DNA of 64,000 bases from Sphingomonas taxi (GTDB lineage Bacteria; Pseudomonadota; Alphaproteobacteria; Sphingomonadales; Sphingomonadaceae). Where the stretch lies: positions 2,413,001 to 2,477,000 of the forward strand of contig NZ_CP009571.1 of assembly GCF_000764535.1 (NCBI RefSeq). The letters are read 5' to 3'. Each line of letters begins with the position of its first letter. Position 1 is the stretch's first letter. Shown here in pieces: positions 1 to 64,000 of the stretch. The position numbers and the translations under genes are program-made. The notes below the pieces were generated by a model. The model made no database searches, was not told the origin of the DNA, and saw nothing but the letters and a program-made list of their open reading frames with translations.

Positions 1-164
1 CATGACCGTGACGACCACGAGACGGAGCGACGATCGGTCGCATGCGTCATCTGATTGAACGCGCACGACTTGCGGCCGGATGCCGAGCGCCAGCGACGCG
101 TTAACCCTCTTCGGGCGTTGACTGCCCCCTCTCGCTCGGCTCCATTTGCGGCGGGGGAACAGAG

Positions 165-1265
165 ATGACCGATCAGACTTCAGCGGACACGCGTGCGTTC
201 CGGTTCACCGGGACATGGCAGGCGTATGCGCCGATCGCCTTCACCAACCTGTTGCTGATGATCGTGACGCTCGGCCTCTACACCTTCTGGGCACGGGCAC
301 GAACCCGCCGGTATCTGTGGAGCCGGACGCGGTTCATCGACGATCGGCTGGAATGGACGGGCAGCGGCCTCGAATTGTTCATCGGCTATGTCATCGCCTT
401 CTTCCTGTTCGTGCTGCCGTTCGGCCTGGTCAACCTCGGGTTGCAGAGCGCGATGATGCACGGCCATCCGGGCGCGGCGGGATTGCTCGCGATCCTGATG
501 TATCTGACCGCCCTCTACCTGATCGGCGTCGCGCGCTTCCGCGCGCTGCGCTACCGGCTCAGCCGCACCCTGTGGCACGGCATCCGCGGCGGCAGCGACG
601 CGCAGGGGTTCGCCTACGGGTGGAGCTACTTCTGGAAGACGTTCGTGTCGTTCCTCACCATCTACCTGATGACGCCCTGGTCGATGGCGCGGCTGTGGAA
701 CGAACGCTGGAACGCGATGAGCTTCGGCTCGCTGTCGTTCCGCAGCGCGGCGCGCTGGCAGCCGGTGTTCGGTCGCTTTCTGCTCTTCTATTTGCTGCCC
801 GTCGCGCTGGTCGTCGCCTTCGGGGCCATGGCGGCGGTCATGGCGACCAATGGCGTGCTCGATCACACACCGGGCAGCGTGCCGACCGCGAAGACCGTCG
901 TCACCATCGTGGCCGCGGGGCTCGCCTTCTACGTCTTCTTCTTCGGCGTGCTCGGGCTGGTCGCGATGACCTATTTCGCCGCCTTCTTCCGCGAGGCGGT
1001 GGGCGCGACGTCGCTCGGCACGCTGCAATTCGGCTTCGAGGCGTCGACCAGGGACTGGGTCCTCTTCTATCTCGGCAGCCTCGCGTTGGTGATCGTCACT
1101 TTCGGCGTCGGCGCGATCTTCCTCCCCTATCGCAACTGGACGTTCTTCATCCGCCATCTCGCCGCTTATGGCGAGGTCGAGCTCGACACGTTGCTCCAGT
1201 CGCACACCCGGGCGCCGGGCCAGGGCGAAGGGATGCTCGACGCCTTCGATGTCGGCGCCTTCTGA
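165..1265 (+). CDS. DUF898 (YjgN-like) integral membrane protein
   Basis: A 366-residue polytopic inner-membrane protein of unknown function. After a short polar start the sequence shows about seven hydrophobic stretches, near residues 21-40, 69-93, 104-125, 155-175, 203-229, 243-275 and 300-322. The first is followed by the Trp/Arg-rich segment TFWARARTRRYLW, and the pattern repeats near the C-terminus (LPYRNWTFFIRH); this is typical of the DUF898/YjgN family. The last 17 bases overlap the M48 peptidase that follows, so the two are probably co-transcribed and translationally coupled. Pairing of a DUF898 protein with an M48 peptidase hints at a shared envelope role, but that is inference. No function is established. 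Confidence 0.85.
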   Translation: MTDQTSADTRAFRFTGTWQAYAPIAFTNLLLMIVTLGLYTFWARARTRRYLWSRTRFIDDRLEWTGSGLELFIGYVIAFFLFVLPFGLVNLGLQSAMMHGHPGAAGLLAILMYLTALYLIGVARFRALRYRLSRTLWHGIRGGSDAQGFAYGWSYFWKTFVSFLTIYLMTPWSMARLWNERWNAMSFGSLSFRSAARWQPVFGRFLLFYLLPVALVVAFGAMAAVMATNGVLDHTPGSVPTAKTVVTIVAAGLAFYVFFFGVLGLVAMTYFAAFFREAVGATSLGTLQFGFEASTRDWVLFYLGSLALVIVTFGVGAIFLPYRNWTFFIRHLAAYGEVELDTLLQSHTRAPGQGEGMLDAFDVGAF

Positions 1266-2334
1266 CGTGGACGCCGGGGCGCCCGCCGCGGCGGCATGGC
1301 ATTACGACGGCCGCAGCGCGTTGCGCCGGCAGGTACGGCTGATCGTCGAGGGTGACGGCTTCCGGCTCGACGAGGACGGTCGCGCCGGCGCATGGCAGGC
1401 CTTCGCGCAGCTCACCCCGGCGGATGGCGACGGCAATGCGCGGACCTTCGGGTTGCAGGGGCAGCCGGGGTGGCGGATCGGCTTCATCGGGCCGGTGCCG
1501 GCGGAGATCGCCGTGCGGCTGCCGCGGGCGCGGCGCTATGGCGGCTGGGTCGATCGCTTCGGCCTGTGGCGCGCGGCGGCGGCATTCGCGGTGCTGGCGG
1601 CGGTCGCGGTGGCGCTGGTGCTGCAGACGCCGGCGCTGGTTGCACGGATGGTGCCCGCCTCGCTCGAACGGCGGCTCGGCGAGGTGATGGTCGGCGACTT
1701 CGGGCGCAAGGGCTGCGTCGAACCGGTCGGCACCGCAGCGCTGGCGAAGCTCGCCAACCGCATCGATCCCGACGATCCCACCCTCGAAGTCCATGTCGTC
1801 AAATTGCCGATGGTCAATGCGGTGACCTTGCCCGGCGGTCGGATCGTGATCTTCGACGGGCTGTTGCAGGCGGCCCGCTCGCCCGACGAGGTCGCGGGGG
1901 TGATCGGTCACGAGATCGGCCACGTCCGCGGCCGCGACGTGATGGAATCGCTGCTGCGGCAACTGGGCCTGTCGGTGCTGCTCGGCGGGATGGAGGGCCA
2001 TGTCGGCGGCTATACCAACGCATTGCTCGCCACCGCTTATTCGCGCGGGGCGGAGGCACGGGCGGACGGCTATGCGATCCGGCTGCTCGCCGACGCGCGC
2101 GTGTCGCCCTTGCCGACCGCGGCCTTCTTCGATCGCCTGGCGAAGGGCAATGCGAGCGGCGAGCGGATGTTCGCCTATATTGCCAACCATCCGCTGTCCG
2201 CCGACCGCGCCGCGCGCTTCCGGCGCAGCGCGGCGGGTGATGCGCATTACGTACCGGCGATCGACACCGCCGAATGGCTGGCGTTGCGCGGCATCTGCGC
2301 GGGCGAAACCGACAAGATGGAATGGCGCTTCTAG
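1249..2334 (+). CDS. M48 family membrane-anchored zinc metallopeptidase
   Basis: A 361-residue Zn-dependent endopeptidase of the M48 (Ste24/HtpX/Oma1-like) group. The N-terminal 100 residues form a soluble domain, followed by one strong transmembrane helix (about residues 103-125) and a catalytic domain. The zinc motif HEIGH lies at residues 221-225, and a downstream Glu near 269 (in AEARADGYA) is the expected third ligand. I chose the ATG at 1249, inside the end of the upstream gene; reading further upstream in frame gives only low-complexity Arg/Ser sequence. Proteins of this group degrade misfolded membrane or periplasmic proteins. The substrate is unknown here. Confidence 0.85.
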   Translation: MSAPSDVDAGAPAAAAWHYDGRSALRRQVRLIVEGDGFRLDEDGRAGAWQAFAQLTPADGDGNARTFGLQGQPGWRIGFIGPVPAEIAVRLPRARRYGGWVDRFGLWRAAAAFAVLAAVAVALVLQTPALVARMVPASLERRLGEVMVGDFGRKGCVEPVGTAALAKLANRIDPDDPTLEVHVVKLPMVNAVTLPGGRIVIFDGLLQAARSPDEVAGVIGHEIGHVRGRDVMESLLRQLGLSVLLGGMEGHVGGYTNALLATAYSRGAEARADGYAIRLLADARVSPLPTAAFFDRLAKGNASGERMFAYIANHPLSADRAARFRRSAAGDAHYVPAIDTAEWLALRGICAGETDKMEWRF

Positions 2335-2346
2335 GCTCCCCGAAGT

Positions 2347-2594
2347 CCTCCCCCGCCAAGGCAGGGCTATAGGATGCGGCTGCGGTGATGAGGCTCGATC
2401 GCTTTCCCTATCAGAGTCGTCACCCCGGACTTGTTCCGGGGTCAACCGGGCCGCGGGAGAACGGTGTGGAATGAAGCGCTTCTCCTCGCCGCAGGGTGGC
2501 CCCCGGAACAAGTCCGGGGTGACGGGAAGGGCTTGGAAGACGACGGGCTCGCACGAGCGTCCAGCTGCCGTAGCCCTGCCCGTCAGGGGGAGGA
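2347..2594. repeat. Composite palindromic repeat, copy A
   Basis: About 245 bases filling most of the gap between the M48 peptidase and the next hydrolase. The outer ends are CCTCCCCCGCC and GTCAGGGGGAGG. Inside are two inverted hairpins whose arms read CCCCGGACTTGTTCCGGGG (about 2421-2440) and its mirror image (about 2502-2521). Copies B (15371), C (45402) and D (47192) share the same order of blocks. The rest of this 362-base gap shows no gene. Confidence 0.75.
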
Positions 2595-2696
2595 AATCCG
2601 CAACCCTGAACCTCGCTCCCGCCTTAGTGACCTCCCGTCTCCGCCTCCCACCCAAGCGAGGATGACGCGCCACCGCGCGCACGATACACAGCGGCC

Positions 2697-3410
2697 ATGA
2701 CAGACCCCCGCCCCCGCCTCGCCTACCACCACACGCCCGGCGCCGGGCCGACGATCGTCTTCCTGCCGGGCTATGCCTCGGACATGCAGGGCGCCAAGGT
2801 GCTGGCGCTGGAGGCATGGGCGCGCGCCGAGGGTCGCGCGTTCCTGCGCTTCGATTACGGCGGCTGCGGGCAGAGCGAGGGCACGTTCGAGGAGCAGACG
2901 CTCGCCGGCTGGCGCGACGACGTGCTGGCGATGCTCGATCAGGTCGCGACCGGGCCGGTGGTGCTGGTCGGCTCGTCGCTGGGCGGCTGGCTGATGCTGC
3001 TCGTCGCCAAGCTGCGCGCCGAACAGGTGGTCGGGCTGGTCGGCATCGCGCCGGCACCCGACTTCACCGACTGGGGCTTCACCACCGAGGAAAAGATGGC
3101 GATCCTCACAGAGGGACGGCTCGAGCGCGCCAATCCCTATGGCCCGGCGCCGACCGTCTATACCCGCGCCTTCTTCCAGTCGGGCGAGGCCAACCGCCTG
3201 ATGTTCGGGACGATCCCCGTCGATGGCCGGGTGCGGCTGGTGCAGGGCCAGGCGGACAAGGACGTGCCGTGGCATCGCACCGTGCGGCTCGGCGAGATGA
3301 TCCGTTCAGCCGACGTGCAGACGCTGCTCATCAAGGACGGCGACCACCGGCTGTCGCGCGCGTCCGATATCGCGCTGATCGTCCGGGCGACCGAGGATGT
3401 GTTGCGATGA
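2697..3410 (+). CDS. Alpha/beta hydrolase
   Basis: A 237-residue single-domain alpha/beta hydrolase with no signal peptide, so probably cytoplasmic. The oxyanion region is LPGYASD (23-29), the nucleophile elbow GSSLGGW has Ser94, an acid-containing turn reads GQADKDVPW, and the catalytic His lies near 217 (DGDHRLS). Size and motifs resemble the ABHD10-like acyl-ester hydrolases (palmitoyl-protein or acyl-glucuronide esterases), but the substrate cannot be read from sequence. Its stop overlaps the start of the TPR gene (ATGA). Confidence 0.85.
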   Translation: MTDPRPRLAYHHTPGAGPTIVFLPGYASDMQGAKVLALEAWARAEGRAFLRFDYGGCGQSEGTFEEQTLAGWRDDVLAMLDQVATGPVVLVGSSLGGWLMLLVAKLRAEQVVGLVGIAPAPDFTDWGFTTEEKMAILTEGRLERANPYGPAPTVYTRAFFQSGEANRLMFGTIPVDGRVRLVQGQADKDVPWHRTVRLGEMIRSADVQTLLIKDGDHRLSRASDIALIVRATEDVLR

Positions 3411-4195
3411 TCCTGATCCTTGCCGCGGTGCAGGCCGCCACCGCGCCCGCACCGAAGGCGACCGTCCCCGACGTCGATCCGCGCGCCGCGCGCTACGATC
3501 GCTGCCGCCAGCTCGCGGTCAGCGACCCCGCCGCGGCGCGCGTCGAGGCGACGCGCTGGGCGGCGAGCGGGGGCGCGTGGTTCGCCCGGCAATGCGCCGG
3601 GCTGGCGCTGGCGCAACAGGGCGAGTTCGCCGCTGCCGCGACCGAATTCACCGCCGCCGCCAAGGCCGCCGACGCAGCGCGCGACAAGCGCGCCGCCAAT
3701 TATTGGGCGCAGGCGGGCAACGCCCGGCTGGCGGCGGGTGACGTGCCCGGCGCGCGTGCGGCGCTCGACACCGCGCTGGTCGCGGGAACGCTGGACGGGC
3801 TGGCGCTCGGCGAGGCGCAGCTCGACCATGCGCGTGTCCTCGTTGCCGCGGGCGAGCTGCCGGCGGCGCGACGCGACATCGATCTGGCGCTCGCCGGGGC
3901 GGGCGACGATCCGCTCGCCTGGCTGCTCTCGGCGACGCTGGCGCGGCGGATGGGCAATATGACGCGGGCCAAGACGGACATCGCCGAGGCGCTGCGCCGT
4001 TCGCCCGACGACGCCTCGGTGCAGCTCGAAGCGGGCAATATCGCCGCCTCGACGCAGGACGAAGCAGGCGCGCGTACCGCCTGGGCGGAAGCGGCGCGGC
4101 TCGCCCCCAATTTGACGGCGGGCCAGCACGCGCGCGCCGCGCTGGCGCAATTCGGCGACGCGCCGGTGTCGGCGAAGGTGCCGGCGGGACGGTAA
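3407..4195 (+). CDS. Exported tetratricopeptide-repeat protein
   Basis: A 262-residue protein beginning with a short hydrophobic leader (MILILAAVQAATA), which suggests export. It continues in Ala/Arg-rich helical repeats with the TPR spacing from about residue 60 to 250, for example units ending in AAATEFTAAAKAA, GARAALDTALVAG and AKTDIAEALRRSP. TPR domains mediate protein-protein contacts; the partner is not evident. I took the ATG at 3407, which overlaps the upstream stop; an open frame extends further upstream but only as out-of-frame translation of the hydrolase gene. Confidence 0.8.
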   Translation: MILILAAVQAATAPAPKATVPDVDPRAARYDRCRQLAVSDPAAARVEATRWAASGGAWFARQCAGLALAQQGEFAAAATEFTAAAKAADAARDKRAANYWAQAGNARLAAGDVPGARAALDTALVAGTLDGLALGEAQLDHARVLVAAGELPAARRDIDLALAGAGDDPLAWLLSATLARRMGNMTRAKTDIAEALRRSPDDASVQLEAGNIAASTQDEAGARTAWAEAARLAPNLTAGQHARAALAQFGDAPVSAKVPAGR

Positions 4196-4293
4196 CCGCT
4201 GATGGCGGCGGGTTCGGCGACTTCGCCCGGACACCCTCTGGTGCGCCGTGCGTTGGCGCCTTAAATCCGGACCATCAACCGCAGGACCCACGC

Positions 4294-4743
4294 ATGCACT
4301 ATCTCCACACGATGATCCGCGTCAGCGATCCCGACGCGACGATCGCCTTCTTCCGCGTGCTCGGGCTCGAGGAAGTGCGGCGGATCGAGAATGAGGCGGG
4401 GCGGTTCACGCTGATCTTCCTCGCCACCGCCGAAGATCGCAAGATCGGCGATCGCCGCGCCGAGGTCGAGCTGACCTACAATTGGCCCGCCGAGGACGGT
4501 ACGCCGCCGGAAACCTATAGCGGTGGCCGCAATTTCGGCCATCTCGCCTATCGCGTCGATAATATCTACGACAGCTGCCAGCGGCTGATGGACTCCGGCG
4601 TGACGATCAACCGGCCGCCGCGCGACGGCAACATGGCGTTCGTGAAGACCCCCGACGGTATCTCGATCGAGCTGCTGCAGGCGGGCGAAGCGCTCGCCCC
4701 CGCCGAGCCCTGGGCGTCGATGCCGAACACCGGGAGCTGGTGA
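4294..4743 (+). CDS. gloA: Lactoylglutathione lyase (glyoxalase I)
   Basis: A 149-residue VOC-fold metalloenzyme that isomerises the methylglyoxal-glutathione hemithioacetal to S-lactoylglutathione. Two repeated beta-alpha-beta-beta-beta modules are visible, and the four metal ligands sit at the expected places: His5 (MHYLH), Glu59 (AEVEL), His83 (FGHLAY) and Glu126 (SIELLQ). The length is that of short bacterial GloA enzymes. gloB starts 1 base after its stop, so the whole glyoxalase pathway is one operon. Confidence 0.93.
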   Translation: MHYLHTMIRVSDPDATIAFFRVLGLEEVRRIENEAGRFTLIFLATAEDRKIGDRRAEVELTYNWPAEDGTPPETYSGGRNFGHLAYRVDNIYDSCQRLMDSGVTINRPPRDGNMAFVKTPDGISIELLQAGEALAPAEPWASMPNTGSW

Positions 4744-4744
4744 C

Positions 4745-5473
4745 ATGACGCTGGCGATCGTCCGCGTCCCCGTGCTGACCGACAATTATGCCTGGCTGAT
4801 CCACGATCCCGTCAGCGGCGAGACGGTGGCGGTCGATCCCGGCGAGGCGGCACCGGTACAGGCCGCCGCCGCCGAGCGGGGCTGGACGATCGACCAGGTG
4901 TGGACGACGCACTGGCACCCCGACCATATTGGCGGCAACGCCGCTTTGCAGGCGGCGGGCGCGCGGATCACCGGTCCGGCCGCCGAGGCCGCCAAGATCC
5001 CGACGCTCGATTCGACCGTCGGCGAGGGCGACACGGTGCGGATCGGCACCGAGGTCGCGCACGTGTGGCACGTGCCGGGCCATACCGCCGGCCATATCGC
5101 CTTCCATCTCGCCGGGGCGGACGCGATCTTCACCGGCGATACGCTGTTCGCGCTCGGCTGCGGGCGATTGTTCGAAGGCACGCCGGCGGAGATGTTCGCC
5201 AACATGCAGCGCTACGCGACGCTGCCCGACACGACGCAGGTCTATTGCGGCCACGAATATACCCAGTCGAACGGCCGCTTCGCGCTGACCGTCGAGCCGG
5301 ACAATGCGGCGCTGGCGATGCGGATGACCGCGGTCGATGCGGCGCGGGCGGCGGGTGAGGCGACGGTGCCGACGACGATCGCGCTGGAGCGGGCGACCAA
5401 CCCTTTCCTGCGTGCGACCGACGCCGGAGAGTTCGCCAAGCTACGCGAATCAAAGGATAACTTCCGCGGCTGA
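4745..5473 (+). CDS. gloB: Hydroxyacylglutathione hydrolase (glyoxalase II)
   Basis: A 242-residue metallo-beta-lactamase-fold thioesterase that hydrolyses S-lactoylglutathione to D-lactate and glutathione. The binuclear metal motif THWHPDH is at residues 55-61, followed by the second-site His in VPGHTAGH and by the conserved GDTLFALGCGR and YCGHEYT segments of glyoxalase II. The C-terminal helical domain ends in the typical NPFLR...FAKLRESKDNF stretch. It partners with the adjacent gloA. Confidence 0.93.
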   Translation: MTLAIVRVPVLTDNYAWLIHDPVSGETVAVDPGEAAPVQAAAAERGWTIDQVWTTHWHPDHIGGNAALQAAGARITGPAAEAAKIPTLDSTVGEGDTVRIGTEVAHVWHVPGHTAGHIAFHLAGADAIFTGDTLFALGCGRLFEGTPAEMFANMQRYATLPDTTQVYCGHEYTQSNGRFALTVEPDNAALAMRMTAVDAARAAGEATVPTTIALERATNPFLRATDAGEFAKLRESKDNFRG

Positions 5474-5505
5474 AACGTTCCGGTCGCGGTGCAGGAGACG
5501 TGCTG

Positions 5506-5925
5506 ATGATGACCGTGAGACCTTTCGTCGCGTTGCTCGCCGTCTGTGCGGCGGGCTGCACCCAGACTCCGAAGCAGGTCGCGGCGGCGGAGCAGGCGAG
5601 CGCCGCCGCCGCCACCGATCTGGCCAAGGAACTGGCCGGGTTGACGCCGGGCAGGTCCGGCACCTGCATGCCGCAGTTTCCGAGCACGCAGGTCAAGGCC
5701 TATGGTCCGACGATCGTCTATGTCGTCAGCAACGGCGTCAAATACCGCAGCGATACCGCCGGCGGTTGCGAGCGCATCGCGCGCGGCGATATTCTCATTA
5801 CGCGCACGCCCACCGGCCAATTGTGCCAGGGCGACATCGCCACGACGGTCGATTCGGCGTCGCGCACGTTCAGCGGCAGTTGCTCGTTCGGGCCGTTCGT
5901 CCGCTACAGCCGGGACGGGAAATGA
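5506..5925 (+). CDS. Small four-cysteine lipoprotein, paralogue 1
   Basis: A 139-residue protein that I cannot assign to a named family. The N-terminus (about 18 residues ending AVCAAGC) looks like a lipoprotein signal with Cys18. The mature part has an Ala-rich stretch and then a compact domain with four Cys. An AGGAGA ribosome site at 5492-5497 fits the ATG at 5506, not the in-frame GTG at 5500. It overlaps the next gene by ATGA, and its C-terminal domain aligns by eye with that gene: Cys spacing, an IVY/ILY strand, the QLC..D motif, and a closing C-x-F-x-x-F/Y block. Confidence 0.7.
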   Translation: MMTVRPFVALLAVCAAGCTQTPKQVAAAEQASAAAATDLAKELAGLTPGRSGTCMPQFPSTQVKAYGPTIVYVVSNGVKYRSDTAGGCERIARGDILITRTPTGQLCQGDIATTVDSASRTFSGSCSFGPFVRYSRDGK

Positions 5926-6278
5926 TCCGCCCGCTGCTGATCGCCGCGCTGGCGCTGCCGCTGCTCGCCGCCAAGTCCGATCCCCTCGCCGGGCGGGTGG
6001 CGGAAGCCCCCGCCAATTGCATCAGCCTGACGTCGATGCAGGGGCCGTCGATCGTCGACGCGCATACGATCCTCTACACGCAGGGCGCGCGCGTGTGGAA
6101 GACCGGCCCGGTCGGCGCCTGTCCGTCGCTGGCACCGTTCACCACCCTGGTGATCGACGTCTATGGCGGACAATTGTGCAAGAACGACCGCTTCCGCGTG
6201 ATCACGCCGGGAATGACGATCCCGTCGGGCTATTGCCGCTTCACCGAATTCACCCCGTATGTGCGGGTGAAAAAATAG
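5922..6278 (+). CDS. Small four-cysteine exported protein, paralogue 2
   Basis: A 118-residue hypothetical protein with a Sec-type signal (about residues 1-17, RPLLIAALALPLLAA) and no lipobox Cys. The mature domain has four Cys (NCIS, GACPS, QLCKND, GYCRF) in the same order as the preceding gene, which suggests two disulfides in the periplasm. The start overlaps the previous stop. Function unknown; the pair looks like an internal tandem duplication in which only the first copy kept a lipid anchor. Confidence 0.7.
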   Translation: MIRPLLIAALALPLLAAKSDPLAGRVAEAPANCISLTSMQGPSIVDAHTILYTQGARVWKTGPVGACPSLAPFTTLVIDVYGGQLCKNDRFRVITPGMTIPSGYCRFTEFTPYVRVKK

Positions 6279-6285
6279 CGTCCGA

Positions 6286-6462
6286 ACCGTTCGCCCCGAG
6301 CTTGGTGAAGGGCCTCGCGGCTTTCTGTGTTTCGACAGGCTCAGCACGAACGGGATGAGGCTGGTCTTTCATCCCACCGTTTGCCCTGAGCCTGTCGAAG
6401 GGCGATCCCGCACACGGGACCGCCGCTGCGTGACGGATGCTTCGACAGGCTCGGTGAGCGGG
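6286..6462. repeat. Palindromic repeat family 3 (TTCGACAGGCTCAG type), double copy
   Basis: Four half-elements in alternating orientation: CGCCCCGAGCTTGGTGAAGGGC, TTCGACAGGCTCAGCACGAA, CCCTGAGCCTGTCGAAGGGC and TTCGACAGGCTCGGTGAGC. They fill the gap between two convergent operons and could form nested hairpins that end transcription from both sides. Related copies lie at 27715, 46821 and 47436. Confidence 0.7.
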
Positions 6463-6478
6463 TCCGCGACCGCGCCGA

Positions 6479-7771
6479 TTAAAGCACGAACCGGCTGAGA
6501 TCGGTATTGCGGGCGATGCCGGCGAGTTGCTTGTCGACATAGGCCGAATCCACCGTCACCGGCTCGCTGCGATCCTCGGCGTCGAAGCTCACCTCCTCCA
6601 GCAGCTTCTCCATCACCGTCTGCAACCGCCGCGCGCCGATATTCTCGACCTGGCCGTTCACCTCGGCGGCGATGCGCGCGATCGCGGCGATGCCGTCGTC
6701 GGTGAAGCTCACCTCGGCGCCCTCGGTCGCCAGCAAGGCCTTATATTGCGCGGGCAGCGACGCCTTGGTGTCCGACAGGATCGCGATGAAATCCTCCTCG
6801 GTCAGCCCTTTCAGCTCGACGCGGATCGGCAGGCGGCCCTGCAATTCCGGCAGCAGGTCGCTCGGCTTAGCGACGTGGAAGGCGCCGCTGGCGATGAAGA
6901 GGATATGGTCGGTCTTCATCGGCCCGTATTTGGTCGCCACCGTTGTGCCCTCGATCAGCGGCAGCAGGTCGCGTTGCACGCCCTCGCGGCTGACCGAACC
7001 GCCGCGCACGTCGCTGACCGCGATCTTGTCGATCTCGTCGAGGAAGACGATGCCGTTCGCCTCCGCGTCGGCGAGCGCGGTGCGGCTGACCTCGTCCTGG
7101 TCGAGGCGCTTGTCCGCCTCTTCCTCGACGAGCTTGTCCCATGCCGCGCGGACCGACAGCTTGCGGCGCTTGAGCGGCTGGCCGCCGCCGAACGACTTCA
7201 TCATCTCCGACAGGTTGATCATCTGCGGTCCGGCACCGGGTACCTCGAACGGCGTCGTCGCAGCCTGTTCCAGCTCGATCTCGATCTCGGTCGCGTCGAG
7301 ATGGCCGTCGGCGAAGCGCTGCTTGAAGCTCTCGCGCGTCGCCGCGCTCGAATCCTTGCCGACCAGCGCATCGAGCAGGCGCTTCATCGCCGCCTCCTCG
7401 GCCTTGTCCTTCACCGCGACGCGGCGGCGCTCTTTCTCCAGCCGGATCGCCTCCTCGACGAGGTCGCGGGCGATCTGTTCGACGTCGCGACCGACATAGC
7501 CGACCTCGGTGAACTTGGTCGCCTCGACCTTGACGAAGGGCGCGTCGGCGAGCTTCGCCAGCCGGCGGCTGATCTCGGTCTTGCCGCAGCCGGTCGGCCC
7601 GATCATCAGGATGTTCTTGGGCGTCACCTCGTCGCGCAGATCGGCGGAGAGCTGCTGGCGCCGCCAGCGGTTGCGCATCGCCACCGCGACCGCACGCTTG
7701 GCGTCGCGCTGGCCGATGATATGGGCGTCGAGGGCGGCGACGATCGCCTTGGGGGTGAGGTTCTGGTTCAT
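6479..7771 (-). CDS. hslU: ATP-dependent protease ATPase subunit HslU
   Basis: A 430-residue AAA+ unfoldase that feeds substrates to the HslV peptidase. Walker A GPTGCGKT is at residues 58-65, the pore-loop GYVG at 91-94, Walker B in IVFLDEID, and sensor 1 is in the FIASGAFH segment. The intermediate I-domain lies between the Walker motifs. The extreme C-terminus (DLSRFVL) is the hydrophobic tail that docks into HslV. It lies 84 bases downstream of hslV on the same strand. Confidence 0.96.
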
Positions 7772-7855
7772 GGTCTGCCGGGTTGCCCGAGGCCAAAATA
7801 ACGGCCTGGGATCAAGGAAAGGTCACGGAAAGTCAGGGGTCCGAACGGCGACGGA

Positions 7856-8419
7856 TCAGCTCGTGCTGTCCATCACCTCGATCGTCGTGCGATCGTTGGT
7901 GTAGACGCAGACCTCGGCGGCGATCGCCATCGCCTTGCGGCAGACGGTCTCGGCATCGGCCTCATAATCGACCAGCGCGCGCGCCGCGGCGAGCGCGTAA
8001 TTGCCGCCCGAGCCGATCGCGGCGACGCCGTTTTCCGGTTCGAGCACGTCGCCGTTGCCGGTGAGGATCAGCGTCACGTCCTTGTCGGCGACGATCATCA
8101 TCGCCTCGAGGTTGCGCAGATACTTGTCGGTGCGCCAGTCCTTGGCCAGCTCGACCGCGGCGCGCATCAGCTTGCCCTGATGGCGTTCCAGCTTCGCCTC
8201 GAGCCGCTCGAACAATGTGAAGGCGTCGGCGGTGGCGCCGGCGAAACCGCCGATCACCTGTCCGTCGGCGCCGAGGCGGCGGACCTTCTTGGCGTTGGGC
8301 TTCATCACGGTCTGGCCCATCGAGACCTGGCCGTCGCCGATGACGACGACCTTGCCGTTGCGCCGGACCGACAGGATGGTGGTGCCATGCCAGACGGGCA
8401 TGGAATGGGAATCGCTCAT
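7856..8419 (-). CDS. hslV: ATP-dependent protease peptidase subunit HslV
   Basis: A 187-residue proteasome-beta-like threonine peptidase. After removal of a 12-residue propeptide the catalytic Thr13 (HG-TTILSV) becomes N-terminal; the [10 protein letters not shown] and AIGSGGNYA motifs are typical. The ATG at 8419 is chosen, with Met7 (8401) as an alternative; the frame extends upstream only through a repeat. A weak heat-shock-like promoter, TTGCCC (8449-8454 on the complement) and CCTACAT (8428-8434), precedes the gene. That is a tentative reading, though hslVU is usually RpoH-controlled. Confidence 0.95.
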
Positions 8420-8560
8420 GGTTGGCGATGTAGGATGAAGTTGCGGCGGGGCAACCACACGGTCGAACGGCGTCGGGTTGAGATTGCGAAGATGGTTCGC
8501 GCAGAGACGGGGAGGCGCAGAGGCGATGCTCGCACCGACACGGCGCCCTCGCCCCCCATC

Positions 8561-8662
8561 GTCATCCCGGCGAACGCCGGGACCCATGGTTGCGGTGAGG
8601 CCGATGTTGCGCGCGCCATTGCCGGCAGCGCATCCATGGGTCCCGACTTTCGTCGGGATGAC
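8561..8662. repeat. Palindromic repeat family H (GTCATCCC...GGGATGAC), copy 1
   Basis: About 100 bases beginning GTCATCCCGGCGAACGCCGG and ending in the mirror image TCGTCGGGATGAC, with the mirrored words GGGACCCATGG and CCATGGGTCCC between. The same unit occurs at 19942 and 59381. It occupies the centre of the 352-base gap between hslV and the holin-like gene; no coding signal is visible in the rest of that gap. Confidence 0.75.
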
Positions 8663-8771
8663 GGCGGGGGAGCGAGGTACGATGAGGAGGGCGTGCTCCC
8701 CGCGCCACCCATGCAACCTCTCCGCGCCTCTGCGCCTCTGCGCGCATCCCCTTCTTCGCGCCTCCGGGCGC

Positions 8772-9032
8772 CTATCGGTCCACCCCTCTCACCTTCCCCC
8801 ACGTCCGCGCCGCGGTGTAGCCGAGATAGCCCGTCCCGAAGAGCGCGTAGAGCGGTTCGGGGATCGCCGACAGATAGGCGCCCATCCCCCGCGCCATCGC
8901 CGCCGCGACATCGGGACGGACCGCCGCGACGATCCCCATCGGGATCGACCACAGCAGCAGCGCATACATCACGTACAGGAACGCCGGCCGCGCCCGCGTC
9001 ACCCAGCGATCGGGCGGCGTGGCGGCGGTCAT
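8772..9032 (-). CDS. Small holin-like membrane protein (GTA/3TM holin type)
   Basis: An 86-residue protein with two clear hydrophobic segments (about residues 15-37 and 52-72) and a basic tail. It resembles the small holin of alphaproteobacterial gene-transfer agents and defective phages. Its ATG overlaps the stop of the upstream endolysin gene, so the two form a lysis cassette in the order endolysin-holin. Family assignment rests on size, hydrophobic pattern and partner, so it is moderate. No other phage gene is nearby. Confidence 0.65.
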
Positions 9033-9568
9033 GCGACGCGTCCCGCCAGCCAGCCGTACAGGAACGCCTCGTCGGCGGGCCGGCGTTCGGCAAGCGAGAG
9101 GTAGCGTTCCCCCTGCAAGGCGTCGACCGCCTTGATCAGCACCGCCTCACCGGCCCGGCCGCGATGCGCGAGGAACGCGTCGAGCGCGGCGAGCGTCCGC
9201 GCGCCGATCATTCGGTCGAGCGCGAGATCGGGATAGTCGCGCGCATCGCGGTTGAGCGCGTTGAGCGCGCGCTGGAGGAAGCCGATCGCGGTGGTCGTCC
9301 CCATGTTAACGCCGGTATCGAACAATTCCGCCGCCAGCGCCGGCGCGCGCGTCGCGACCTGATCGAAGCCGGGCGCCTGCCAGTAGACGCGCTCGTAGAT
9401 GTCCGCCGCCACCGCCTGCGGCAGGTCGCGGATCGCGCCGTGATAACCGTTGGCGCGGGCGACCGCGGCGGTGATCCCCCAGCGCGTCGGGCCGCCGCGG
9501 TCGGCGGGATGATCGACATAGCCGCCTTCGCGGTCGATCAGCTGGTCGATGAGGGTCCGGATCGTCAT
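9029..9568 (-). CDS. Glycoside hydrolase family 108-type endolysin (N-acetylmuramidase)
   Basis: A 179-residue peptidoglycan hydrolase. The N-terminal domain carries the catalytic Glu in the REGGYVDHP motif (about residues 11-19), followed by DRGGPTRWGIT, as in GH108/ZliS lysozymes. The C-terminal half (from about 90, FDTGVNMGTTTAIGFLQ) matches the peptidoglycan-binding module that normally completes these enzymes. There is no signal peptide, so release would need the adjoining holin-like protein. I chose the ATG at 9568; another start at 9607 would add 13 residues. Confidence 0.85.
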   Translation of the reverse strand: MTIRTLIDQLIDREGGYVDHPADRGGPTRWGITAAVARANGYHGAIRDLPQAVAADIYERVYWQAPGFDQVATRAPALAAELFDTGVNMGTTTAIGFLQRALNALNRDARDYPDLALDRMIGARTLAALDAFLAHRGRAGEAVLIKAVDALQGERYLSLAERRPADEAFLYGWLAGRVA

Positions 9569-9710
9569 GGCGCACTCCCTTGCCGTTGCGAGGCAAACGG
9601 GGACCATGGCTTTTCCAAATAGGACAGCGCATCTTTGACGGTGGTCTGGAGGCGAGGCCGATCAGAGACTTGGCCGGTCACGCCGCGACGGCGCCTCCAA
9701 CACCCGATTC

Positions 9711-9746
9711 GGCCCCGGCAGCCCCGCCAACGGGACCACCGGGGCC
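9711..9746 (-). terminator. GC-rich hairpin after sdhA
   Basis: Eight-base arms GGCCCCGG and CCGGGGCC enclose a smaller imperfect CCCCGCC/CGGGA pairing. It sits 28 bases past the sdhA stop on the complement. There is no T-run after it, so intrinsic termination is only possible, not shown. Confidence 0.4.
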
Positions 9747-9773
9747 AAGGGCCGCCAGATCAGGCCGGGTGCC

Positions 9774-11576
9774 TCAATACACCCGCTTCTTCGGCTTGAT
9801 GTAGTCGACGTCGTCGGTGAGCGTATAATCGTGCACCGGACGGTAATCGATCGCGGTGGCGCCGCCGACGCCGCCCCAGCCGGTGAAGCTGGTGATCGTG
9901 TGCTTCATCCACTCGCCGTCGTCGCGATCCGGATAATCCTCGTTGACGTGGGCGCCGCGCGATTCCTTGCGGTTCGCCGCCGAATCGATCGTCACCACCG
10001 CCTGTGCGGCGAGATTGTCGAGCTCGAGCGTCTCGATGAGGTCGGTGTTCCAGATCAGGCTGCGGTCGTTGACCGAGACGTCGGCAATCTGGCCGTAGAT
10101 GTCCTTCATCAGCGCCTGGCCCTCGGTGAGCAGGGCGTTGTCGCGGAACACCGCGCAATGCTTCTGCATCGTCCGCTGCATCTGGCCGCGGATCTCCGCG
10201 GTCGGGATGCTACCGGTGGCGTTGCGGAACTTGTCGAGGCGGGTCAGCGACAGCTCTTCCGAGCCCTTGGGCAGCGGATTGTGCGTGCCGTTGGGCTTGC
10301 AGATGTCGGCGATCCGCTTGCCGGTGGCGCGGCCGAACACGACGAGATCGATCAGCGAGTTCGAACCGAGCCGGTTGGCGCCATGGACCGAGACGCACGC
10401 CGCCTCGCCGACCGCGAACAGGCCGGGGACGACGGTATCGGGATTGCCGTCCTTGAGGTGGACGACCTCACCGTGGAAGTTGGTCGGGATGCCGCCCATG
10501 TTGTAATGGACCGTCGGCGTAACGGGCAGCGGCTGGCGGGTCAGGTCGACGCCGGCGAAGATCTTGCCGGTCTCGGTGATGCCGGGCAGCCGCTCGTGCA
10601 GCACCGCGGGATCGATGTGGTCGAGGTGCAGGAAGATATGGTCGCCGTTCTTGCCGACGCCGCGGCCTTCCCGCATCTCCATCGCCATCGACCGCGACAC
10701 GACGTCGCGGCTGGCGAGGTCCTTCGCCGACGGCGCGTAGCGCTCCATGAAGCGCTCGCCCTCGGAATTGGTGAGATAGCCGCCCTCACCGCGCGCGCCC
10801 TCGGTGATGAGCACGCCCGCGCCGTAGATGCCGGTCGGGTGGAACTGGACGAACTCCATGTCCTGCAGCGGCAGGCCGGCGCGCAGCACCATGCCGCCGC
10901 CGTCACCGGTGCAGGTATGCGCCGAGGTCGCCGAGAAATAGCAGCGGCCGTAGCCACCGGTCGCGAGCACGGTGTTGTGCGCGCGGAAACGGTGGATGCT
11001 GCCGTCTTCCATGCACAGCGCGACGACGCCGCGGCACTGGCCGTTCTCCATGATGAGATCGAGCGCGAAATATTCGACGTAGAAATCCGCGTCGTAGCGC
11101 AGGCTCTGCTGATAGAGCGTGTGCAGCATCGCATGGCCGGTGCGGTCCGCGGCGGCGCAGGTGCGCTGCGCGGGCGGGCCTTCGCCCATGTTCTGCATCA
11201 TGCCACCGAACGGGCGCTGATAGATGCGGCCCTCGTCAGTGCGGCTGAACGGCATGCCGGCATGTTCGAGCTCGTAGACTGCGGCGGGCGCCTCGCGGAC
11301 CATATATTCGATCGCGTCCTGGTCGCCGAGCCAGTCGGAACCCTTGACGGTGTCGAACATATGCCAGGTCCAGTGATCCGGACCCATGTTGCCGAGGCTG
11401 GCGGCGATGCCGCCCTGCGCCGCGACGGTGTGGCTGCGGGTCGGGAACACCTTGGTGATGCAGGCAGTCTTGAGGCCGTTCTGCGCGCATTCCATCACGG
11501 CGCGCAGGCCCGAACCGCCGGCGCCGACGACGACCGCGTCATAGGTGTGATCGATGATCTTGTACGCGTCCGACAT
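9774..11576 (-). CDS. sdhA: Succinate dehydrogenase flavoprotein subunit
   Basis: A 600-residue catalytic subunit of complex II that oxidises succinate to fumarate. The FAD-binding [12 protein letters not shown] motif is at residues 16-27, the flavin-attaching His at 49 ([10 protein letters not shown]), and the substrate-site motif [11 protein letters not shown] is near 390. Its start shares one base with the sdhD stop, so sdhC-sdhD-sdhA is one transcription unit. No sdhB follows; a lysis cassette and hslVU come next instead. Confidence 0.96.
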
Positions 11577-11959
11577 TATGCGGCGGCTCCGAAGGCGACC
11601 TTGAGGATCGCGAAGATGGCGATCGCGGCGGTGGCGACCGTGAAGAAGTTGAGCGCGAGGATCGCGGCGACGCGCTTCTGCTCGTGCTGGTAATCCTCGA
11701 TCACGACCTGGAGGCCCAGGCGGAAATGATAGAAGACCGAGACGATCAGCAGCAGCATCGGCACCGCCGCCCAGCTGTTCTGCAGCCAGCTATGCACGCT
11801 GGCATAGTCGTAGCCCGGCATGCGCAGGATCGCGAAGACGAACCAGAGCGTCAGGAACAGGTTCGAGCCGGCGGTGACGCGCTGGCGCCACCAATGGTGC
11901 GCGCCTTCCTTGGCGCTGCCGAGACCGCGGACGCGGCCGATATGCGTACCCGAACCCAT
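11576..11959 (-). CDS. sdhD: Succinate dehydrogenase hydrophobic membrane anchor
   Basis: A 127-residue membrane subunit with three hydrophobic helices (about residues 31-51, 63-85 and 101-122). The N-terminal [13 protein letters not shown] and the [15 protein letters not shown] segment, which holds the heme-ligand region and the conserved Asp-Tyr, are the SdhD signature. It overlaps sdhC (TAATG) and sdhA. Confidence 0.93.
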
Positions 11960-12387
11960 TACTTGACCCCCAGGTAGAGCCAGAAGGCCGCGGTCAGCAC
12001 GAAGCCGCCGGCCATCACGATCAGGCTGAACATCTTGTTGCGCTTCAATTCGAACGCGGCGCCCGCGTCCATGACGAGGTGGCGGATGCCGTTCAGCATG
12101 TGCGTGAAGAAGGCATAAGTGATGCCGACGAAGACCACCCAGCCGACGATGTTGAGATTGCCGGCATCGTTGGTGAACACGTTGCGGAAGCTCGCATAGG
12201 CCTCCGCCCCGCTCGCGATCGCGGCGAGCCACCAGACGAGCAGCACGGTGCCGACCGTCGCCATGCCCGAGCCGGTCGCGCGGTGCAGGATGGAGACCAG
12301 CATGTGCGGCCCCCAGCTATAGTGGAGCTTCAGAAAGCCCGAAAAGAGATGCGGGCTGCGCGGACGCGCCGGAGTGCGGGATGCCAT
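11959..12387 (-). CDS. sdhC: Succinate dehydrogenase cytochrome b556 subunit
   Basis: A 142-residue membrane anchor. The conserved N-terminal block RSPHLFSGFLKLHYSW and the quinone-site motif SILHRATG are followed by three membrane helices, with the heme-ligand His in HMLNGIRHLVMD. It is the first gene of the sdhCDA unit; its promoter must lie in the 205-base gap up to 12592, shared with the divergent chemoreceptor gene. Confidence 0.94.
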   Translation of the reverse strand: MASRTPARPRSPHLFSGFLKLHYSWGPHMLVSILHRATGSGMATVGTVLLVWWLAAIASGAEAYASFRNVFTNDAGNLNIVGWVVFVGITYAFFTHMLNGIRHLVMDAGAAFELKRNKMFSLIVMAGGFVLTAAFWLYLGVK

Positions 12388-12592
12388 GAACGGTCCTCGG
12401 GCAAGATCAATGCAGTGCCTATTAGGCCCGCCATGCCGCGATGCAACCCATAGCGGCCGCTTCGCTCACCTCGCCGACGCCGCCGCGGCCTGCTTTCCCG
12501 GCGACCCCCATGCGCGCCTCTAACCGCACATTAACCAGTGATGTCTAATTCGGACAATATCGTTCACGCCCCGCTGATCGCCGGAGACGCTC

Positions 12593-13954
12593 TTGCCCGA
12601 CATTGCCCTTCCCAAGCCGGCCAGCATCGCCGCCGCGATCGACCTGCGCAGCCGCATCGTCGCCTTCGACGGCGGCGAGAATACGCTGATGGCGCGCGCG
12701 GCGGAATTGTGGACGGTCATCGAGCCCGATGCGCCGACGATCGTCGAGGCCTATTGGTCGCATTGGCGGCGTGCGCACCCCGGTGCCGCCGAATGGACGC
12801 CGCTGGAAACCGAACGCCGCATCGTCGCCGGCATCACCTATCTGCGCAACCGCTGCTGCCACCTCGACGGGCTCGCCTGGGTCGAATCGCTCGAGCGGTC
12901 GGTCGCCGCGGCTTATGCCGCCGGCGTCTCGACGATGGAGGTGCTGGCGATGTCCTGCGCCAGCGACCGCGCCGCGCTCCAGGCGCTGATGGCGCGCGTT
13001 CCCGCCGACGATTTGCGCCAGGGCGCGCTGGTCGATGCGCTGATGCGCCTGTTCGGCATGGAGACCGAACTGACCGTCGAACTGTTCGCCGGCTATGCCG
13101 AACATGGCGCCCGCCTCGCCCGCGAGGGGCTGGCCTCCGAATTCCGCGAAGGCATCGCCTCCGCGGTCGAGACCGCGACCGACGAGGGCCGCGCGCTGCG
13201 CGACCAGGCGCAGCGCAGCTCGGGCTCGGCGCGCGGCATGCTCGGCAAAACGAGCGAGGTCGCCGCCGCCGCCGAACAATCCGCGGTCGCGATGCGCGAG
13301 GCGGCGCAGACCGCCGCCGGCCTGATCCGCGCGATCGAGGACGCCCGAACCGAGGTCGAGGCCGCCGCCGAGATCGCCAGCCGCGCCAGCGTACAGGCGA
13401 CCAATGCGGTCGGCATGTCGGAGACGCTGAGCGATCACGCCAAGTCGATCGAGTCGATCCTCAGCCTGATCCGCGACATCGCCGGGCAGACCAATCTGCT
13501 CGCGCTCAACGCGACGATCGAGGCAGCGCGCGCCGGCGACGCCGGCCGCGGCTTCGCGGTGGTGGCGCAGGAGGTGAAGAGCCTCGCCAACCAGACCGCG
13601 CGCGCCACCGACGATATCGCCGCCAAGATCGCCTCGATCCAGTCGGCGACGCGCTCGACGGTCGACACCAACGCCAGCATCAAGACGACCGTCGCCGAGG
13701 TGCAGGAGAGCGCCGACCGCATCCGCTATGCGATGGAGGCGCAGGCGCAGACCGTCACCGCGATCACCGCTGCGGTCGACGAGACCGCGCTCGCCGCCGA
13801 TTCGATGTCGAGCACGATCGCCGCGATCCGTACCGATACCGAGACGGTGGCGGCGGAGATCGACGACGTCGGCCGCGGCTTCGACCGGCTCGACGGCCAG
13901 CTCAATTCGCTCAAGACCAGCGCCGGCGAGTTCGTCGCCAAGGTCGCCGCCTGA
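12593..13954 (+). CDS. Globin-coupled sensor methyl-accepting chemotaxis protein, copy 1
   Basis: A 453-residue soluble chemoreceptor with no membrane helix. The N-terminal part (about 25-175) is all-helical and fits a protoglobin sensor domain, which would bind heme and report O2 or another gas. A coiled-coil signalling domain follows (about 200-450) with the CheA/CheW-contact tip [20 protein letters not shown] and [15 protein letters not shown]. The best start is TTG at 12593; the next in-frame ATG would cut into the sensor domain. The second copy begins 1 base after its stop. The heme-ligand His is not assigned with certainty. Confidence 0.82.
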
Positions 13955-13955
13955 G

Positions 13956-15335
13956 ATGGTCTCCGCTCCGATCCGCCGGCATCAGATCACGGGCGAGACG
14001 CTGCAGGCGCGGCGCAGCATCGTCGAGCATCTCGGCGAATATGACTGGGACGGGACGCTCGCCGCATCCTGCCGCCAAATCTCGGCGCTGCTGCGGCCCG
14101 AGGATTATCGCGAGATTTCCAGCCGCTTCTGGGACCATTATCTGTCGCTGCCCGCCGCGCAGCCATTGCGGCCGCTGTTCACCCCCGAACGGCTCGACCG
14201 GCGGGTGCGCGAAAGCGCGCATTATGCCTTCCTCAAATACAACGCGCCGTTCGACGAGACATGGGGCGAGATCGCCATCACCCATGCCGAACGGTCGGAA
14301 CAATCGGGCATCCCGCTTCCCAGCCTGCAGGCGGCGCTGGCCCAATCGCACAGTTTCACCGTGCAGACGATCGAGCGGCATTGCGAGGGCGACACCAAGC
14401 GGCTGCTGCGCCTGTGCGACGCAGTGCAGCGCATCGCACTCGTCGAATCGGATCTGATGACCGGCCGACTCGCGACGCTACGCGCCGAGGCGGCGCGGCA
14501 GGAGCGCCAGACGCGCTCGGCCGCGTTCCGCGAGAGCATCGCCACCTCGATCGAGGGCGCCGCGACGCTGGGCGCACGCATCCGCGTGCAGGCCAGCGCC
14601 GCCTCCGCCTCGACGCGCGAGGTGCTCGGCAAGGCGAGCGAGGTCGCCGCCGCCGCCGAGGAATCGGCGGTGGCGATGCGCGAGGCGGCACAGACCGCCG
14701 CCGGGCTGATCCGCGCGATCGAGGACGCCCGCATCGAGGTCGATTCGGCCGCCGGAATCGCGCTGCGCGCCAGCGAACATGCCGGCGAGGCGGTGCGGGC
14801 GAGCGGCCTGCTCAGCGACCATGCGCAATCGATCGAATCGATCCTCGGCCTGATCCGCGCCATCGCCGGGCAGACCAATCTGCTCGCGCTCAACGCGACG
14901 ATCGAGGCGGCGCGCGCCGGCGACGCCGGCCGCGGCTTCGCAGTGGTGGCGCAGGAGGTGAAGAGCCTCGCCAACCAGACCGCGCGTGCCACCGACGACA
15001 TCGCTGCCAAGATCGCCGCGATCCAGCATGCGACGCGCACGACGGTGGCGACCAACGCCTCGATCAAGGCGACCGTCTCCGAGGTGCAGGAATCCGCCGA
15101 CCGCATCCGCGACGCGATGGCGGCACAGGCGCACACCGTCACCGCGATCACCGCCGCGGTCGACGAGACCGCGCTCGCCGCCGATTCGATGTCGAGCACG
15201 ATCGCCGCGATCCGCACCGACACGCAATCCGTCGCCGGCGAGATCGACTCGCTCGGCGAAGGCTTCGGCGAAGTCGGCGACCGGCTCGGGCAATTGCAGC
15301 AATCGGCGGACAGCTTCTCGGCCAGCGTGGGGTGA
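13956..15335 (+). CDS. Globin-coupled sensor methyl-accepting chemotaxis protein, copy 2
   Basis: A 459-residue soluble receptor with the same layout as the upstream gene: a helical protoglobin-like domain (about 25-190, including [10 protein letters not shown] and [15 protein letters not shown]) and an MCP signalling domain (about 210-455). The sensor halves of the two genes differ strongly, while the signalling halves are almost identical in DNA. No adaptation or che genes are nearby, so the receptors must couple to a kinase encoded elsewhere. The start ATG at 13956 directly follows the upstream stop. Confidence 0.82.
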
Positions 15336-15370
15336 CGGCGGGGGGCTACGTAACGCCGCTCCCGCCCTGT

Positions 15371-15640
15371 CCTCCCCCGCCAGGGCAGGGGAATCGCATA
15401 TGGCTACGGCAATGAGTTTCGATCGGCTTCCTCATCAAATTCGTCACCCCGGACTTGTTCCGGGGTCCACCGGGCCGCGAGAGAATGGTGTCGGATCAAG
15501 CCTCTCTCCTCGCCGCAGGGTGGACCCCGGAACGAGTCCGGGGTGACGGGGTGGGTTTGGAAAACGGCGGACCCACACACATCTTCATGTGCGATAGCCC
15601 TGCCCGCCAAGGAGCGCCGGAGGCGTGACCGGAGGGGAGG
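15371..15640. repeat. Composite palindromic repeat, copy B
   Basis: The same block order as copy A: CCTCCCCCGCCAGGGCAGGG end, ATCGCATATGGCT, the CCCCGGACTTGTTCCGGGG hairpin, GGGCCGCGAGAGAATGGTGT, the mirrored CCCCGGAACGAGTCCGGGG hairpin, then GCGATAGCCCTGCCCGCC. It fills most of the 375-base gap before the SDR gene; nothing else is seen there. Confidence 0.75.
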
Positions 15641-15710
15641 ACAGGCCGGCAGCCCCATAGCAGCACACCCCCCGGTTGCCGCCCCCTGCCCCGCCGCCTA
15701 AAGCCGCGGC

Positions 15711-16406
15711 ATGGCTATCCTTCTGACCGGATCGAGCCGCGGCATCGGCGCGGCGATCCTCGACACCCTCACCGCGACCGGCGTGCAGGTGATCGGACAC
15801 GGCACGCGCAGCGGCATCGCCGCCGACTTCGCCGATCCCGCCGCGCCGCGCGCGCTGTGGGACGCGGCGCTGGCGCAAAGCGGCGGGACGATCGACGTGC
15901 TGGTCAACAATGCCGGCGTGTTCGAGGCGAACCCGCTCGACCGCGACGATGACGCATGGGTCGCCGACTGGGAGCGGACGCTGCGCATCAACCTGACCGC
16001 CGCCGCCGAATTGTGCCGGCTCGCCGTGCGCCACTGGCAGCAGGCCGGTACCGGCGGCCGGATCGTCAACATCGCCAGCCGCGCTGCCTATCGCGGCGAC
16101 AGCCCGGCGCACTGGCATTATGCCGCCGCCAAGGCGGGCATGGTCGCGATGACCAAGACGATCGCGCGCGGCTATGCGAAGGAGGGCATCCTCGCCTTCG
16201 CGATCTGCCCCGGCTTCACGATGACCGGGATGGCGGACGACTATCTCGCCAGCCGCGGCGGCGACAAATTGCTCGCCGACATTCCGCTCGGCAGGGTCGC
16301 CGATCCGCAGGAGGTCGCGGCGGTGGCGCGCTTCTGCGCGCTGGAGGCGCCCGCGTCGATGACCGGCGCGGTGCTCGACGTGAACGGGGCGAGCTATGTC
16401 CGCTGA
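15711..16406 (+). CDS. Short-chain dehydrogenase/reductase
   Basis: A 231-residue classical SDR with a Rossmann NAD(P)-binding motif (TGSSRGIG, residues 6-13), the NNAG motif (about 65-68), the catalytic Ser in NIASRAAY, and the catalytic YAAAK (Tyr-x-x-x-Lys). The length and the C-terminal GAVLDVNGASYVR segment fit 3-oxoacyl-ACP reductase-like members, but the substrate is unknown. It overlaps prmA by 11 bases. Confidence 0.85.
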   Translation: MAILLTGSSRGIGAAILDTLTATGVQVIGHGTRSGIAADFADPAAPRALWDAALAQSGGTIDVLVNNAGVFEANPLDRDDDAWVADWERTLRINLTAAAELCRLAVRHWQQAGTGGRIVNIASRAAYRGDSPAHWHYAAAKAGMVAMTKTIARGYAKEGILAFAICPGFTMTGMADDYLASRGGDKLLADIPLGRVADPQEVAAVARFCALEAPASMTGAVLDVNGASYVR

Positions 16407-17340
16407 ATCGTGGAAGGTCAGCCTGCCCTGCACCCGCGCCGAGGCGGAGGCGATCGACAGCGCCTCCGATCTGGCGATCGAAGCGGTGCTGATGACCACC
16501 GAGGAGGTCGAGGACGATGTCGAACGCTGGCGGCTCGACGCCTATCTGGAGCAGGAGCCCGATGCGGCGATGCTCGCGACGCTGCACGCGTTGGTGCCGA
16601 GCGCGAGCGGACATGATCCGGTGGTCGAGAGACTGTCCGATCAGGATTGGGTGGCGATGAGCCAGGCCGGGCTGGAGCCGATCCGCGAGGGGCGGTTCGT
16701 CGTCCACACCAGCGCGCATCCGGTGACGCCGCCCGCCGGCGGCCGCGCCTTCCTGATCGAGGCGGGACAGGCGTTCGGGACCGGCCATCACGGCACGACG
16801 AGCGGCTGCCTCGCGATGCTCGACACGCTGGCGGAGGCCGGGCGCGACTTCGCCAAGGTGATCGACGTCGGGACCGGGACCGGGCTGCTCGCCTTCGCGG
16901 CGGTCGATCTGTGGCCCGACGCGACGGTGGTGGCGACCGATATCGATCCGGTGGCGATCGACGTGACGCGCGAGAATGCCGAGCGCAACGATGTCGAGGG
17001 CGTCGCCTTGTTCGTCGCCGACGGCGCGCGGCACCCGGATATCGACGCGGTCGCGCCCTATGATCTGGTGATCGCCAACATCCTCGCCGGCCCCCTGGTG
17101 TCGATGGCGCCCGAACTCGCGGCGATCGCCGCGCCCGATGCGGTCATCGTGCTCGCCGGGTTGCTCGAGACGCAGCGCGAGACCGTGGTCGCGGCCTATG
17201 CGGCGTGCGGCTGCACGCTGGAGGCGATCGACCGGCGCGGCGACTGGACGGTGCTGCGTCTGCGCGCCGGCGCCGACCGCTACGTCCCGACCGCGCCGTT
17301 CGATCCCAACGGCCGCGACGGCTGGGCGCTGGATCTTTAG
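16396..17340 (+). CDS. prmA: Ribosomal protein L11 methyltransferase
   Basis: A 314-residue SAM-dependent enzyme that trimethylates ribosomal protein L11. The N-terminal substrate-recognition domain is followed by a linker and the class I methyltransferase fold: GQAFGTGHHGTT, motif I VIDVGTGTGLLAFAA (about 157-171), ATDIDPVAID, and the catalytic-loop NILAGPL (about 230). These are characteristic of PrmA. The ATG lies inside the end of the SDR gene. Confidence 0.92.
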   Translation: MSAESWKVSLPCTRAEAEAIDSASDLAIEAVLMTTEEVEDDVERWRLDAYLEQEPDAAMLATLHALVPSASGHDPVVERLSDQDWVAMSQAGLEPIREGRFVVHTSAHPVTPPAGGRAFLIEAGQAFGTGHHGTTSGCLAMLDTLAEAGRDFAKVIDVGTGTGLLAFAAVDLWPDATVVATDIDPVAIDVTRENAERNDVEGVALFVADGARHPDIDAVAPYDLVIANILAGPLVSMAPELAAIAAPDAVIVLAGLLETQRETVVAAYAACGCTLEAIDRRGDWTVLRLRAGADRYVPTAPFDPNGRDGWALDL

Positions 17341-17420
17341 CCCCTCCGTTCGTGCTGAGCCAACGGGGGGAGGTGTGGCCCAGCGGCGGGTGATGAGGCT
17401 CGCGACCTCTCACCTCCACC

Positions 17421-17503
17421 CCGTCACCCCGGCCTTGCGCCGGGGTCCCGCTTCTTCGGACGGCGAGGCAAGCGGGATGCCGGATCAAGGCCGGCATGAC
17501 GGT
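17421..17503. repeat. Palindromic repeat, GTCACCCCGG type, degenerate copy
   Basis: CCGTCACCCCGGCCTTGCGCCGGGGTCCCGCTTCTTC followed by a mirrored AAGCGGGATGCCGGATCAAGGCCGGCATGACGG. It lies between the convergent prmA and phhA genes and may act as a bidirectional terminator. Confidence 0.6.
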
Positions 17504-17547
17504 GAATTTGGCGGACGTCGCGCCCCCCCTTCGAAGCAACGGCGTGA

Positions 17548-18420
17548 TTACCCCCGCGCCTTGCTCCGCGCATAATGCTGCGTGCCTTGAGTCAGCACGC
17601 GGTCGCCGGCGACGATCGCCGCGACCGGGATATCCTCCTGCGCTTTCAGCTCCTCGTACAAGGGCGCGAAATCGGTCTCGACCGTGACGCGCAGCAATTC
17701 CTCGAAGCTCGGGATGACGAAATAATTCTGCTGGAAATCATCGATCCGATATTCGGTGCGCATCACCCGCGCGATGTCGAAGGCGATGCGGTTGGGGCTC
17801 GGATCGTCGAGCGCGAAGCGGCTTTCGGCGAAGCTCGACACGATGCCCGAGCCGTAGATGCGCAGGTCGTCGCCCTCCTGGATCAAGCCGAACTCGACCG
17901 TGTACCAATAGAGCCGCCCGAGATATTTCAGCGCATCGAGCCCCAGCGCGCGCTGCCCGCCGCGGCCATAGGCTTCGAGATAATCGGCGAACACCGGATC
18001 GGCGAGCATCGGCACGTGGCCGAACACGTCGTGAAAGACGTCGGGCTCCTGCAGATAGTCGAGCTGGTCGGGGCGACGGATGAAATTGCCCGCGACGAAG
18101 CGGCGGTTGGCCATATGGTCGAAGAAGACGTCGTCGGGGACCAGCCCCGGCACCGCGACGACCTGCCAGCCGGTCAGCTTCATCAGCCGTTCGGACAATT
18201 CGGCGAAATCGGGTATGCCCGGCTTCGACAGTTTGAGCACGTCGAGCCCGCGCAGATAGGCGTCGGACGCGCGCCCGGGGAGCAATTGCGACTGGCGCGC
18301 GAACAAGGTGTCCCAGGTCGCATGCTCCTCGGCGGTATAATGCTGCCAGTTCTGGGCGATCGTCCAGTCGGCGGCGGCCTCGGCCGGGGGCGTTTCGGTC
18401 ACGTGTGATTCATCTGCCAT
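17548..18420 (-). CDS. phhA: Phenylalanine 4-monooxygenase
   Basis: A 290-residue iron- and pterin-dependent hydroxylase that converts phenylalanine to tyrosine. The catalytic-domain signature VFHDVFGHVPML supplies the two His iron ligands, and the Glu ligand is in WYTVEFGLIQEGD. It is the short bacterial form without the regulatory ACT domain of animal enzymes. The gene is divergent from the TIGR02117 gene, with only 26 bases between the chosen starts. Confidence 0.93.
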   Translation of the reverse strand: MADESHVTETPPAEAAADWTIAQNWQHYTAEEHATWDTLFARQSQLLPGRASDAYLRGLDVLKLSKPGIPDFAELSERLMKLTGWQVVAVPGLVPDDVFFDHMANRRFVAGNFIRRPDQLDYLQEPDVFHDVFGHVPMLADPVFADYLEAYGRGGQRALGLDALKYLGRLYWYTVEFGLIQEGDDLRIYGSGIVSSFAESRFALDDPSPNRIAFDIARVMRTEYRIDDFQQNYFVIPSFEELLRVTVETDFAPLYEELKAQEDIPVAAIVAGDRVLTQGTQHYARSKARG

Positions 18421-18446
18421 ATGGTCAGACTAGCATAAGGTTTCGG

Positions 18447-19121
18447 ATGATACGACATCGTGTCTCGGCAAGAATGTTGCGCTGGCCGGGACGGGTGGCC
18501 TTGCTGTTGTTCGGGCCCGTGTTCGGCTATGGCGTCGCGGGGCTGATCGGCGGGGCCTTGCCCGCCAATGCCGGGTGGCGGCCGCCGGCGGATGGCGTGC
18601 GCATCTATGTCGAATCGAACGGCGTGCACGTCGGGCTGGTGGTCCCGAAGGTGGCGGCGGGGGTGGATTGGCGCGGGATCGCGCCCGGAGCGGACCTGCG
18701 CGATCCGCGTTATGGAGGCTATGATCATCTTGCAATCGGCTGGGGCGAACGCACTTTCTTCCTCGAAACGGCAACCTGGGCGGACGTCCGGCTCGGCACC
18801 GTGCTCGCCGCGGCGCGCGGCAGCGACGCGACGTTGATGCACGTCGAGCACGTCCCGGCGCCGCGCGTCGGCGGTCGGTCGCGCAGCGTGTTGCTGCGCC
18901 CGGCCGAATACCGGCGACTCGCCGCCTACATCCGCGCCAGCCTCGCGCCCGAACGGACGCGCTATCGCGGCTATGACGCCAATGACGTCTTCTACGCCGC
19001 GCGCGGCCATTACAGCGCGGTGCAGACGTGCAATGCCTGGACGGGCGACGCCTTGCGGCAGGCAGGCGTACGGATCGGGCGGTGGACGCCGTTTCCGCTG
19101 ACGGTGACGGCATGGTTCTAG
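18447..19121 (+). CDS. TIGR02117/DUF2459 family protein
   Basis: A 224-residue protein with one N-terminal membrane segment (about 14-35, ALLLFGPVFGYGVAGLIGG) and a globular domain of a family known mainly from sphingomonads and other proteobacteria. The motifs SNGVHVGLVVP, AIGWGERTFF and the Cys-containing QTCNAWTGDALRQAG are conserved-looking and suggest a Cys/His active site as in papain-like folds, though that is inference. The ATG at 18447 is preferred over 18405, which lies inside phhA. It overlaps the following hydrolase by 10 bases. Confidence 0.78.
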   Translation: MIRHRVSARMLRWPGRVALLLFGPVFGYGVAGLIGGALPANAGWRPPADGVRIYVESNGVHVGLVVPKVAAGVDWRGIAPGADLRDPRYGGYDHLAIGWGERTFFLETATWADVRLGTVLAAARGSDATLMHVEHVPAPRVGGRSRSVLLRPAEYRRLAAYIRASLAPERTRYRGYDANDVFYAARGHYSAVQTCNAWTGDALRQAGVRIGRWTPFPLTVTAWF

Positions 19122-19900
19122 ACCGGTTGCAGGCGGGGTTCGCGCGCTGGCGTGCCGAGCCGCCCGCGCATGCGCGCTTCGGTGCCGACTTTCTCGCGCC
19201 ACCGCCGCCGCCCAAGGCGCTGGCGGCGAGCGAGGTACCGCGCGTCGCCTGGATGCTGGCGACGCGCTGGCGCTACACCGCGGCGCTGGCGGCGGTGCCG
19301 GCGGGGCGCGGCGGCGCGGTCATGGTGCTGCCCGGCCTGTTCGACGCCGACGGGTCGAGCGTCGTGCTGCGCGATTTCCTGACCCGACTCGGCTATCGCG
19401 CCGAGGGCTGGGGCCTCGGCCGCAACCTCGGCGTCAAGAGCGTCGGGCTCGAGGCGGAGCGGCTGATCGCGCGGGTCGAGGCGCTGTGCGCGGAGGCGGG
19501 GCCGGTGACGTTGGTCGGGGTGAGCCTCGGCGGGATCATGGCGCGGCTGGTGGCGCATCGCCGCCCCGAACTGGTCGCCAAGGTGATCACGGTGAGTTCG
19601 CCTTATGCCGGCGGCGGCCGCGCGACCAACGTCTGGCGCGCGTTCGAATGGGCGACCGGCGAGCGCGTCGACGATCCCGCGGTGATCGCGCGCAGCCAGG
19701 CGATCGCCGCGCCGCTGCCCGTCCCCTGCACCGCGATCTGGAGCCGCAGCGACGGCTTCGTCAACGGCTTCATCTGCCACGACCCCAGCGCCGAAGCGGT
19801 CGAGGTGAGCAGCGGCCATCTGGGGGTGCATATCCACCCCGAGGTGCTGCTCGCGATCGCCGGCGCGCTGGCGAAGGACGCGGTGGTGCAGGACCGGTGA
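19112..19900 (+). CDS. Alpha/beta hydrolase
   Basis: A 262-residue hydrolase with the oxyanion stretch VMVLPGLFDAD (about 70-80) and a nucleophile elbow GVSLGGIMAR (Ser near 137); the region around SGHLGVHIHPEVL supplies a likely catalytic His. It resembles PGAP1/lipase-like hydrolases in its ITVSSPYAGG segment. It overlaps the preceding TIGR02117 gene, so the two are probably co-expressed. The substrate is not evident. Confidence 0.8.
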   Translation: MVLDRLQAGFARWRAEPPAHARFGADFLAPPPPPKALAASEVPRVAWMLATRWRYTAALAAVPAGRGGAVMVLPGLFDADGSSVVLRDFLTRLGYRAEGWGLGRNLGVKSVGLEAERLIARVEALCAEAGPVTLVGVSLGGIMARLVAHRRPELVAKVITVSSPYAGGGRATNVWRAFEWATGERVDDPAVIARSQAIAAPLPVPCTAIWSRSDGFVNGFICHDPSAEAVEVSSGHLGVHIHPEVLLAIAGALAKDAVVQDR

Positions 19901-19941
19901 CGGGGTCGCCGTCGCGAGCGCACGGTGCGATTCCCCCCTTC

Positions 19942-20043
19942 GTCATCCCGACGAAAGTCGGGACCCATGGATACGGGCGCCGGATGGCGACGCGCCGACG
20001 CTGACGGTCTGCAACCATGGGTCCCGGCGTTCGCCGGGATGAC
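19942..20043. repeat. Palindromic repeat family H, copy 2
   Basis: GTCATCCCGACGAAAGTCGG at the left and CGTTCGCCGGGATGAC at the right, with GGGACCCATGG/CCATGGGTCCC inside. The family K repeat follows after about 60 bases. The two repeats are all that I see in the 329-base gap between convergent genes. Confidence 0.75.
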
Positions 20044-20106
20044 GAAGTTGGGGCAGGACGGCGCTTCTAATCCGTCCGCGATGGCGGGACGGACACACCC
20101 CCTACT

Positions 20107-20199
20107 GTCATCCCCGCGCAGGCGGGGATCCAGACGCGCGGACCTTCGTGAGACTCACCGGCGCCAGCGTTTATGGATCCCCGCCTCCGCGGGGATGAC
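20107..20199. repeat. Palindromic repeat family K (GTCATCCCCGCGCAGGCGGGG), copy 1
   Basis: The left hairpin CCCCGCGCAGGCGGGGATCC and the right mirror GGATCCCCGCCTCCGCGGGG bracket a spacer with GCCAGCGTTTATGG. A second copy is at 29375. It lies just past the end of the lipoprotein gene on the complement. Confidence 0.75.
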
Positions 20200-20229
20200 A
20201 GTAAGGAAGGGGACGACGCCGCCCCCCCC

Positions 20230-20508
20230 TCAATATCCCGCGCGATACCCCGAATAGCGGCAGGCATCCTGATCGTCGGGATGCTTGCGGCATTGCTCGG
20301 CCGCCTTCTTACGCTCGCGGCCCTCCTTGGCCTCCTGCTTGCGCATCTTGCGGCCATAGTTGCGGTCGGCCTCGTCCTGGCTGGTGGTGGTCCAGTCGAC
20401 CGCCTTGCCGGCGACCTGGAACGGCGCCTTGACGATCGACGCCGCGGTGCTGACGCAGCCCCCGGTCGCCAGCGTCAAGGGGAGAAGAACGACGAACGCG
20501 ATACGCAT
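20230..20508 (-). CDS. Small basic lipoprotein
   Basis: A 92-residue protein with a lipoprotein signal (MRIAFVVLLPLTLATGGC, Cys near 18) and a mature part that becomes strongly charged (about 50-80, KMRKQEAKEGRERKKAAEQC), ending in two Cys about ten residues apart and SGYRAGY. I know no function. It starts 1 base after the glycerophosphodiesterase stop, so it is probably in that operon. A start eight codons upstream would overlap that gene. Confidence 0.7.
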   Translation of the reverse strand: MRIAFVVLLPLTLATGGCVSTAASIVKAPFQVAGKAVDWTTTSQDEADRNYGRKMRKQEAKEGRERKKAAEQCRKHPDDQDACRYSGYRAGY

Positions 20509-20509
20509 G

Positions 20510-21580
20510 TTACGGATGATCCTTGGCCGCACTGCGGGTTTCGACGCCGATTAGCGGATAATCCGTGAAGAATCCGTCGATACCAAGGCCGAGCGCGCGG
20601 CGGATTTCCCCCGCGACATCGCCGTGCGTCGCGGGATCGTCGCCGTGGCGGAAGCGAGCCGGCAGGAAGACGTTCTCCGCCCGATAGGTCCAGGGATGCA
20701 CCTTGAGCCCAACCGCATGCGCGTCGGCCACCAGCGACGTCGGCGCGTCGCCCTGCCACAATTGCCCCTTGTCCGGTCCCAGACCATAAGCATAGGTCGC
20801 GACCTGCCGCAGCCCCGCCGGGGTCAGCATCGCCGCATAGCTCGGCACCGCACCATCGGCCGGACCGCCCTCGCCCGCCATGAGCTGGATCAGCCGCACC
20901 TTGGTGATGCCGTGGAGATGCTGAAGGTTCTTCACCTCGAACGACTGGATGAACACCGGCGCGTCGGCGCTGTCCCAGCCCGCCCTGCGCAGTTCCGCCA
21001 CCAGCCGGTCGTCGGTCGGGTGGCCGATGCGCGCGAAATAGGTCGGATGCTTGGTCTCGGGATAGATGCCGATCGTCCGCCCCGTCTCCCGCGTCCGCCG
21101 CTTGGCGAGGTCGATGATCTCGGCGAGCGTCGGAATCTCGAACCGGCCGTCATAGGCGGCATTGCCGGCGCGCAATTGGGGCAGCCGTTCGCGCGCGCGC
21201 AGCGTCTTGAGTTCGGCGAGCGTGAAATCCTCGACGAACCAGCCGGTGATCGTCTGGCCGTCGATCGTCTTGGTCGTACGGCGGTCGGCGAATTCGGGAT
21301 GCGAAGCGACATCGGTCGTCTCGGCGATCGCATTTTCGTGGCGCGCGACAAGCACGTCGTCCTTCGTCGGCACCAGATCGGGCTCGATGAAATCGGCGCC
21401 CTGATCGATCGCCAGCTCATAGGCGGCGAGCGTATGTTCGGGACGCGATCCGCTCGCACCGCGGTGCGCGATGACGATCGGAGTCGGGAAGGGCTTGGGC
21501 ATCGGCCGATCCTGCCCGTTCGCGGGAGCCGACGCCAGCAGCACGGCAGTGAGAGCGATTCGCAAACCGGAAACCATCAT
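20510..21580 (-). CDS. glpQ: Periplasmic glycerophosphodiester phosphodiesterase
   Basis: A 356-residue GDPD-family enzyme that hydrolyses glycerophosphodiesters to glycerol-3-phosphate and an alcohol. A signal peptide (about 1-22, ending PANGQ) indicates export. The TIM-barrel active site is visible: HRGASGSRPEHT (about 39-50) with the catalytic His, the EPDLVPTKDD metal ligands, and RHENAI with the second His. The length matches the periplasmic GlpQ type. The gene faces the molybdenum hydroxylase operon across a 63-base divergent region. Confidence 0.9.
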   Translation of the reverse strand: MMVSGLRIALTAVLLASAPANGQDRPMPKPFPTPIVIAHRGASGSRPEHTLAAYELAIDQGADFIEPDLVPTKDDVLVARHENAIAETTDVASHPEFADRRTTKTIDGQTITGWFVEDFTLAELKTLRARERLPQLRAGNAAYDGRFEIPTLAEIIDLAKRRTRETGRTIGIYPETKHPTYFARIGHPTDDRLVAELRRAGWDSADAPVFIQSFEVKNLQHLHGITKVRLIQLMAGEGGPADGAVPSYAAMLTPAGLRQVATYAYGLGPDKGQLWQGDAPTSLVADAHAVGLKVHPWTYRAENVFLPARFRHGDDPATHGDVAGEIRRALGLGIDGFFTDYPLIGVETRSAAKDHP

Positions 21581-21643
21581 GGGTAAGCGCGTTAGAGCCT
21601 CAATCCTTCACGGATATGACTCCCCGACCCTGCGAGGCAGCGC

Positions 21644-22183
21644 ATGCATTTCACCATCAACGGCCAGTCGTTCGAGGCCGAACCGGATATCCGCACCTCG
21701 CTGCTCGATCTGTGCCGCGAACATCTCGGCCTGACCGGTAGCAAGAAGGGCTGCGACCACGGCCAGTGCGGCGCCTGCACGATGCTGGTCAACGGCCGTC
21801 GCATCAATTCCTGCCTCAGCCTCGCGGTGATGCATCAGGACGACGAGATCACCACGATCGAGGGGCTCGGCACGCCCGAGGACCTGCATCCGCTGCAATC
21901 CGCGTTCGTCCGCCACGACGGCTATCAGTGCGGCTATTGCACGCCGGGGCAGATCTGCTCGGCGGTCGGCATGCTCGACGAGGTCCGCAAGGGCTGGCCG
22001 AGCCACGTCACCGGCGATCTCGATGCGCCGCGCTTCAACGACGATGAGATTTCCGAGCGGATGAGCGGCAACATCTGCCGCTGCGCTGCCTATCCCAATA
22101 TCGTCGATGCGATCCGCGAGGTCGCCGAAGCCGACGGCGCGGTCGATATCGCCCTTCGCCAGAAAGTGGAGGCAGGCGCATGA
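21644..22183 (+). CDS. Molybdenum hydroxylase 2Fe-2S subunit (PaoA/YagT type)
   Basis: A 179-residue iron-sulfur subunit. The N-terminal plant-ferredoxin-type cluster uses Cys in GSKKGCDHGQCGACTML plus a downstream NSC; the C-terminal four-helix domain binds the second cluster through CGYCTPGQIC and GNICRCAAYPNI. No Tat signal is present, unlike E. coli PaoA, so this enzyme is probably cytoplasmic. It overlaps the FAD subunit by ATGA. Confidence 0.9.
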   Translation: MHFTINGQSFEAEPDIRTSLLDLCREHLGLTGSKKGCDHGQCGACTMLVNGRRINSCLSLAVMHQDDEITTIEGLGTPEDLHPLQSAFVRHDGYQCGYCTPGQICSAVGMLDEVRKGWPSHVTGDLDAPRFNDDEISERMSGNICRCAAYPNIVDAIREVAEADGAVDIALRQKVEAGA

Positions 22184-23160
22184 AGACCTTCACCTATACC
22201 AAGGCCGACGACGCCGAGACCGCGGTGCGCGACGCGCACGTCTCCGGCGCCAAGTTCATCGCCGGCGGCACCAACCTGCTCGACCTGATGAAATTGCAGG
22301 TCGAGACGCCCGAGAAGCTCGTCGATATCAGCCGGCTGCCGCTCGGCGAGATCGAAGAGCGCGAGGATGGCGGGCTGACCATCGGCGCGCTGGTGCCGAA
22401 CGCCGACCTCGCCGCCGATCCGCGCGTCATCGAAAAGTATGAGGTGCTCAGCCGCGCTTTGCTCGCCGGTGCCTCGGGCCAGTTGCGCAACAAGGCGACG
22501 ACCGGCGGCAATCTGCTCCAGCGGACGCGCTGCTATTATTTCTACGACACCGCAACCGCGTGCAACAAGCGCGAGCCCGGCACCGGCTGTTCGGCGGTCG
22601 GCGGGTTCAACCGCGTGCTGGCGGTGCTCGGCACGTCGGACCATTGTATCGCGACGCACCCCGGCGACATGCCGGTGGCGATGCGCGCGCTCGACGCGAC
22701 GATCATCACGCTCAAGGCGGACGGCGACAAGCGGCGGATCTCGATCCACGATTTCTACCGCCTGCCCGGCGATACGCCGAATATCGAGACGGTGCTGGAG
22801 CCCGGCGAGCTCATCACCCATGTCGAACTGCCCGCCCCGCCGAAGGGCAAGCAGACCTATCGCAAAGTGCGCGACCGCGCTTCCTATGCCTTCGCGCTCG
22901 TCTCGGTGGCGGGTGTGGTGAGCGTCGAGGACGGCAGGATCGCCACGGCCGCGCTCGCCTTCGGCGGCCTCGGCCCGATGCCGTGGCGCAACCCGGCGGT
23001 GGAGGCCGCACTGGTCGGCCAGGCGCCGTCCGACGCGCTGTTCAACGAAGCCGCCGACATCCTGCTCGCCGATGCCAAGGGCTATGGCTCGAACGACTTC
23101 AAGATCCCGCTGACGCGCCGGGTCCTGATCGCCACGCTGCGCGACCTGACGGGAGAATGA
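22180..23160 (+). CDS. Molybdenum hydroxylase FAD subunit with 4Fe-4S loop (PaoB/YagS type)
   Basis: A 326-residue FAD-binding subunit passing electrons between the Fe-S subunit and the final acceptor. FAD-binding motifs AKFIAGGTNLLDLM (about 24-37) and NKATTGGNLLQRTRC are present. Cys in RTRC, TACNK, GTGC and DHCIATHP are placed as in the PaoB loop that binds an extra 4Fe-4S cluster; ordinary xanthine dehydrogenase M subunits lack it. It overlaps the next gene by ATGA. Confidence 0.9.
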   Translation: MKTFTYTKADDAETAVRDAHVSGAKFIAGGTNLLDLMKLQVETPEKLVDISRLPLGEIEEREDGGLTIGALVPNADLAADPRVIEKYEVLSRALLAGASGQLRNKATTGGNLLQRTRCYYFYDTATACNKREPGTGCSAVGGFNRVLAVLGTSDHCIATHPGDMPVAMRALDATIITLKADGDKRRISIHDFYRLPGDTPNIETVLEPGELITHVELPAPPKGKQTYRKVRDRASYAFALVSVAGVVSVEDGRIATAALAFGGLGPMPWRNPAVEAALVGQAPSDALFNEAADILLADAKGYGSNDFKIPLTRRVLIATLRDLTGE

Positions 23161-25397
23161 GTATGTTCGGTTTCGGCAAGGGCGACACCAATTCGCTCAC
23201 GATGAACAAGGCGCATCCGGACAGCCTGCTCGACCGCGGCGTGCAGGACGTGATCGGCAAGCCGCTCGATCGCGTCGACGGCCCGAAGAAGGTGTCGGGC
23301 AAGGCGACCTATGCGGCGGAATATGCGCTCGACAACGTCGCCTACGGTTATCTGGTGCGCGCCACGGTCGGCGCGGGCAAGATCAGGCACCTCGACGCCG
23401 ATGGCGCCAAGGCGATGCCCGGCGTGATCGACGTCATCACCGATTATGCGAGCTTCATCCGCAACCCGCAGCAGGGCGGCGAGACCAGCGCGCCGACGCA
23501 GGGCGTCGAGGACGTCGCCTATCACGGCGAGATCATCGCGATCGTCGTCGCCGAAAGCTACGAGATCGCGCGCGACGCGGCGCTGCGCATCACGGTCGAC
23601 TATGCCCCCGCCGAAGGGCGCTACAGCTTCCTGGCGCATCGCGAGGAAGCGGAAAAGCCGAGCGCGCAACAGATCCCGCCGCATCACAAACAGGGCGACG
23701 TCGACAAGGCGATGGCCGACGCCGCGTTCGCGGTCGACGTCACCTATACGACGCCGAGCCAGAATTCGGCGGCGATGGAGCCCCACGCCAGCCTCGCGGT
23801 GTGGGAAGACGGCGCGCTGACGCTGTACGGCTCGTACCAGATGCCCTCGTCGGACAAGCAGCAGCTCGCCAAGGCGCTCGGCGTCTCGGCGGACAAGGTG
23901 CGGATCGTCGCCGCTTATGTCGGCGGCGGCTTCGGCTCGAAGCTCGGCATCGCGCCCGAGAGCGTCGCCGCGGCGATCGCCGCCAAACGCCTTAACCGCC
24001 CCGTCAAGGCGGTGATGGCGCGCCAGCAGGTGTTCGACGCGACCGTGCGCCGCTCGAACACCGAACAGCGGATGCGCCTCGGCGCGACCGCCGAGGGCAA
24101 GCTGACCGCGATCGGCCACGAAACGCTCGTGTCGAACCTGCCCGGCGAGGATTATTTCGAGCCCGCCGGCGTCTCGACGCACTTCCTCTACGACGGCGAG
24201 AACCGGCTGATCACGCACGACATCGTCCGGCTCGACTGGATGCTGGCGGGATCGATGCGCGCGCCCGGCGAGGCGGTCGGCCTGATCGCGCTGGAAGGCG
24301 CGATGGACGAACTGGCGGAGAAGATGGGGATCGACCCGATCGAATTGCGCCGCCGCAACGAGCCCGAGCAGGATCCGGAAAAGAAGATCCCCTATTCGTC
24401 GCGCGCGTTGATCCCCTGTCTGGAGCGCGGCGCCGAATCGTTCGGCTGGTCGCGGCGCAAGCCCGCCGGCACCGACCGGCGCGGCGACTGGCTGTACGGC
24501 ATCGGCGTCGCCTCGGCGGCACGGTCGAACCAGTTGCTCAAGTCGGCGGCAAAGGTCTCGATCGACGGCCAGGGCAAGGCGCATGTCGAAACCGACATGA
24601 CCGATATCGGCACCGGCACCTATACGATCCTCGGCCAGATCGCCGCCGAGATCCTCGGCCTGCCGCTGGAGGATGTCATCGTCCATCTCGGCGACACCGA
24701 TGCGCCGCCGGGCGCCGGCTCGGGCGGATCGTGGGGCGCGAGCTCGTCGGGCTCGTCGGTCTATCTCGCCTGCGAGGCGCTGCGCGGCCAGATCGCCAAG
24801 GCGATGGGCGTCGACGAAGGCGCGATGACTCTGAAGGACGGCCGCGTGATCGCCGACAACCGCAGCGTGCCGCTCGCCGAACTGGTCGGCGAAGGCATGG
24901 AGGCGACCGGCGAAATCTCGCCCGGCAAGCAGGAGAAGACGTTCAACCAGGCGAGCTATGGCGCGCATTTCGCCGAGGTCGCGGTCAACGTCGTCACCGG
25001 CGAGGTGCGGGTGAAGCGCATGCTCGGCGTGTTCGCGGCGGGGCGTATCCTCAACGAGAAGACGGCGCGCTCGCAATGCCTCGGCGGCATGACCTTCGGC
25101 ATCGGCTGCGCGCTGACCGAGGAGCTGGTCCACGATCCCCGCAACGGCAAGATCGTCAACCGCGATCTCGGCGAATATCACCTGCCGGTGAATGCCGACG
25201 TGCCGCAGCTCGAGGTCGAATTCCTGTACGAACGCGACATCGAGGCCAATCCGCTGCACGCCAAGGGCCTCGGCGAGGTCGGCATCTGCGGCGCGGCGGG
25301 CGCAATCGGCAATGCGATCTACAACGCCACCGGCGTGCGCGTCCGCGACTTTCCGCTGACGCTCGACAAGCTGCTGGAGGGCCTGCCGGCGATGTGA
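23157..25397 (+). CDS. Molybdenum hydroxylase molybdopterin-binding subunit, copy 1 (PaoC type)
   Basis: A 746-residue catalytic subunit of the xanthine dehydrogenase family, oxidising aldehydes or N-heterocycles at a Mo centre. Visible motifs: GKPLDRVDGPKKVSGKATY at the start, GGGFGSKLG (about 260), GSMRAPGEAVG, the GAGSGGSWGASSSGS cofactor loop, and the catalytic Glu in KGLGEVGICGAAG near the C-terminus. The ATG at 23157 overlaps the previous stop; Met at 23163 is an alternative. This, the two small subunits and the downstream maturation genes form a PaoABCD-like set. Confidence 0.9.
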   Translation: MSMFGFGKGDTNSLTMNKAHPDSLLDRGVQDVIGKPLDRVDGPKKVSGKATYAAEYALDNVAYGYLVRATVGAGKIRHLDADGAKAMPGVIDVITDYASFIRNPQQGGETSAPTQGVEDVAYHGEIIAIVVAESYEIARDAALRITVDYAPAEGRYSFLAHREEAEKPSAQQIPPHHKQGDVDKAMADAAFAVDVTYTTPSQNSAAMEPHASLAVWEDGALTLYGSYQMPSSDKQQLAKALGVSADKVRIVAAYVGGGFGSKLGIAPESVAAAIAAKRLNRPVKAVMARQQVFDATVRRSNTEQRMRLGATAEGKLTAIGHETLVSNLPGEDYFEPAGVSTHFLYDGENRLITHDIVRLDWMLAGSMRAPGEAVGLIALEGAMDELAEKMGIDPIELRRRNEPEQDPEKKIPYSSRALIPCLERGAESFGWSRRKPAGTDRRGDWLYGIGVASAARSNQLLKSAAKVSIDGQGKAHVETDMTDIGTGTYTILGQIAAEILGLPLEDVIVHLGDTDAPPGAGSGGSWGASSSGSSVYLACEALRGQIAKAMGVDEGAMTLKDGRVIADNRSVPLAELVGEGMEATGEISPGKQEKTFNQASYGAHFAEVAVNVVTGEVRVKRMLGVFAAGRILNEKTARSQCLGGMTFGIGCALTEELVHDPRNGKIVNRDLGEYHLPVNADVPQLEVEFLYERDIEANPLHAKGLGEVGICGAAGAIGNAIYNATGVRVRDFPLTLDKLLEGLPAM

Positions 25398-25405
25398 GGC
25401 ATCCC

Positions 25406-25432
25406 GTCACCCCGGCTCGAGGCCGGGGTGAC
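25406..25432. repeat. Single GTCACCCCGG palindrome
   Basis: GTCACCCCGGCTCGAGGCCGGGGTGAC, a near-perfect 27-base inverted repeat lying 8 bases after the first large-subunit stop and 76 bases before the second. It may attenuate transcription between the two large subunits. Confidence 0.6.
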
Positions 25433-25508
25433 GCGTAATCCGCCCTTCACCCTGCCTGCCCCGCATCCTACATCACCCCCACCCCGTCCGGGGGAGAGGA
25501 TTGACGCG

Positions 25509-27701
25509 ATGAACGAGATGACGATGGATCGCGCCTACCGGCCCGCCGGGCTGGCGCAGGCGCGGCAGGGCCTGCTCGGCGCGTCCGTCCCGCGGATCGA
25601 GGGGCCGGCGAAGGTGAGCGGCACCGCCACCTACGCCTATGAGGGCGCGGAGGCCGGCACCGCCTATGCCGCGATCGTCGGCGCGCCGGTCGGCAGCGGC
25701 CGCATCACCGGCGTCGACTCCGCCGCCGCCGAGGCCTTGCCCGGCGTGCTCGCGGTCATCCACGGCGATTCGCGGATGGTCACCGGCGGCAGCAATTCGC
25801 AGGCACAAGCGCACAGCGGCACCGACCAAATCTTCCATTACGGCCAGCCCGTCGCGATCGTCGTCGCCGAGGACCAGACGATCGCGCGCGACGCCGCCGC
25901 GCTGGTCGTCGTCCACGCCGAAGCCGGCGACGGCCGCTTCGACCGCGAGGCGCAGCCGGTGCAGCGCGACCACGATATCGGTTTCCTGAAACCGGTCGAC
26001 ATCGGCGATCTCGACGCCGCGCTCGCTGCCGCGCCGGTGGTGATCGACCGCAGCTATACGACGCCGGTGCATTTCCCCGCCGCGCTCGAACCCCATGCCA
26101 GCACCGTCGCGTGGGAGAACGGCAAGCTGCTGGTGCGCACCAGCAATCAGGTGATCGGCGGCGCCCGCGGCACGATCGCCAAGGCGCTCGGCCTCGCCAG
26201 GGAGGACGTGCGCGTGCTCGCGCCGTACGTGGGCGGCGGCTTCGGTGGCAAGACCGGCGTCGGGCCGGAGGTGATCCTCGCCGCGATCGCCGCCGAAACG
26301 GTCGGCCGGCCGGTCAAGATCGCGCTGCCGCGCGCGCAGACCGCCTATCTCGTCCACCACCGTTCGGCGACGACGCAGCGCGTCCGCATCGGCGCCACCG
26401 AGGACGGCCGCATCACCGCCTTCGCGCACGAAGGCGTCGCATCGCAGAACGACGATGCCAGCTTCCTCGAACCGATCCCGTTCGGCTCGCTGCCGCTCTA
26501 TGCCGGCGAGGCGCGGCGCTTCCGCACCGATGTGGTCCGCGTCGACCTGCCCGCCACCGGCGCGGTACGCGCACCGGGCGAGGCGATCGGCACCTTCGCG
26601 GTCGAATGCGCGATGGACGAACTCGCCGAACGGCTCGGCCTCGATCCGGTCGAGCTGCGCCGCCGCAACGAGCCCGAGGCCGATCCGGTCAGCGGCAAGC
26701 GCTTCTCGACGCGGCGAATGCTCGATTGTTACGACGAAGGCGCGCGCCGCTTCGGCTGGGCGGAGCGGCGCAAGCGGCGCGAGGGCGACTGGCTGATCGG
26801 CCACGGCATGGCGGCGGCGCTGCGCGGCAATTTCACCGTCAAGGCGGAGGCGCGGGTGACGCTCGGCGCCGACGGCCGCGCGACGGTCGCCTGCGACATG
26901 ACCGATATCGGCACCGGCACCTATACGATCCTCGCGCAGACCGCGGGCGAGATGCTCGGTCTGCCGGTCCCCGCGGTCGAGGTGCGGATCGGCGACACCG
27001 ATTTCCCCGCCAGCGCCGGCTCGGGCGGCTCGTTCGGCGCGGGCAGCGCCTGTTCGGCGGTGGTGCTCGCCTGCGAGGACATCATCGCCGCGCTCGCGCT
27101 ACGCATGAACGCATCCCCTGAGGAACTGACGCTGCACGACGGCTATGTCGTCGCGGGCGGGCGCAGCGTCGCGCTCGCCGATCTGCTCCACGGCGAACCG
27201 ATCGTCGCCACCGGCAAGACCGGCCCCGGCGCGGAGACGCAGGCGACCAGCCAGGCGAGCCACGGCGCGCATTTCGTCGAGGTCGCGGTCAATGCGATCA
27301 CCGGCGAGGTGCGGGTGCGGCGGATGCTTGGCGTGTTCGACGTCGGCCGCGTGCTCAACGCGAAGACCGCGGCGAACCAGCTCGTCGGCGGCATGGTCTG
27401 GGGCCTGTCCTACGCGCTCGGCGAGGAAGCGGTGGTCGACACGCGCAACGGCCATTTCGTCAATCCCGACTTCGGCGAATATCATGTCGCGGTGAACGCC
27501 GACGTGCCGCAGATCGAAGTGCATTTCGTCGAGGAGATCGACGACAGCGCCAACCCGGTCGGCGCCAAGGGGGTCGGCGAACTCGGCATCTCGGGCGCGG
27601 GCGCGGCGGTGGCCAATGCGATCCACGACGCCTGCGGCGTGCGCGTACGCGACTTCCCGGTGACGCTCGACAAATTGCTGGCAGGATTGCCGGATCTCTA
27701 A
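25509..27701 (+). CDS. Molybdenum hydroxylase molybdopterin-binding subunit, copy 2
   Basis: A 730-residue paralogue of the preceding gene with the same motif order: PRIEGPAKVSGTATYAYE, GGGFGGKTG, GAVRAPGEAIG, the GSGGSFGAGSACSA cofactor loop, and the catalytic Glu in KGVGELGISGAG. Many blocks are shared (MTDIGTGTYTIL, EVRVRRMLGVFD) while the substrate-channel regions differ, so it is a diverged duplicate, not a recent copy. No second pair of small subunits is present, so it may share them. The ATG at 25509 follows a GGGGGAGAGG stretch. Confidence 0.88.
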   Translation: MNEMTMDRAYRPAGLAQARQGLLGASVPRIEGPAKVSGTATYAYEGAEAGTAYAAIVGAPVGSGRITGVDSAAAEALPGVLAVIHGDSRMVTGGSNSQAQAHSGTDQIFHYGQPVAIVVAEDQTIARDAAALVVVHAEAGDGRFDREAQPVQRDHDIGFLKPVDIGDLDAALAAAPVVIDRSYTTPVHFPAALEPHASTVAWENGKLLVRTSNQVIGGARGTIAKALGLAREDVRVLAPYVGGGFGGKTGVGPEVILAAIAAETVGRPVKIALPRAQTAYLVHHRSATTQRVRIGATEDGRITAFAHEGVASQNDDASFLEPIPFGSLPLYAGEARRFRTDVVRVDLPATGAVRAPGEAIGTFAVECAMDELAERLGLDPVELRRRNEPEADPVSGKRFSTRRMLDCYDEGARRFGWAERRKRREGDWLIGHGMAAALRGNFTVKAEARVTLGADGRATVACDMTDIGTGTYTILAQTAGEMLGLPVPAVEVRIGDTDFPASAGSGGSFGAGSACSAVVLACEDIIAALALRMNASPEELTLHDGYVVAGGRSVALADLLHGEPIVATGKTGPGAETQATSQASHGAHFVEVAVNAITGEVRVRRMLGVFDVGRVLNAKTAANQLVGGMVWGLSYALGEEAVVDTRNGHFVNPDFGEYHVAVNADVPQIEVHFVEEIDDSANPVGAKGVGELGISGAGAAVANAIHDACGVRVRDFPVTLDKLLAGLPDL

Positions 27702-27714
27702 CACCGCCCTCCGC

Positions 27715-27780
27715 CGTTCGCCCTGAGCTTGTCGAAGGGCATTGAGACTCACCGTACTTCGACAAGCTCAGCACGAACGG
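27715..27780. repeat. Palindromic repeat family 3, copy at 27.7 kb
   Basis: GTTCGCCCTGAGCTTGTCGAAGGGC and its mirror TTCGACAAGCTCAGCACGAACGG separated by about 18 bases, in the gap between the second large subunit and the XdhC-type gene. Confidence 0.7.
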
Positions 27781-27814
27781 GTGTGATGCCCGGCGGGTGC
27801 CAAGGAAGACTGAC

Positions 27815-28738
27815 ATGGCCGAAAACGATTCCGTCCTCACCGCCGCCCGCCACTGGCAGGGCGAACCGCTCGCCCTCGCGACGGTGGTCTCCACCTGGGG
27901 CAGCGCGCCGCGCCCGCGCGGCAGCCATATGCTCGTCCACGCCGACGGCCGCTTCGAGGGCTCCGTCTCCGGCGGCTGCGTCGAAAGCGACATCCTCCAG
28001 ACCGCCGCCGAGGTGATCGCCGGCGCCCCCTTCCAGCTCAAGCGCTACGGCGTCGCCGACGATGCGGCATGGGAGGTCGGGCTGCCCTGCGGCGGCGAGA
28101 TCGCGGTGATGGTGCAACCGGTATCGGCGACGGGGTTCGACCCCGAATTGTTCGACCGCATCGCCGAGGCGCGCGAGCGCGGCGAGGCGCTCACCGTCAC
28201 CACCGACCTCGCCACCGGCCACAGCGACCTCAAGCCACTGGAAACCGGTGAGGTCTTCGCCAACCGCTACGATCCGGCACGGCGGCTGCTGATCGTCGGC
28301 GCGGTGCAGATCGCGCAGGCGCTCGCCGAACTGGCGCGCACGCTCGGCATCGCCACGACGGTGATCGACCCGCGCGGGCGCTTCCTCACCGAGGAGCGCT
28401 TCCCCGGCGTGACGCTCGACGACCGCTGGCCCGACGAGGCGATCGAGGCGCTGAAACCCGGCCCCGCCACCGCGGTCGTGACGCTCAGCCACGACATCAA
28501 GATCGACGATCCCGCGCTGATCGCCGCGCTCGCGACCAACGCGCCGTATGTGGGCGCGCTCGGCAGCCGGCGCAGCCATGCGGCGCGGCGCGAACGGCTC
28601 GCCGCCGCCGGCCTGAACGCCGAGCAGATCGACCGGATCGACGCACCGGTCGGCATCGATATCGGCGCGATCGGCCCGTCCGAGATCGCGCTGTCGATCG
28701 CCGCGGCGATGGTGGGGGCATTCCATGATCGCGGCTGA
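27815..28738 (+). CDS. XdhC/PaoD-type molybdenum cofactor insertion chaperone
   Basis: A 307-residue protein of the XdhC family, which binds the molybdenum cofactor, protects it and delivers it to molybdenum hydroxylases. The N-terminal part has LATVVSTWGSAPRPRGSHML and the GSVSGGCVESDI motif (Cys near 54); the C-terminal half is a Rossmann-like domain (LLIVGAVQIAQALAELA, YVGALGSRRSHAAR). The usual GAGHVA motif reads GAVQIA here. It overlaps the cytidylyltransferase gene by 14 bases, as expected for a cofactor maturation module. Confidence 0.88.
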   Translation: MAENDSVLTAARHWQGEPLALATVVSTWGSAPRPRGSHMLVHADGRFEGSVSGGCVESDILQTAAEVIAGAPFQLKRYGVADDAAWEVGLPCGGEIAVMVQPVSATGFDPELFDRIAEARERGEALTVTTDLATGHSDLKPLETGEVFANRYDPARRLLIVGAVQIAQALAELARTLGIATTVIDPRGRFLTEERFPGVTLDDRWPDEAIEALKPGPATAVVTLSHDIKIDDPALIAALATNAPYVGALGSRRSHAARRERLAAAGLNAEQIDRIDAPVGIDIGAIGPSEIALSIAAAMVGAFHDRG

Positions 28739-29348
28739 GGATTGCGTCCTGGTGCTGCTCGCCGCGGGGCGGTCGCGCCGGATGGGCGATATCGGCAGCA
28801 AGCTCGACGCGCCGTTCCTCGGCCGCCCGCTCGGGCTGCACGTCGCGGTGGCGCTCGAGGACATGCCGTTCCGCGAGCGCGTCGCCGTGGTCGGCCGCGC
28901 CGAATGCGATTATGCCGCGCACGGCTTCACGATCGTGCGCAACGACGACCCCGATCAGGGGCTCAGCCGGTCGCTGGCGCTCGGCGTCGACTGCGCGCGC
29001 GCGCGCGGCGTCAAGGCGGTGGTGGTGGCGCTCGCCGACATGCCGCGGGTGACCGCGACGCACATCTATCAGTTGCTCGACGCCGCCGACGACGAGAATG
29101 CCATCGTCGCGTCGAGCGACGGCCGCGCCCCCAAGCCGCCCGCGGTGTTCGGCGCGGGCCGGTTCGACGCCCTCGTGGGGCTGGAGGGCGATGCCGGCGC
29201 GCGCGAGATGGTGCGCGCGGGCAAACACGTCGTGACGACCCCCGCCGAGCTGATCGACGTCGACACGCCCGAGGAACTGGAGCGCCTGCGCGAACTGGTC
29301 GGCGCACCGGAAGCCTATACCCGGCGTGGCCGTCAGTCGGTCGGCTGA
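28725..29348 (+). CDS. MocA-type molybdenum cofactor cytidylyltransferase
   Basis: A 207-residue nucleotidyltransferase with the signature LLAAGRSRRMG (about 9-19), a conserved Lys in SKLDAPFLG, and ALADMPRVTATHIY. In MocA this fold links CMP to Mo-molybdopterin, giving the MCD form used by PaoC-type enzymes. The neighbours make that the likely role. A GTP-using or other nucleotidyltransferase cannot be excluded. Confidence 0.82.
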   Translation: MIAAEDCVLVLLAAGRSRRMGDIGSKLDAPFLGRPLGLHVAVALEDMPFRERVAVVGRAECDYAAHGFTIVRNDDPDQGLSRSLALGVDCARARGVKAVVVALADMPRVTATHIYQLLDAADDENAIVASSDGRAPKPPAVFGAGRFDALVGLEGDAGAREMVRAGKHVVTTPAELIDVDTPEELERLRELVGAPEAYTRRGRQSVG

Positions 29349-29374
29349 CGCCGCCCCGTCGTCATCCCCCCTAT

Positions 29375-29467
29375 GTCATCCCCGCGCAGGCGGGGATCCA
29401 TACGCGCAGGCCGGGCGGCTCCTGCGCCGCGTCAGCGTCTATGGATCCCCGCCTTCGCGGGGATGAC
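29375..29467. repeat. Palindromic repeat family K, copy 2
   Basis: Mirror-image hairpins CCCCGCGCAGGCGGGGATCC and GGATCCCCGCCTTCGCGGGG around CGCAGGCC...GTCAGCGTCTATGG, the same unit as at 20107. It lies between the convergent cytidylyltransferase and ABC permease genes. Confidence 0.75.
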
Positions 29468-29681
29468 GAAAAGGGGTCGGAGGTCACCGCCCACCGCATC
29501 GGGCGGCAACCAGACACGTTCGCCATCCGACGGAACATCGCCCCGGTCGGAGTCTGTCCTACACCCCCGCGGCCCTGCTAGACGCCGAATCCGCGCTCTT
29601 TCTCATCGGTGCAAAAACGGAAACGATAGGAGACGATCGTTTCCATTCAGGTGTCCATCTTGTCCACGTTCGGCGCCTAAG
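29468..29681. other. Non-coding remainder of a 333-base gap
   Basis: No convincing gene. The section 29615-29650 holds the short mirrored pair GAAACGATAGG / GATCGTTTCC, a possible weak hairpin, and the local GC content drops compared with the flanking genes. I can say no more. Confidence 0.4.
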
Positions 29682-30887
29682 TCATTCATGCCGCAGCGCA
29701 TCGATCGGATTGAGCGCCGCCGCGCGTCGCGCCGGAAAATAGCCGAACACCACCCCGATCACCGCCGAGATCGCGAAGGCGATGATGTTGATCTGCGGAT
29801 CGAACGTCCACGGCACCTGCATCAGCGGCACCAGCGCGAGGATCACCCCCTGCGCGATCACCAGCCCGATGATCCCGCCGAGGCACGACAGCGCCACCGC
29901 CTCGACGAGGAACTGGAGCAGCACCTCGCGCGCGACCGCGCCGATCGCGAGGCGGATGCCGATCTCGCGCGTCCGCTCCGTCACCGACACCAGCATGATG
30001 TTCATGATGCCGATGCCGCCGACGACGAGGCTGATCGCCGCCACCGCCGCGACGATGCGCGTCAGCAAGGTCGTCGTGCCGGTCAGCGTGTCGGAAATCT
30101 GCTTGGTGTCGAAGATATTGAAATCGTCGTCGCGCGCCCCGGTGATATGCCGCCGCTCGCGCAGCAGATCGGTGATCGCGCTCTGGACATTGCTCGTCTG
30201 GTAATCGGTGTCGACGCCGACCAGCATCAGCCGCACGTCGCGGTTGCCGGTGAAGCGGCGCTGCACCGTCTTGATCGGCATGACGACGACATCGTCCTGA
30301 TCGCCGAACCCGCCCTGCCCACGCGTGCTGAGCGCACCGATCACGTCGCAGCTCACGTTGCCGAGGCGGATGCGCGCGCCGATCGGGTCGCCACCGCGGA
30401 ACAGGTTCTGGCGCACGGTATTGCCGATCAGACACACCGCCTTGCCCGCCTCCTGTTCGGCCGGCGTCCAGTAGCGGCCCGACACCAAAGGCCAGGGCTG
30501 GACGGTGAGGAAGGCGCTGGTGGTGCCGTTGATCGTCGTCGACCAGTTGGCGCCCTCGTAGATCGCGGTGGCCGAGGCGCTCGCCTGCGGCGCGACCGCG
30601 GTGACGCCGGCGATCTGGTTGGCGATCGCCTCGACGTCCTCGGGCTTGAAATTGGGCGGCTGCGGGCCGCCGCCGCCGCGGCCGAAGCCCTGGCCGGGAC
30701 GGATCTGGAGGATGTTGCTGCCGAGCGCGGAAATCTGCTGCTGCACCGCGGCGGTGGTCGCCTTGCCCAGCGTCACCATCGTCACGACCGCGCCGACGCC
30801 GATGACGATGCCGAGGATGGTCAGGAACGAGCGCAGCAGATGCCGCCGGATCGACCGCAGCGCGAGGATGAGCGTGGTGCCGAGCAT
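29682..30887 (-). CDS. MacB-like ABC transporter permease
   Basis: A 401-residue permease of the FtsX/MacB type. One N-terminal membrane helix (about 20-45, LTILGIVIGVGAVVTMV) precedes a large periplasmic domain (about 46-270), then three helices in the C-terminal part (IVAAVAAISLVVGGIGIMNIML and two more), ending PARRAAALNPIDALRHE as typical. Unlike E. coli MacB, the ATPase is a separate gene immediately upstream (no gap). It works with the adaptor and outer-membrane factor upstream. Confidence 0.9.
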   Translation of the reverse strand: MLGTTLILALRSIRRHLLRSFLTILGIVIGVGAVVTMVTLGKATTAAVQQQISALGSNILQIRPGQGFGRGGGGPQPPNFKPEDVEAIANQIAGVTAVAPQASASATAIYEGANWSTTINGTTSAFLTVQPWPLVSGRYWTPAEQEAGKAVCLIGNTVRQNLFRGGDPIGARIRLGNVSCDVIGALSTRGQGGFGDQDDVVVMPIKTVQRRFTGNRDVRLMLVGVDTDYQTSNVQSAITDLLRERRHITGARDDDFNIFDTKQISDTLTGTTTLLTRIVAAVAAISLVVGGIGIMNIMLVSVTERTREIGIRLAIGAVAREVLLQFLVEAVALSCLGGIIGLVIAQGVILALVPLMQVPWTFDPQINIIAFAISAVIGVVFGYFPARRAAALNPIDALRHE

Positions 30888-31604
30888 CTAGGCCTCCACC
30901 GCCGCGCCCTGCCGGTGCTGCGCCTCGATCTTCTCGACCAGCCCGTCCTTGAAGTGGATCACCGTCCGCGCGAACGCGGCCATATCGGGTTCGTGCGTCA
31001 CCATCAGCACGGTGATGTTGCTCGTCCGGTTGAGATCGGTGAGCAATTCCATGATCTCCACCGAGCGTTCGCTGTCGAGATTGCCGGTCGGCTCGTCGGC
31101 GAGCAGTACGTCGGGCTGGGTGACGATCGCGCGCGCGATCGCGACGCGCTGCTGCTGGCCGCCGGACAGTTCGGCGGGCGTATGGTCCCACCAGCGGTCG
31201 AGCCCGACCTTTTCGAGCGCCGCCATGCCTAGGTCGCGCCGCGTCTTCTTGTCCTCGCCGCGATAGAGCAACGGCAGCTCGACATTCTCGAGCGCGCTGG
31301 TCCGGCTGAGCAGATTGAACCCCTGGAACACGAAGCCGAGGTAGCGGCGGCGGAGCAAGGCCCGCTGGTCGCGGTCGAGCGTCTGGACGGGATGGCCGCG
31401 GAACAGGAAGGTGCCCGCCGACGGCACGTCGAGACAGCCGAGGATGTTCATCGTCGTCGACTTGCCCGACCCCGACGGCCCCATGACAGCGACGAAATCG
31501 CCCGCCTGGATATCGAGGTCGACGCCCTTCAACGCCTGGAACTGCGTCGCCCCGGTGCCATAGACCTTGGTGACGTCGCGCATCGTGATGATCGGATCAG
31601 GCAC
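30888..31604 (-). CDS. MacB-like ABC transporter ATP-binding protein
   Basis: A 238-residue ABC ATPase with Walker A GPSGSGKST (about 40-48), Q-loop in GFVFQGFNLL, signature LSGGQQQRVAIARA, and Walker B VLLADEPTGNLD; these features place it in the LolD/MacB subgroup. It is the second half of a split MacB and powers the exporter by mechanotransmission across the periplasm. Confidence 0.93.
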   Translation of the reverse strand: MPDPIITMRDVTKVYGTGATQFQALKGVDLDIQAGDFVAVMGPSGSGKSTTMNILGCLDVPSAGTFLFRGHPVQTLDRDQRALLRRRYLGFVFQGFNLLSRTSALENVELPLLYRGEDKKTRRDLGMAALEKVGLDRWWDHTPAELSGGQQQRVAIARAIVTQPDVLLADEPTGNLDSERSVEIMELLTDLNRTSNITVLMVTHEPDMAAFARTVIHFKDGLVEKIEAQHRQGAAVEA

Positions 31605-31639
31605 GATGCCCTCCCCGCTCCGCGCCCGCCGGGCGGGCG

Positions 31640-33019
31640 TTACTGGCCACCCGCGCCACCCTGCCGGCGCTGGCCGCCGCCGCTGCGCTTGCCCGCACCC
31701 GCGCCCTCGTTACCGCTCGACAACTGACCGGTGATAACCTGCTGACCCGGCTTGAGATTGCCACTCAGCACCTCGGTCATCGTGCCGTTGGTGTCGCCAG
31801 TGGTCACCTGCACGGGCTGCGGCTTGCCCTCGGCGTCCTTGACGTAGATCGTCTGCGACGCCCCGCGGCCGAGCGTCGCGGTGCGCTCGGGCCGGTCGCG
31901 GCGCGGGCGGAAGGTCAGCGAGCCGGCGATACCGCCGCTCGATCCGCCCGCACCCGCCGCGGCAGGCTTGAAGCGCAGCGCCGCATTGGGGACGAGCAGC
32001 ACGTTCTGCCTGTCCGACGTGACGATATCGGCGGTCGCGGTCATCCCCGGACGCAGCTGGAGCGAAGGATTGGCGACGGTCAGGTCGGCGGCATAGCTCA
32101 CCACCTGCCCGGTCGTCGACGTCGTGCTCGTCGTCGTCGAGGTCGAACTCGCCGAGCTGACGGTCAGGTTCGAGCCGAGATCGACGCGCGTGATCGTCGC
32201 CGGAAAGGTGCGGCCGGGAAAGGCGTCGACGGTGAAATTGGCCTTCTGCCCGACCTTGACCTCGCCGACGTCGGCCTCGTCGATCGCGACCTCGAGCTTC
32301 ATCTTGCTGAGGTCCTCGGCGATGACGAACAGCGTCGGCGTGTTGAACGAGGCGGCGACGGTCGCGCCCGGATCGATCTGGCGCGCGAGCACGACGCCGT
32401 TGACCGGCGAGCGGATGATTGCGCGCGCCCGCTGCGTCTGGTTCTGCGCCAGCGCCGCCTGCGCCGCGGCGACGTTCGCCTGCGCGACCTTCAATGCGGC
32501 GACGCTGCGCTGGTAATCGGCGCGGCCGGTCTGGAGCTCGGTCCCCGACGGCACCCGGCCGTTGGACAGCTTGTAGACCTCCTCCAGCCGGGCGAGCTGC
32601 GCGCGGCTTTCGGCGACGGTCGCCTGCGCCTGATTGACCTGCGCCTGGTTGGCGGCGATCTGCGCCTGCTGCTGGCGGATCTGGTCGTCGATCTGTTGCG
32701 GATCGATCAGCGCGAGCGGCTGGCCGGCGCTGACGCGATCGTTGACGTCGACCACCACCTTGGTGACCAGCCCGGAAAGCTGCGACCCGACCGTCACCTG
32801 ATTGGTTGGCGCGAGTTTGCCCGTCGCCGAGACGGTGACGGTGAGGTTGCCGCGTTCGGCCGCCTGCGTCGCATAGCCCGCTTCCGCCTTCGGCCCGAAG
32901 CAGCTCTTGAGCAGCAGCGCGAGCAGCACCACGCCGATCGCGACGAACACCCATTTGATGTAACGCCGCCATGCCGGCACCGGCTTTACGCCGAGAAAGT
33001 CGTCGATCGGTTCGGCCAT
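31640..33019 (-). CDS. MacA-like periplasmic adaptor
   Basis: A 459-residue membrane-fusion protein. A membrane anchor (about 21-44), the lipoyl half-motif and a long coiled-coil hairpin (about 95-190, Gln/Ala-rich) are followed by a beta-barrel domain. Unusual parts are a Ser/Thr-only stretch (near 290, SSASSTSTTTSTTSTT) within the barrel region and a Gly/Arg/Gln-rich tail of about 25 residues. It connects the inner-membrane MacB-like pair to the outer-membrane factor whose stop overlaps its start (ATGA). Confidence 0.9.
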   Translation of the reverse strand: MAEPIDDFLGVKPVPAWRRYIKWVFVAIGVVLLALLLKSCFGPKAEAGYATQAAERGNLTVTVSATGKLAPTNQVTVGSQLSGLVTKVVVDVNDRVSAGQPLALIDPQQIDDQIRQQQAQIAANQAQVNQAQATVAESRAQLARLEEVYKLSNGRVPSGTELQTGRADYQRSVAALKVAQANVAAAQAALAQNQTQRARAIIRSPVNGVVLARQIDPGATVAASFNTPTLFVIAEDLSKMKLEVAIDEADVGEVKVGQKANFTVDAFPGRTFPATITRVDLGSNLTVSSASSTSTTTSTTSTTGQVVSYAADLTVANPSLQLRPGMTATADIVTSDRQNVLLVPNAALRFKPAAAGAGGSSGGIAGSLTFRPRRDRPERTATLGRGASQTIYVKDAEGKPQPVQVTTGDTNGTMTEVLSGNLKPGQQVITGQLSSGNEGAGAGKRSGGGQRRQGGAGGQ

Positions 33020-34494
33020 CAGCGGGTCTCTGACACGGGAGTTCGGGATGCGCGCTCGGGCGCCTGCGGGACGACGCTCGCGTCCCAGCCGCCGCCGAGC
33101 GCATTGTAGAGCGAGACCAGCGCGGTCGCCTGATCGGATCGCGCCGACGTCAGGCCGTTCTGCGCGGAGAGCAGCGCCGCCTCCTGCTGGTTGAGCGTCG
33201 TGAAATCGGTGAGGCGGCTGCGATACTGGCTGCGCGCGAGGATCGCCGAGGCATTGGCGGCGTCATAGGCGATGCGGAACTGCGTCTCGCGCTGGCGCGC
33301 GGCATCGAGCGCGACGATCGCATTCTCGATATCCTCGAGCGCGGTCAGCACGGTGCCGCGATAGGCAGCGAGCGCGGCGTCGGCCGCCGCCTCGTTCGAG
33401 CGGACCTGGCTGCGCAGCCGGCCGCCGTTGAAGATCGCCTGCGTCAGCCCGGCGAACAGGCTGCCGGTGATTGCATCGCCGAGGCTGCCGATGCCGGTCG
33501 CATTGGTGTTGATATTGCCGCTGATCGCCAGCGCCGGATAGAGCTGCGCCTTGGCGACGCCGATCTGCGCGGTCGCCGACGCCAGCGAACGCTCCGCCGC
33601 GCGCACGTCGGGCCGGCGGCGCAGTGCATCGGCGGGGATGCCGACGCCGACCGTCGCGGGGCCGCGCGGGATCGGCCTCGCCGCCGCCAGGGCGCTGCGC
33701 AGCGCACCCGGCGCCTGCCCGGTCAGCACGCCGAGCCGCGCGACCGCGGCGGCATATTGCTGCTCGATCTGCGGCACGGTGGCGGCAGTCTGCGCGCGCT
33801 GGCTGCGCGCCTGCTCGACGTCGACCGACGAGACCAGCCCGGCCTGGACGCGAAACCCAGCGATCTCCAGATTGTCGTCTTGAATGGCGAGGCTGGCGCG
33901 GGCATTGGCGAGCTGCGCCTGATAGGCGCGGGCGAGCACGTAATTGGTCGCCACCTCGCTTTCGACGGTGAGCAGCGTCGTCGCATAGTCGAAGCCGCTC
34001 GCCTCATATTGCGCGCGCGTCGCCTCGACGGTGCGGCGCACCTCGCCGAACAGGCCGAGCTGATAGCTCGCCGACAGGCCGGCGGAGAAGCTGTTGGTGC
34101 CGCCGCCGCCGGTGTCGACCACGGTGCCGTCGGGCAAAGTGAACGAACGGCCGCCGCCGCGCAGATTCTCGTTACGCTGATAGCCCGCCGAACCGGACAG
34201 CGTCGGCAGCAGCGAGGCACGGCTCTGCACCAGCGATTCGCGTGCCTGCCGCAGCCGTGCGATCGCCTGCGCGACATCGGTATTGGCGAGCCGTGCCTGG
34301 TCGACGAGCTGGCCGAGCACCGGATCGTCGAAGTTCGACCACCAGCGGGTAAGGTCCTCGGCGGTCTGCTGCGCCGGCACCGAATAGGCATCGGGCACGC
34401 CGAGATCCGCGGCGCTCTTCGGGTGATAATCGGGGCCGACGGTACAGCCGGCCAGCGCGGCGGTCACGAGCAACAGGACGGGAACACGGGCCAT
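33019..34494 (-). CDS. NodT-family outer-membrane efflux lipoprotein
   Basis: A 491-residue TolC-like outer-membrane factor with a lipoprotein signal (ARVPVLLLVTAALAGC, Cys near 16) and the conserved GPDYHPK after it. The two internally repeated helical-hairpin/beta modules of the RND efflux lipoprotein family are visible (DLTRWWSNFDDPVLGQLV; RRRPDVRAAERSLASATAQIGVAKA). The ATG at 34494 gives a proper signal peptide; the frame continues upstream without one. It is the first gene of the exporter operon. Confidence 0.92.
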   Translation of the reverse strand: MARVPVLLLVTAALAGCTVGPDYHPKSAADLGVPDAYSVPAQQTAEDLTRWWSNFDDPVLGQLVDQARLANTDVAQAIARLRQARESLVQSRASLLPTLSGSAGYQRNENLRGGGRSFTLPDGTVVDTGGGGTNSFSAGLSASYQLGLFGEVRRTVEATRAQYEASGFDYATTLLTVESEVATNYVLARAYQAQLANARASLAIQDDNLEIAGFRVQAGLVSSVDVEQARSQRAQTAATVPQIEQQYAAAVARLGVLTGQAPGALRSALAAARPIPRGPATVGVGIPADALRRRPDVRAAERSLASATAQIGVAKAQLYPALAISGNINTNATGIGSLGDAITGSLFAGLTQAIFNGGRLRSQVRSNEAAADAALAAYRGTVLTALEDIENAIVALDAARQRETQFRIAYDAANASAILARSQYRSRLTDFTTLNQQEAALLSAQNGLTSARSDQATALVSLYNALGGGWDASVVPQAPERASRTPVSETR

Positions 34495-34503
34495 CGCCGT
34501 ATC

Positions 34504-34518
34504 GTGTGGCCAACACAC
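34504..34518. promoter_or_regulatory. Palindrome GTGTG-N5-CACAC before the exporter operon
   Basis: Inverted repeat GTGTGGCCAACACAC ending 10 bases before the outer-membrane factor start. It could be an operator, or a hairpin in the leader. No regulator gene is adjacent. Confidence 0.35.
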
Positions 34519-34561
34519 TGCGGCGTCCAGCCTTTTTGTGTCGCAATGTGTGTCGCCGGAA

Positions 34562-34575
34562 TGTCCGCGCGGACA
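34562..34575. promoter_or_regulatory. Palindrome TGTCCGCGCGGACA before the exporter operon
   Basis: A perfect 14-base palindrome about 70 bases upstream of the exporter operon start, in a Cys-free gap after the enoyl-CoA hydratase stop. It looks like a TetR-type operator half-site pair. An alternative is terminator hairpin structure. Confidence 0.4.
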
Positions 34576-34587
34576 CATGCGCGCGCC

Positions 34588-35370
34588 CTACCGGCCGGTG
34601 AAGACCGGCTTGCGCTTCTCGAGGAAGGCGATGCCGCCCTCGTGCGAATCCGCCGAGCCGCGCGCCTGCCGCTGCGCATCCGCCTCGGCAGCGAGCGCGC
34701 TCGCATAATCGCTTTCCAGCGCCCGCCCGAGCGCACGTCGCATCAGTCCGATCGCACGCGTCGGCCCCGCCGCGAGCCGCGTCGCCAGCGCCAGCGCCTC
34801 GGCGTCGAGCGCGTCGTCGGCGACGACCTTGTGGATCATTCCCCAGTCGAGCGCCTTCGCGGCGGGGACGCGCTCGCCGAGCAGCATCATCTCGGTGGCG
34901 CGGGCGCGGCCGATCAGCCGCGGCAGCATCCAGGTCGCGCCGCCATCGGGAATGAGGCCGATGTTGACGAAGGCCTGGAGGAAATAGGCGGTATCGCTCG
35001 CGACGCAGAAATCGGCAGCGAGCGCGAGGCTGCACCCGATCCCCGCGGCGGGGCCGCGCACCGCGCTGACCACCGGCACCGCGAGGTCGAAAAGCGCCGC
35101 GATCGTCGGATTGTAATGGTCGGTGAGCGCCGCATGGGTCGCCTCACCGGGATTGTCGCCGCCGAGCGCACCGCCGGCGACGTCGGCGCCGGAGCAGAAC
35201 GCCCGCCCCGCCCCGGCGATCAGCACCGCGCGCGCGCCGCCGAGATCGCCGAGCGCCTCGCGCAATTCGTCGAACAGCGCCGGCGGTGCGGCGTTGAGGC
35301 GGTCGGGACGATTGAGGGTGAGGACGCGGACGTCACCGTGCGACTCGGCCAGGATATGCTGGTAGGTCAT
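34588..35370 (-). CDS. Enoyl-CoA hydratase/isomerase family protein
   Basis: A 260-residue crotonase-fold enzyme. The CoA/oxyanion segments are GAGRAFCSGADVAGG (about 62-76) and RGPAAGIGCSLALAADF (about 104-120). The catalytic position in GLIPDGGATWMLP carries Asp where hydratases have Glu, as in PaaG-type epoxyphenylacetyl-CoA isomerases. The ATG at 35370 is the first that begins the domain properly. No other phenylacetate gene is in the window, so the exact substrate is open. Confidence 0.85.
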   Translation of the reverse strand: MTYQHILAESHGDVRVLTLNRPDRLNAAPPALFDELREALGDLGGARAVLIAGAGRAFCSGADVAGGALGGDNPGEATHAALTDHYNPTIAALFDLAVPVVSAVRGPAAGIGCSLALAADFCVASDTAYFLQAFVNIGLIPDGGATWMLPRLIGRARATEMMLLGERVPAAKALDWGMIHKVVADDALDAEALALATRLAAGPTRAIGLMRRALGRALESDYASALAAEADAQRQARGSADSHEGGIAFLEKRKPVFTGR

Positions 35371-35537
35371 GTTGCGCCCCTCTCCTGCCGTCGTACCGAT
35401 CTTCCCGGCACCGGCCTCGTTAACCGCGACCGCTACCCGGCATCGGCGAGCGTGGCAATGCGTCGGCCGGTACGGTCGAAACACTCCGGCCCCGGCGCCC
35501 TGATGCGCGACGCAACGTCATTTGGACGCGGTGGCCA

Positions 35538-36710
35538 TCACGCATCCGAACGCACCAGCTTGATATCGCGGTCGGCTGCCCAGCCATGGACGTCCTCACG
35601 ACGAAGGGCAGTGCTCATCAGTTCGGGAAACTGGTCGGGCGTACAGGCGAACACGGGAATGCCCAGCGCCGCCACCTGCGCCGCAAGGGCGGGGTCATAG
35701 GACGGGCGGCCACTGTCGGTCAGTGCGAGGAGCACGATGACGTTGACGCCCGATATCGCAAGCCGCGCGAGCCGATCGACCAGCGCATCGGCATCGCCGC
35801 CCTCGTACAGGTCGGTGATCAATACGAGATGCGCCTTTGCCGGCCGCTCGATGCGATCCTCGCAATATGCGACGGCACGGTTGATGTCGGTGCCCCCGCC
35901 GAGTTGGACGCCGAACAGCACCTCGACCGGATCCGCCAGTTCCTCGGTCAGGTCGACGATCGCCGTGTCGAAGCAGACGAGCCGCGTGGCGACGACCGGC
36001 AGCGACGCCATGACCGCGGCGAAGATCGAGGCGTAGACGACCGAGGTCGCCATCGAGCCCGACTGGTCGACGCACAGGATGACCTCGTCCAGATCGACGA
36101 TGCGCCGCTGCCGGCGCACGAAACCGATCAGTCGCTCCGGCACCACCGTCCGATGCATGGGCTGATAGGTTGCGAGATTGGCGTGGATCGTGCGCGGCCA
36201 GTCAATATCGGCGAAACGCGGCCGGTTGGTCCTGCGCGAGCGGTCGAGTGCGCCACGGATCGCGTTCGCCGTGCGCGTCTCCAGCAGCGTCATGAGTTCC
36301 GCGACGACCTTCGCGATCACCGCCCGTGCGGTGTCCCTGGTCCTGTCCGGCATCACGCCGCGCAGCGCGACCAGATCGGCGACAAGCCCGACATCGGCCT
36401 CGACGGTCGCCAGAAACTCGGGTTCGAGCAACATCTGGCGCAGCCCCTTGCGTTCGAACGCATCCTTCTGGATCACCTGAACAACCGGCGTGGGGAAGAA
36501 TTGGCGGATGTCGCCGAGCCATTTGGCGACGCGCGGCGCCGACCCACCGAGCCCGCCCCGGCCCTTCCTGCCGTCCTCGCCATCACCATAAAGCGCGGAC
36601 AATGCGTCGGATAGGCGGCGATCGCTTTCGGACAGCGGCGATGCCCCGTCCCCACCGTCCTCGATACCCAAAGCCAGCATCCAGCGGCGGTGACGTTCGT
36701 CCTCGCTCAT
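35538..36710 (-). CDS. Von Willebrand factor A domain protein of the five-gene AAA system
   Basis: A 390-residue protein with a helical N-terminal half and a C-terminal vWA domain. The metal-ion-dependent adhesion site is complete: DQSGS at residues 215-219, Thr in GGGTDIN, and Asp in LITDLYEGGD. No signal peptide, so it is cytoplasmic. MoxR-type ATPases typically work with vWA proteins of this kind, which recruit substrates through the Mg site. Its ATG overlaps the restored stop of the DUF5682 gene (ATGA), supporting tight coupling in one operon. Confidence 0.88.
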   Translation of the reverse strand: MSEDERHRRWMLALGIEDGGDGASPLSESDRRLSDALSALYGDGEDGRKGRGGLGGSAPRVAKWLGDIRQFFPTPVVQVIQKDAFERKGLRQMLLEPEFLATVEADVGLVADLVALRGVMPDRTRDTARAVIAKVVAELMTLLETRTANAIRGALDRSRRTNRPRFADIDWPRTIHANLATYQPMHRTVVPERLIGFVRRQRRIVDLDEVILCVDQSGSMATSVVYASIFAAVMASLPVVATRLVCFDTAIVDLTEELADPVEVLFGVQLGGGTDINRAVAYCEDRIERPAKAHLVLITDLYEGGDADALVDRLARLAISGVNVIVLLALTDSGRPSYDPALAAQVAALGIPVFACTPDQFPELMSTALRREDVHGWAADRDIKLVRSDA

Positions 36711-38934
36711 CGCAATGCTCCCGTCATCAAGGCGATGACACGCGTCTCATGCGCCGGCCATATCGCCGCGGCGCCCGGCAGCAGCCGATAGCCGCGCGCG
36801 CCCGTGCCGGACCGGCCGAGCACCACGTCTATCAGCCGGCGGCGCTCGTTACGGTCGAGCGCGGCGAACACCCGCCGGAACAGCGGCAGGTTGGCCACGA
36901 ACGTATTCTCGTCCAACCCGACGAGCCAGCCATCGACCGCCTCGCGCAACGCCATATCGTGCAGAAGCCGCTGCCCCGCGCCTTCGAGAAAGCCTCGAAA
37001 AAGCCAGCGGCGTCGGCGACCGGCAATGCCGGCGACAGCATCCGGGCGAGCAGCGCGGCGGCTTCGTCGGCGCCGAGCACCTCCGCTTCGTAGAGCAGGC
37101 GGGCAGCGACGCCCGCAATCAGCCGCGTTGTCTGCGCGTCGTCGCACAACCGGCGCAACGACGCGTGCCAGGTGGCGACGATATCGGATGCGAGCTGTGC
37201 CAGCTGGATCGCGCCATCCGCCGCAACGATTGCATCGCGCAGGGTCGCCGCCGCTTCGGCATCCAGATTGCGGGCCGCATAGGGAAAGGCGAACGCCGCC
37301 TGCACCGCGATCCGCGGCATCAGCCCGGCAAGATGCTCGGCCGTTCCGGATCTTGCCTCGCCATAGCGGAGGACGTCGGCCATCGGCGGCAGCGCCGCGA
37401 GCAGCGCCTGCCCGTCGCTGGTCAGGGCGGCCCGCCGTTCGAGGAGCGTGATGCCCAAGTCGGTGGCGCCGGCCAGATCGGCGACCATCGCATCGCGCAC
37501 GAGGGTGGCCAGTTTGGTGAGATCGGGCTGCGCTTGCATCGCCTCGCCGAGCCGCGCTTCGGCGGCGGCGGCAATCGTCGATCCGTGGACGAGATTCTCG
37601 ATCAGTCGCACGGCGAATTCGGGCTGCCAGGCCAGGATCCAGTTTTCGCGGAACGTCCCGCGGCTGCGGCCGGCATCGGCGAGGCGCCCCCAGGGCACGT
37701 CGAGCACGTTGAGCCGGTGGAGCAACGTGGAACGCGCCAGCCCGCTGTCGCTGCGCAGGTCGACGGTCAGGGCGCGTTCGAGCGCCTCGGGCTTTAGTCG
37801 CGTGGCCTTTTGCTGACGCTGCAGATCCTCGATCAGCGGGGCAAGCGGCGTGTCTGCGGGGATCGACCCGACCGCGGAACCGATCAGCAATTCGGCGGAG
37901 ATATCGTCCCAGAGCGCATGTTCGCCATTGCACAGACAGGCGATCGCGGCTTCGCGCAGTTCCTCGAAACCGGGATGCGGGCGAGCGCGCAGGGCGGCGA
38001 GCGCATGCCCCAGCCGCTGCGCTTCGATCACCGCGGCCGTCGAGACCGAATGGCCGCGCGCGCGCAACTCACGTGCGATCCGCGCAAGCCATATCGCGTC
38101 GCGGTGACCGGCATGACGCGTGGCCCACAAATGCGCGCACCAGCCGGGCGCGACCACGCCAGCACCATAGCCGCTCGCCCGGGCAAGACGAGGCGCGGTC
38201 CAGGGCGCCCATGTCGCCCTCGCCTTCGTCCTGGATCGCGCCTTCAGCAATGCGCGATCGGCGGTGAAGTTGATCTTGGTCGCCAATGCGGGGACGTGCC
38301 AGGCGCCGCACACCACCGCGATCGGGAGGTCGCTTTCCTTGGCGGCCCGGGCGATCTCGAGACGCATATGGGCTTCACGCGCGGCCTCATAGACGGAGAT
38401 GGTCCGGGCCTCGCCGCGGAGCGCGGTCATCGCATCGGCTACCGCGGCGAATACCGGCGTCGAGCCGGGATTTTCCTCGATGACATCGGCCCACCAGGAT
38501 TCGCCGTCGGCATAGCCGGCGGCCGCTGCGAGCTGGCCGATCGGATCGCGGCCGACCGGATCGACGTTGGCCTCGGCCTCGGCTGCATCCGACTCTGCGC
38601 CGCCTGCCGAACCGCCTTGCCGGTCGCTGGCCGGCAGGTCGATGAAGCGGAGCGCGGCGTCATGCGCGACCGCCCAGCGCGCCGCCTGATATTCGGGCGA
38701 ATAGTCGGCGAAGGGAAAGAAGCGGGCGTCGGCGGGATCATCCTCGGCATAGGTCAGCAAAGCGACGGGTGTCACCATCGCCGGGTCGGCGAGCAGCGGC
38801 AGCAGATGCGACGCATCGGCGGGGCCCTCGATCAACACCGTGCCGGGCTGAAGCGCGTCGAGCGCCTCCACCAGCCGCCGCGCCGAACCGGGACCGTGAT
38901 GGCGGATGCCGAACAGCGAGACTGCCGCCACCAT
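36707..38934 (-). CDS. DUF5682 protein, TraB/TIKI-like N-terminal motifs; apparent frameshift near 36995
   Basis: About 742 residues if one base is restored; as written the frame ends at 36832 (700 codons). The N-terminal 220 residues show GIRHHGPGS (9-17), Glu36 in TVLIEGPAD, and CGAWHVPAL with His213. This GxxH...E...GxxH pattern is what TraB/TIKI/EreA-type hydrolases use, so a metal-dependent hydrolase is possible (inference). The rest is alpha-helical. Around 36992-36998 one base is missing: downstream, another frame encodes GFLEGAGQRLLHDMALREAVDGW and ends at 36707, overlapping the vWA start. Possible lesion, sequencing error or recoding. Confidence 0.75.
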
Positions 38935-38938
38935 CGCG

Positions 38939-40018
38939 TCAGATCAGCTCGGACAGCGAGGCATAATAGTCTTCGAACCCCCGGCGTTTCTTGAGCACGG
39001 TCTCGAGATATTCGCCCAGCACCGCTTTGTCCTGCACGGGATCCTTCACCACCGCGCCGATCATGGTGGCCGCCAACGTCCCGGGCGTGAGCCGACCGTC
39101 GTTGAAGAAGGTCGCCTGGCTGATCCCGCCGACCATCACGCCGATCGCCTCGGCGGTGGACAACCCGCCCGAGGGCGACTTGAGCGCGACCTTGCCGTCC
39201 TCGGTCGACCCGGCTCGCAGTTCGCGGAAGATCGCGACCACCCGCGCCACTTCCTCGGCGACATTCCTGGGCTCCGGCAGGTCGAGGCTCTGCGCCATCT
39301 CGCCGACCCGCTTGACGATGATCGCCACTTCCTCCTCGGCACTGTCGGGCAACGGCAACACCACCACGTTGAACCGCCGCTTGAGCGCCGAGCTGAGTTC
39401 GTTGACGCCCTTGTCGCGGTTGTTGGCCGTGGCGATGATGTTGAACCCGCGACGGGCATATACCGCGCTGTTCAGCTCCGGGATCGGCATCATCTTTTCG
39501 GAGAGCACGGTGATCAACGTGTCCTGCACGTCGGATCCCATGCGGGTCAATTCCTCCAGTCGGCAGAGCTTGCCCGACTCCATGGCACGCATCATCGGAG
39601 TGGCCACCAACGCCTCGCGACTCGGCCCGTGCGCGAGCAGCTGCGCATAATTCCAGCCGTAGCGGACCTGGTTTTCGTCAGTCCCGGCCGTGCACTGGAT
39701 CACCATCGTCGAATCGCCCGCGACCGCGGCGGCGAGATGCTCGGACACCCAGGATTTGGCCGTGCCTGGCACCCCAAGCAGCAGCAGCGCACGATCGGTG
39801 GCGAGCGTCGCCACGGCCGTCTCGATCAGCCGCCGGTCACCGACGTATTTGGGTGTGACCGGTGTGCCGTCGGCGGCGGTACCGCCCATCAGATAGGTGA
39901 CCACCACTTTGGGCGAGAGCGCCCAGCCGGACGGGCGCCGATCGGCATCACCGGCGGCCAGCGCGGCGAGTTCACCGGCATAGATCGCCTCGGCGGGCAG
40001 GCGCAGCATCTCGCTCAT
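38939..40018 (-). CDS. MoxR-type AAA+ ATPase
   Basis: A 359-residue AAA+ protein. Walker A GVPGTAKS is at residues 82-89; sensor 1 is in IIATANNRD, and the arginine-finger region in LSSALKRRFNVVVLP. The Walker B segment reads KLCRLEELTRM, Glu-Glu where MoxR proteins normally have Asp-Glu. The N-terminal 60 residues precede the ATPase core. It sits 4 bases upstream of the DUF5682 gene and overlaps the DUF5691 gene. With the vWA protein it forms the expected MoxR-vWA pair, a chaperone-like module. Confidence 0.9.
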   Translation of the reverse strand: MSEMLRLPAEAIYAGELAALAAGDADRRPSGWALSPKVVVTYLMGGTAADGTPVTPKYVGDRRLIETAVATLATDRALLLLGVPGTAKSWVSEHLAAAVAGDSTMVIQCTAGTDENQVRYGWNYAQLLAHGPSREALVATPMMRAMESGKLCRLEELTRMGSDVQDTLITVLSEKMMPIPELNSAVYARRGFNIIATANNRDKGVNELSSALKRRFNVVVLPLPDSAEEEVAIIVKRVGEMAQSLDLPEPRNVAEEVARVVAIFRELRAGSTEDGKVALKSPSGGLSTAEAIGVMVGGISQATFFNDGRLTPGTLAATMIGAVVKDPVQDKAVLGEYLETVLKKRRGFEDYYASLSELI

Positions 40019-41421
40019 TCGGTTCGTCTCCTGTCTTCGAGCGCAGCATTGAGCCGCAGCATGTCGAGCCGCGGATCGGAGGCGATCAGCCCTGTCGCCG
40101 CCAGTCGTTCGAGCGCCTGCGCCGCCGCTGCGCGCGAGGCGAGCAGGCCCAATGCCTGGAGTTCGATCGCCTGATCGGCGTGCGCGGCGTCGTCCGATCC
40201 GAGGGCGGCGAGCAGCGCCTCGCCCGCGGGAGTGGCGATCGCCTCGTCGATCCCGCCAGCGCCGCCCGCGACGATCAGTGCCATCGCAAAGCCGGCCCCC
40301 TTCGCGCGAAGCAGATAGATCGCGATCTGCCGACATTGCGCCGCGGTCAAGCGCGGCAGAAGCTGCATCAAAATGGTCAGATCGATCGCGGCTGCCGCCG
40401 TCAGCGCCGCCATGATCGCGGCGATGATCGCATCGGTCGCCGAGCGTGCCGCCATGGCCGCGCACAGCAAATCCACGTGCACGTCGCTCCCCCACGGCCA
40501 AGCCCCGGCGAGATCGGTCGGGGACAGGCCGAGCGCCCGCGCGAAGGCATCGAAGGACACCGTCTGAAAAAGCGCCGCGCGGCGATCCCGTTGCGCCGCG
40601 ATTTTCAAGGCCCGCGGTACGATCGCGCGGGTACGGCGCAACAGGCCCCACGTTTGAAGGGAGAAAAACTCTGCTAGTTCGGTCGCATCCGCATCGGCGG
40701 CATCGCCATGACCCAGCCGCGCCAGCAGCGCGGCCGCCACTGCCTTCACGCGCGGCGCACGGTCGCCGGTAAGACGTTCGAGCAATGGTCGGTCGGCGTC
40801 GGACAGACCCGTCGCCATCGCCTCGACGAACCGCAGGCGATGACCGGGCGCCTCGCCGCCGATCTTCTCCGCGAGCAGCCCGGCCGCCCAGGCGGGATCC
40901 TGCCGGCGCAACGCCGCGAAAGCGGCATGACGCATGGCCGGACCGAAGCTGTCCCAGCTCCCGGCATCAAGAACCTCCGGCCTGTCCGATCGCGGTTGCG
41001 AGGCGTCGGCCCAATCCTGCCATGGTGCATAGACCTCGGGCACGTCCTCGCCCGGTCCGGGCATCCAATCGCCCGGATGAAGCGTCCAGCCCCGACCGTC
41101 GAGAAAGACGAGCAGGTGGCGGCGCAACGACGGCTCGCGCAGCGCCTGGAGCAGGCGCCGCACACGTGGCCGCAACGGCTCCGGAAGCGGCGGCCGGGCA
41201 AGGGACGGGATGTCGCCGCGTGGCCGCACCTCGCCCGCGGGCTCGGCGACCGTCAGCGCTCCGAGCAATTGCCCGGACAACGCCAGCAGCCGCAATTCGG
41301 CTTCTCCGATCTCACCTCCCAGCGCATCGCGCCAGACGGCGGGGGCGGCCGGTACCGCGCTGCCGCCGATCGTCCAGCGCGTCAGCACCGGGCCAAGCGC
41401 GTCGAGCAGGGTTTCAGCCAT
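40015..41421 (-). CDS. DUF5691 helical-repeat protein
   Basis: A 468-residue, almost entirely helical protein, rich in Ala/Leu/Arg, with HEAT/ARM-like repeats through the second half (for example DRPLLERLTGDRAPRVKAVAAALLARLGHGD near 205-235). The N-terminal 130 residues include LLALSGQLLGAL and a conserved-looking WTLHPGDWMPG. No catalytic motif is visible; a scaffold or adaptor role is the natural reading. It overlaps the SWIM gene by 8 bases and the ATPase gene by 4, so it belongs to the five-gene operon. Confidence 0.8.
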   Translation of the reverse strand: MAETLLDALGPVLTRWTIGGSAVPAAPAVWRDALGGEIGEAELRLLALSGQLLGALTVAEPAGEVRPRGDIPSLARPPLPEPLRPRVRRLLQALREPSLRRHLLVFLDGRGWTLHPGDWMPGPGEDVPEVYAPWQDWADASQPRSDRPEVLDAGSWDSFGPAMRHAAFAALRRQDPAWAAGLLAEKIGGEAPGHRLRFVEAMATGLSDADRPLLERLTGDRAPRVKAVAAALLARLGHGDAADADATELAEFFSLQTWGLLRRTRAIVPRALKIAAQRDRRAALFQTVSFDAFARALGLSPTDLAGAWPWGSDVHVDLLCAAMAARSATDAIIAAIMAALTAAAAIDLTILMQLLPRLTAAQCRQIAIYLLRAKGAGFAMALIVAGGAGGIDEAIATPAGEALLAALGSDDAAHADQAIELQALGLLASRAAAAQALERLAATGLIASDPRLDMLRLNAALEDRRRTE

Positions 41422-42790
41422 GGCCGATACGCCCCCAGGGCGTCCGCGCCGCGAGCATCTCCAGCCGGCTGCCCGACCAGAGGGCCGCGCTGCGCGTCAG
41501 CTCGGTGCCGGCGATCAACCCTTCCGCACCGCCCGCCAGCGGCAGCCGCGCGGTGCCTTCGCGCGGTAGCCACCATGACGTGCCGGCACGATCGTAGCCG
41601 ATCCGTCCCGGCGGAAGCAGGATCGGTCGCTCCGCGGCCCATGGCTCGGCGAGCAGCGGCGCGGCCAATGCTGCCTGCAGCGGCATATCCGCCGGCGGCC
41701 AGTCGAGCGGCGGACCATCGACCAGCGCCGCCTCGCGCTGGATCAGCATGGCGCGCAGCGGGACGCGCGCGGGAAAGAACAGCAGTTCGCCGACGAACTG
41801 TTCGCCCGGGGTGAACACCGTCGCGCGCCGTCCGGCGCTGGCCGGAAAGAAATCGAGCAGCATCGCAAAACGGGGACCTTCGGTCAGGTTGAGCAGCCAC
41901 GTCGCCTGCGAGATCAGCCCGTCGCGGCGGGTACGGACCCGCTCCGCAAGCACGTCCCAGGCGGCGGTGACCCGCAGCACGGCCGGATCGGCGAGCAGGG
42001 TCTCGCGGCTCTCGGCCGATGCGACGGCGCGCCGCAGCTCCGGGTCGCGGGGATCGGCGCGGAAGGCCCGTGCGAGCAGCACCAGCCGCGCCAGTTCCAC
42101 CACCGCGCCGCGCACCCGGTCGCCGGCCGGCAGCGCGAGCAATCGAGCGGGCAAATCGTCCACATGGCCTGCCAATGCGGCTGCCTTGCCGTCGACCAGT
42201 CGCGCGCCGATGCGGCGACAGCGCACCGTCACGTCGTCGACGAAACCGGCAAGGCCGAGGCGAAGCTGGTCGCCTACCCATTGCTCGAGCGCGTCCAACG
42301 CGTCGCGGATCGCCCGCCCGGTCTCTTCCGCACGCCTGGCCCCGGCCGCCGCGCGTCGCGCCGCGGTCCTGGCGTCGGGAACCGCTTCAGGCTCGGCGAT
42401 CCGGGCAGCGTGCAGGTTCTTGTCCGCCACCGGCATCAGGGGCTTGGGCGCTGCGGTCGAGCGTCGACGCCCCAGCCATTCGGTCACCCACGCGGGCGTC
42501 TCCGCAGCGGGAAAGGCAAGAAGCGCTTCTGCATACAGCCAGAACAATGCAAGAGCGTGTTTGCACGGGAATTTGCGCGAGGGGCAGGTGCATTTGCTCG
42601 CCAGGTCGCGCAGGTCGGCCATCACCCGATAGGGATTGGCGCCGGACCCGGCACATTCGCCCCAGATCAGCGCCGCGTCGTGACTCGTGCCGATGCCGGA
42701 CCATCGTGCGGGCTTCGCGAGACCCGCCGCAGCCTTGAGCGAGGCCTGGTCGGCGGCAAGCTGTTCCACCGTCCTCAAGTCGATCACCAC
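41414..42790 (-). CDS. SWIM zinc-finger protein, first gene of the five-gene AAA system
   Basis: A 458-residue protein. The SWIM motif is exact: Cys67, Cys69, Cys76, His78 (CTCPSRKFPCKH) with a following hydrophobic helix. SWIM domains bind zinc and often DNA or proteins. The rest of the protein is helical with WLLNLTEGPRFAMLLDFFPAS and a C-terminal beta-rich region. It leads the operon SWIM-DUF5691-AAA-DUF5682-vWA, so its start lies next to the promoter region at 42791-42992. I cannot name the DNA or protein it recognises. Confidence 0.85.
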   Translation of the reverse strand: MVIDLRTVEQLAADQASLKAAAGLAKPARWSGIGTSHDAALIWGECAGSGANPYRVMADLRDLASKCTCPSRKFPCKHALALFWLYAEALLAFPAAETPAWVTEWLGRRRSTAAPKPLMPVADKNLHAARIAEPEAVPDARTAARRAAAGARRAEETGRAIRDALDALEQWVGDQLRLGLAGFVDDVTVRCRRIGARLVDGKAAALAGHVDDLPARLLALPAGDRVRGAVVELARLVLLARAFRADPRDPELRRAVASAESRETLLADPAVLRVTAAWDVLAERVRTRRDGLISQATWLLNLTEGPRFAMLLDFFPASAGRRATVFTPGEQFVGELLFFPARVPLRAMLIQREAALVDGPPLDWPPADMPLQAALAAPLLAEPWAAERPILLPPGRIGYDRAGTSWWLPREGTARLPLAGGAEGLIAGTELTRSAALWSGSRLEMLAARTPWGRIGHG

Positions 42791-42992
42791 GCCGCCCTCG
42801 CCCCATTTGGCTCCGGATCCATGATAGAGAGCGATCGTGAGGTCTCAAACCGCATTCAGGGCGGCCTGCGGCCGAGGGGCGGCTGCGTCATGGATCGCAA
42901 CAGGGGCAGGATGCATCGGACCGACGATGGCCAACTGCATTCAGGAGATCCCGACTCGCGAACCAAGCGGGGAAAACAACGCTGATCGGTGA

Positions 42993-43069
<77 letters not shown>

Positions 43070-43114
43070 CTGAAGACTGCGCCTAGCAAAGCCGCGGCGG
43101 CGGCGCCAGAGGCT

Positions 43115-43768
43115 TTATGCGGCGAGCGCCTTGGGCGGCGGCGTCTTCGGCTTGAACGCGCACAGGTCGGCGACGATGCAGCGCCAGCATTCGGGCCGCC
43201 GCGCCTTGCAGACGTAGCGGCCGTGCAGGATCAGCCAGTGATGCGCGTGCAACCGGAATGGCTGCGGCGTCGCCTTGTCCAGCTTCAGCTCGACCGCGAG
43301 CGGCGTCTTGCCGCGGGCGAGGCCGGTGCGGTTGCCGACGCGGAAGATATGCGTGTCGACCGCGAAGGTCTCGGCACCGAAGGCGACGTTCATCACCACA
43401 TTGGCGGTCTTGCGGCCGACGCCGGGCAGGCGTTCGAGCGCGTCGCGATCGTTCGGCACCGCGCTGTCATGGTCGGCAACCAGCGCCTCGGACAGCGCGA
43501 TGACGTTCTTCGCCTTGGTGTTGAACAGGCCGATCGTGCGGATATGTTGTTTCAGCGCGTCGAGGCCGAGCGCGACCATCTGTTCGGGGGTCTTCACCTC
43601 GGCGAACAATGCGCGCGTCGCCTTGTTGACGCCGGCATCGGTCGCCTGCGCCGACAGCACCACCGCGACGAGCAATTGATAAGCATTGCCCGATTCGAGC
43701 TCGGTCTTGGGATGCGGGTTCGCCTCCGCCAGCCGGCGGTAGAATTCGAAGACGTCCGCCTTCTTCAC
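43115..43768 (-). CDS. nth: Endonuclease III
   Basis: A 217-residue bifunctional DNA glycosylase/AP lyase for oxidised pyrimidines. The helix-hairpin-helix with catalytic Lys is [12 protein letters not shown] (Lys near 120), the catalytic Asp is in VDTHIFRV, and the C-terminal 4Fe-4S cluster ligands follow C-x6-C-x2-C-x5-C ([17 protein letters not shown]). The start is GTG at 43768, overlapping the dapB stop (GTGA); no ATG fits the family start. Confidence 0.94.
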
Positions 43769-44493
43769 AGGCCGAGCACGTCGCCCATACGGTAGCGGCC
43801 GGCGGGCCGGCCGGCGAGCCACAGCGCCGCGCGCACCGCACCCTTGGCGAAGATCGAACGGTCCTGCGCGAGGTGCGACAGCTCGATCCGCTCGCCCTCG
43901 CTGGCGAACAACACGGTATGATCGCCGATGATCGAGCCGCCCCGCAGGCTCGACAGGCCGATCGTCCCCTCGGTGCGCGCGCCGGTGAGGCCGGCGCGGC
44001 CATCGACGCGCAATTCGGACAGCGTCGTCCCCCGCCCCGCCGCCGCCGCCTCGCCGAGCAGGATCGCCGTGCCCGAGGGGGCGTCGACCTTGTGACGGTG
44101 GTGGCTCTCGACGATCTCGATATCCCAGTCGGTGCCGAGCCGTGCCGCCGCCTCGCGGACCATTTGTGCGAGCAGGGTGACGCCGAGCGAGGTGTTGCCG
44201 GTCTGGAGCACCGCGATCTCGGTCGCGGCGGCGTCGATCGCGGCATGCTGCGCCTGGCTGAGCCCGGTGGTGCCGATGACCAGCGGCGTGCGTGCCGCGC
44301 GCGCCGCGGCGAGATGCGCTTCGATCGCCGAGGCGGTCGAGAAGTCGACCAGCACGTCCGACATGCGCGCGAGCACCGCCGGATCGCCGCCGGCATCGAC
44401 GCCGCCGGCAAGCGTCGCGCCCGCCGCATCGATCTGCTCGGTGATCGCGCGGCCCATGCGGCCGCTGCTGCCATAGATGCCGATCGCGGTCAT
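43765..44493 (-). CDS. dapB: 4-hydroxy-tetrahydrodipicolinate reductase
   Basis: A 242-residue NAD(P)H enzyme of the lysine/diaminopimelate pathway. The cofactor loop [13 protein letters not shown] is at residues 4-16, and the substrate/catalytic motif [15 protein letters not shown] (about 130-145) holds the His pair and Lys. Its length is within the usual range, somewhat short. It is followed directly by nth. Confidence 0.95.
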
Positions 44494-44694
44494 GCGAGGC
44501 TCCTAACTTCACGAAGGTCACGCATAGCGGAGGGGGCGAGGGTCATGCCGGCCTTTTGGCACAAGGCCGGGCTGTAGGACAGCTTATCGCGCAAGCTGTT
44601 GTTAACGCTACCTTTTACCGCGGACCTGTCGGACATGACCGCCTCTGCTGCCGGACGCGTTGCAGGATCGGGCGACGCGCCTATCTGGAACGGA

Positions 44695-45396
44695 ATGACC
44701 GACATCCGCAACATCGTCGTGCTGACCGGGGCGGGCGTCTCCGCCGAATCGGGGATCGCCACCTTCCGCGGGCCGGGCGGGCTGTGGGAGGGGCATCGCG
44801 TCGAGGATGTGTGCACGCCCGAAGCGCTCGCCGCCGATCCGGTGCTGGTGCATCGCTTCTACGATCTGCGGCGGGCGGCGCTCGCCGGGGTCGGGCCCAA
44901 TGCCGCGCATCGTGCGCTGGCCGAGCTGGATGCGGCATGGCCGGGCGATCTGCTGATCGTGACGCAGAATGTCGACGACCTGCACGAGCGCGCCGGGGCG
45001 CGGCGGTTGCTGCACATGCATGGCGAGCTGACCTCGGCCTTGTGCGCGCGTTGCGGCGTACGGCGGGGGTGGCATGATGCGCTGCCGCCGGGAACACGGT
45101 GCGATGCGTGCGGGGCGGCGGCGCTGCGCCCCGACATCGTCTTCTTCGGCGAGATGCCCTATCAGATGGAGCGGATCGAGGCGGCGCTGGCGCGGGCCGA
45201 TCTGTTCGTGTCGATCGGCACGTCGGGCGCGGTGTATCCGGCGGCGGGGTTCGTGCAGCTCGCCGACGCTTATGGTGCGGAGACGCTGGAGCTCAATCTG
45301 GAGCGGTCGGCGGGGAGCGGGTTCTTCGCCGAGACGCGGCTGGGGCCGGCGGGGGTGCTGGTGCCGGACTGGGTGCGGGAGGTTCTGGGGCAGTAG
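44695..45396 (+). CDS. cobB: NAD-dependent protein deacylase (CobB-type sirtuin)
   Basis: A 233-residue sirtuin. GAGVSAESGIATFRG (about 11-25) binds NAD, QNVDDLHERAG (about 90-100) and the catalytic His in LLHMHGEL follow, and four zinc-type Cys lie in CARCGVRR and CDACGAAAL. FYDLRRAAL contains the Tyr-x-x-Arg pair used by CobB and SIRT5 to hold succinyl or malonyl groups, so it is probably a desuccinylase as well as deacetylase. I used the ATG at 44695, preceded by GGAACGG; an upstream start at 44599 would add 32 atypical residues. Confidence 0.88.
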   Translation: MTDIRNIVVLTGAGVSAESGIATFRGPGGLWEGHRVEDVCTPEALAADPVLVHRFYDLRRAALAGVGPNAAHRALAELDAAWPGDLLIVTQNVDDLHERAGARRLLHMHGELTSALCARCGVRRGWHDALPPGTRCDACGAAALRPDIVFFGEMPYQMERIEAALARADLFVSIGTSGAVYPAAGFVQLADAYGAETLELNLERSAGSGFFAETRLGPAGVLVPDWVREVLGQ

Positions 45397-45401
45397 CCAA
45401 T

Positions 45402-45650
45402 CCTCCCCCCGCAAGGGCAAGGTAATCGCATATAGATGCTCGTGCGAGCCTGTCGCCTTCCAAGCCCACCCCGTCACCCCGGACTTGTTCCGGGGTCCAC
45501 CATGCGGCAAGGAGAAAGGCTTGATCCGGAACCATTTTCTCGCGGCCCGGTGGACCCCGGAACGAGTCCGGGGTGACGATTTAGATGAGGAAACCGATCG
45601 AACCTCATCGCCACAACCATATGCGATAGTCCTCCCCCGCAAGGGGGAGG
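45402..45650. repeat. Composite palindromic repeat, copy C
   Basis: CCTCCCCCCGCAAGGGCAAG at the left, then CGCATATAGATGCTCGTGCGAG, the CCCCGGACTTGTTCCGGGG hairpin, AAGGAGAAAGGCTTGATCCGG, the mirrored hairpin, and GCGATAGTCCTCCCCCGCAAGGGG at the right. The internal order is reversed relative to copies A and B, as if the unit were flipped. It fills the gap between cobB and the next repeat. Confidence 0.75.
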
Positions 45651-45776
45651 TGGCAGCGCGCAGCGCTGACGGAGGGGGAGGATAGGGCGGGAGTATTGTC
45701 ACCAAGCTCCCGCCCTGTCCTCCCCCTCCACCACCCGGCTTACGCCGGACGGTCCCCCTCCCCCTGGCGGGGGAGG
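45631..45776. repeat. Long mirrored repeat (CCTCCCCCGCAAGGGGG type), copy 1
   Basis: Outer arms CCTCCCCCGCAAGGGGGAGG and CCCCCTGGCGGGGGAGG enclose GTGGCAGCGCGCAGCGCTGACGG, then CTCCCGCCCTGTCC and TCCACCACCCGGC. The same block order is at 58143, and a shorter version lies inside bkdB at 55011. Confidence 0.7.
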
Positions 45777-45784
45777 ATTTGCGG

Positions 45785-46684
45785 TTACTCGACCCAGTCG
45801 AGGCCGATGTCGCGGTAGACGTCGCGGTCCTCGTCCCAGCCGGGCTTGACCTTGACGTGGAGGTAGAGGTGGACCGGCGATCCGAGGATGCTCGCCAGTT
45901 CGGTGCGGGCGCGGGCGCCGATTTCCTTGATGCGGCTGCCGCCCTTGCCGAGGATGATCGCGCGCTGGGTCGGGCGCTCGACGAGGATCTGCTGGTGGAC
46001 CTCGACCGAGCCGTCCTCGCGCTCGCTGTATTTCTCCGTCTCGACCGTGCTGGCATAAGGCAGTTCGGCGTGGAGCTGGAGGTAGAGCTGTTCGCGCGTC
46101 ACTTCGCTGGCGAGCGCGCGTTCGGTGGCGTCGGAGACCTGATCCTCGGGATAATGCCACGGACCTTCCGGCATCGCCTTGGCGAGCGCCGACTTCAGCT
46201 CGGGCAGGCCGTCGCCGGTCTGCGCCGAGACGAACCACGTATCGGCGAAGGGCATCAGCGCGTTGAGCTTTTCCGCGTGGAGCAGCAGCCGGGGCTTGTC
46301 GGCGATGTCGACCTTGTTGAGGATCAGGATCTTGGGCTCGGGCCGGTCTTTCAGCGCCTCGGCGATCCGTTCGACCTTGCCGCCGATGCCGCCCTTGCCG
46401 TCGACGACGAGTGCGATCAGGTCGGCGCCCTCGGTGCCGGTCCAGGCGGCGGCGACCATCGCGCGGTCGAGCCGGCGCTGCGGTTCGAAGATGCCGGGGG
46501 TATCGACGAGCAGGATCTGCGCCTCGTCCTGGATCGCGACGCCGAGCAGCTTGGTGCGCGTCGTCTGCGCCTTGGGGCTGACGATCGCCACCTTCTGGCC
46601 GACGAGCGCATTGACGAGCGTCGACTTGCCCGCATTGGGCGCGCCGACCACGGCGACGAGGCCGCAATGTTGGGTCTGGGTCAT
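45785..46684 (-). CDS. era: GTPase Era
   Basis: A 299-residue GTPase involved in 16S rRNA maturation and 30S assembly. G1 GAPNAGKST (about 15-23), G3 DTPGIF (about 62-67), G4 NKVD (about 125) and a C-terminal KH domain with the GKGGSRIKEIG loop (about 250) are all present. It is the last gene of the lepB-rnc-(GIY-YIG)-era operon; its ATG overlaps the upstream stop (ATGA). Confidence 0.96.
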   Translation of the reverse strand: MTQTQHCGLVAVVGAPNAGKSTLVNALVGQKVAIVSPKAQTTRTKLLGVAIQDEAQILLVDTPGIFEPQRRLDRAMVAAAWTGTEGADLIALVVDGKGGIGGKVERIAEALKDRPEPKILILNKVDIADKPRLLLHAEKLNALMPFADTWFVSAQTGDGLPELKSALAKAMPEGPWHYPEDQVSDATERALASEVTREQLYLQLHAELPYASTVETEKYSEREDGSVEVHQQILVERPTQRAIILGKGGSRIKEIGARARTELASILGSPVHLYLHVKVKPGWDEDRDVYRDIGLDWVE

Positions 46685-47187
46685 GGGTTCTGGTCCGGTA
46701 CGGGGGTTTGGGGAGCGGGCGGTTGCGCCGCTGATTTTGCGGTGGTGGAGGGGCGGGCTTCGACGGGCTGGGGCGTAATGGGGGATGGATTCGCAAGCGA
46801 TGCGTTTGGGGATGGGTGCGCTTCGACAGGCTCAGCGCGAACGGAATTCATGGCTGGGCCATCCCCCTCGCCCGTTTGCCCTGAGCCTGTCGAAGGGCTG
46901 GGTTCCGCCTGGCGGTTGCGCGCGAGTTGGCTGAGCGTCTCCCAATCGGCGCGGATCAGTGCTTCCTTCTTGGCGCGGCTCCAGCCCTTGATCCGGCGTT
47001 CGGCTTCGAGTGCTTCGAGACGCGAGGGGAAATCCTGCGACCAGACGAGGGTCACCGGGCGGCGTTCCGACGTATAGCCCTCGTACGCACCGGTCTGGTG
47101 CTGGCCGATGCGCAGGTCGAGGTTGTCGGTGTGGCCGGTGTAATAGCTGCCGTCGTTGCAGAGGAGGATATAGGGCCAGAACGCCAT
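46681..47187 (-). CDS. GIY-YIG nuclease-domain protein with repeat-derived tail
   Basis: A 168-residue protein. The first 90 residues are a GIY-YIG-type domain of the YhbQ/UPF0213 kind: WPYILLCNDGSYYTGHTDNL, a conserved Arg in IGQHQTGAYEGYTSERRP, and Glu in LEALEAERRIKGW. From about residue 95 the sequence becomes Pro/Ser/Thr-rich; bases 46821-46899 are palindromic repeat family 3, translated in frame. Family members usually end near residue 95-100. It is inserted between rnc and era and overlaps era. Confidence 0.75.
   Translation of the reverse strand: MAFWPYILLCNDGSYYTGHTDNLDLRIGQHQTGAYEGYTSERRPVTLVWSQDFPSRLEALEAERRIKGWSRAKKEALIRADWETLSQLARNRQAEPSPSTGSGQTGEGDGPAMNSVRAEPVEAHPSPNASLANPSPITPQPVEARPSTTAKSAAQPPAPQTPVPDQNP
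46821..46899. repeat. Palindromic repeat family 3 inside the GIY-YIG gene
   Basis: CTTCGACAGGCTCAGCGCGAACGG and the mirror CCGTTTGCCCTGAGCCTGTCGAAGGG separated by about 30 bases, in frame within residues 97-123 of the GIY-YIG protein. Confidence 0.7.
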
Positions 47188-47191
47188 TACC

Positions 47192-47434
47192 CACTCCCCA
47201 GGGCAATCGCAGATGGACGCTCGTGCGAGCCGGTCGTCTTCCACGCCCACCCCGTCACCCCGGACTTGTTCCGGGGTCCACCCTGCGGCGAGGAGAAAGG
47301 CTTGATCCACCACCATTCTCTCGCGGCCCGGTGGACCCCGGAACGAGTCCGGGGTGACGAAATTGGTAAGGAAAGCGATCGAGCCTCATTACCGCAGCCA
47401 TATGCGATAGCCCTGCCCACCCCCCGGGGAGAGG
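47192..47434. repeat. Composite palindromic repeat, copy D
   Basis: The same unit as copy C and in the same orientation: GCAATCGCAGATGGACGCTCGTGCGAG, CCCCGGACTTGTTCCGGGG, GGCGAGGAGAAAGGCTTGATCC, CCCCGGAACGAGTCCGGGG, GCCATATGCGATAGCCCTGCCC. It sits inside the lepB-rnc-era operon, between rnc and the GIY-YIG gene. A single family 3 half-element (47436-47462) follows. Confidence 0.75.
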
Positions 47435-47482
47435 TGCCCTTCGACAGGCTCAGGGCGAACGGGGGGCGGAGCGTGACGTGCC

Positions 47483-48151
47483 TCACCCCTGGAGCTTCTC
47501 CAGCAGCGCTTTTGCCGCGGCCGTCTCCGCGATCTGCTTGTTCGCGCCGGTCGCGGTCGCGTCCGCGAAGCTGCCGATCTTCACCTGTACGGTGAAGCGC
47601 GGCGCATGGTGCGGGCCGGAGCGGTCGACAACGACATATTCCGGGGTGCGCCGGCCGGCCGCCGCCGCCCATTCCTGCAATGCCGATTTGGGATGCTGCG
47701 GCGCCTTGTCGCCGTGCTGGACACGATGGCCCCAGGCCTTGCGGACGAAGGCGCGTGCGGCGTCGAGCCCGGCCTCGCGATACCAGGCGCCGATCAGCGC
47801 CTCCATCACGTCGCCGAGGATATTGTCGCTCTCATAGGCACCGTCGTCGCGCGCCTGTTTGCCGAGGCGCAGATGCGCGCGCACGCCCAGCTCGCGCGCG
47901 ACGTCGGCGCACACCGTGCCGGTGACCAGCGCGTTGAGCCGCTTCGACAATTGTCCCTCGGGCTCCTTGGGGAAGAGCTCCCACAGCCATTCCGCCATGA
48001 CGAGGCCGAGGACGCGGTCGCCGAGGAATTCGAGCCGCTCGTAATTCTCCGCCGCCTGGCTGCCGTGGGTCAGCGCGCGTTGATAGGGCGCGATGTCGGC
48101 GGGGCGGCGGCCGAAGGTCTCGGTCAGCCATTCGGGCAGCGCGATGCTCAG
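47483..48151 (-). CDS. rnc: Ribonuclease III
   Basis: A 222-residue double-strand RNA endonuclease. The catalytic-domain signature ERLEFLGDRVLGL (about 38-50) and second acidic site NILGDVMEALIGA (about 110) are followed by a C-terminal dsRNA-binding domain from about 150. No ATG or GTG lies in the expected place; CTG at 48151, overlapping the lepB stop as CTGA, gives the right length, but this start is an inference. Downstream is repeat copy D, then the GIY-YIG gene and era. Confidence 0.9.
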   Translation of the reverse strand: MSIALPEWLTETFGRRPADIAPYQRALTHGSQAAENYERLEFLGDRVLGLVMAEWLWELFPKEPEGQLSKRLNALVTGTVCADVARELGVRAHLRLGKQARDDGAYESDNILGDVMEALIGAWYREAGLDAARAFVRKAWGHRVQHGDKAPQHPKSALQEWAAAAGRRTPEYVVVDRSGPHHAPRFTVQVKIGSFADATATGANKQIAETAAAKALLEKLQG

Positions 48152-48987
48152 AAGCCCTCTCCGATCCGCTGCCAGCGTGCCGCGGTGAACCAGCTGACCG
48201 GGTTGATCCACGAGGCATTGCCGTCGGTCGAGAAGAAGGTGACCACCGCCTTGCCCTCGATCCGCTCCATCGGGATGTAGCCCATGCCGATCGGCGCCGG
48301 GAAACGGCTGTCGGCGCTGTCGTCGCGATTGTCGCCCATCAGGAAAACGTCGCCGGCGGGCACGGTGTAGAGGCCGGTATCGTCTGCCTGCGGAATGTCG
48401 GCCTGATCGAGCACCATGTAGCTCTTGCCGTTGGGCAGCGTCTCGCGGAAGCGCGGGTAGCGGCAGATCGGCACGCCGGCGGCATCGACGTCCTGAAACT
48501 GCGAACCGCATTTCTGCGCGTCGAAGTTCGGCGTGAGCGGGAGCACGAAGTCGGCGACGCGCTGCTTGGGGATCGGCTTGCCGTTGAGGATCACCTGACC
48601 GCGCCGGACCTGGATCGTGTCGCCCGGCAGGCCGATGACGCGCTTGATGACGTCATGATCGTCGGGCTCGGGCGAGCGGAAGACGACGACGTCGCCGCGC
48701 GTTGGATCGCGGCCGAGGATCCGCCCCGGGATCAACGGCACGCCGCCCGGCAGCGACCAGCGCGAATAGCCGTAATTCCATTTGGTGACGAACAGATAGT
48801 CGCCGATCAGCAGCCGCGGCAGCATCGATTCCGAGGGAATCGAGAAGGGCGCGAACAGGAAGCTCCTGAGGATCAGAACCGCGATCGCCAGCTTGACGAG
48901 GAAGCGCAGCGTCTCGTTCAGCTCCGAGCGCGGCGGCTTGACGGTGGCGGTGGTGGCCGCGGGGGCCGGCGTCGGTGTCTGATCCAT
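48148..48987 (-). CDS. lepB: Signal peptidase I
   Basis: A 279-residue membrane-bound serine protease that removes signal peptides. An N-terminal membrane helix (about 29-48), the catalytic Ser in PSESMLP (about 52-58), the catalytic Lys in DVIKRVIGLPGD, and GDNRDDSADSRF are all present. There is a Pro/Ala/Thr-rich cytoplasmic start. It is the first gene of the operon, with a 123-base gap to the divergent pgi. Confidence 0.94.
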   Translation of the reverse strand: MDQTPTPAPAATTATVKPPRSELNETLRFLVKLAIAVLILRSFLFAPFSIPSESMLPRLLIGDYLFVTKWNYGYSRWSLPGGVPLIPGRILGRDPTRGDVVVFRSPEPDDHDVIKRVIGLPGDTIQVRRGQVILNGKPIPKQRVADFVLPLTPNFDAQKCGSQFQDVDAAGVPICRYPRFRETLPNGKSYMVLDQADIPQADDTGLYTVPAGDVFLMGDNRDDSADSRFPAPIGMGYIPMERIEGKAVVTFFSTDGNASWINPVSWFTAARWQRIGEGF

Positions 48988-49110
48988 AGCGAGGGAGCCT
49001 TAGCGTCCCCCGAGCGTCCTGAGTAGTCGTTCCGACCGACAGGGCTTGCCCGCCCGCGCAGGATCGATACGGGACTGACACGAACTCCCTTCCCCGAAGG
49101 ACGACAAGAC

Positions 49111-50601
49111 ATGAGCGACTGGTCTGCGATCGAAGCCCTCCCCTCCCCCAAGCTGGTCGAGCTGTTCGATCAGGACGGCGAGCGGCTGTCCAAATTCAGC
49201 CTCGACGTGGCCGGAATCCATTTCGACTGGTCGAAGACGCATCTGACGACGCAGGCGGTCGAGGCGTTCGCCGCGCTCGCGCAGGCGCAGGACCTCGCCG
49301 GCAAGCGCGACGCGATGTTCGGCGGCGAGCACGTCAACGTCACCGAGGACCGGCCGGTGCTCCATGCCGCCGAGCGCGGCGAGGGCGATGCGGAGAGCGT
49401 CGCGCTGGCGCGCAAGCTGCACGAGCGGATGCGCTCGCTGATCGACGCGATCGAGGGCGGCGCGCTCGGCGACATCCGCCACGTGCTGCATATCGGCATC
49501 GGCGGGTCGGCGCTCGGGCCGCATCTGCTGGTCGATGCGCTGGGACGCGAGGATGCGCGCTACGATGTCGCGATCGTCTCCAACGTCGACGGCGTCGCGC
49601 TGGAGGATGCGATCAAGGATTTCGATCCGGCGGCGACCCTGCTGGTCGTGGCATCGAAGACCTTCACCACCAAGGAGACGATGCTCAACGCCGAATCGGC
49701 GCTGCAATGGATGACCGAACATGGCGTCGAGGACCCCTATGGCAAGGTGATCGCGCTGACCGCGGCGCCCGACAAGGCGATGGAATGGGGCGTCGACGAG
49801 ACGCGCATCCTGCCGTTCGGCGAAGGCGTCGGCGGGCGCTATTCGCTCTGGTCGTCGATCGGCTTTCCGGCGGCGATCGCGCTTGGCTGGGGCGCGTTCG
49901 AGGAACTGCTCGAAGGCGCCGCCGAAATGGATCGCCACTTCAGGCTGACCGCGCTGCACGAGAATGCGCCGGTGCTCGCCGCCTTCGCCGACCTCTATTA
50001 CACGCAGGTGCGCCACGCCGAGACGCGCGCGCCCTTCGCCTATGACGAGCGGCTGCGGTTGCTGCCGAGCTATCTCCAGCAGCTCGAGATGGAATCGAAC
50101 GGCAAGGGCGTGAAGACCGACGGGACGCCGGTCGGTCGGCCGACCGCGGCGATCACCTGGGGCGGGGTCGGCACCGATGCGCAGCATGCGGTGTTCCAGT
50201 TGTTGCACCAGGGCACGCATCTGGTGCCGGTCGAGTTCATCGCGGTGATCGAGCCGGGCGACACGCTCGCCGAGGACCATCATCGCCAGTTGCTGGTCAA
50301 CGCCTTCGCGCAAGGGGCGGCGCTGATGAAGGGCAAGCAGGTCGAGGATCCGGCGCGCTCGTACAGCGGCGACCGGCCGTCGTCGACCTTGCTGCTCGAC
50401 GTGCTCGATCCGCGCACGCTGGGGGCGCTGATCGCCTTCTACGAGCATCGCGTGTTCGTGAACGGGGTGCTGCTCGGCATCAATTCGTTCGACCAGTTCG
50501 GCGTCGAGCTGGGCAAGGAGATGGCGAAGGCCGCCGACCAAGGCGGCCAGTCGTTCGATCCCTCGACCGAGGATCTGATCCGGCGCGCCGGGCTGGAGTG
50601 A
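49111..50601 (+). CDS. pgi: Glucose-6-phosphate isomerase
   Basis: A 496-residue sugar isomerase interconverting glucose-6-phosphate and fructose-6-phosphate. HIGIGGSALGPHLL (about 128-141) binds the phosphate; the second sugar-binding region includes SKTFTTKETM, VGGRYSLWSSIG and the catalytic region near LPSYLQQLEMESNGK. The active-site Lys is at the C-terminal end in GVELGKEMAK. Length is at the shorter end of the family. Confidence 0.94.
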   Translation: MSDWSAIEALPSPKLVELFDQDGERLSKFSLDVAGIHFDWSKTHLTTQAVEAFAALAQAQDLAGKRDAMFGGEHVNVTEDRPVLHAAERGEGDAESVALARKLHERMRSLIDAIEGGALGDIRHVLHIGIGGSALGPHLLVDALGREDARYDVAIVSNVDGVALEDAIKDFDPAATLLVVASKTFTTKETMLNAESALQWMTEHGVEDPYGKVIALTAAPDKAMEWGVDETRILPFGEGVGGRYSLWSSIGFPAAIALGWGAFEELLEGAAEMDRHFRLTALHENAPVLAAFADLYYTQVRHAETRAPFAYDERLRLLPSYLQQLEMESNGKGVKTDGTPVGRPTAAITWGGVGTDAQHAVFQLLHQGTHLVPVEFIAVIEPGDTLAEDHHRQLLVNAFAQGAALMKGKQVEDPARSYSGDRPSSTLLLDVLDPRTLGALIAFYEHRVFVNGVLLGINSFDQFGVELGKEMAKAADQGGQSFDPSTEDLIRRAGLE

Positions 50602-50636
50602 TCGAAGCATTCGGGATCGTCGTGCGTTGAGGCGCG

Positions 50637-51023
50637 ATGATCCCGCTCCTGCTCGCCGCGGCGCTCGCGCCCGTTCCCGCCACCGTCGCCAAGATGCGCT
50701 GGGAGCGACGGGTGTTGCTGCTGTCGGCGCCGCGCGCGGATGACGCGGGACTGGCGGGACAGCGGCGGGCGCTCGCCGGCTGGGATGCTGCGGCACGCGA
50801 GCGCGATCTGGCGGTGGTGACGATCGTCGGCGATCGGGTGAGCGGCGCGGACGACGGCGCGGCGGGGTTGCGCAAACGCTATCGGCTGCCGGCGGGCCGG
50901 TTCGTGGCGATCCTGATCGGCAAGGACGGCGGCGAGAAACTGCGCTCGGCCAAGCCGATCGCGGCCGAGGTGCTGGCGGAGACGATCGACGCGATGCCGA
51001 TGCGGCGTGCCGGGGAGCGGTAG
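50637..51023 (+). CDS. DUF4174 exported protein
   Basis: A 128-residue protein with a short hydrophobic start (MIPLLLAAALAPVPA) that could be a signal peptide. The thioredoxin-like DUF4174 domain covers WERRVLLLSAPRAD to FVAILIGKDGGEKLRSAKP. No CXXC is present, so it is not a redox thioredoxin. Function unknown. It follows pgi by 35 bases. Confidence 0.75.
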   Translation: MIPLLLAAALAPVPATVAKMRWERRVLLLSAPRADDAGLAGQRRALAGWDAAARERDLAVVTIVGDRVSGADDGAAGLRKRYRLPAGRFVAILIGKDGGEKLRSAKPIAAEVLAETIDAMPMRRAGER

Positions 51024-51049
51024 CGTTGCACCGCCGCTTCCCGAAGATT

Positions 51050-51079
51050 ATGTGTAGAGCACAGGCGGAGCATACACAT
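51050..51079 (+). promoter_or_regulatory. Inverted repeat at the vapB start (likely operator)
   Basis: Perfect 7-base arms ATGTGTA (51050-51056) and TACACAT (51073-51079) with a 16-base spacer; the right arm overlaps the vapB start codon at 51078. VapB antitoxins bind such palindromes and repress their own operon, so this is the probable autoregulatory site. Confidence 0.6.
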
Positions 51080-51290
51080 GCGGACGAATATCGACATCGA
51101 TGAGGACCTGCTCAACGAGGCGATGCAGGCCCTTGGCACCAAGACCAAACGTGACACGGTCATCGAGTCGCTGCGGCGGACGATCCGTGCGCGACGCCAG
51201 CTTGCGGCGCTGCGCGGCTTGGAAGGGCTCGGCTGGGAGGGCGATCTCGACGACATGCGAACGAGCAAATATCTGCCGACCGACGAATGA
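51078..51290 (+). CDS. vapB: VapB-type antitoxin
   Basis: A 70-residue antitoxin. The N-terminal ribbon-helix-helix (MRTNIDIDEDLLNEAMQ and KTKRDTVIESLRR, about 1-45) would bind the operator at 51050-51079; the C-terminal tail (GWEGDLDDMRTSKYL) would cover the VapC active site. It overlaps vapC by ATGA, the standard arrangement. Confidence 0.88.
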   Translation: MRTNIDIDEDLLNEAMQALGTKTKRDTVIESLRRTIRARRQLAALRGLEGLGWEGDLDDMRTSKYLPTDE

Positions 51291-51700
51291 TCCTCGTCGA
51301 CAGCAGCGTCTGGATCGACAAACTGGCGCACCGCCGAACGGTACAGACCGAGGTGCTGGAAGCGCTGATCCTGGCGGAACAGGATATCGGCGTCGGCGAT
51401 CTGATGCTGGTCGAGGTCCTGCAAGGGACGCGCGACGTGCGCGCCTATCGTCATGCAGAAGCGCTGCTCGCCGAGTTCGACATGGTGCAGATCAGCGACC
51501 ATCATGTCGCCGTTGCAGCCGCCCGCCACTATCGCCATCTTCGCGGTCTCGGCATCACGATCCGCAAGACGATCGACACGCTGATCGCCACCCGCTGCAT
51601 CCTTGACCGCCTTCCGCTGTTGTACAGCGATCGCGATTTCGACCCTTTCGTCCAGCATCTCGGCCTTCGGTCGGCGCTCGACGCTCCCGGAGTGAATTGA
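51287..51700 (+). CDS. vapC: VapC-type PIN-domain ribonuclease toxin
   Basis: A 137-residue PIN-domain endoribonuclease. Metal-binding acids are visible: Asp5 in LVDSSVWID, Glu in MLVEVLQG (about 44), Asp in IRKTIDTLIA (about 98) and Asp near YSDRDFDP. The toxin is neutralised by VapB encoded just upstream. Its stop overlaps the next ATG (glutathione reductase), so gor may be expressed from the same promoter. Confidence 0.88.
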   Translation: MILVDSSVWIDKLAHRRTVQTEVLEALILAEQDIGVGDLMLVEVLQGTRDVRAYRHAEALLAEFDMVQISDHHVAVAAARHYRHLRGLGITIRKTIDTLIATRCILDRLPLLYSDRDFDPFVQHLGLRSALDAPGVN

Positions 51701-53046
51701 TGTCCGACTATGATTATGACCTGTTCGTCATCGGCGCGGGGTCCGGCGGCACGCGCGCGAGCCGCGTCGCCGCGGCGCATGGCGCGAAAGTGGCGGTCGC
51801 CGAGGAATATCGCGTCGGCGGCACCTGCGTCATCCGCGGCTGCGTGCCCAAGAAGCTGCTGATCTACGGCGCGCATTTCGCCGAGGATCTGAAGGACGCC
51901 AAGCGCTTCGGCTGGCAGGTGCCGGACCAGTGCGCGTTCGACTGGCAGACGCTGCGCGACAACGTGCTCGAAGAGGTCGACCGGATCAACGGCGCCTATA
52001 CGCAGACGCTGGAGACGCACGGCGTCGAGATCATCCACCAGCGCGCGGTCGTCACCGGGCCGCATAGCGTCCGCCTCGCCGACGGGACCGAGAAGACCGC
52101 CGGGCGCATCCTCGTCGCGGTCGGCGCGCATCCGGCGGTGCCCGACTGCCCCGGTGCAGAACACGGCATCACCAGCAACGAGGCGTTCCATCTCGATGCG
52201 ATCCCCAAGCGCATCCTGATCGCCGGCGCGGGCTATATCGCCAACGAATTTGCCGGCATCTTCCACCAGCTCGGCGCGCACGTCACGATCATGAACCGGA
52301 CGCAGGACATCCTGCGCGGCTACGACCTGTCGATCCGCGACCGGCTGCTCCAGATCAGCATGATGAAGGGGCTGGAGTTCAAGTTCGACGCCAATTTCGA
52401 AGGCATCGAGAAGGGCGAGGACGGGTGCCTGACCGTCCGTATGTCGAACCATGACCCGGTGACGGTCGACATGGTGATGTTCGCCACCGGCCGCGTGCCC
52501 AACACCGAGGGGCTCGGCCTCGAAGAGATCGGGGTGAAGCTCGAAAAAGGCGCGATCGTCGTCGACGAGCAGAACCGGTCGAGCATCGAGAGCATCTTCG
52601 CGGTGGGTGACGTCACCAACCGCGTCCAGCTGACCCCGGTGGCGATCCGCGAGGGACAGGCGTTCGCTGACACCTTCTACGGCGACAAGCCGACCACGGT
52701 CGATTATTCCAACATCCCCGCGGCGGTGTTCAGCCACCCGCCGATGGCCGGCGTCGGCATGACCGAGAGCGAGGCGAAGCAGAAGCTCGGCTCGATCCGC
52801 GTCTATTCGTCGGACTTCCGGCCGATGAAGAACGTGCTCGCCGGCCGCAACGAGCGCGCCTTGTACAAGATGGTATGCGACGGTGAGACCGGGCGGATCG
52901 TCGGACTGCATATGATCGGGCCCGACGTGCCGGAAATCCTGCAGGCGGCGGCGATCGCCGTGAAGGCGGGGCTGACCAAGGCGCAGTTCGACGAGACGGT
53001 CGCGCTCCATCCGACGATGGCCGAAGAGCTGGTGCTGATGAAGTGA
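51700..53046 (+). CDS. gor: Glutathione-disulfide reductase
   Basis: A 448-residue FAD/NADPH enzyme reducing GSSG to glutathione. FAD site IGAGSGGTRAS (11-21), redox pair Cys43 and Cys48 (GGTCVIRGCVPKK), NADPH site IAGAGYIANEFAG, FAD site IFAVGDVTN, and the base His437 in VALHPTMAEE. I use the ATG at 51700, sharing one base with the vapC stop; a TTG just upstream is possible. It supplies glutathione for the glyoxalase pathway encoded elsewhere in the window. Confidence 0.93.
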   Translation: MSDYDYDLFVIGAGSGGTRASRVAAAHGAKVAVAEEYRVGGTCVIRGCVPKKLLIYGAHFAEDLKDAKRFGWQVPDQCAFDWQTLRDNVLEEVDRINGAYTQTLETHGVEIIHQRAVVTGPHSVRLADGTEKTAGRILVAVGAHPAVPDCPGAEHGITSNEAFHLDAIPKRILIAGAGYIANEFAGIFHQLGAHVTIMNRTQDILRGYDLSIRDRLLQISMMKGLEFKFDANFEGIEKGEDGCLTVRMSNHDPVTVDMVMFATGRVPNTEGLGLEEIGVKLEKGAIVVDEQNRSSIESIFAVGDVTNRVQLTPVAIREGQAFADTFYGDKPTTVDYSNIPAAVFSHPPMAGVGMTESEAKQKLGSIRVYSSDFRPMKNVLAGRNERALYKMVCDGETGRIVGLHMIGPDVPEILQAAAIAVKAGLTKAQFDETVALHPTMAEELVLMK

Positions 53047-53127
53047 GGGCCGGCTGGGCGCCAGGATGAATCACTCGAGATTCCGGCGTTTCCGGACGAC
53101 GACGGGCGCCGGTGCATCCCTCGTCTC

Positions 53128-53218
53128 GTCACCCCGGGCTCGACCCGGGGTCCCGCTTCTTCCTGATCCGCATCGGTCAAAGGACGTAGCGGGACCCCGG
53201 ATCAAGTCCGGGGTGACG
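53128..53218. repeat. Palindromic repeat, GTCACCCCGGG type, double copy
   Basis: GTCACCCCGGGCTCGACCCGGGGTCCCGCTTC and the mirrored AGCGGGACCCCGGATCAAGTCCGGGGTGAC. It lies between gor and the convergent cytochrome gene. A close relative is at 56593. Confidence 0.7.
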
Positions 53219-53273
53219 GGCAGACGGCGATGAACGTCGATTGGCCCTGAGCCGCCCGATCGGCGCAGCGATG

Positions 53274-53756
53274 CTATCGCTGCGCCTGAAGGTAGGCGAT
53301 CACGTCGGCACGGTCGAGCGGGTCGGCGAGTCCGGGAAAGCCCATCGAGGTGCCGGGGGCGAAGGCGCGGGGGTCGGCCAGCCAGGCGTCCAGCCGTTCG
53401 GGCGTCCAGCGGCCGCCGACGCGTTGCAGCGCGGCGGTATAGCCGAAACGCGGGCTGACCCCGGCGACCGGCGCGCCGACGACGCCGAACAGCGTCGGGC
53501 CGTTGCGGTCGGGCGCGTCGCGGCGGATGGCGTGGCAGGCGGCGCAGCGCGCGAATTGACGCTCGCCGGCGGCGACGCTGGCGACGCGCAGCAGCGCGGC
53601 CCGATCGGGTGACGGACCGGCGGCGGCGCGGCGCGCCGCGCGGTCGTCGTTCGAACAGGCGGCGAGCATCGCGACCGTGGCCAGCCAGAGAATAAGCGGC
53701 GCCGGGCGTTTGGGGGCTTCTTTACCTTTGTCCGTTACGGACGCAATATGACCCAT
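53274..53756 (-). CDS. Class I cytochrome c lipoprotein
   Basis: A 160-residue c-type cytochrome. The N-terminal helix ends in a lipobox-like LAAC (Cys near 34); the heme motif CAACH lies near residue 70, followed by NGPTLFGVVGAPV and the Met ligand region in FAPGTSMGFPGL. This is the mitochondrial-type cytochrome c fold. Its start overlaps that of the divergent gene at 53748 by 9 bases, which is unusual for two exported proteins. Confidence 0.85.
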   Translation of the reverse strand: MGHIASVTDKGKEAPKRPAPLILWLATVAMLAACSNDDRAARRAAAGPSPDRAALLRVASVAAGERQFARCAACHAIRRDAPDRNGPTLFGVVGAPVAGVSPRFGYTAALQRVGGRWTPERLDAWLADPRAFAPGTSMGFPGLADPLDRADVIAYLQAQR

Positions 53757-54161
53757 AAGATGTTCGTCCTCGCGCTGTCGGGCGCCATCGCCGTGGCCGG
53801 ACTGCCGGTCCCGCCCGCGACGTCGAGCTCCGCTTATGCCGCGGAGCGCCGCCTGATGGCGAGCCGCGCGGTGCAGCAGCAAGCTTATTTCGCGCGTCGG
53901 CTGACGCTGCTCGGCGAGCGGCTCGACCGGCAGCGGCGCGCCGGGCTGGTCGCACCGGGGCCGGCGGCGTTCATGCGCGACGACCTGACGCGAATATGGA
54001 ACGGGGTGGACCAGTACGTCCAGCGTGGCGCGGCGCTCAGCCCGGACGAGCGGCGGAGCTATTGCGCGATGCTTCGCCGCATCGAACAGCGGCTGGCGCA
54101 GGCGGAGGCACGGCGGCATGCCGCCCCCCGCCTCGCCGATCGGTCAGTCCGCGAACAATAG
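53748..54161 (+). CDS. Small exported protein of unknown function
   Basis: A 137-residue protein with a signal peptide (about 1-32, LALSGAIAVAGLPVPPATSSSAYA). The mature part is Arg/Ala-rich and helical (RLTLLGERLDRQRRAG) with one Cys in RRSYCAML. No family recognised. A Met four codons in (53760) would avoid overlap with the cytochrome start. The C-terminal 18 bases overlap the end of bkdB on the other strand. Confidence 0.6.
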   Translation: MTHKMFVLALSGAIAVAGLPVPPATSSSAYAAERRLMASRAVQQQAYFARRLTLLGERLDRQRRAGLVAPGPAAFMRDDLTRIWNGVDQYVQRGAALSPDERRSYCAMLRRIEQRLAQAEARRHAAPRLADRSVREQ

Positions 54162-55517
54162 GACCGGCGTTTCGAGCTGCGTCTTGAGCGCCTGGACGTA
54201 GCTCGCCGCATCCCAGCCATCGACGACGCGATGATCGCAGCTGATCGACAGGTTCATCAGCTTGGCGCGGCGGATCTCGTCGCCGCGACCGGTGAAGACC
54301 GGGCGTTCGACGATCTTGTTCGGACCGATGATCGCCACTTCGGGGCGGTTGATGACCGGCGTCGTCGCGATGCCGCCGAGCGGCCCCAGCGAGGTGACGG
54401 TGATCGTGCCGTTGCCGAGTTCTTCCGGCTTCAGCTTGTTGGCGCGCGCCGCCTCGGCGAGGCGGGCGATCTCGGTGGCGAGTTGCCAGACGTTCCTGTC
54501 CTGCGCGTCGCGGATCACCGGCACGGTGAGGCCTGCATCGGTCTGCGCCGCCATGCCGAGATGGACGCGGCCCGAGCGCGTGACCACGCCCGCCTCGTCG
54601 TCGTAGCGCGCGTTGAGCATCGGGAATTGCGGCAGCGTGCGGCAGATCGCGACGATCAGCAGCGGCAGCAGCGTGAGCTTGGGGCGCGCGCCGCGATGAT
54701 CGTTGAGGTCGGCGCGCATTGCCTCCAGCGCGGTGACGTCGATCTCGTCGACGTAAGTGAAGTGCGGGATGTTGCGCTTCGACGCGGCCATGTTCTCGGC
54801 GATACGGCGGCGCATGCCGATGACGCGGATCTGCTCGTCGGCACGGGCGCGGGATGCGCCGGGGGCTTGATAGCCCTGGCCGGCGTTGTAGCGCAGGAAG
54901 GCGTCGAGATCGGCGTGGCGGACGCGATCGGCGTCGGTCTTCACCTGTGCGAGGTCGATGCCGAGATCGCGCGCGCGGGCGCGGACGGCGGGGGAAGCGA
55001 GGGCCTTAGGCTCCTCCCCGGCACGGGGAGGGGGACCATCCGAAGGATGGTGGAGGGGGGCTGCCACGGACGACGCGCTCGCGTCTTGCCTTACGGGCGG
55101 GGTCGCTTGTGGAGCGCCCCCTCCACCACCGGCTTCGCCGGCGGTCCCCCTCCCCGTGCCGGGGAGGATTTCCTCGACGCCCGGGTTTTCCGCCTCATAT
55201 TGTTCGGCGACCTCGGCCTGCTCGGCACTCGGCGGTGCGGCGATCGCCTCGCCCCCTCCCGCGCTCTCGCCCGCATCCTCGGTCTCGATCACCACCAGCG
55301 CCGCGCCGATCGCGACCTGATCGCCGACCTCGCCGGCCAGCTCGACGACGACGCCCGACACCGGCGATTCCATCTCGACGGTCGCCTTGTCGGTCATCAT
55401 GTCGGCGATATTCTGGTCTTCCTCGACCCGATCGCCGACGGCGACGTGCCAGGCGACGATCTCGGCCTCGGCGATGCCCTCGCCGATGTCCGGCAGCTTG
55501 AAGGTGAAGCGGGCCAT
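54144..55517 (-). CDS. bkdB: Branched-chain alpha-keto acid dehydrogenase E2 (lipoamide acyltransferase)
   Basis: A 457-residue E2 core of the 2-oxoacid dehydrogenase complex. Lipoyl domain about 1-78 with lipoyl-Lys44 (MTDKATVEM), peripheral-subunit-binding domain about 170-206 (ASPAVRARARDLGID), and the acyltransferase domain to the end with the catalytic CDHRVVDGW (His429). Residues about 116-169 are encoded by a dispersed palindromic repeat (55011-55170) that reads through in frame and forms the Pro/Gly-rich linker. It works with E1 alpha/beta upstream. Confidence 0.92.
   Translation of the reverse strand: MARFTFKLPDIGEGIAEAEIVAWHVAVGDRVEEDQNIADMMTDKATVEMESPVSGVVVELAGEVGDQVAIGAALVVIETEDAGESAGGGEAIAAPPSAEQAEVAEQYEAENPGVEEILPGTGRGTAGEAGGGGGAPQATPPVRQDASASSVAAPLHHPSDGPPPRAGEEPKALASPAVRARARDLGIDLAQVKTDADRVRHADLDAFLRYNAGQGYQAPGASRARADEQIRVIGMRRRIAENMAASKRNIPHFTYVDEIDVTALEAMRADLNDHRGARPKLTLLPLLIVAICRTLPQFPMLNARYDDEAGVVTRSGRVHLGMAAQTDAGLTVPVIRDAQDRNVWQLATEIARLAEAARANKLKPEELGNGTITVTSLGPLGGIATTPVINRPEVAIIGPNKIVERPVFTGRGDEIRRAKLMNLSISCDHRVVDGWDAASYVQALKTQLETPVLLFAD
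55011..55170. repeat. Long mirrored repeat (CCTCCCCGGCACGGGGAGG type) within bkdB
   Basis: Outer arms CCTCCCCGGCACGGGGAGG and CCTCCCCGTGCCGGGGAGG, with inner mirrored CTCCACCACC/GGTGGAGG blocks. It lies inside the bkdB coding sequence between the lipoyl and subunit-binding domains. Block order matches 45631 and 58143, but the middle differs. Confidence 0.75.
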
Positions 55518-55518
55518 C

Positions 55519-56580
55519 CTATGCGTCCTTCATGATCTTCTTGAGGGCCTGGCCGATGCGCACCGGCCCCGGGAAATACGCCCATTCGAGGCTGTGCGGA
55601 TACGGCGTGTCATAGCCGGTGACGCGCTCGATCGGCGCTTCGAGATGGTAGAAGCAGCGCTCCTGCACCAACGCCGACAATTCGGCGCCGAAGCCGCTGG
55701 TGCGCGTCGCCTCGTGGACGATCATGCAGCGGCCGGTCTTCTTCACCGACGCCTCGATCGTCTCGATGTCGAGCGGCACGAGCGTGCGCAGGTCGACGAT
55801 CTCGGCATCGATATTGTGCTCGGCGATCACCGCGGTGCAGACGTGGACCATCGTACCGTAGCACAGGATGGTCAGCGCCTCGCCCTCGCGCACCACCGCG
55901 GCCTTGCCGAGCGGGACCTTGTAATAACCGGTCGGCACCTCGCCGGCGGGGTGCTTCGACCAGTTTTCCGACGGCTTGTCCCAATAGCCGTTGAAGGGGC
56001 CGTTGTAGATGCGCTTGGGCTCGAAGAAGAGGACGGGGTCGTTGTCCTCGATCGCCGAGATCAGCAGGCCCTTGGCGTCATAGGGCGTCGCGGGAATCAC
56101 CGTCTTGATGCCGGAGACGTGGGTGAAGATGCCCTCGGGCGACTGCGAATGCGTCTGGCCGCCGAAGATGCCGCCGCCGAACGGCGAGCGCACCGTCATC
56201 GGGCTGATGAACTCGCCCGCCGAGCGATAGCGCAGCCGCGCCGCCTCGGAGACGAGCTGGTCGAGCGCGGGATAGATGTAATCGGCGAACTGGATCTCGG
56301 GGACCGGGCGCAGGCCATAGGCGCCCATGCCGATCGCGACACCGATGATCCCCGTCTCGGTGATCGGCGTGTCGAAGACGCGGGTCTTGCCGTATTTCGC
56401 CTGCAGGCCCGCGGTGGCGCGGAAGACGCCGCCGAAATAGCCGACGTCCTCGCCCATCACCAGCACGTCGGGATCGCGCGCCATGCAGATGTCGAGCGCG
56501 CTATTGATCGCCTGGATCATGTTCATGCGGGCGGTGCCGGTGTCGGCGGCGGGTTCTGGCTGGGTGGTGATGTCGGTCAT
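55519..56580 (-). CDS. bkdA2: Branched-chain alpha-keto acid dehydrogenase E1 beta
   Basis: A 353-residue transketolase-like beta subunit. It starts MTDITTQPEPAADTG and contains MGEDVGYFGGVFRAT, DTPITETGIIGVAIGMG, and RSPFGGGIFGGQTHSQSPEG, all conserved in BCKDH E1 beta. It follows E1 alpha after 109 bases of mostly repeat and precedes bkdB by 1 base. Confidence 0.93.
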   Translation of the reverse strand: MTDITTQPEPAADTGTARMNMIQAINSALDICMARDPDVLVMGEDVGYFGGVFRATAGLQAKYGKTRVFDTPITETGIIGVAIGMGAYGLRPVPEIQFADYIYPALDQLVSEAARLRYRSAGEFISPMTVRSPFGGGIFGGQTHSQSPEGIFTHVSGIKTVIPATPYDAKGLLISAIEDNDPVLFFEPKRIYNGPFNGYWDKPSENWSKHPAGEVPTGYYKVPLGKAAVVREGEALTILCYGTMVHVCTAVIAEHNIDAEIVDLRTLVPLDIETIEASVKKTGRCMIVHEATRTSGFGAELSALVQERCFYHLEAPIERVTGYDTPYPHSLEWAYFPGPVRIGQALKKIMKDA

Positions 56581-56592
56581 TCCACAATCCTC

Positions 56593-56675
56593 GTCACCCC
56601 GGGCTCGACCCGGGGTCGCGCTATCGTGCGCGGAAGGAAAGAAACAGCGGGACCCCGGGTCACGCCCGGGGTGAC
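56593..56675. repeat. Palindromic repeat between bkdA1 and bkdA2
   Basis: GTCACCCCGGGCTCGACCCGGGGTCGCGC and AGCGGGACCCCGGGTCACGCCCGGGGTGAC. It occupies almost the whole intergenic space between two genes of one operon. Confidence 0.7.
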
Positions 56676-56689
56676 GGCGTGCGTGGTCA

Positions 56690-57997
56690 TCACTTGCGCG
56701 CCCATGGCCGGCCGCTCGCCTCTTCCTCGGCCATCATCTGCGCCTGCTGTTCGCGCAAATGCCACGGCATCTCCTCGAACACGCCGTCGAACAGCGTATC
56801 GAGCGGCTGGTGCAGGCCGTGGCCGAGGATGCCGTTCTTCTCGGCTTCCTTCTGCTCGGCCTTGACGTATTCGGCGAGCTCGCGGTCCTGCGCGGCGTGG
56901 CGCTCCTCGTCCCATTCGCCGATGACGATGAGGTGCTGCTTCAGCCGCGCGATCGGGTCGCCGAGCGGCCAGGCGGTCGGTTCGCCGGCGCTGCGATATT
57001 GCGTCGGGTCGTCGGAGGTCGAATGGCCTTCCGCGCGATAGGTGAAATGTTCGATCAGCGTCGGCCCGGCGTTGGTACGCGCGCGCTCCGCCGCCCACAG
57101 GGTCGCCGCATAGACCGCCAGCGCGTCATTGCCGTCGACGCGCAGCCCGGCGATGCCATAGCCGATCGCGCGCGCCGCGAAGGTCGTCGCCTCGGCCCCG
57201 GCGAAGCCCGAGAAGCTGCTGATCGCCCATTGGTTGTTGACGACGTTGAAGATCACCGGCGCGCGATAGACCGCGGCGAAGGTGCAGGCGGAGTGGAAGT
57301 CGCCTTCCGCGGTCGAGCCCTCGCCGCACCACGCCGCGGCGATGCGCGTATCGCCCTTGGCGGCCGAGGCCATCGCCCAGCCGACCGCCTGCGGATATTG
57401 CGTGGTGAGATTGCCCGAGATCGAGAAGAAGCCGTGGTCGCGCGCCGAATACATGATCGGCAGCTGCTTGCCCTGGAGCTTGTCGCCACGATTCGAGTAG
57501 ATCTGGTTCATCATCTCGACCAGCGGATAGCCGCGCGCGATGAGCAGCCCCTGCTGGCGATAGGACGGGAAGCACATGTCCTCGAAGTCGAGCGCCTGAG
57601 CGGCGGCGATCGCCACCGCCTCCTCGCCCGTCGCCTTCATGTAGAAGCTGGTCTTGCCCTGCCGCTGCGCGCGGAACATCCGCTCGTCGAAGGCGCGGAG
57701 CAGCGCCATGTTGCGCAGCATCCGCCGCAGCATGTCGGGCGAGAGCTTGGGGTCCCACGGCCCGACGGCGCGGCCGTCCTCGTCGAGGACGCGGACCAAC
57801 GTATAAGCGAGATCGGTGAAATCGTGCGCCGAGGCGGCGGTATCGGGGCGCCGCGCGGCACCGGCGGGCGGCACGTCGACGCCGACGAAGTCGACCGCAT
57901 CGCCGGGCCGGAACTTGGGCTCCGGCACGTGCAGCGTCAGCCCGGGCAGGTTCCGGGGCGGCTGCGCATTGGCGCGAGGATGCTCGCTGGCCACCAT
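56690..57997 (-). CDS. bkdA1: Branched-chain alpha-keto acid dehydrogenase E1 alpha
   Basis: A 435-residue thiamine-diphosphate-binding subunit that decarboxylates branched-chain 2-oxo acids. The N-terminal 75 residues are a BCKDH-specific extension (LHVPEPKFRPGDAVDF). The ThDP region runs through CGEGSTAEGDFHSACTFAAVYRAPVIFNVVNNQW, and the phosphorylation-loop counterpart is YRAEGHSTSDDPTQYRS. The catabolism of Leu, Ile and Val to acyl-CoA is its role. Confidence 0.94.
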   Translation of the reverse strand: MVASEHPRANAQPPRNLPGLTLHVPEPKFRPGDAVDFVGVDVPPAGAARRPDTAASAHDFTDLAYTLVRVLDEDGRAVGPWDPKLSPDMLRRMLRNMALLRAFDERMFRAQRQGKTSFYMKATGEEAVAIAAAQALDFEDMCFPSYRQQGLLIARGYPLVEMMNQIYSNRGDKLQGKQLPIMYSARDHGFFSISGNLTTQYPQAVGWAMASAAKGDTRIAAAWCGEGSTAEGDFHSACTFAAVYRAPVIFNVVNNQWAISSFSGFAGAEATTFAARAIGYGIAGLRVDGNDALAVYAATLWAAERARTNAGPTLIEHFTYRAEGHSTSDDPTQYRSAGEPTAWPLGDPIARLKQHLIVIGEWDEERHAAQDRELAEYVKAEQKEAEKNGILGHGLHQPLDTLFDGVFEEMPWHLREQQAQMMAEEEASGRPWARK

Positions 57998-58142
57998 CTC
58001 TCTCCTTCACGTCCGACGAGGGTCGCCAGCGCTGTTGTTGGATCGTGTTGCGCGGCTGTAATTAAATTTCAAGCGGCTTTTCGGTGGGCGGAGCGATTCC
58101 GCTGTACCGGTCGAAACGGATCGTGTGCCGGGCGACCCCGTT

Positions 58143-58270
58143 CCTCCCCGGCACGGGGAGGTGGCGGCGCGAAGCGCTGACGGAGGGGGGCGTCCACAGG
58201 CGCCACGCCTGCGGCCCGCCCCCTCCACCACCCGCTGCGCGGGCGGTCCCCCTCCCCGTGCCGGGGAGGA
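58143..58270. repeat. Long mirrored repeat (CCTCCCCGGCACGGGGAGG type), copy at 58.1 kb
   Basis: Arms TCCTCCCCGGCACGGGGAGG and CCTCCCCGTGCCGGGGAGG, with GTGGCGGCGCGAAGCGCTGACGG inside. It lies just past the fumarylacetoacetate hydrolase stop and upstream of the bkd operon. Confidence 0.75.
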
Positions 58271-58275
58271 TTGGC

Positions 58276-59277
58276 TCACCCCACCGTCTGCTCGATCACG
58301 CCGAAGATCGGATGGTGCTTGTCGTCCTCCGCCCAGATGCGCACGGTGTCGCCCTTGCGCAGGAACGGCGTCGTCGCCGTGCCGGTGGCGATCGTCTCGA
58401 CGGTGCGCAGCTCGGCGAGGCAGGAATAGCCGACGCCGCCCGCCGCGATCGTCTGGCCCGGACCGCCATCGGGGCCGCGGTTCGAGACGGTGCCCGAGCC
58501 GACGATCGTCCCCGCCCCCAGCCGGCGCGTCTTCGCCGCATGCGCGACCAGCGTTCCGAAGTCGAAGGTCATGTCCTCGCCCGCATCGGCGCGGCCGAAC
58601 GGCTGGCCGTTGAGATCGACGTGCAGCTTGCGGTGCAGCTTGCCGTCCCGCCACCAGTCGCCAAGCGCCTCCGGGGTGACGAATACCGGCGAGAAGGCGC
58701 TCGCCGGCTTGGACTGGAAGAAGCCGAAGCCCTTGGCGAGCTCGCCGGGGATCAGATTGCGCAGGCTGACGTCGTTGGTCAGCCCGACCAGCCGGATGCC
58801 GGCGAGCGCCTCGTCGCGGCTCGCGCCGAGCGGCACGTCGCCGGTGACGACCACCACCTCGGCCTCGAGATCGCAGCCCCAGGCCTCGTCGGCGAGCGGG
58901 ATCGCATCGCGCGGGCCGAGGAAGCCGTCCGAGCCGCCCTGATACATCAGGGGATCGTGCCAGAAGGTCTCGGGCATCTCGGCGCCGCGCGCCTGCCGGA
59001 CGAGCGCGACATGGTTCACATAGGCCGAGCCGTCCGCCCATTGATACGCCCGCGGCAGCGGCGAGGCGGCGTCATGTTCGTGGAAGCGCTCGCGCGGGAT
59101 CACCTCGTGGTCGAGGTCGGTGGCGAGGTTCTGGAGGTCGGGCAGCAACCGGTCCCACTGGTCGAGCGCCGCCTGCAAGGTCGGCGCGATATGCGTCGCA
59201 TCGGCGCACCAGGCGAGATCGGTGGAGACGACGACGAGCCTGCCGTCACGGCCCTGCTTCAGACTGGCGAGTTTCAT
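58276..59277 (-). CDS. Fumarylacetoacetate hydrolase family protein
   Basis: A 333-residue FAH-fold enzyme cleaving C-C bonds in aromatic or homogentisate-type degradation. Metal ligands are suggested by CDLEAEVVVVTGD and the acid pair upstream; the LTNDVSLRNLIPGELAKGFGFFQSKP region and GTVSNRGPDGG are typical of FAA hydrolase. The ATG at 59277 fits the family start MKLAS; another at 59286 would add three residues. With phhA in the window this is consistent with tyrosine catabolism, but no homogentisate dioxygenase is present. Confidence 0.85.
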   Translation of the reverse strand: MKLASLKQGRDGRLVVVSTDLAWCADATHIAPTLQAALDQWDRLLPDLQNLATDLDHEVIPRERFHEHDAASPLPRAYQWADGSAYVNHVALVRQARGAEMPETFWHDPLMYQGGSDGFLGPRDAIPLADEAWGCDLEAEVVVVTGDVPLGASRDEALAGIRLVGLTNDVSLRNLIPGELAKGFGFFQSKPASAFSPVFVTPEALGDWWRDGKLHRKLHVDLNGQPFGRADAGEDMTFDFGTLVAHAAKTRRLGAGTIVGSGTVSNRGPDGGPGQTIAAGGVGYSCLAELRTVETIATGTATTPFLRKGDTVRIWAEDDKHHPIFGVIEQTVG

Positions 59278-59380
59278 CCGGCGCATCCTCTCATGTCGTT
59301 GGCCCGACGGTGTATCGGCTGGCGTGCCGGGTTGCGACGGAAAAGTATCGGGGGATACGGGAGGCCCCTCCATCCCAATC

Positions 59381-59482
59381 GTCATCCCGACGAAAGTCGG
59401 GACCCATGGATGCGCCGCCGCCGATGATGCGCGCCTACGCGAGTTCGCCGCCACCATGGGTCCCGGCTTTCGCCGGGATGAC
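59381..59482. repeat. Palindromic repeat family H, copy 3
   Basis: GTCATCCCGACGAAAGTCGG at the left and TTTCGCCGGGATGAC at the right, with GGGACCCATGG/CCATGGGTCCC between. It lies between the fumarylacetoacetate hydrolase start and the autotransporter stop. Confidence 0.75.
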
Positions 59483-59516
59483 GAACGGTGGAGATGACGA
59501 ATGGGACAAACGACAA

Positions 59517-59546
59517 GGGCCGCCCTCCCCTGCGGGAGAGCGGCCC
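59517..59546 (-). terminator. Hairpin after the autotransporter
   Basis: GGGCCGCCCTCCCC-TGC-GGGAGAGCGGCCC, a near-perfect 13-base stem 22 bases after the autotransporter stop on the complement, followed there by TTGTCGTTTG. A likely intrinsic-type terminator, though the T-run is weak. Confidence 0.6.
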
Positions 59547-59568
59547 CGGTTTTACGTGCGACGATCGA

Positions 59569-62500
59569 TCAGAATTTGAACTTGATCGCGCCGCGATAGG
59601 CCTGGTTGCGCACGTCCTTGCGCGCGACGGTGGTGTCGGTGCTGACCGACAGCTCGATCCGGTCGGTGGCATAGGACAGGCCCGCCGCCAGCTCGGCCCA
59701 ATTCTGGTCCTGGCTCGACAGGCGGAAGCCCGCCGGTGCGGTGCCGCCGATGAAATTGGCGGTGAACACGCCCGGCTGGTCCTTGAAGTCGTGGACGTAA
59801 TAGGCCGAGGCGAACGGCTTGATCACGTCGCCGCCGGCCAGTTGCAGCCCGGCGCGACCCTGCGCGCTGTCGAGATTGTAGCGGTCGAAGCGCAGCGCGC
59901 CGTCGCCGCCGGTCTCCACCGTCGGCGTGAAGCCGATGTGGTTGACCCGCGCCGCGATCCGCGGCCCGATCTGCAAGCCGCCGAAGTCGAACATCTGCCC
60001 GAGACCGACCTCCGCCGACACCGCCAGCGCATCGTCGCGGCTGCGCAGCGTCGAGGCGACCGTGGCGATCGCCACGGTACGCCGCGTATACGCCTGGAAC
60101 ACGCCGCCGCTGACCTGCGCGTCGAGCACCTGCCCGCCCGGCGCTTGCAGCTTGCCGAACAGCGTACCCTGGAACAGCTCGCCGCGCGCCGACTGGCCGA
60201 CGCCGCCGGTGGTGCCGTCGAGCTTGGTATAGCCGAAACCGAAGCCGAGCACGCCGGTGTCGCTGACCTTCGCCTCGATGCCGCTGACAACGTAGAAGCC
60301 GTCGAAATTGTCACGGCCACCGAATGGATTGGCATCGCGCAGGCTGCGGCTGTCGCCGTCGACGTACCCGCCGGCGATGAACACGTTGACGTTCTCCGGC
60401 AGCACGCCCTCACGCACCGTGGTCGAGGTGGTGTCGCTCGCGGTCGCCTGCGTCACCGGCAGGTCGCTCGCCATCAGCGCGGCGAATTGCAGCGGCTGAC
60501 CGGTCATCGTCAGCGTCCCCGACAGCGGCTGGCTGGCGTCGATCCCGGCGAGATGCTGGCGGTAGAAGCGCGACATATTCTCGGTCGCGACCGTGCCCAT
60601 GCCGTATTTGAGCGGCGTGGTGCGCGGCGCGAGCCCTTCCAGCGTCGCACGGATCGTCCCCGCATCCTGAAGATCGAGGATGCCGTACAGACCCGACAGC
60701 GCATTGTAGTTGCTCGCGCGGTTGCGATCGAGCAGCCCGGCGAAGGCGGTCTGGATCGGCGTCGCGGCGACGACGCTGGCATAGCTGCCGGCGACGATCC
60801 GCGCCTGCACCGCATTCGCCGAATAGACGAATTGCGGGGTCAGGATCGCCGACAGGGCGGAGGGCGACTGGAAGGTGCCGACGACCCCGCCCGCCGCGGT
60901 GACGATCGTGTAGAGATCGTTGTAGCGGATCATGTGCCCGGCGACCGGCGCGAAGCCGACGCGGCCGCCGATGCTGGCAACACCGTCGGTCGTGCCGTTG
61001 CGCACCACCGCGACGCGGTCCGACGTGCCGTTCGGGCCGACGTCGACCAGCAACGTGCTGCCCGAAGCGAGGATCAGGTTGCCGCCGACGGTCAGCGTGC
61101 CGATCGTCCCCATCGTGCCCGGCGCGATGATGCCGGTGGCGCTGGTGAGGAACGGCGTGTTGATCCGGCCGCTTCCGGTGAGCAGGCCGCTCATCAGGAA
61201 GTAATCGCCGCGCGTCGACAGCGTGCCGTCGACCTGCACCGCGCCGGTATATTGGTTGACCGCCATCAGGCTGGTCAGCGATCCCGCCGAGGTGATCGCC
61301 AGCTTCGCATTGGTGCCGGCGACGCTGAACCGGTCGATCGTCACCGCGGTGTCGAGCGTCGTCGTGCCCGCCGCACTCAGCGTGACGTCATAATACCGCG
61401 CGCTGCGCCGCGTCGCCGCATCGGGATCGATGTTGTTCGGCACGAAGTTGGTCGCACCGGGCAGGCCGTTGGCGAGCGTCGCCGCCGGCAGCGCCGCAGC
61501 GACCGCGTCGCCGCCGACGGCAGCGGTGGCGTCGGCATCGATCTTGCGCACCGTCGCCTGATCGTTGCCACTGCTCGCGGTGCCGCCCTGTACGCCCGGC
61601 TGCGCGGCGGCGACCGGCTGACCGTCGACATAGGTGATCTTGGTCTTCACGTCATAGCATTGGTCGTAGTTGAACGCCGGCTCCTGATCGCAGACCTGAC
61701 CGAATTTGTTCTCCGTATCGGGGGTGATGCCGAGGCCGGGCGTGGTCGGCACGCCATTGGCGAGCTGGCCGTTGACGATCACCTGATAGGAGGGGTCGAG
61801 CGCCGTCACCCAGTGGCTGGCATCGCTCCACTTGCCGTCCCCGGCGACCGTATTGGCGTAGCGATACGGATTGTTGGCGAGGATATAGTCCCAATAGAGA
61901 TACAGCGGCTGGTAGAAAGCGGTGGTGCCGTAGCCGCCGCGGATCTGGCCGCCGAACGTGTAGCTGCCCGACAGCACGCCGATGATCGTCGCCTTGTTGA
62001 ACGTCCGGTCGAGGATCAGCGGACCGCCCGAATCGCCGGGGCCGGTCGTCCCCTCGCGGGGCAGCGCCTCGTCCTTGAACAGGTTGTAATCGCCGGGATA
62101 GCGGCGGGTCGGATCGTCGAAGTCGGTCTGGTACAGATTGGCGGGCAGGCCGGCGCTGCCGCCGAACAGGCCGAAATAGAAATCGTCGATCGAGCCGAGC
62201 AGGCCGACGTAATTCTCCGCGACGCGGCGGCGGTAATCGATCGCGCCGCTGGCGCCGGTCAGGCCGGTGCCGTTGGTGCCGTAGCCGGTCACCGTGACGT
62301 GATAGCCGGTGCCGGTCGTGTCGCTGATCGACGCGGGCGCGGGCAGCGGCGAGAAGAGCATCGTCCAGGTCGGCACGTCGGCCGCCGGCGTGTCGAAGGT
62401 CGCCAATGCGACATCGGCCTGCAGGAAGTTGTTGGCGAGGCCGAGGTTCAGCGACTGCGCGTTGTAGACGACCTGATTGACGTTGTAGAAATGGTTGGCG

Positions 62501-62988
62501 GTGCTGGTGCTGTAGTTGCTGCGGAACCAGGCGCGCTGGCCGGCAATCGTGTCCGCCTCGAAGCCGAAGCCGATCGGCAGCTGCCCGGCGCCCTTGCCGT
62601 AGTTCCACGGGTTCATCGCGGTCCCGGTCGGGCTTTCGTTGACGCAATGCGCCGCGAACACGACGGTGCGCGGATTGATCAGCGTGCCGGTGCACAGGCC
62701 GACGAAGCCGTTCTTCTGGTCGATGATCATCTGGCCGACGCCATTGACGCCCTGGTCGAGGATCGTGCTCGGCGTGCCGGGATTGGAGATGACGACGCTG
62801 GGATCGGCCTGCGGCGGCGTCGTCGTCGCCGACCCGCCCTGCATCTCGGCGATCGGCAGGATGCCCTTGAGGCTCATCGAAAGATCCGAAGTCGCGGCCT
62901 GGGCCTGGGCGGCGCCCGGCAGCGCGATCAGCGCCGACGAGGCGAGAAGGACGCGACGGGCTGCGCCACGCAATGCTGTATTAGCCAT
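59569..62988 (-). CDS. Autotransporter with S1 (trypsin-like) serine protease passenger
   Basis: A 1139-residue type Va secreted protein. Signal peptide about 1-30 (ends GAAQAQA). The protease domain shows the catalytic His in FAAHC (His114) and Ser320 in GDSGGPLIL, with Asp not firmly placed. Residues about 500-750 form a beta-helix region with GTLSTRGDYFLMSGLLTGSG-type repeats; the C-terminal about 275 residues are a beta-barrel ending in Phe (KFKF). It is exported across the outer membrane by its own barrel. Substrate unknown. Confidence 0.88.
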   Translation of the reverse strand: MANTALRGAARRVLLASSALIALPGAAQAQAATSDLSMSLKGILPIAEMQGGSATTTPPQADPSVVISNPGTPSTILDQGVNGVGQMIIDQKNGFVGLCTGTLINPRTVVFAAHCVNESPTGTAMNPWNYGKGAGQLPIGFGFEADTIAGQRAWFRSNYSTSTANHFYNVNQVVYNAQSLNLGLANNFLQADVALATFDTPAADVPTWTMLFSPLPAPASISDTTGTGYHVTVTGYGTNGTGLTGASGAIDYRRRVAENYVGLLGSIDDFYFGLFGGSAGLPANLYQTDFDDPTRRYPGDYNLFKDEALPREGTTGPGDSGGPLILDRTFNKATIIGVLSGSYTFGGQIRGGYGTTAFYQPLYLYWDYILANNPYRYANTVAGDGKWSDASHWVTALDPSYQVIVNGQLANGVPTTPGLGITPDTENKFGQVCDQEPAFNYDQCYDVKTKITYVDGQPVAAAQPGVQGGTASSGNDQATVRKIDADATAAVGGDAVAAALPAATLANGLPGATNFVPNNIDPDAATRRSARYYDVTLSAAGTTTLDTAVTIDRFSVAGTNAKLAITSAGSLTSLMAVNQYTGAVQVDGTLSTRGDYFLMSGLLTGSGRINTPFLTSATGIIAPGTMGTIGTLTVGGNLILASGSTLLVDVGPNGTSDRVAVVRNGTTDGVASIGGRVGFAPVAGHMIRYNDLYTIVTAAGGVVGTFQSPSALSAILTPQFVYSANAVQARIVAGSYASVVAATPIQTAFAGLLDRNRASNYNALSGLYGILDLQDAGTIRATLEGLAPRTTPLKYGMGTVATENMSRFYRQHLAGIDASQPLSGTLTMTGQPLQFAALMASDLPVTQATASDTTSTTVREGVLPENVNVFIAGGYVDGDSRSLRDANPFGGRDNFDGFYVVSGIEAKVSDTGVLGFGFGYTKLDGTTGGVGQSARGELFQGTLFGKLQAPGGQVLDAQVSGGVFQAYTRRTVAIATVASTLRSRDDALAVSAEVGLGQMFDFGGLQIGPRIAARVNHIGFTPTVETGGDGALRFDRYNLDSAQGRAGLQLAGGDVIKPFASAYYVHDFKDQPGVFTANFIGGTAPAGFRLSSQDQNWAELAAGLSYATDRIELSVSTDTTVARKDVRNQAYRGAIKFKF

Positions 62989-63045
62989 TATCTATTCTAA
63001 TCCCCTGTTATTCGGCCGATCTTCTCACGGTCACGAATGTCGGGG

Positions 63046-63073
63046 AGCCTATTGGGGGCCGGGGGCAAGTCAA
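63046..63073 (-). promoter_or_regulatory. Possible sigma-70-like promoter for the autotransporter
   Basis: On the complement TTGACT (63068-63073) and TAGGCT (63046-63051) are separated by 16 bases, and the gene start is about 60 bases further on. Supported by position and motif only. Confidence 0.4.
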
Positions 63074-63080
63074 GGCGGCA

Positions 63081-63096
63081 GGAAGGTCAACCTTCC
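63081..63096. promoter_or_regulatory. Inverted repeat GGAAGGTCAACCTTCC
   Basis: A perfect 6-base inverted repeat around a TCAA loop, just upstream of the possible autotransporter promoter. Could be an operator or a small hairpin. The remaining 386-base gap to the helicase start (63375) shows no convincing gene. Confidence 0.35.
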
Positions 63097-63374
63097 ATTA
63101 TAGAATCGGAAATGGTGAAAGTGTTGATCGCGAGCCACACCGATGCCCGTTTCGCCTCCGACTTGACTTTTGCCGCGATGCAGCGCACATGGCGGTCAAT
63201 CGAGGCGTCATGCAGCGTGAACGGGTTGGCTCTGCCACCCCCGGCTCCGCCTCGGTCGATACGCTCAGGGCTTCCCTATTCACGCGGGGTGTCAGTTTCC
63301 CCCGCCCCCTGCGAGCCGTTTCCATGATGGAATCCGGCGCGCGGGTCAGGCCCCGTTTTGAAGGCTCGTTTTAC

Positions 63375-64000
63375 ATGTCATTCGCAACCCTCGGCCTCGC
63401 CGAGCCGCTCGTCCGCGCGCTCGAAGCCAAAGGCTATACCACCCCGACCCCGATCCAGGCGCAGTCGATCCCGATCCTGCTCGAAGGCGGCGACCTGCTC
63501 GGCATCGCGCAGACCGGCACCGGCAAGACCGCCGCGTTCGTGCTGCCGTCGATCCAGCGTCTCACCGAGAACCAGAAGCGCGTGCTGCCGACGCATTGCC
63601 GGATGCTCGTCCTCGCCCCCACCCGCGAACTCGCCAGCCAGATCGCCGACAATGCGCGCGGTTACGGCCAGTTCAGCAAGCTGTCGGTCGCGACCGTGTT
63701 CGGCGGCACCAGCATCAACAAGAACCGCCAGGACCTCAGCCGCGGAGTCGATATCCTCGTCGCGACGCCGGGCCGGCTGATCGACCTCGTCGAACAGGGC
63801 ATGTGCAACCTGTCGATGATCGAGATCCTCGTCCTCGACGAAGCCGACCAGATGATGGACCTCGGCTTCATCCACGCGCTCAAGAAGATCGTGCGGATGA
63901 TCCCGCGCAAGCGCCAGACGCTGTTCTTCTCGGCGACGATGCCGGTGGCGATCCGCGAGCTCGCCAACCAGTTCCTGCACGAGCCGAAGACGGTGTCGGT
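63375..64000 (+). CDS. DEAD-box RNA helicase, 3' end beyond the window
   Basis: The first 208 residues of a DEAD-box ATP-dependent RNA helicase. Q motif in YTTPTPIQAQSIP (about 21-33), Walker A AQTGTGKT (about 45-52), PTRELA (Ia), TPGRLID (Ib), Walker B DEAD in VLDEADQMMD, and SAT (motif III) in FFSATMP. The C-terminal RecA domain is cut off by the window edge. The ATG at 63375 is the first after a long non-coding leader, as in cold-induced rhlE-type genes, but no leader motif is identified. Confidence 0.93.
   Translation, partial: MSFATLGLAEPLVRALEAKGYTTPTPIQAQSIPILLEGGDLLGIAQTGTGKTAAFVLPSIQRLTENQKRVLPTHCRMLVLAPTRELASQIADNARGYGQFSKLSVATVFGGTSINKNRQDLSRGVDILVATPGRLIDLVEQGMCNLSMIEILVLDEADQMMDLGFIHALKKIVRMIPRKRQTLFFSATMPVAIRELANQFLHEPKTVS

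Follow-up and report, generated by a model that had tools for sequence, protein, structure and literature searches.

A widely conserved five-gene operon of the yehLMPQ kind combines a MoxR–vWA pair with DUF5682, a predicted TIKI-fold protein

The DNA analysed here (the window) is a stretch of 64,000 nucleotides from Sphingomonas taxi (GCF_000764535.1, contig NZ_CP009571.1, positions 2,413,001 to 2,477,000). Five closely packed genes run on its minus strand from 42790 to 35538 (Table 1). Each was matched by a Pfam family, bearing out the strand, extent and gene order given in an earlier note on this DNA. The junctions, in gene order, are an 8-base overlap, a 4-base ATGA overlap, a 4-base gap and a second 4-base ATGA overlap, an arrangement typical of translational coupling. 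The first protein carries the SWIM signature CTCPSRKFPCKH at residues 67-78, with Cys67, Cys69, Cys76 and His78 at exactly the positions named before. The Walker A sequence GVPGTAKS of the MoxR protein and the MIDAS sequence DQSGS of the vWA protein, also reported earlier, were both found, and the MoxR protein has a Walker B-like sequence, RLEELTR. Note that many MoxR proteins have a DE pair at the Walker B position; in the window and its homologues this position reads RxEE[LI]TR in 88 of 91 MoxR ORFs. A tRNA gene is found upstream of the operon, 202 bases from the SWIM start.

Table 1. Genes of the operon and its upstream flank, in window coordinates
Feature	Coordinates	Strand	Evidence
SWIM zinc-finger protein, 458 aa, GTG start	41414..42790	-	PF04434, E 1.1e-7
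DUF5691 protein, 468 aa	40015..41421	-	PF18944, E 9.8e-20
MoxR-type AAA+ ATPase (AAA_5), YehL-like, 359 aa	38939..40018	-	PF07728, E 4.2e-36
DUF5682 gene, YehM-like, frame disrupted near 36994	36707..38934	-	PF18934, E 8.2e-189, in two frames
vWA (CoxE-like, vWA_CoxE) protein, YehP-like, 390 aa	35538..36710	-	PF05762, E 3.6e-55
tRNA-Arg(CCG), flank upstream of the operon, outside the machine	42993..43069	-	ARAGORN

The DUF5682 gene had been identified correctly, but the earlier note missed that it occupies two frames in this assembly. The first ORF (38934-36832, 700 aa) tracks P0001, an intact relative of 742 aa with 96% identity to the window protein, only up to residue 647. The last part of the family (Pfam positions 630-689) lies in another frame, open over 36707-37933. 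The switch falls at ~36994, with the remaining 95 residues encoded from there to 36707. Identity to P0001 does not drop across the break (629 of 647 residues before it, 93 of 95 after), suggesting a sequencing or assembly error or a very recent mutation. A programmed frameshift was considered and rejected: inspection by eye revealed no recognised slippery heptamer at the switch, and the closest relative is intact. In a separate case, DUF5682 is annotated in three pieces on a Hymenobacter radiodurans plasmid (NZ_CP037921.1, 86065-88318), which suggests a broken copy.

To follow the operon beyond the window, a genome collection was scanned, with at least 591 stretches matched and at least 582 relatives. 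The best-scoring 80 of 582 were kept, and the sample therefore leans to close relatives of the window protein. Among these 80 loci, 65 contain SWIM–DUF5691–MoxR–DUF5682–vWA complete, in the same order and on one strand, 62 of them as five ORFs and three with SWIM and DUF5691 joined. The SWIM motif is present in 64 of the 65; L042 has a short SWIM ORF (167 aa) at the contig start. One further locus, L040, has all five genes in a different order. Fourteen loci are incomplete: in eight the cluster lies near an end of the retrieved stretch (L044, L049, L050, L059, L062, L065, L081, L087) and in six it does not (L053, L088, L092, L093, L097, L102), although stretch ends need not account for every missing gene, for example vWA in L050. 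By record title the 80 loci include Proteobacteria, Cyanobacteria, Bacteroidota, Actinobacteria, Acidobacteria, Planctomycetes, Verrucomicrobia and Chloroflexi, and several are MAGs. The earlier note described these families as neighbours in other bacteria, and its reading would have been refuted by rare co-occurrence. With all five together in 65 of the best 80 loci, the neighbourhood is confirmed, and the constant order argues against a chance arrangement.

Among 299 sampled Pseudomonadota genomes, the window's own included, DUF5682 was detected in 12. The scores fall into two groups, a window type (E <= 5e-189, six genomes) and a yehM type (E ~1e-98 to 1e-111, seven genomes), with one genome (G196) carrying both. 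DUF5691 scored above the cut-off in exactly the six genomes with window-type DUF5682, and two others gave sub-threshold matches. Beyond the window's genome, this sample contributed 12 loci, five with the five-gene order (L018-L022) and seven of the yehM type (L023-L029). Pairwise distances of the five proteins across 67 loci correlate with r of 0.77-0.93, a level reached in 0 of 500 permutations for each pair; note that L019 and L086 are one genome and that shared phylogeny alone also yields such correlations. MoxR and vWA are very conserved (mean identity over the 67 loci 66% and 59%), DUF5682 is intermediate (43%), and SWIM and DUF5691 are fast-evolving (34% and 22%). The operon is real, widely conserved and co-inherited.

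DUF5682 was also matched in the E. coli control genome; in MG1655 the gene is yehM, within yehL-yehM-yehP-yehQ. The window MoxR protein is 40% identical to YehL (365 columns), the intact relative P0001 is 29% identical to YehM (493 columns) and the vWA protein is 35% identical to YehP (366 columns). The SWIM protein gave no match to YehQ by BLASTP; profile alignment with hhalign extended their similarity beyond the zinc finger (probability 92.7%, E 4.2e-7, 148 columns). YehQ has no similarity to DUF5691, and the DUF5691 model found no match in the E. coli control genome. Judged from these alignments, yehLMPQ of E. coli K-12 is a diverged four-gene counterpart of the window operon. The two have the relative order MoxR-DUF5682-vWA in common. 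However, the SWIM gene follows vWA in E. coli and comes first in the window, DUF5691 is present only in the window operon, and yehLMPQ is preceded by WGR and DUF4132 genes, whereas a search of the window's genome for these two families gave no match to either. The window operon is therefore a variant of the yehLMPQ kind with a different arrangement. Each of the eight yehM-type loci examined (L017, L023-L029) has ORFs of the WGR/DUF4132 families. DUF4132 also directly follows vWA in three Bacteroidota loci of the window type (L072, L084, L090), which connects the five-gene operon with the DUF4132/WGR surroundings seen in the E. coli type.

Of 5,426 complete E. coli genomes, 5,301 matched the yehLMPQ region, 5,162 of them across 80% or more of the region; 5,320 placements were on chromosomes and 2 on plasmids. 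The accessible text of PMC3893208, PMC11432383 and PMC9964418 uses the name 'YehL subfamily' for a group of MoxR ATPases, the last citing Snider and Houry 2006; YehL is described, in the text available, as one of only two MoxR proteins in E. coli K-12. A literature search in a collection that includes only a minority of subscription papers found no paper mentioning DUF5682 or DUF5691; among the matches listed there was no function for the operon under yehL, yehM, yehP or yehQ, and no link between MoxR and TIKI proteins.

We next consider the two fast-evolving proteins. PF04434 scored above its cut-off in the window, and the pattern CxCPSRxxPC[KR]H, which contains the CxC...CxH signature, occurs in 75 of 78 ORFs assigned as SWIM; the three without it are one misassigned DUF5691 ORF and two short ORFs. 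The SWIM assignment in L059 is likewise profile bleed from DUF5691. SWIM and DUF5691 form a single ORF in L075, L076 and L100 (977, 949 and 994 aa), which suggests that they may act as one working unit. We discarded a larger set of 38 ORFs matching both profiles as candidate fusions, since the SWIM profile had bled into DUF5691 and only 3 contain the SWIM motif. A MoxR-DUF5682 fusion was also rejected; the ORFs overlap in some loci, but none matched both profiles.

The new element in this analysis is the predicted assignment of DUF5682/YehM as a TIKI hydrolase. The hallmark of TIKI enzymes is a pair of GxxH motifs together with one conserved Glu. Residues 1-275 of DUF5682 are predicted to adopt this (Tiki/TraB/Ere/ChaN) hydrolase fold: the model has a central beta-sheet flanked by helices and in a fold comparison was closest to known TIKI structures. 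The same comparison also returned three Tetrahymena complex IV chains. The GxxH…E…GxxH residues (G9..H12, E36, G210..H213) are invariant in 117 of 117 aligned homologues, the alignment having omitted 2 of 80 loci that lack the exact G[IV]RHH string. The predicted domain is followed by ~470 mostly helical residues.

A TraB sequence profile matched 6 of 79 DUF5682 members weakly (best E 0.0089), and ten members scanned singly, none of them among these six, gave no TraB match. With hhalign, DUF5682 aligned to ChaN with P 0.007 and 0.00063 at probabilities of only 5.5 and 11.4%, and to TraB with P 0.079. The TraB and ChaN alignments omitted 15 of 25 and 3 of 20 loci, respectively, in which motif or frame was not found; as this motif filter favours rows with GxxH, we use these comparisons as supporting evidence only. 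The N-terminal DUF5682 alignment, searched as a sequence profile against PDB chains, gave 11 unrelated matches (best E 0.079) and no TIKI entry. A TraB-family protein of the window's own genome, compared with the PDB by sequence, also found no TIKI entry, and two unrelated matches. The full-length DUF5682 alignment gave 11 weak PDB matches to the ATP-synthase b-subunit (best E 0.0038), which we rejected as helical bias.

We propose one multi-protein machine in which a MoxR–vWA motor turns on or drives DUF5682, the predicted TIKI-fold hydrolase, and SWIM–DUF5691 serves as an adaptor, a reading to which we give about even credence. The YehL-type MoxR AAA+ ring and its CoxE-type vWA partner would form an ATP-driven remodelling motor. 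In the model given in the accessible text of PMC7159879, the vWA domain of a MoxR–vWA pair captures a partner, whose conformation is then changed with ATP; for NorQD, the text available of PMC13036017 proposes that the ring twists a linker of the vWA protein, driving metal insertion. By analogy with such pairs, the YehL-type ring and the YehP-type vWA protein would act on DUF5682. The remodelling machine proposed in the earlier note can be upheld on the same footing, that is, the presence of a MoxR and vWA_CoxE pair and the known behaviour of such pairs. DUF5682 would be the motor's dedicated partner, its predicted N-terminal hydrolase probably cutting peptide or ester bonds via His12, Glu36 and His213 and its helical C-terminal part offering a docking surface. 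The motor may turn this enzyme on or supply it with substrate. SWIM and DUF5691 would together serve as one adaptor that senses a trigger or substrate, and are likely the recognition unit. The earlier suggestion that the machine may control a hydrolase is strengthened, with DUF5682 itself now a predicted member of the TIKI superfamily.

The proposed motor–hydrolase machine is in our view the best explanation of the gene content, order, co-occurrence and joint divergence, of the three joined SWIM–DUF5691 ORFs and of the invariant putative catalytic residues, together with the TIKI fold predicted by the model. We infer each of catalysis, physical assembly and the direction of control. Rather tentatively, and as an outcome that we rate as unlikely, the operon may encode an ATP-driven hydrolytic machine of an undescribed kind, in which a MoxR–vWA motor feeds or gates a TIKI-fold protease or esterase with SWIM–DUF5691 as recognition subunit, conserved in bacteria of many phyla and represented by YehL-YehM-YehP-YehQ in almost all E. 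coli.

Alternatively, the MoxR–vWA pair, with SWIM–DUF5691, could be a maturation system that metallates or folds DUF5682, which would then work as a lone metabolic or detoxifying hydrolase; NorQD acts comparably for nitric oxide reductase. We consider this doubtful. Metal-dependent enzymes do occur among TIKI proteins, Tiki being an example, whereas the TIKI endopeptidase RRSP is reported to be metal-independent. To our knowledge, SWIM and DUF5691 proteins do not count among maturation components, and from its long conserved helical tail DUF5682 would be a stable member of a complex. The precedent for maturation is that an enzyme or complex is matured or activated by the known MoxR–vWA pairs, as described in the accessible parts of PMC7159879 and, for NorQD, PMC13036017.

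The DUF4132/WGR neighbourhood bears on a second alternative, in which nucleic acid is sensed by SWIM, together with the WGR/DUF4132 neighbours in yehLMPQ-type loci, a complex acting in repair or on RNA is remodelled by the motor, and the TIKI domain of DUF5682 is a scaffold. Ligands of SWIM zinc fingers can be nucleic acids or proteins, and DUF4132/WGR-family ORFs accompany every yehLMPQ-type locus examined as well as the three Bacteroidota loci of the window type. However, the window's genome has neither family, and the invariance of the catalytic-type residues in DUF5682 would be unexpected for a scaffold. Such a role in nucleic-acid maintenance appears very improbable.

The earlier note had also offered defence, beside stress, as a possible role. 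In the corresponding reading, the operon would be an anti-phage or other conflict system of the MoxR–vWA ternary kind, whose peptidase effector, DUF5682, is restrained until infection frees it; MoxR–vWA conflict systems with peptidase effectors are described in the accessible text of PMC7159879. The window MoxR protein passes the Pfam bpMoxR cut-off, if barely (27.2 vs 27 bits). The distribution within the genus is patchy: DUF5682 was found in 7 of 101 genomes, the window's own included, and four of these, the same four that have DUF5691, are of the window type. Moreover, nucleotide homology ends at the operon borders in three of the four type-A congener loci compared (L030, L168, L170). In the fourth, L169, the same tRNA-Arg flanks the operon, on the side that it has in common with the window; in L168 a tRNA-Met lies just past the vWA end. 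From patchiness and border-limited homology the operon seems to move or be lost as one unit, with no attachment repeat found at its borders. A tRNA-associated integrative island was rejected: the tRNA-Arg is adjacent and congeners differ outside the operon, but no repeat of the tRNA end was found at the other border. The patchiness and the border-limited homology both count against our own non-defence reading.

In contrast, the remaining data give no support to defence. No VMAP, iSTAND or beta-propeller partner scored above cut-off among the five proteins at the Pfam level, and PADLOC matches were marginal (best E 0.005). Effectors are not swapped, the same five genes recurring in 65 of 80 loci (best 80 of 582). 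When the neighbours in 94 sequences (the window and L017-L109) were clustered, DUF4132 (11 sequences) proved to be the one family that adjoins the operon in unrelated genera. The operon is also adjoined by clusters made up of three or four close relatives (Comamonas-type, Hymenobacter), and two larger clusters, of 14 and 7 sequences, have median distances of ~3.5 kb from it; these further clusters are all without annotation. No defence family was recognised among these recurrent neighbours, most of whose clusters lack annotation. None of 40 pattern matches in viral contigs was confirmed, 1 of 50,697 phage records gave a match, a distant one (28% identity), and 36 of 72,556 plasmid records matched, several being megaplasmids or chromosome-sized records. 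Furthermore, yehLMPQ is near-universal and chromosomal in E. coli. A conflict system is quite improbable, and we infer that the operon serves general cell maintenance or stress rather than phage defence.

Predicting an enzyme with named putative catalytic residues for YehM opens the operon to a limited set of assays in a laboratory strain. Were the motor to drive a TIKI hydrolase, bacteria would have a new means of linking ATP hydrolysis to the controlled cleavage of bonds.

Besides yehLMPQ, the operon resembles three known systems in part. With the TIKI superfamily (Tiki, TraB/PrgY, erythromycin esterase, ChaN, RRSP), DUF5682 shares the predicted fold and the GxxH...E...GxxH residues; it differs in lacking the first Glu of the ExH motif and in its additional, mostly helical part, tied to a MoxR–vWA motor. 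The MoxR–vWA ternary conflict systems (VMAP, iSTAND), as described in the accessible text of Kaur et al. 2020 (PMC7159879), likewise combine a MoxR and vWA core with further partners, some with peptidase effectors. In contrast, the window operon has no VMAP or iSTAND at the Pfam level, and its composition is fixed in 65 of 80 loci instead of showing swapped effectors. The activation pairs NorQ/NorD and CoxD/CoxE likewise consist of a MoxR AAA+ protein and a CoxE-type vWA protein, encoded alongside a putative client enzyme in a single operon. However, the window MoxR protein apparently belongs to a different MoxR subfamily, and the operon adds SWIM and DUF5691 proteins. Moreover, the clients of these pairs are nitric oxide reductase or CO dehydrogenase, whereas the putative client in the window is a predicted TIKI-fold protein.
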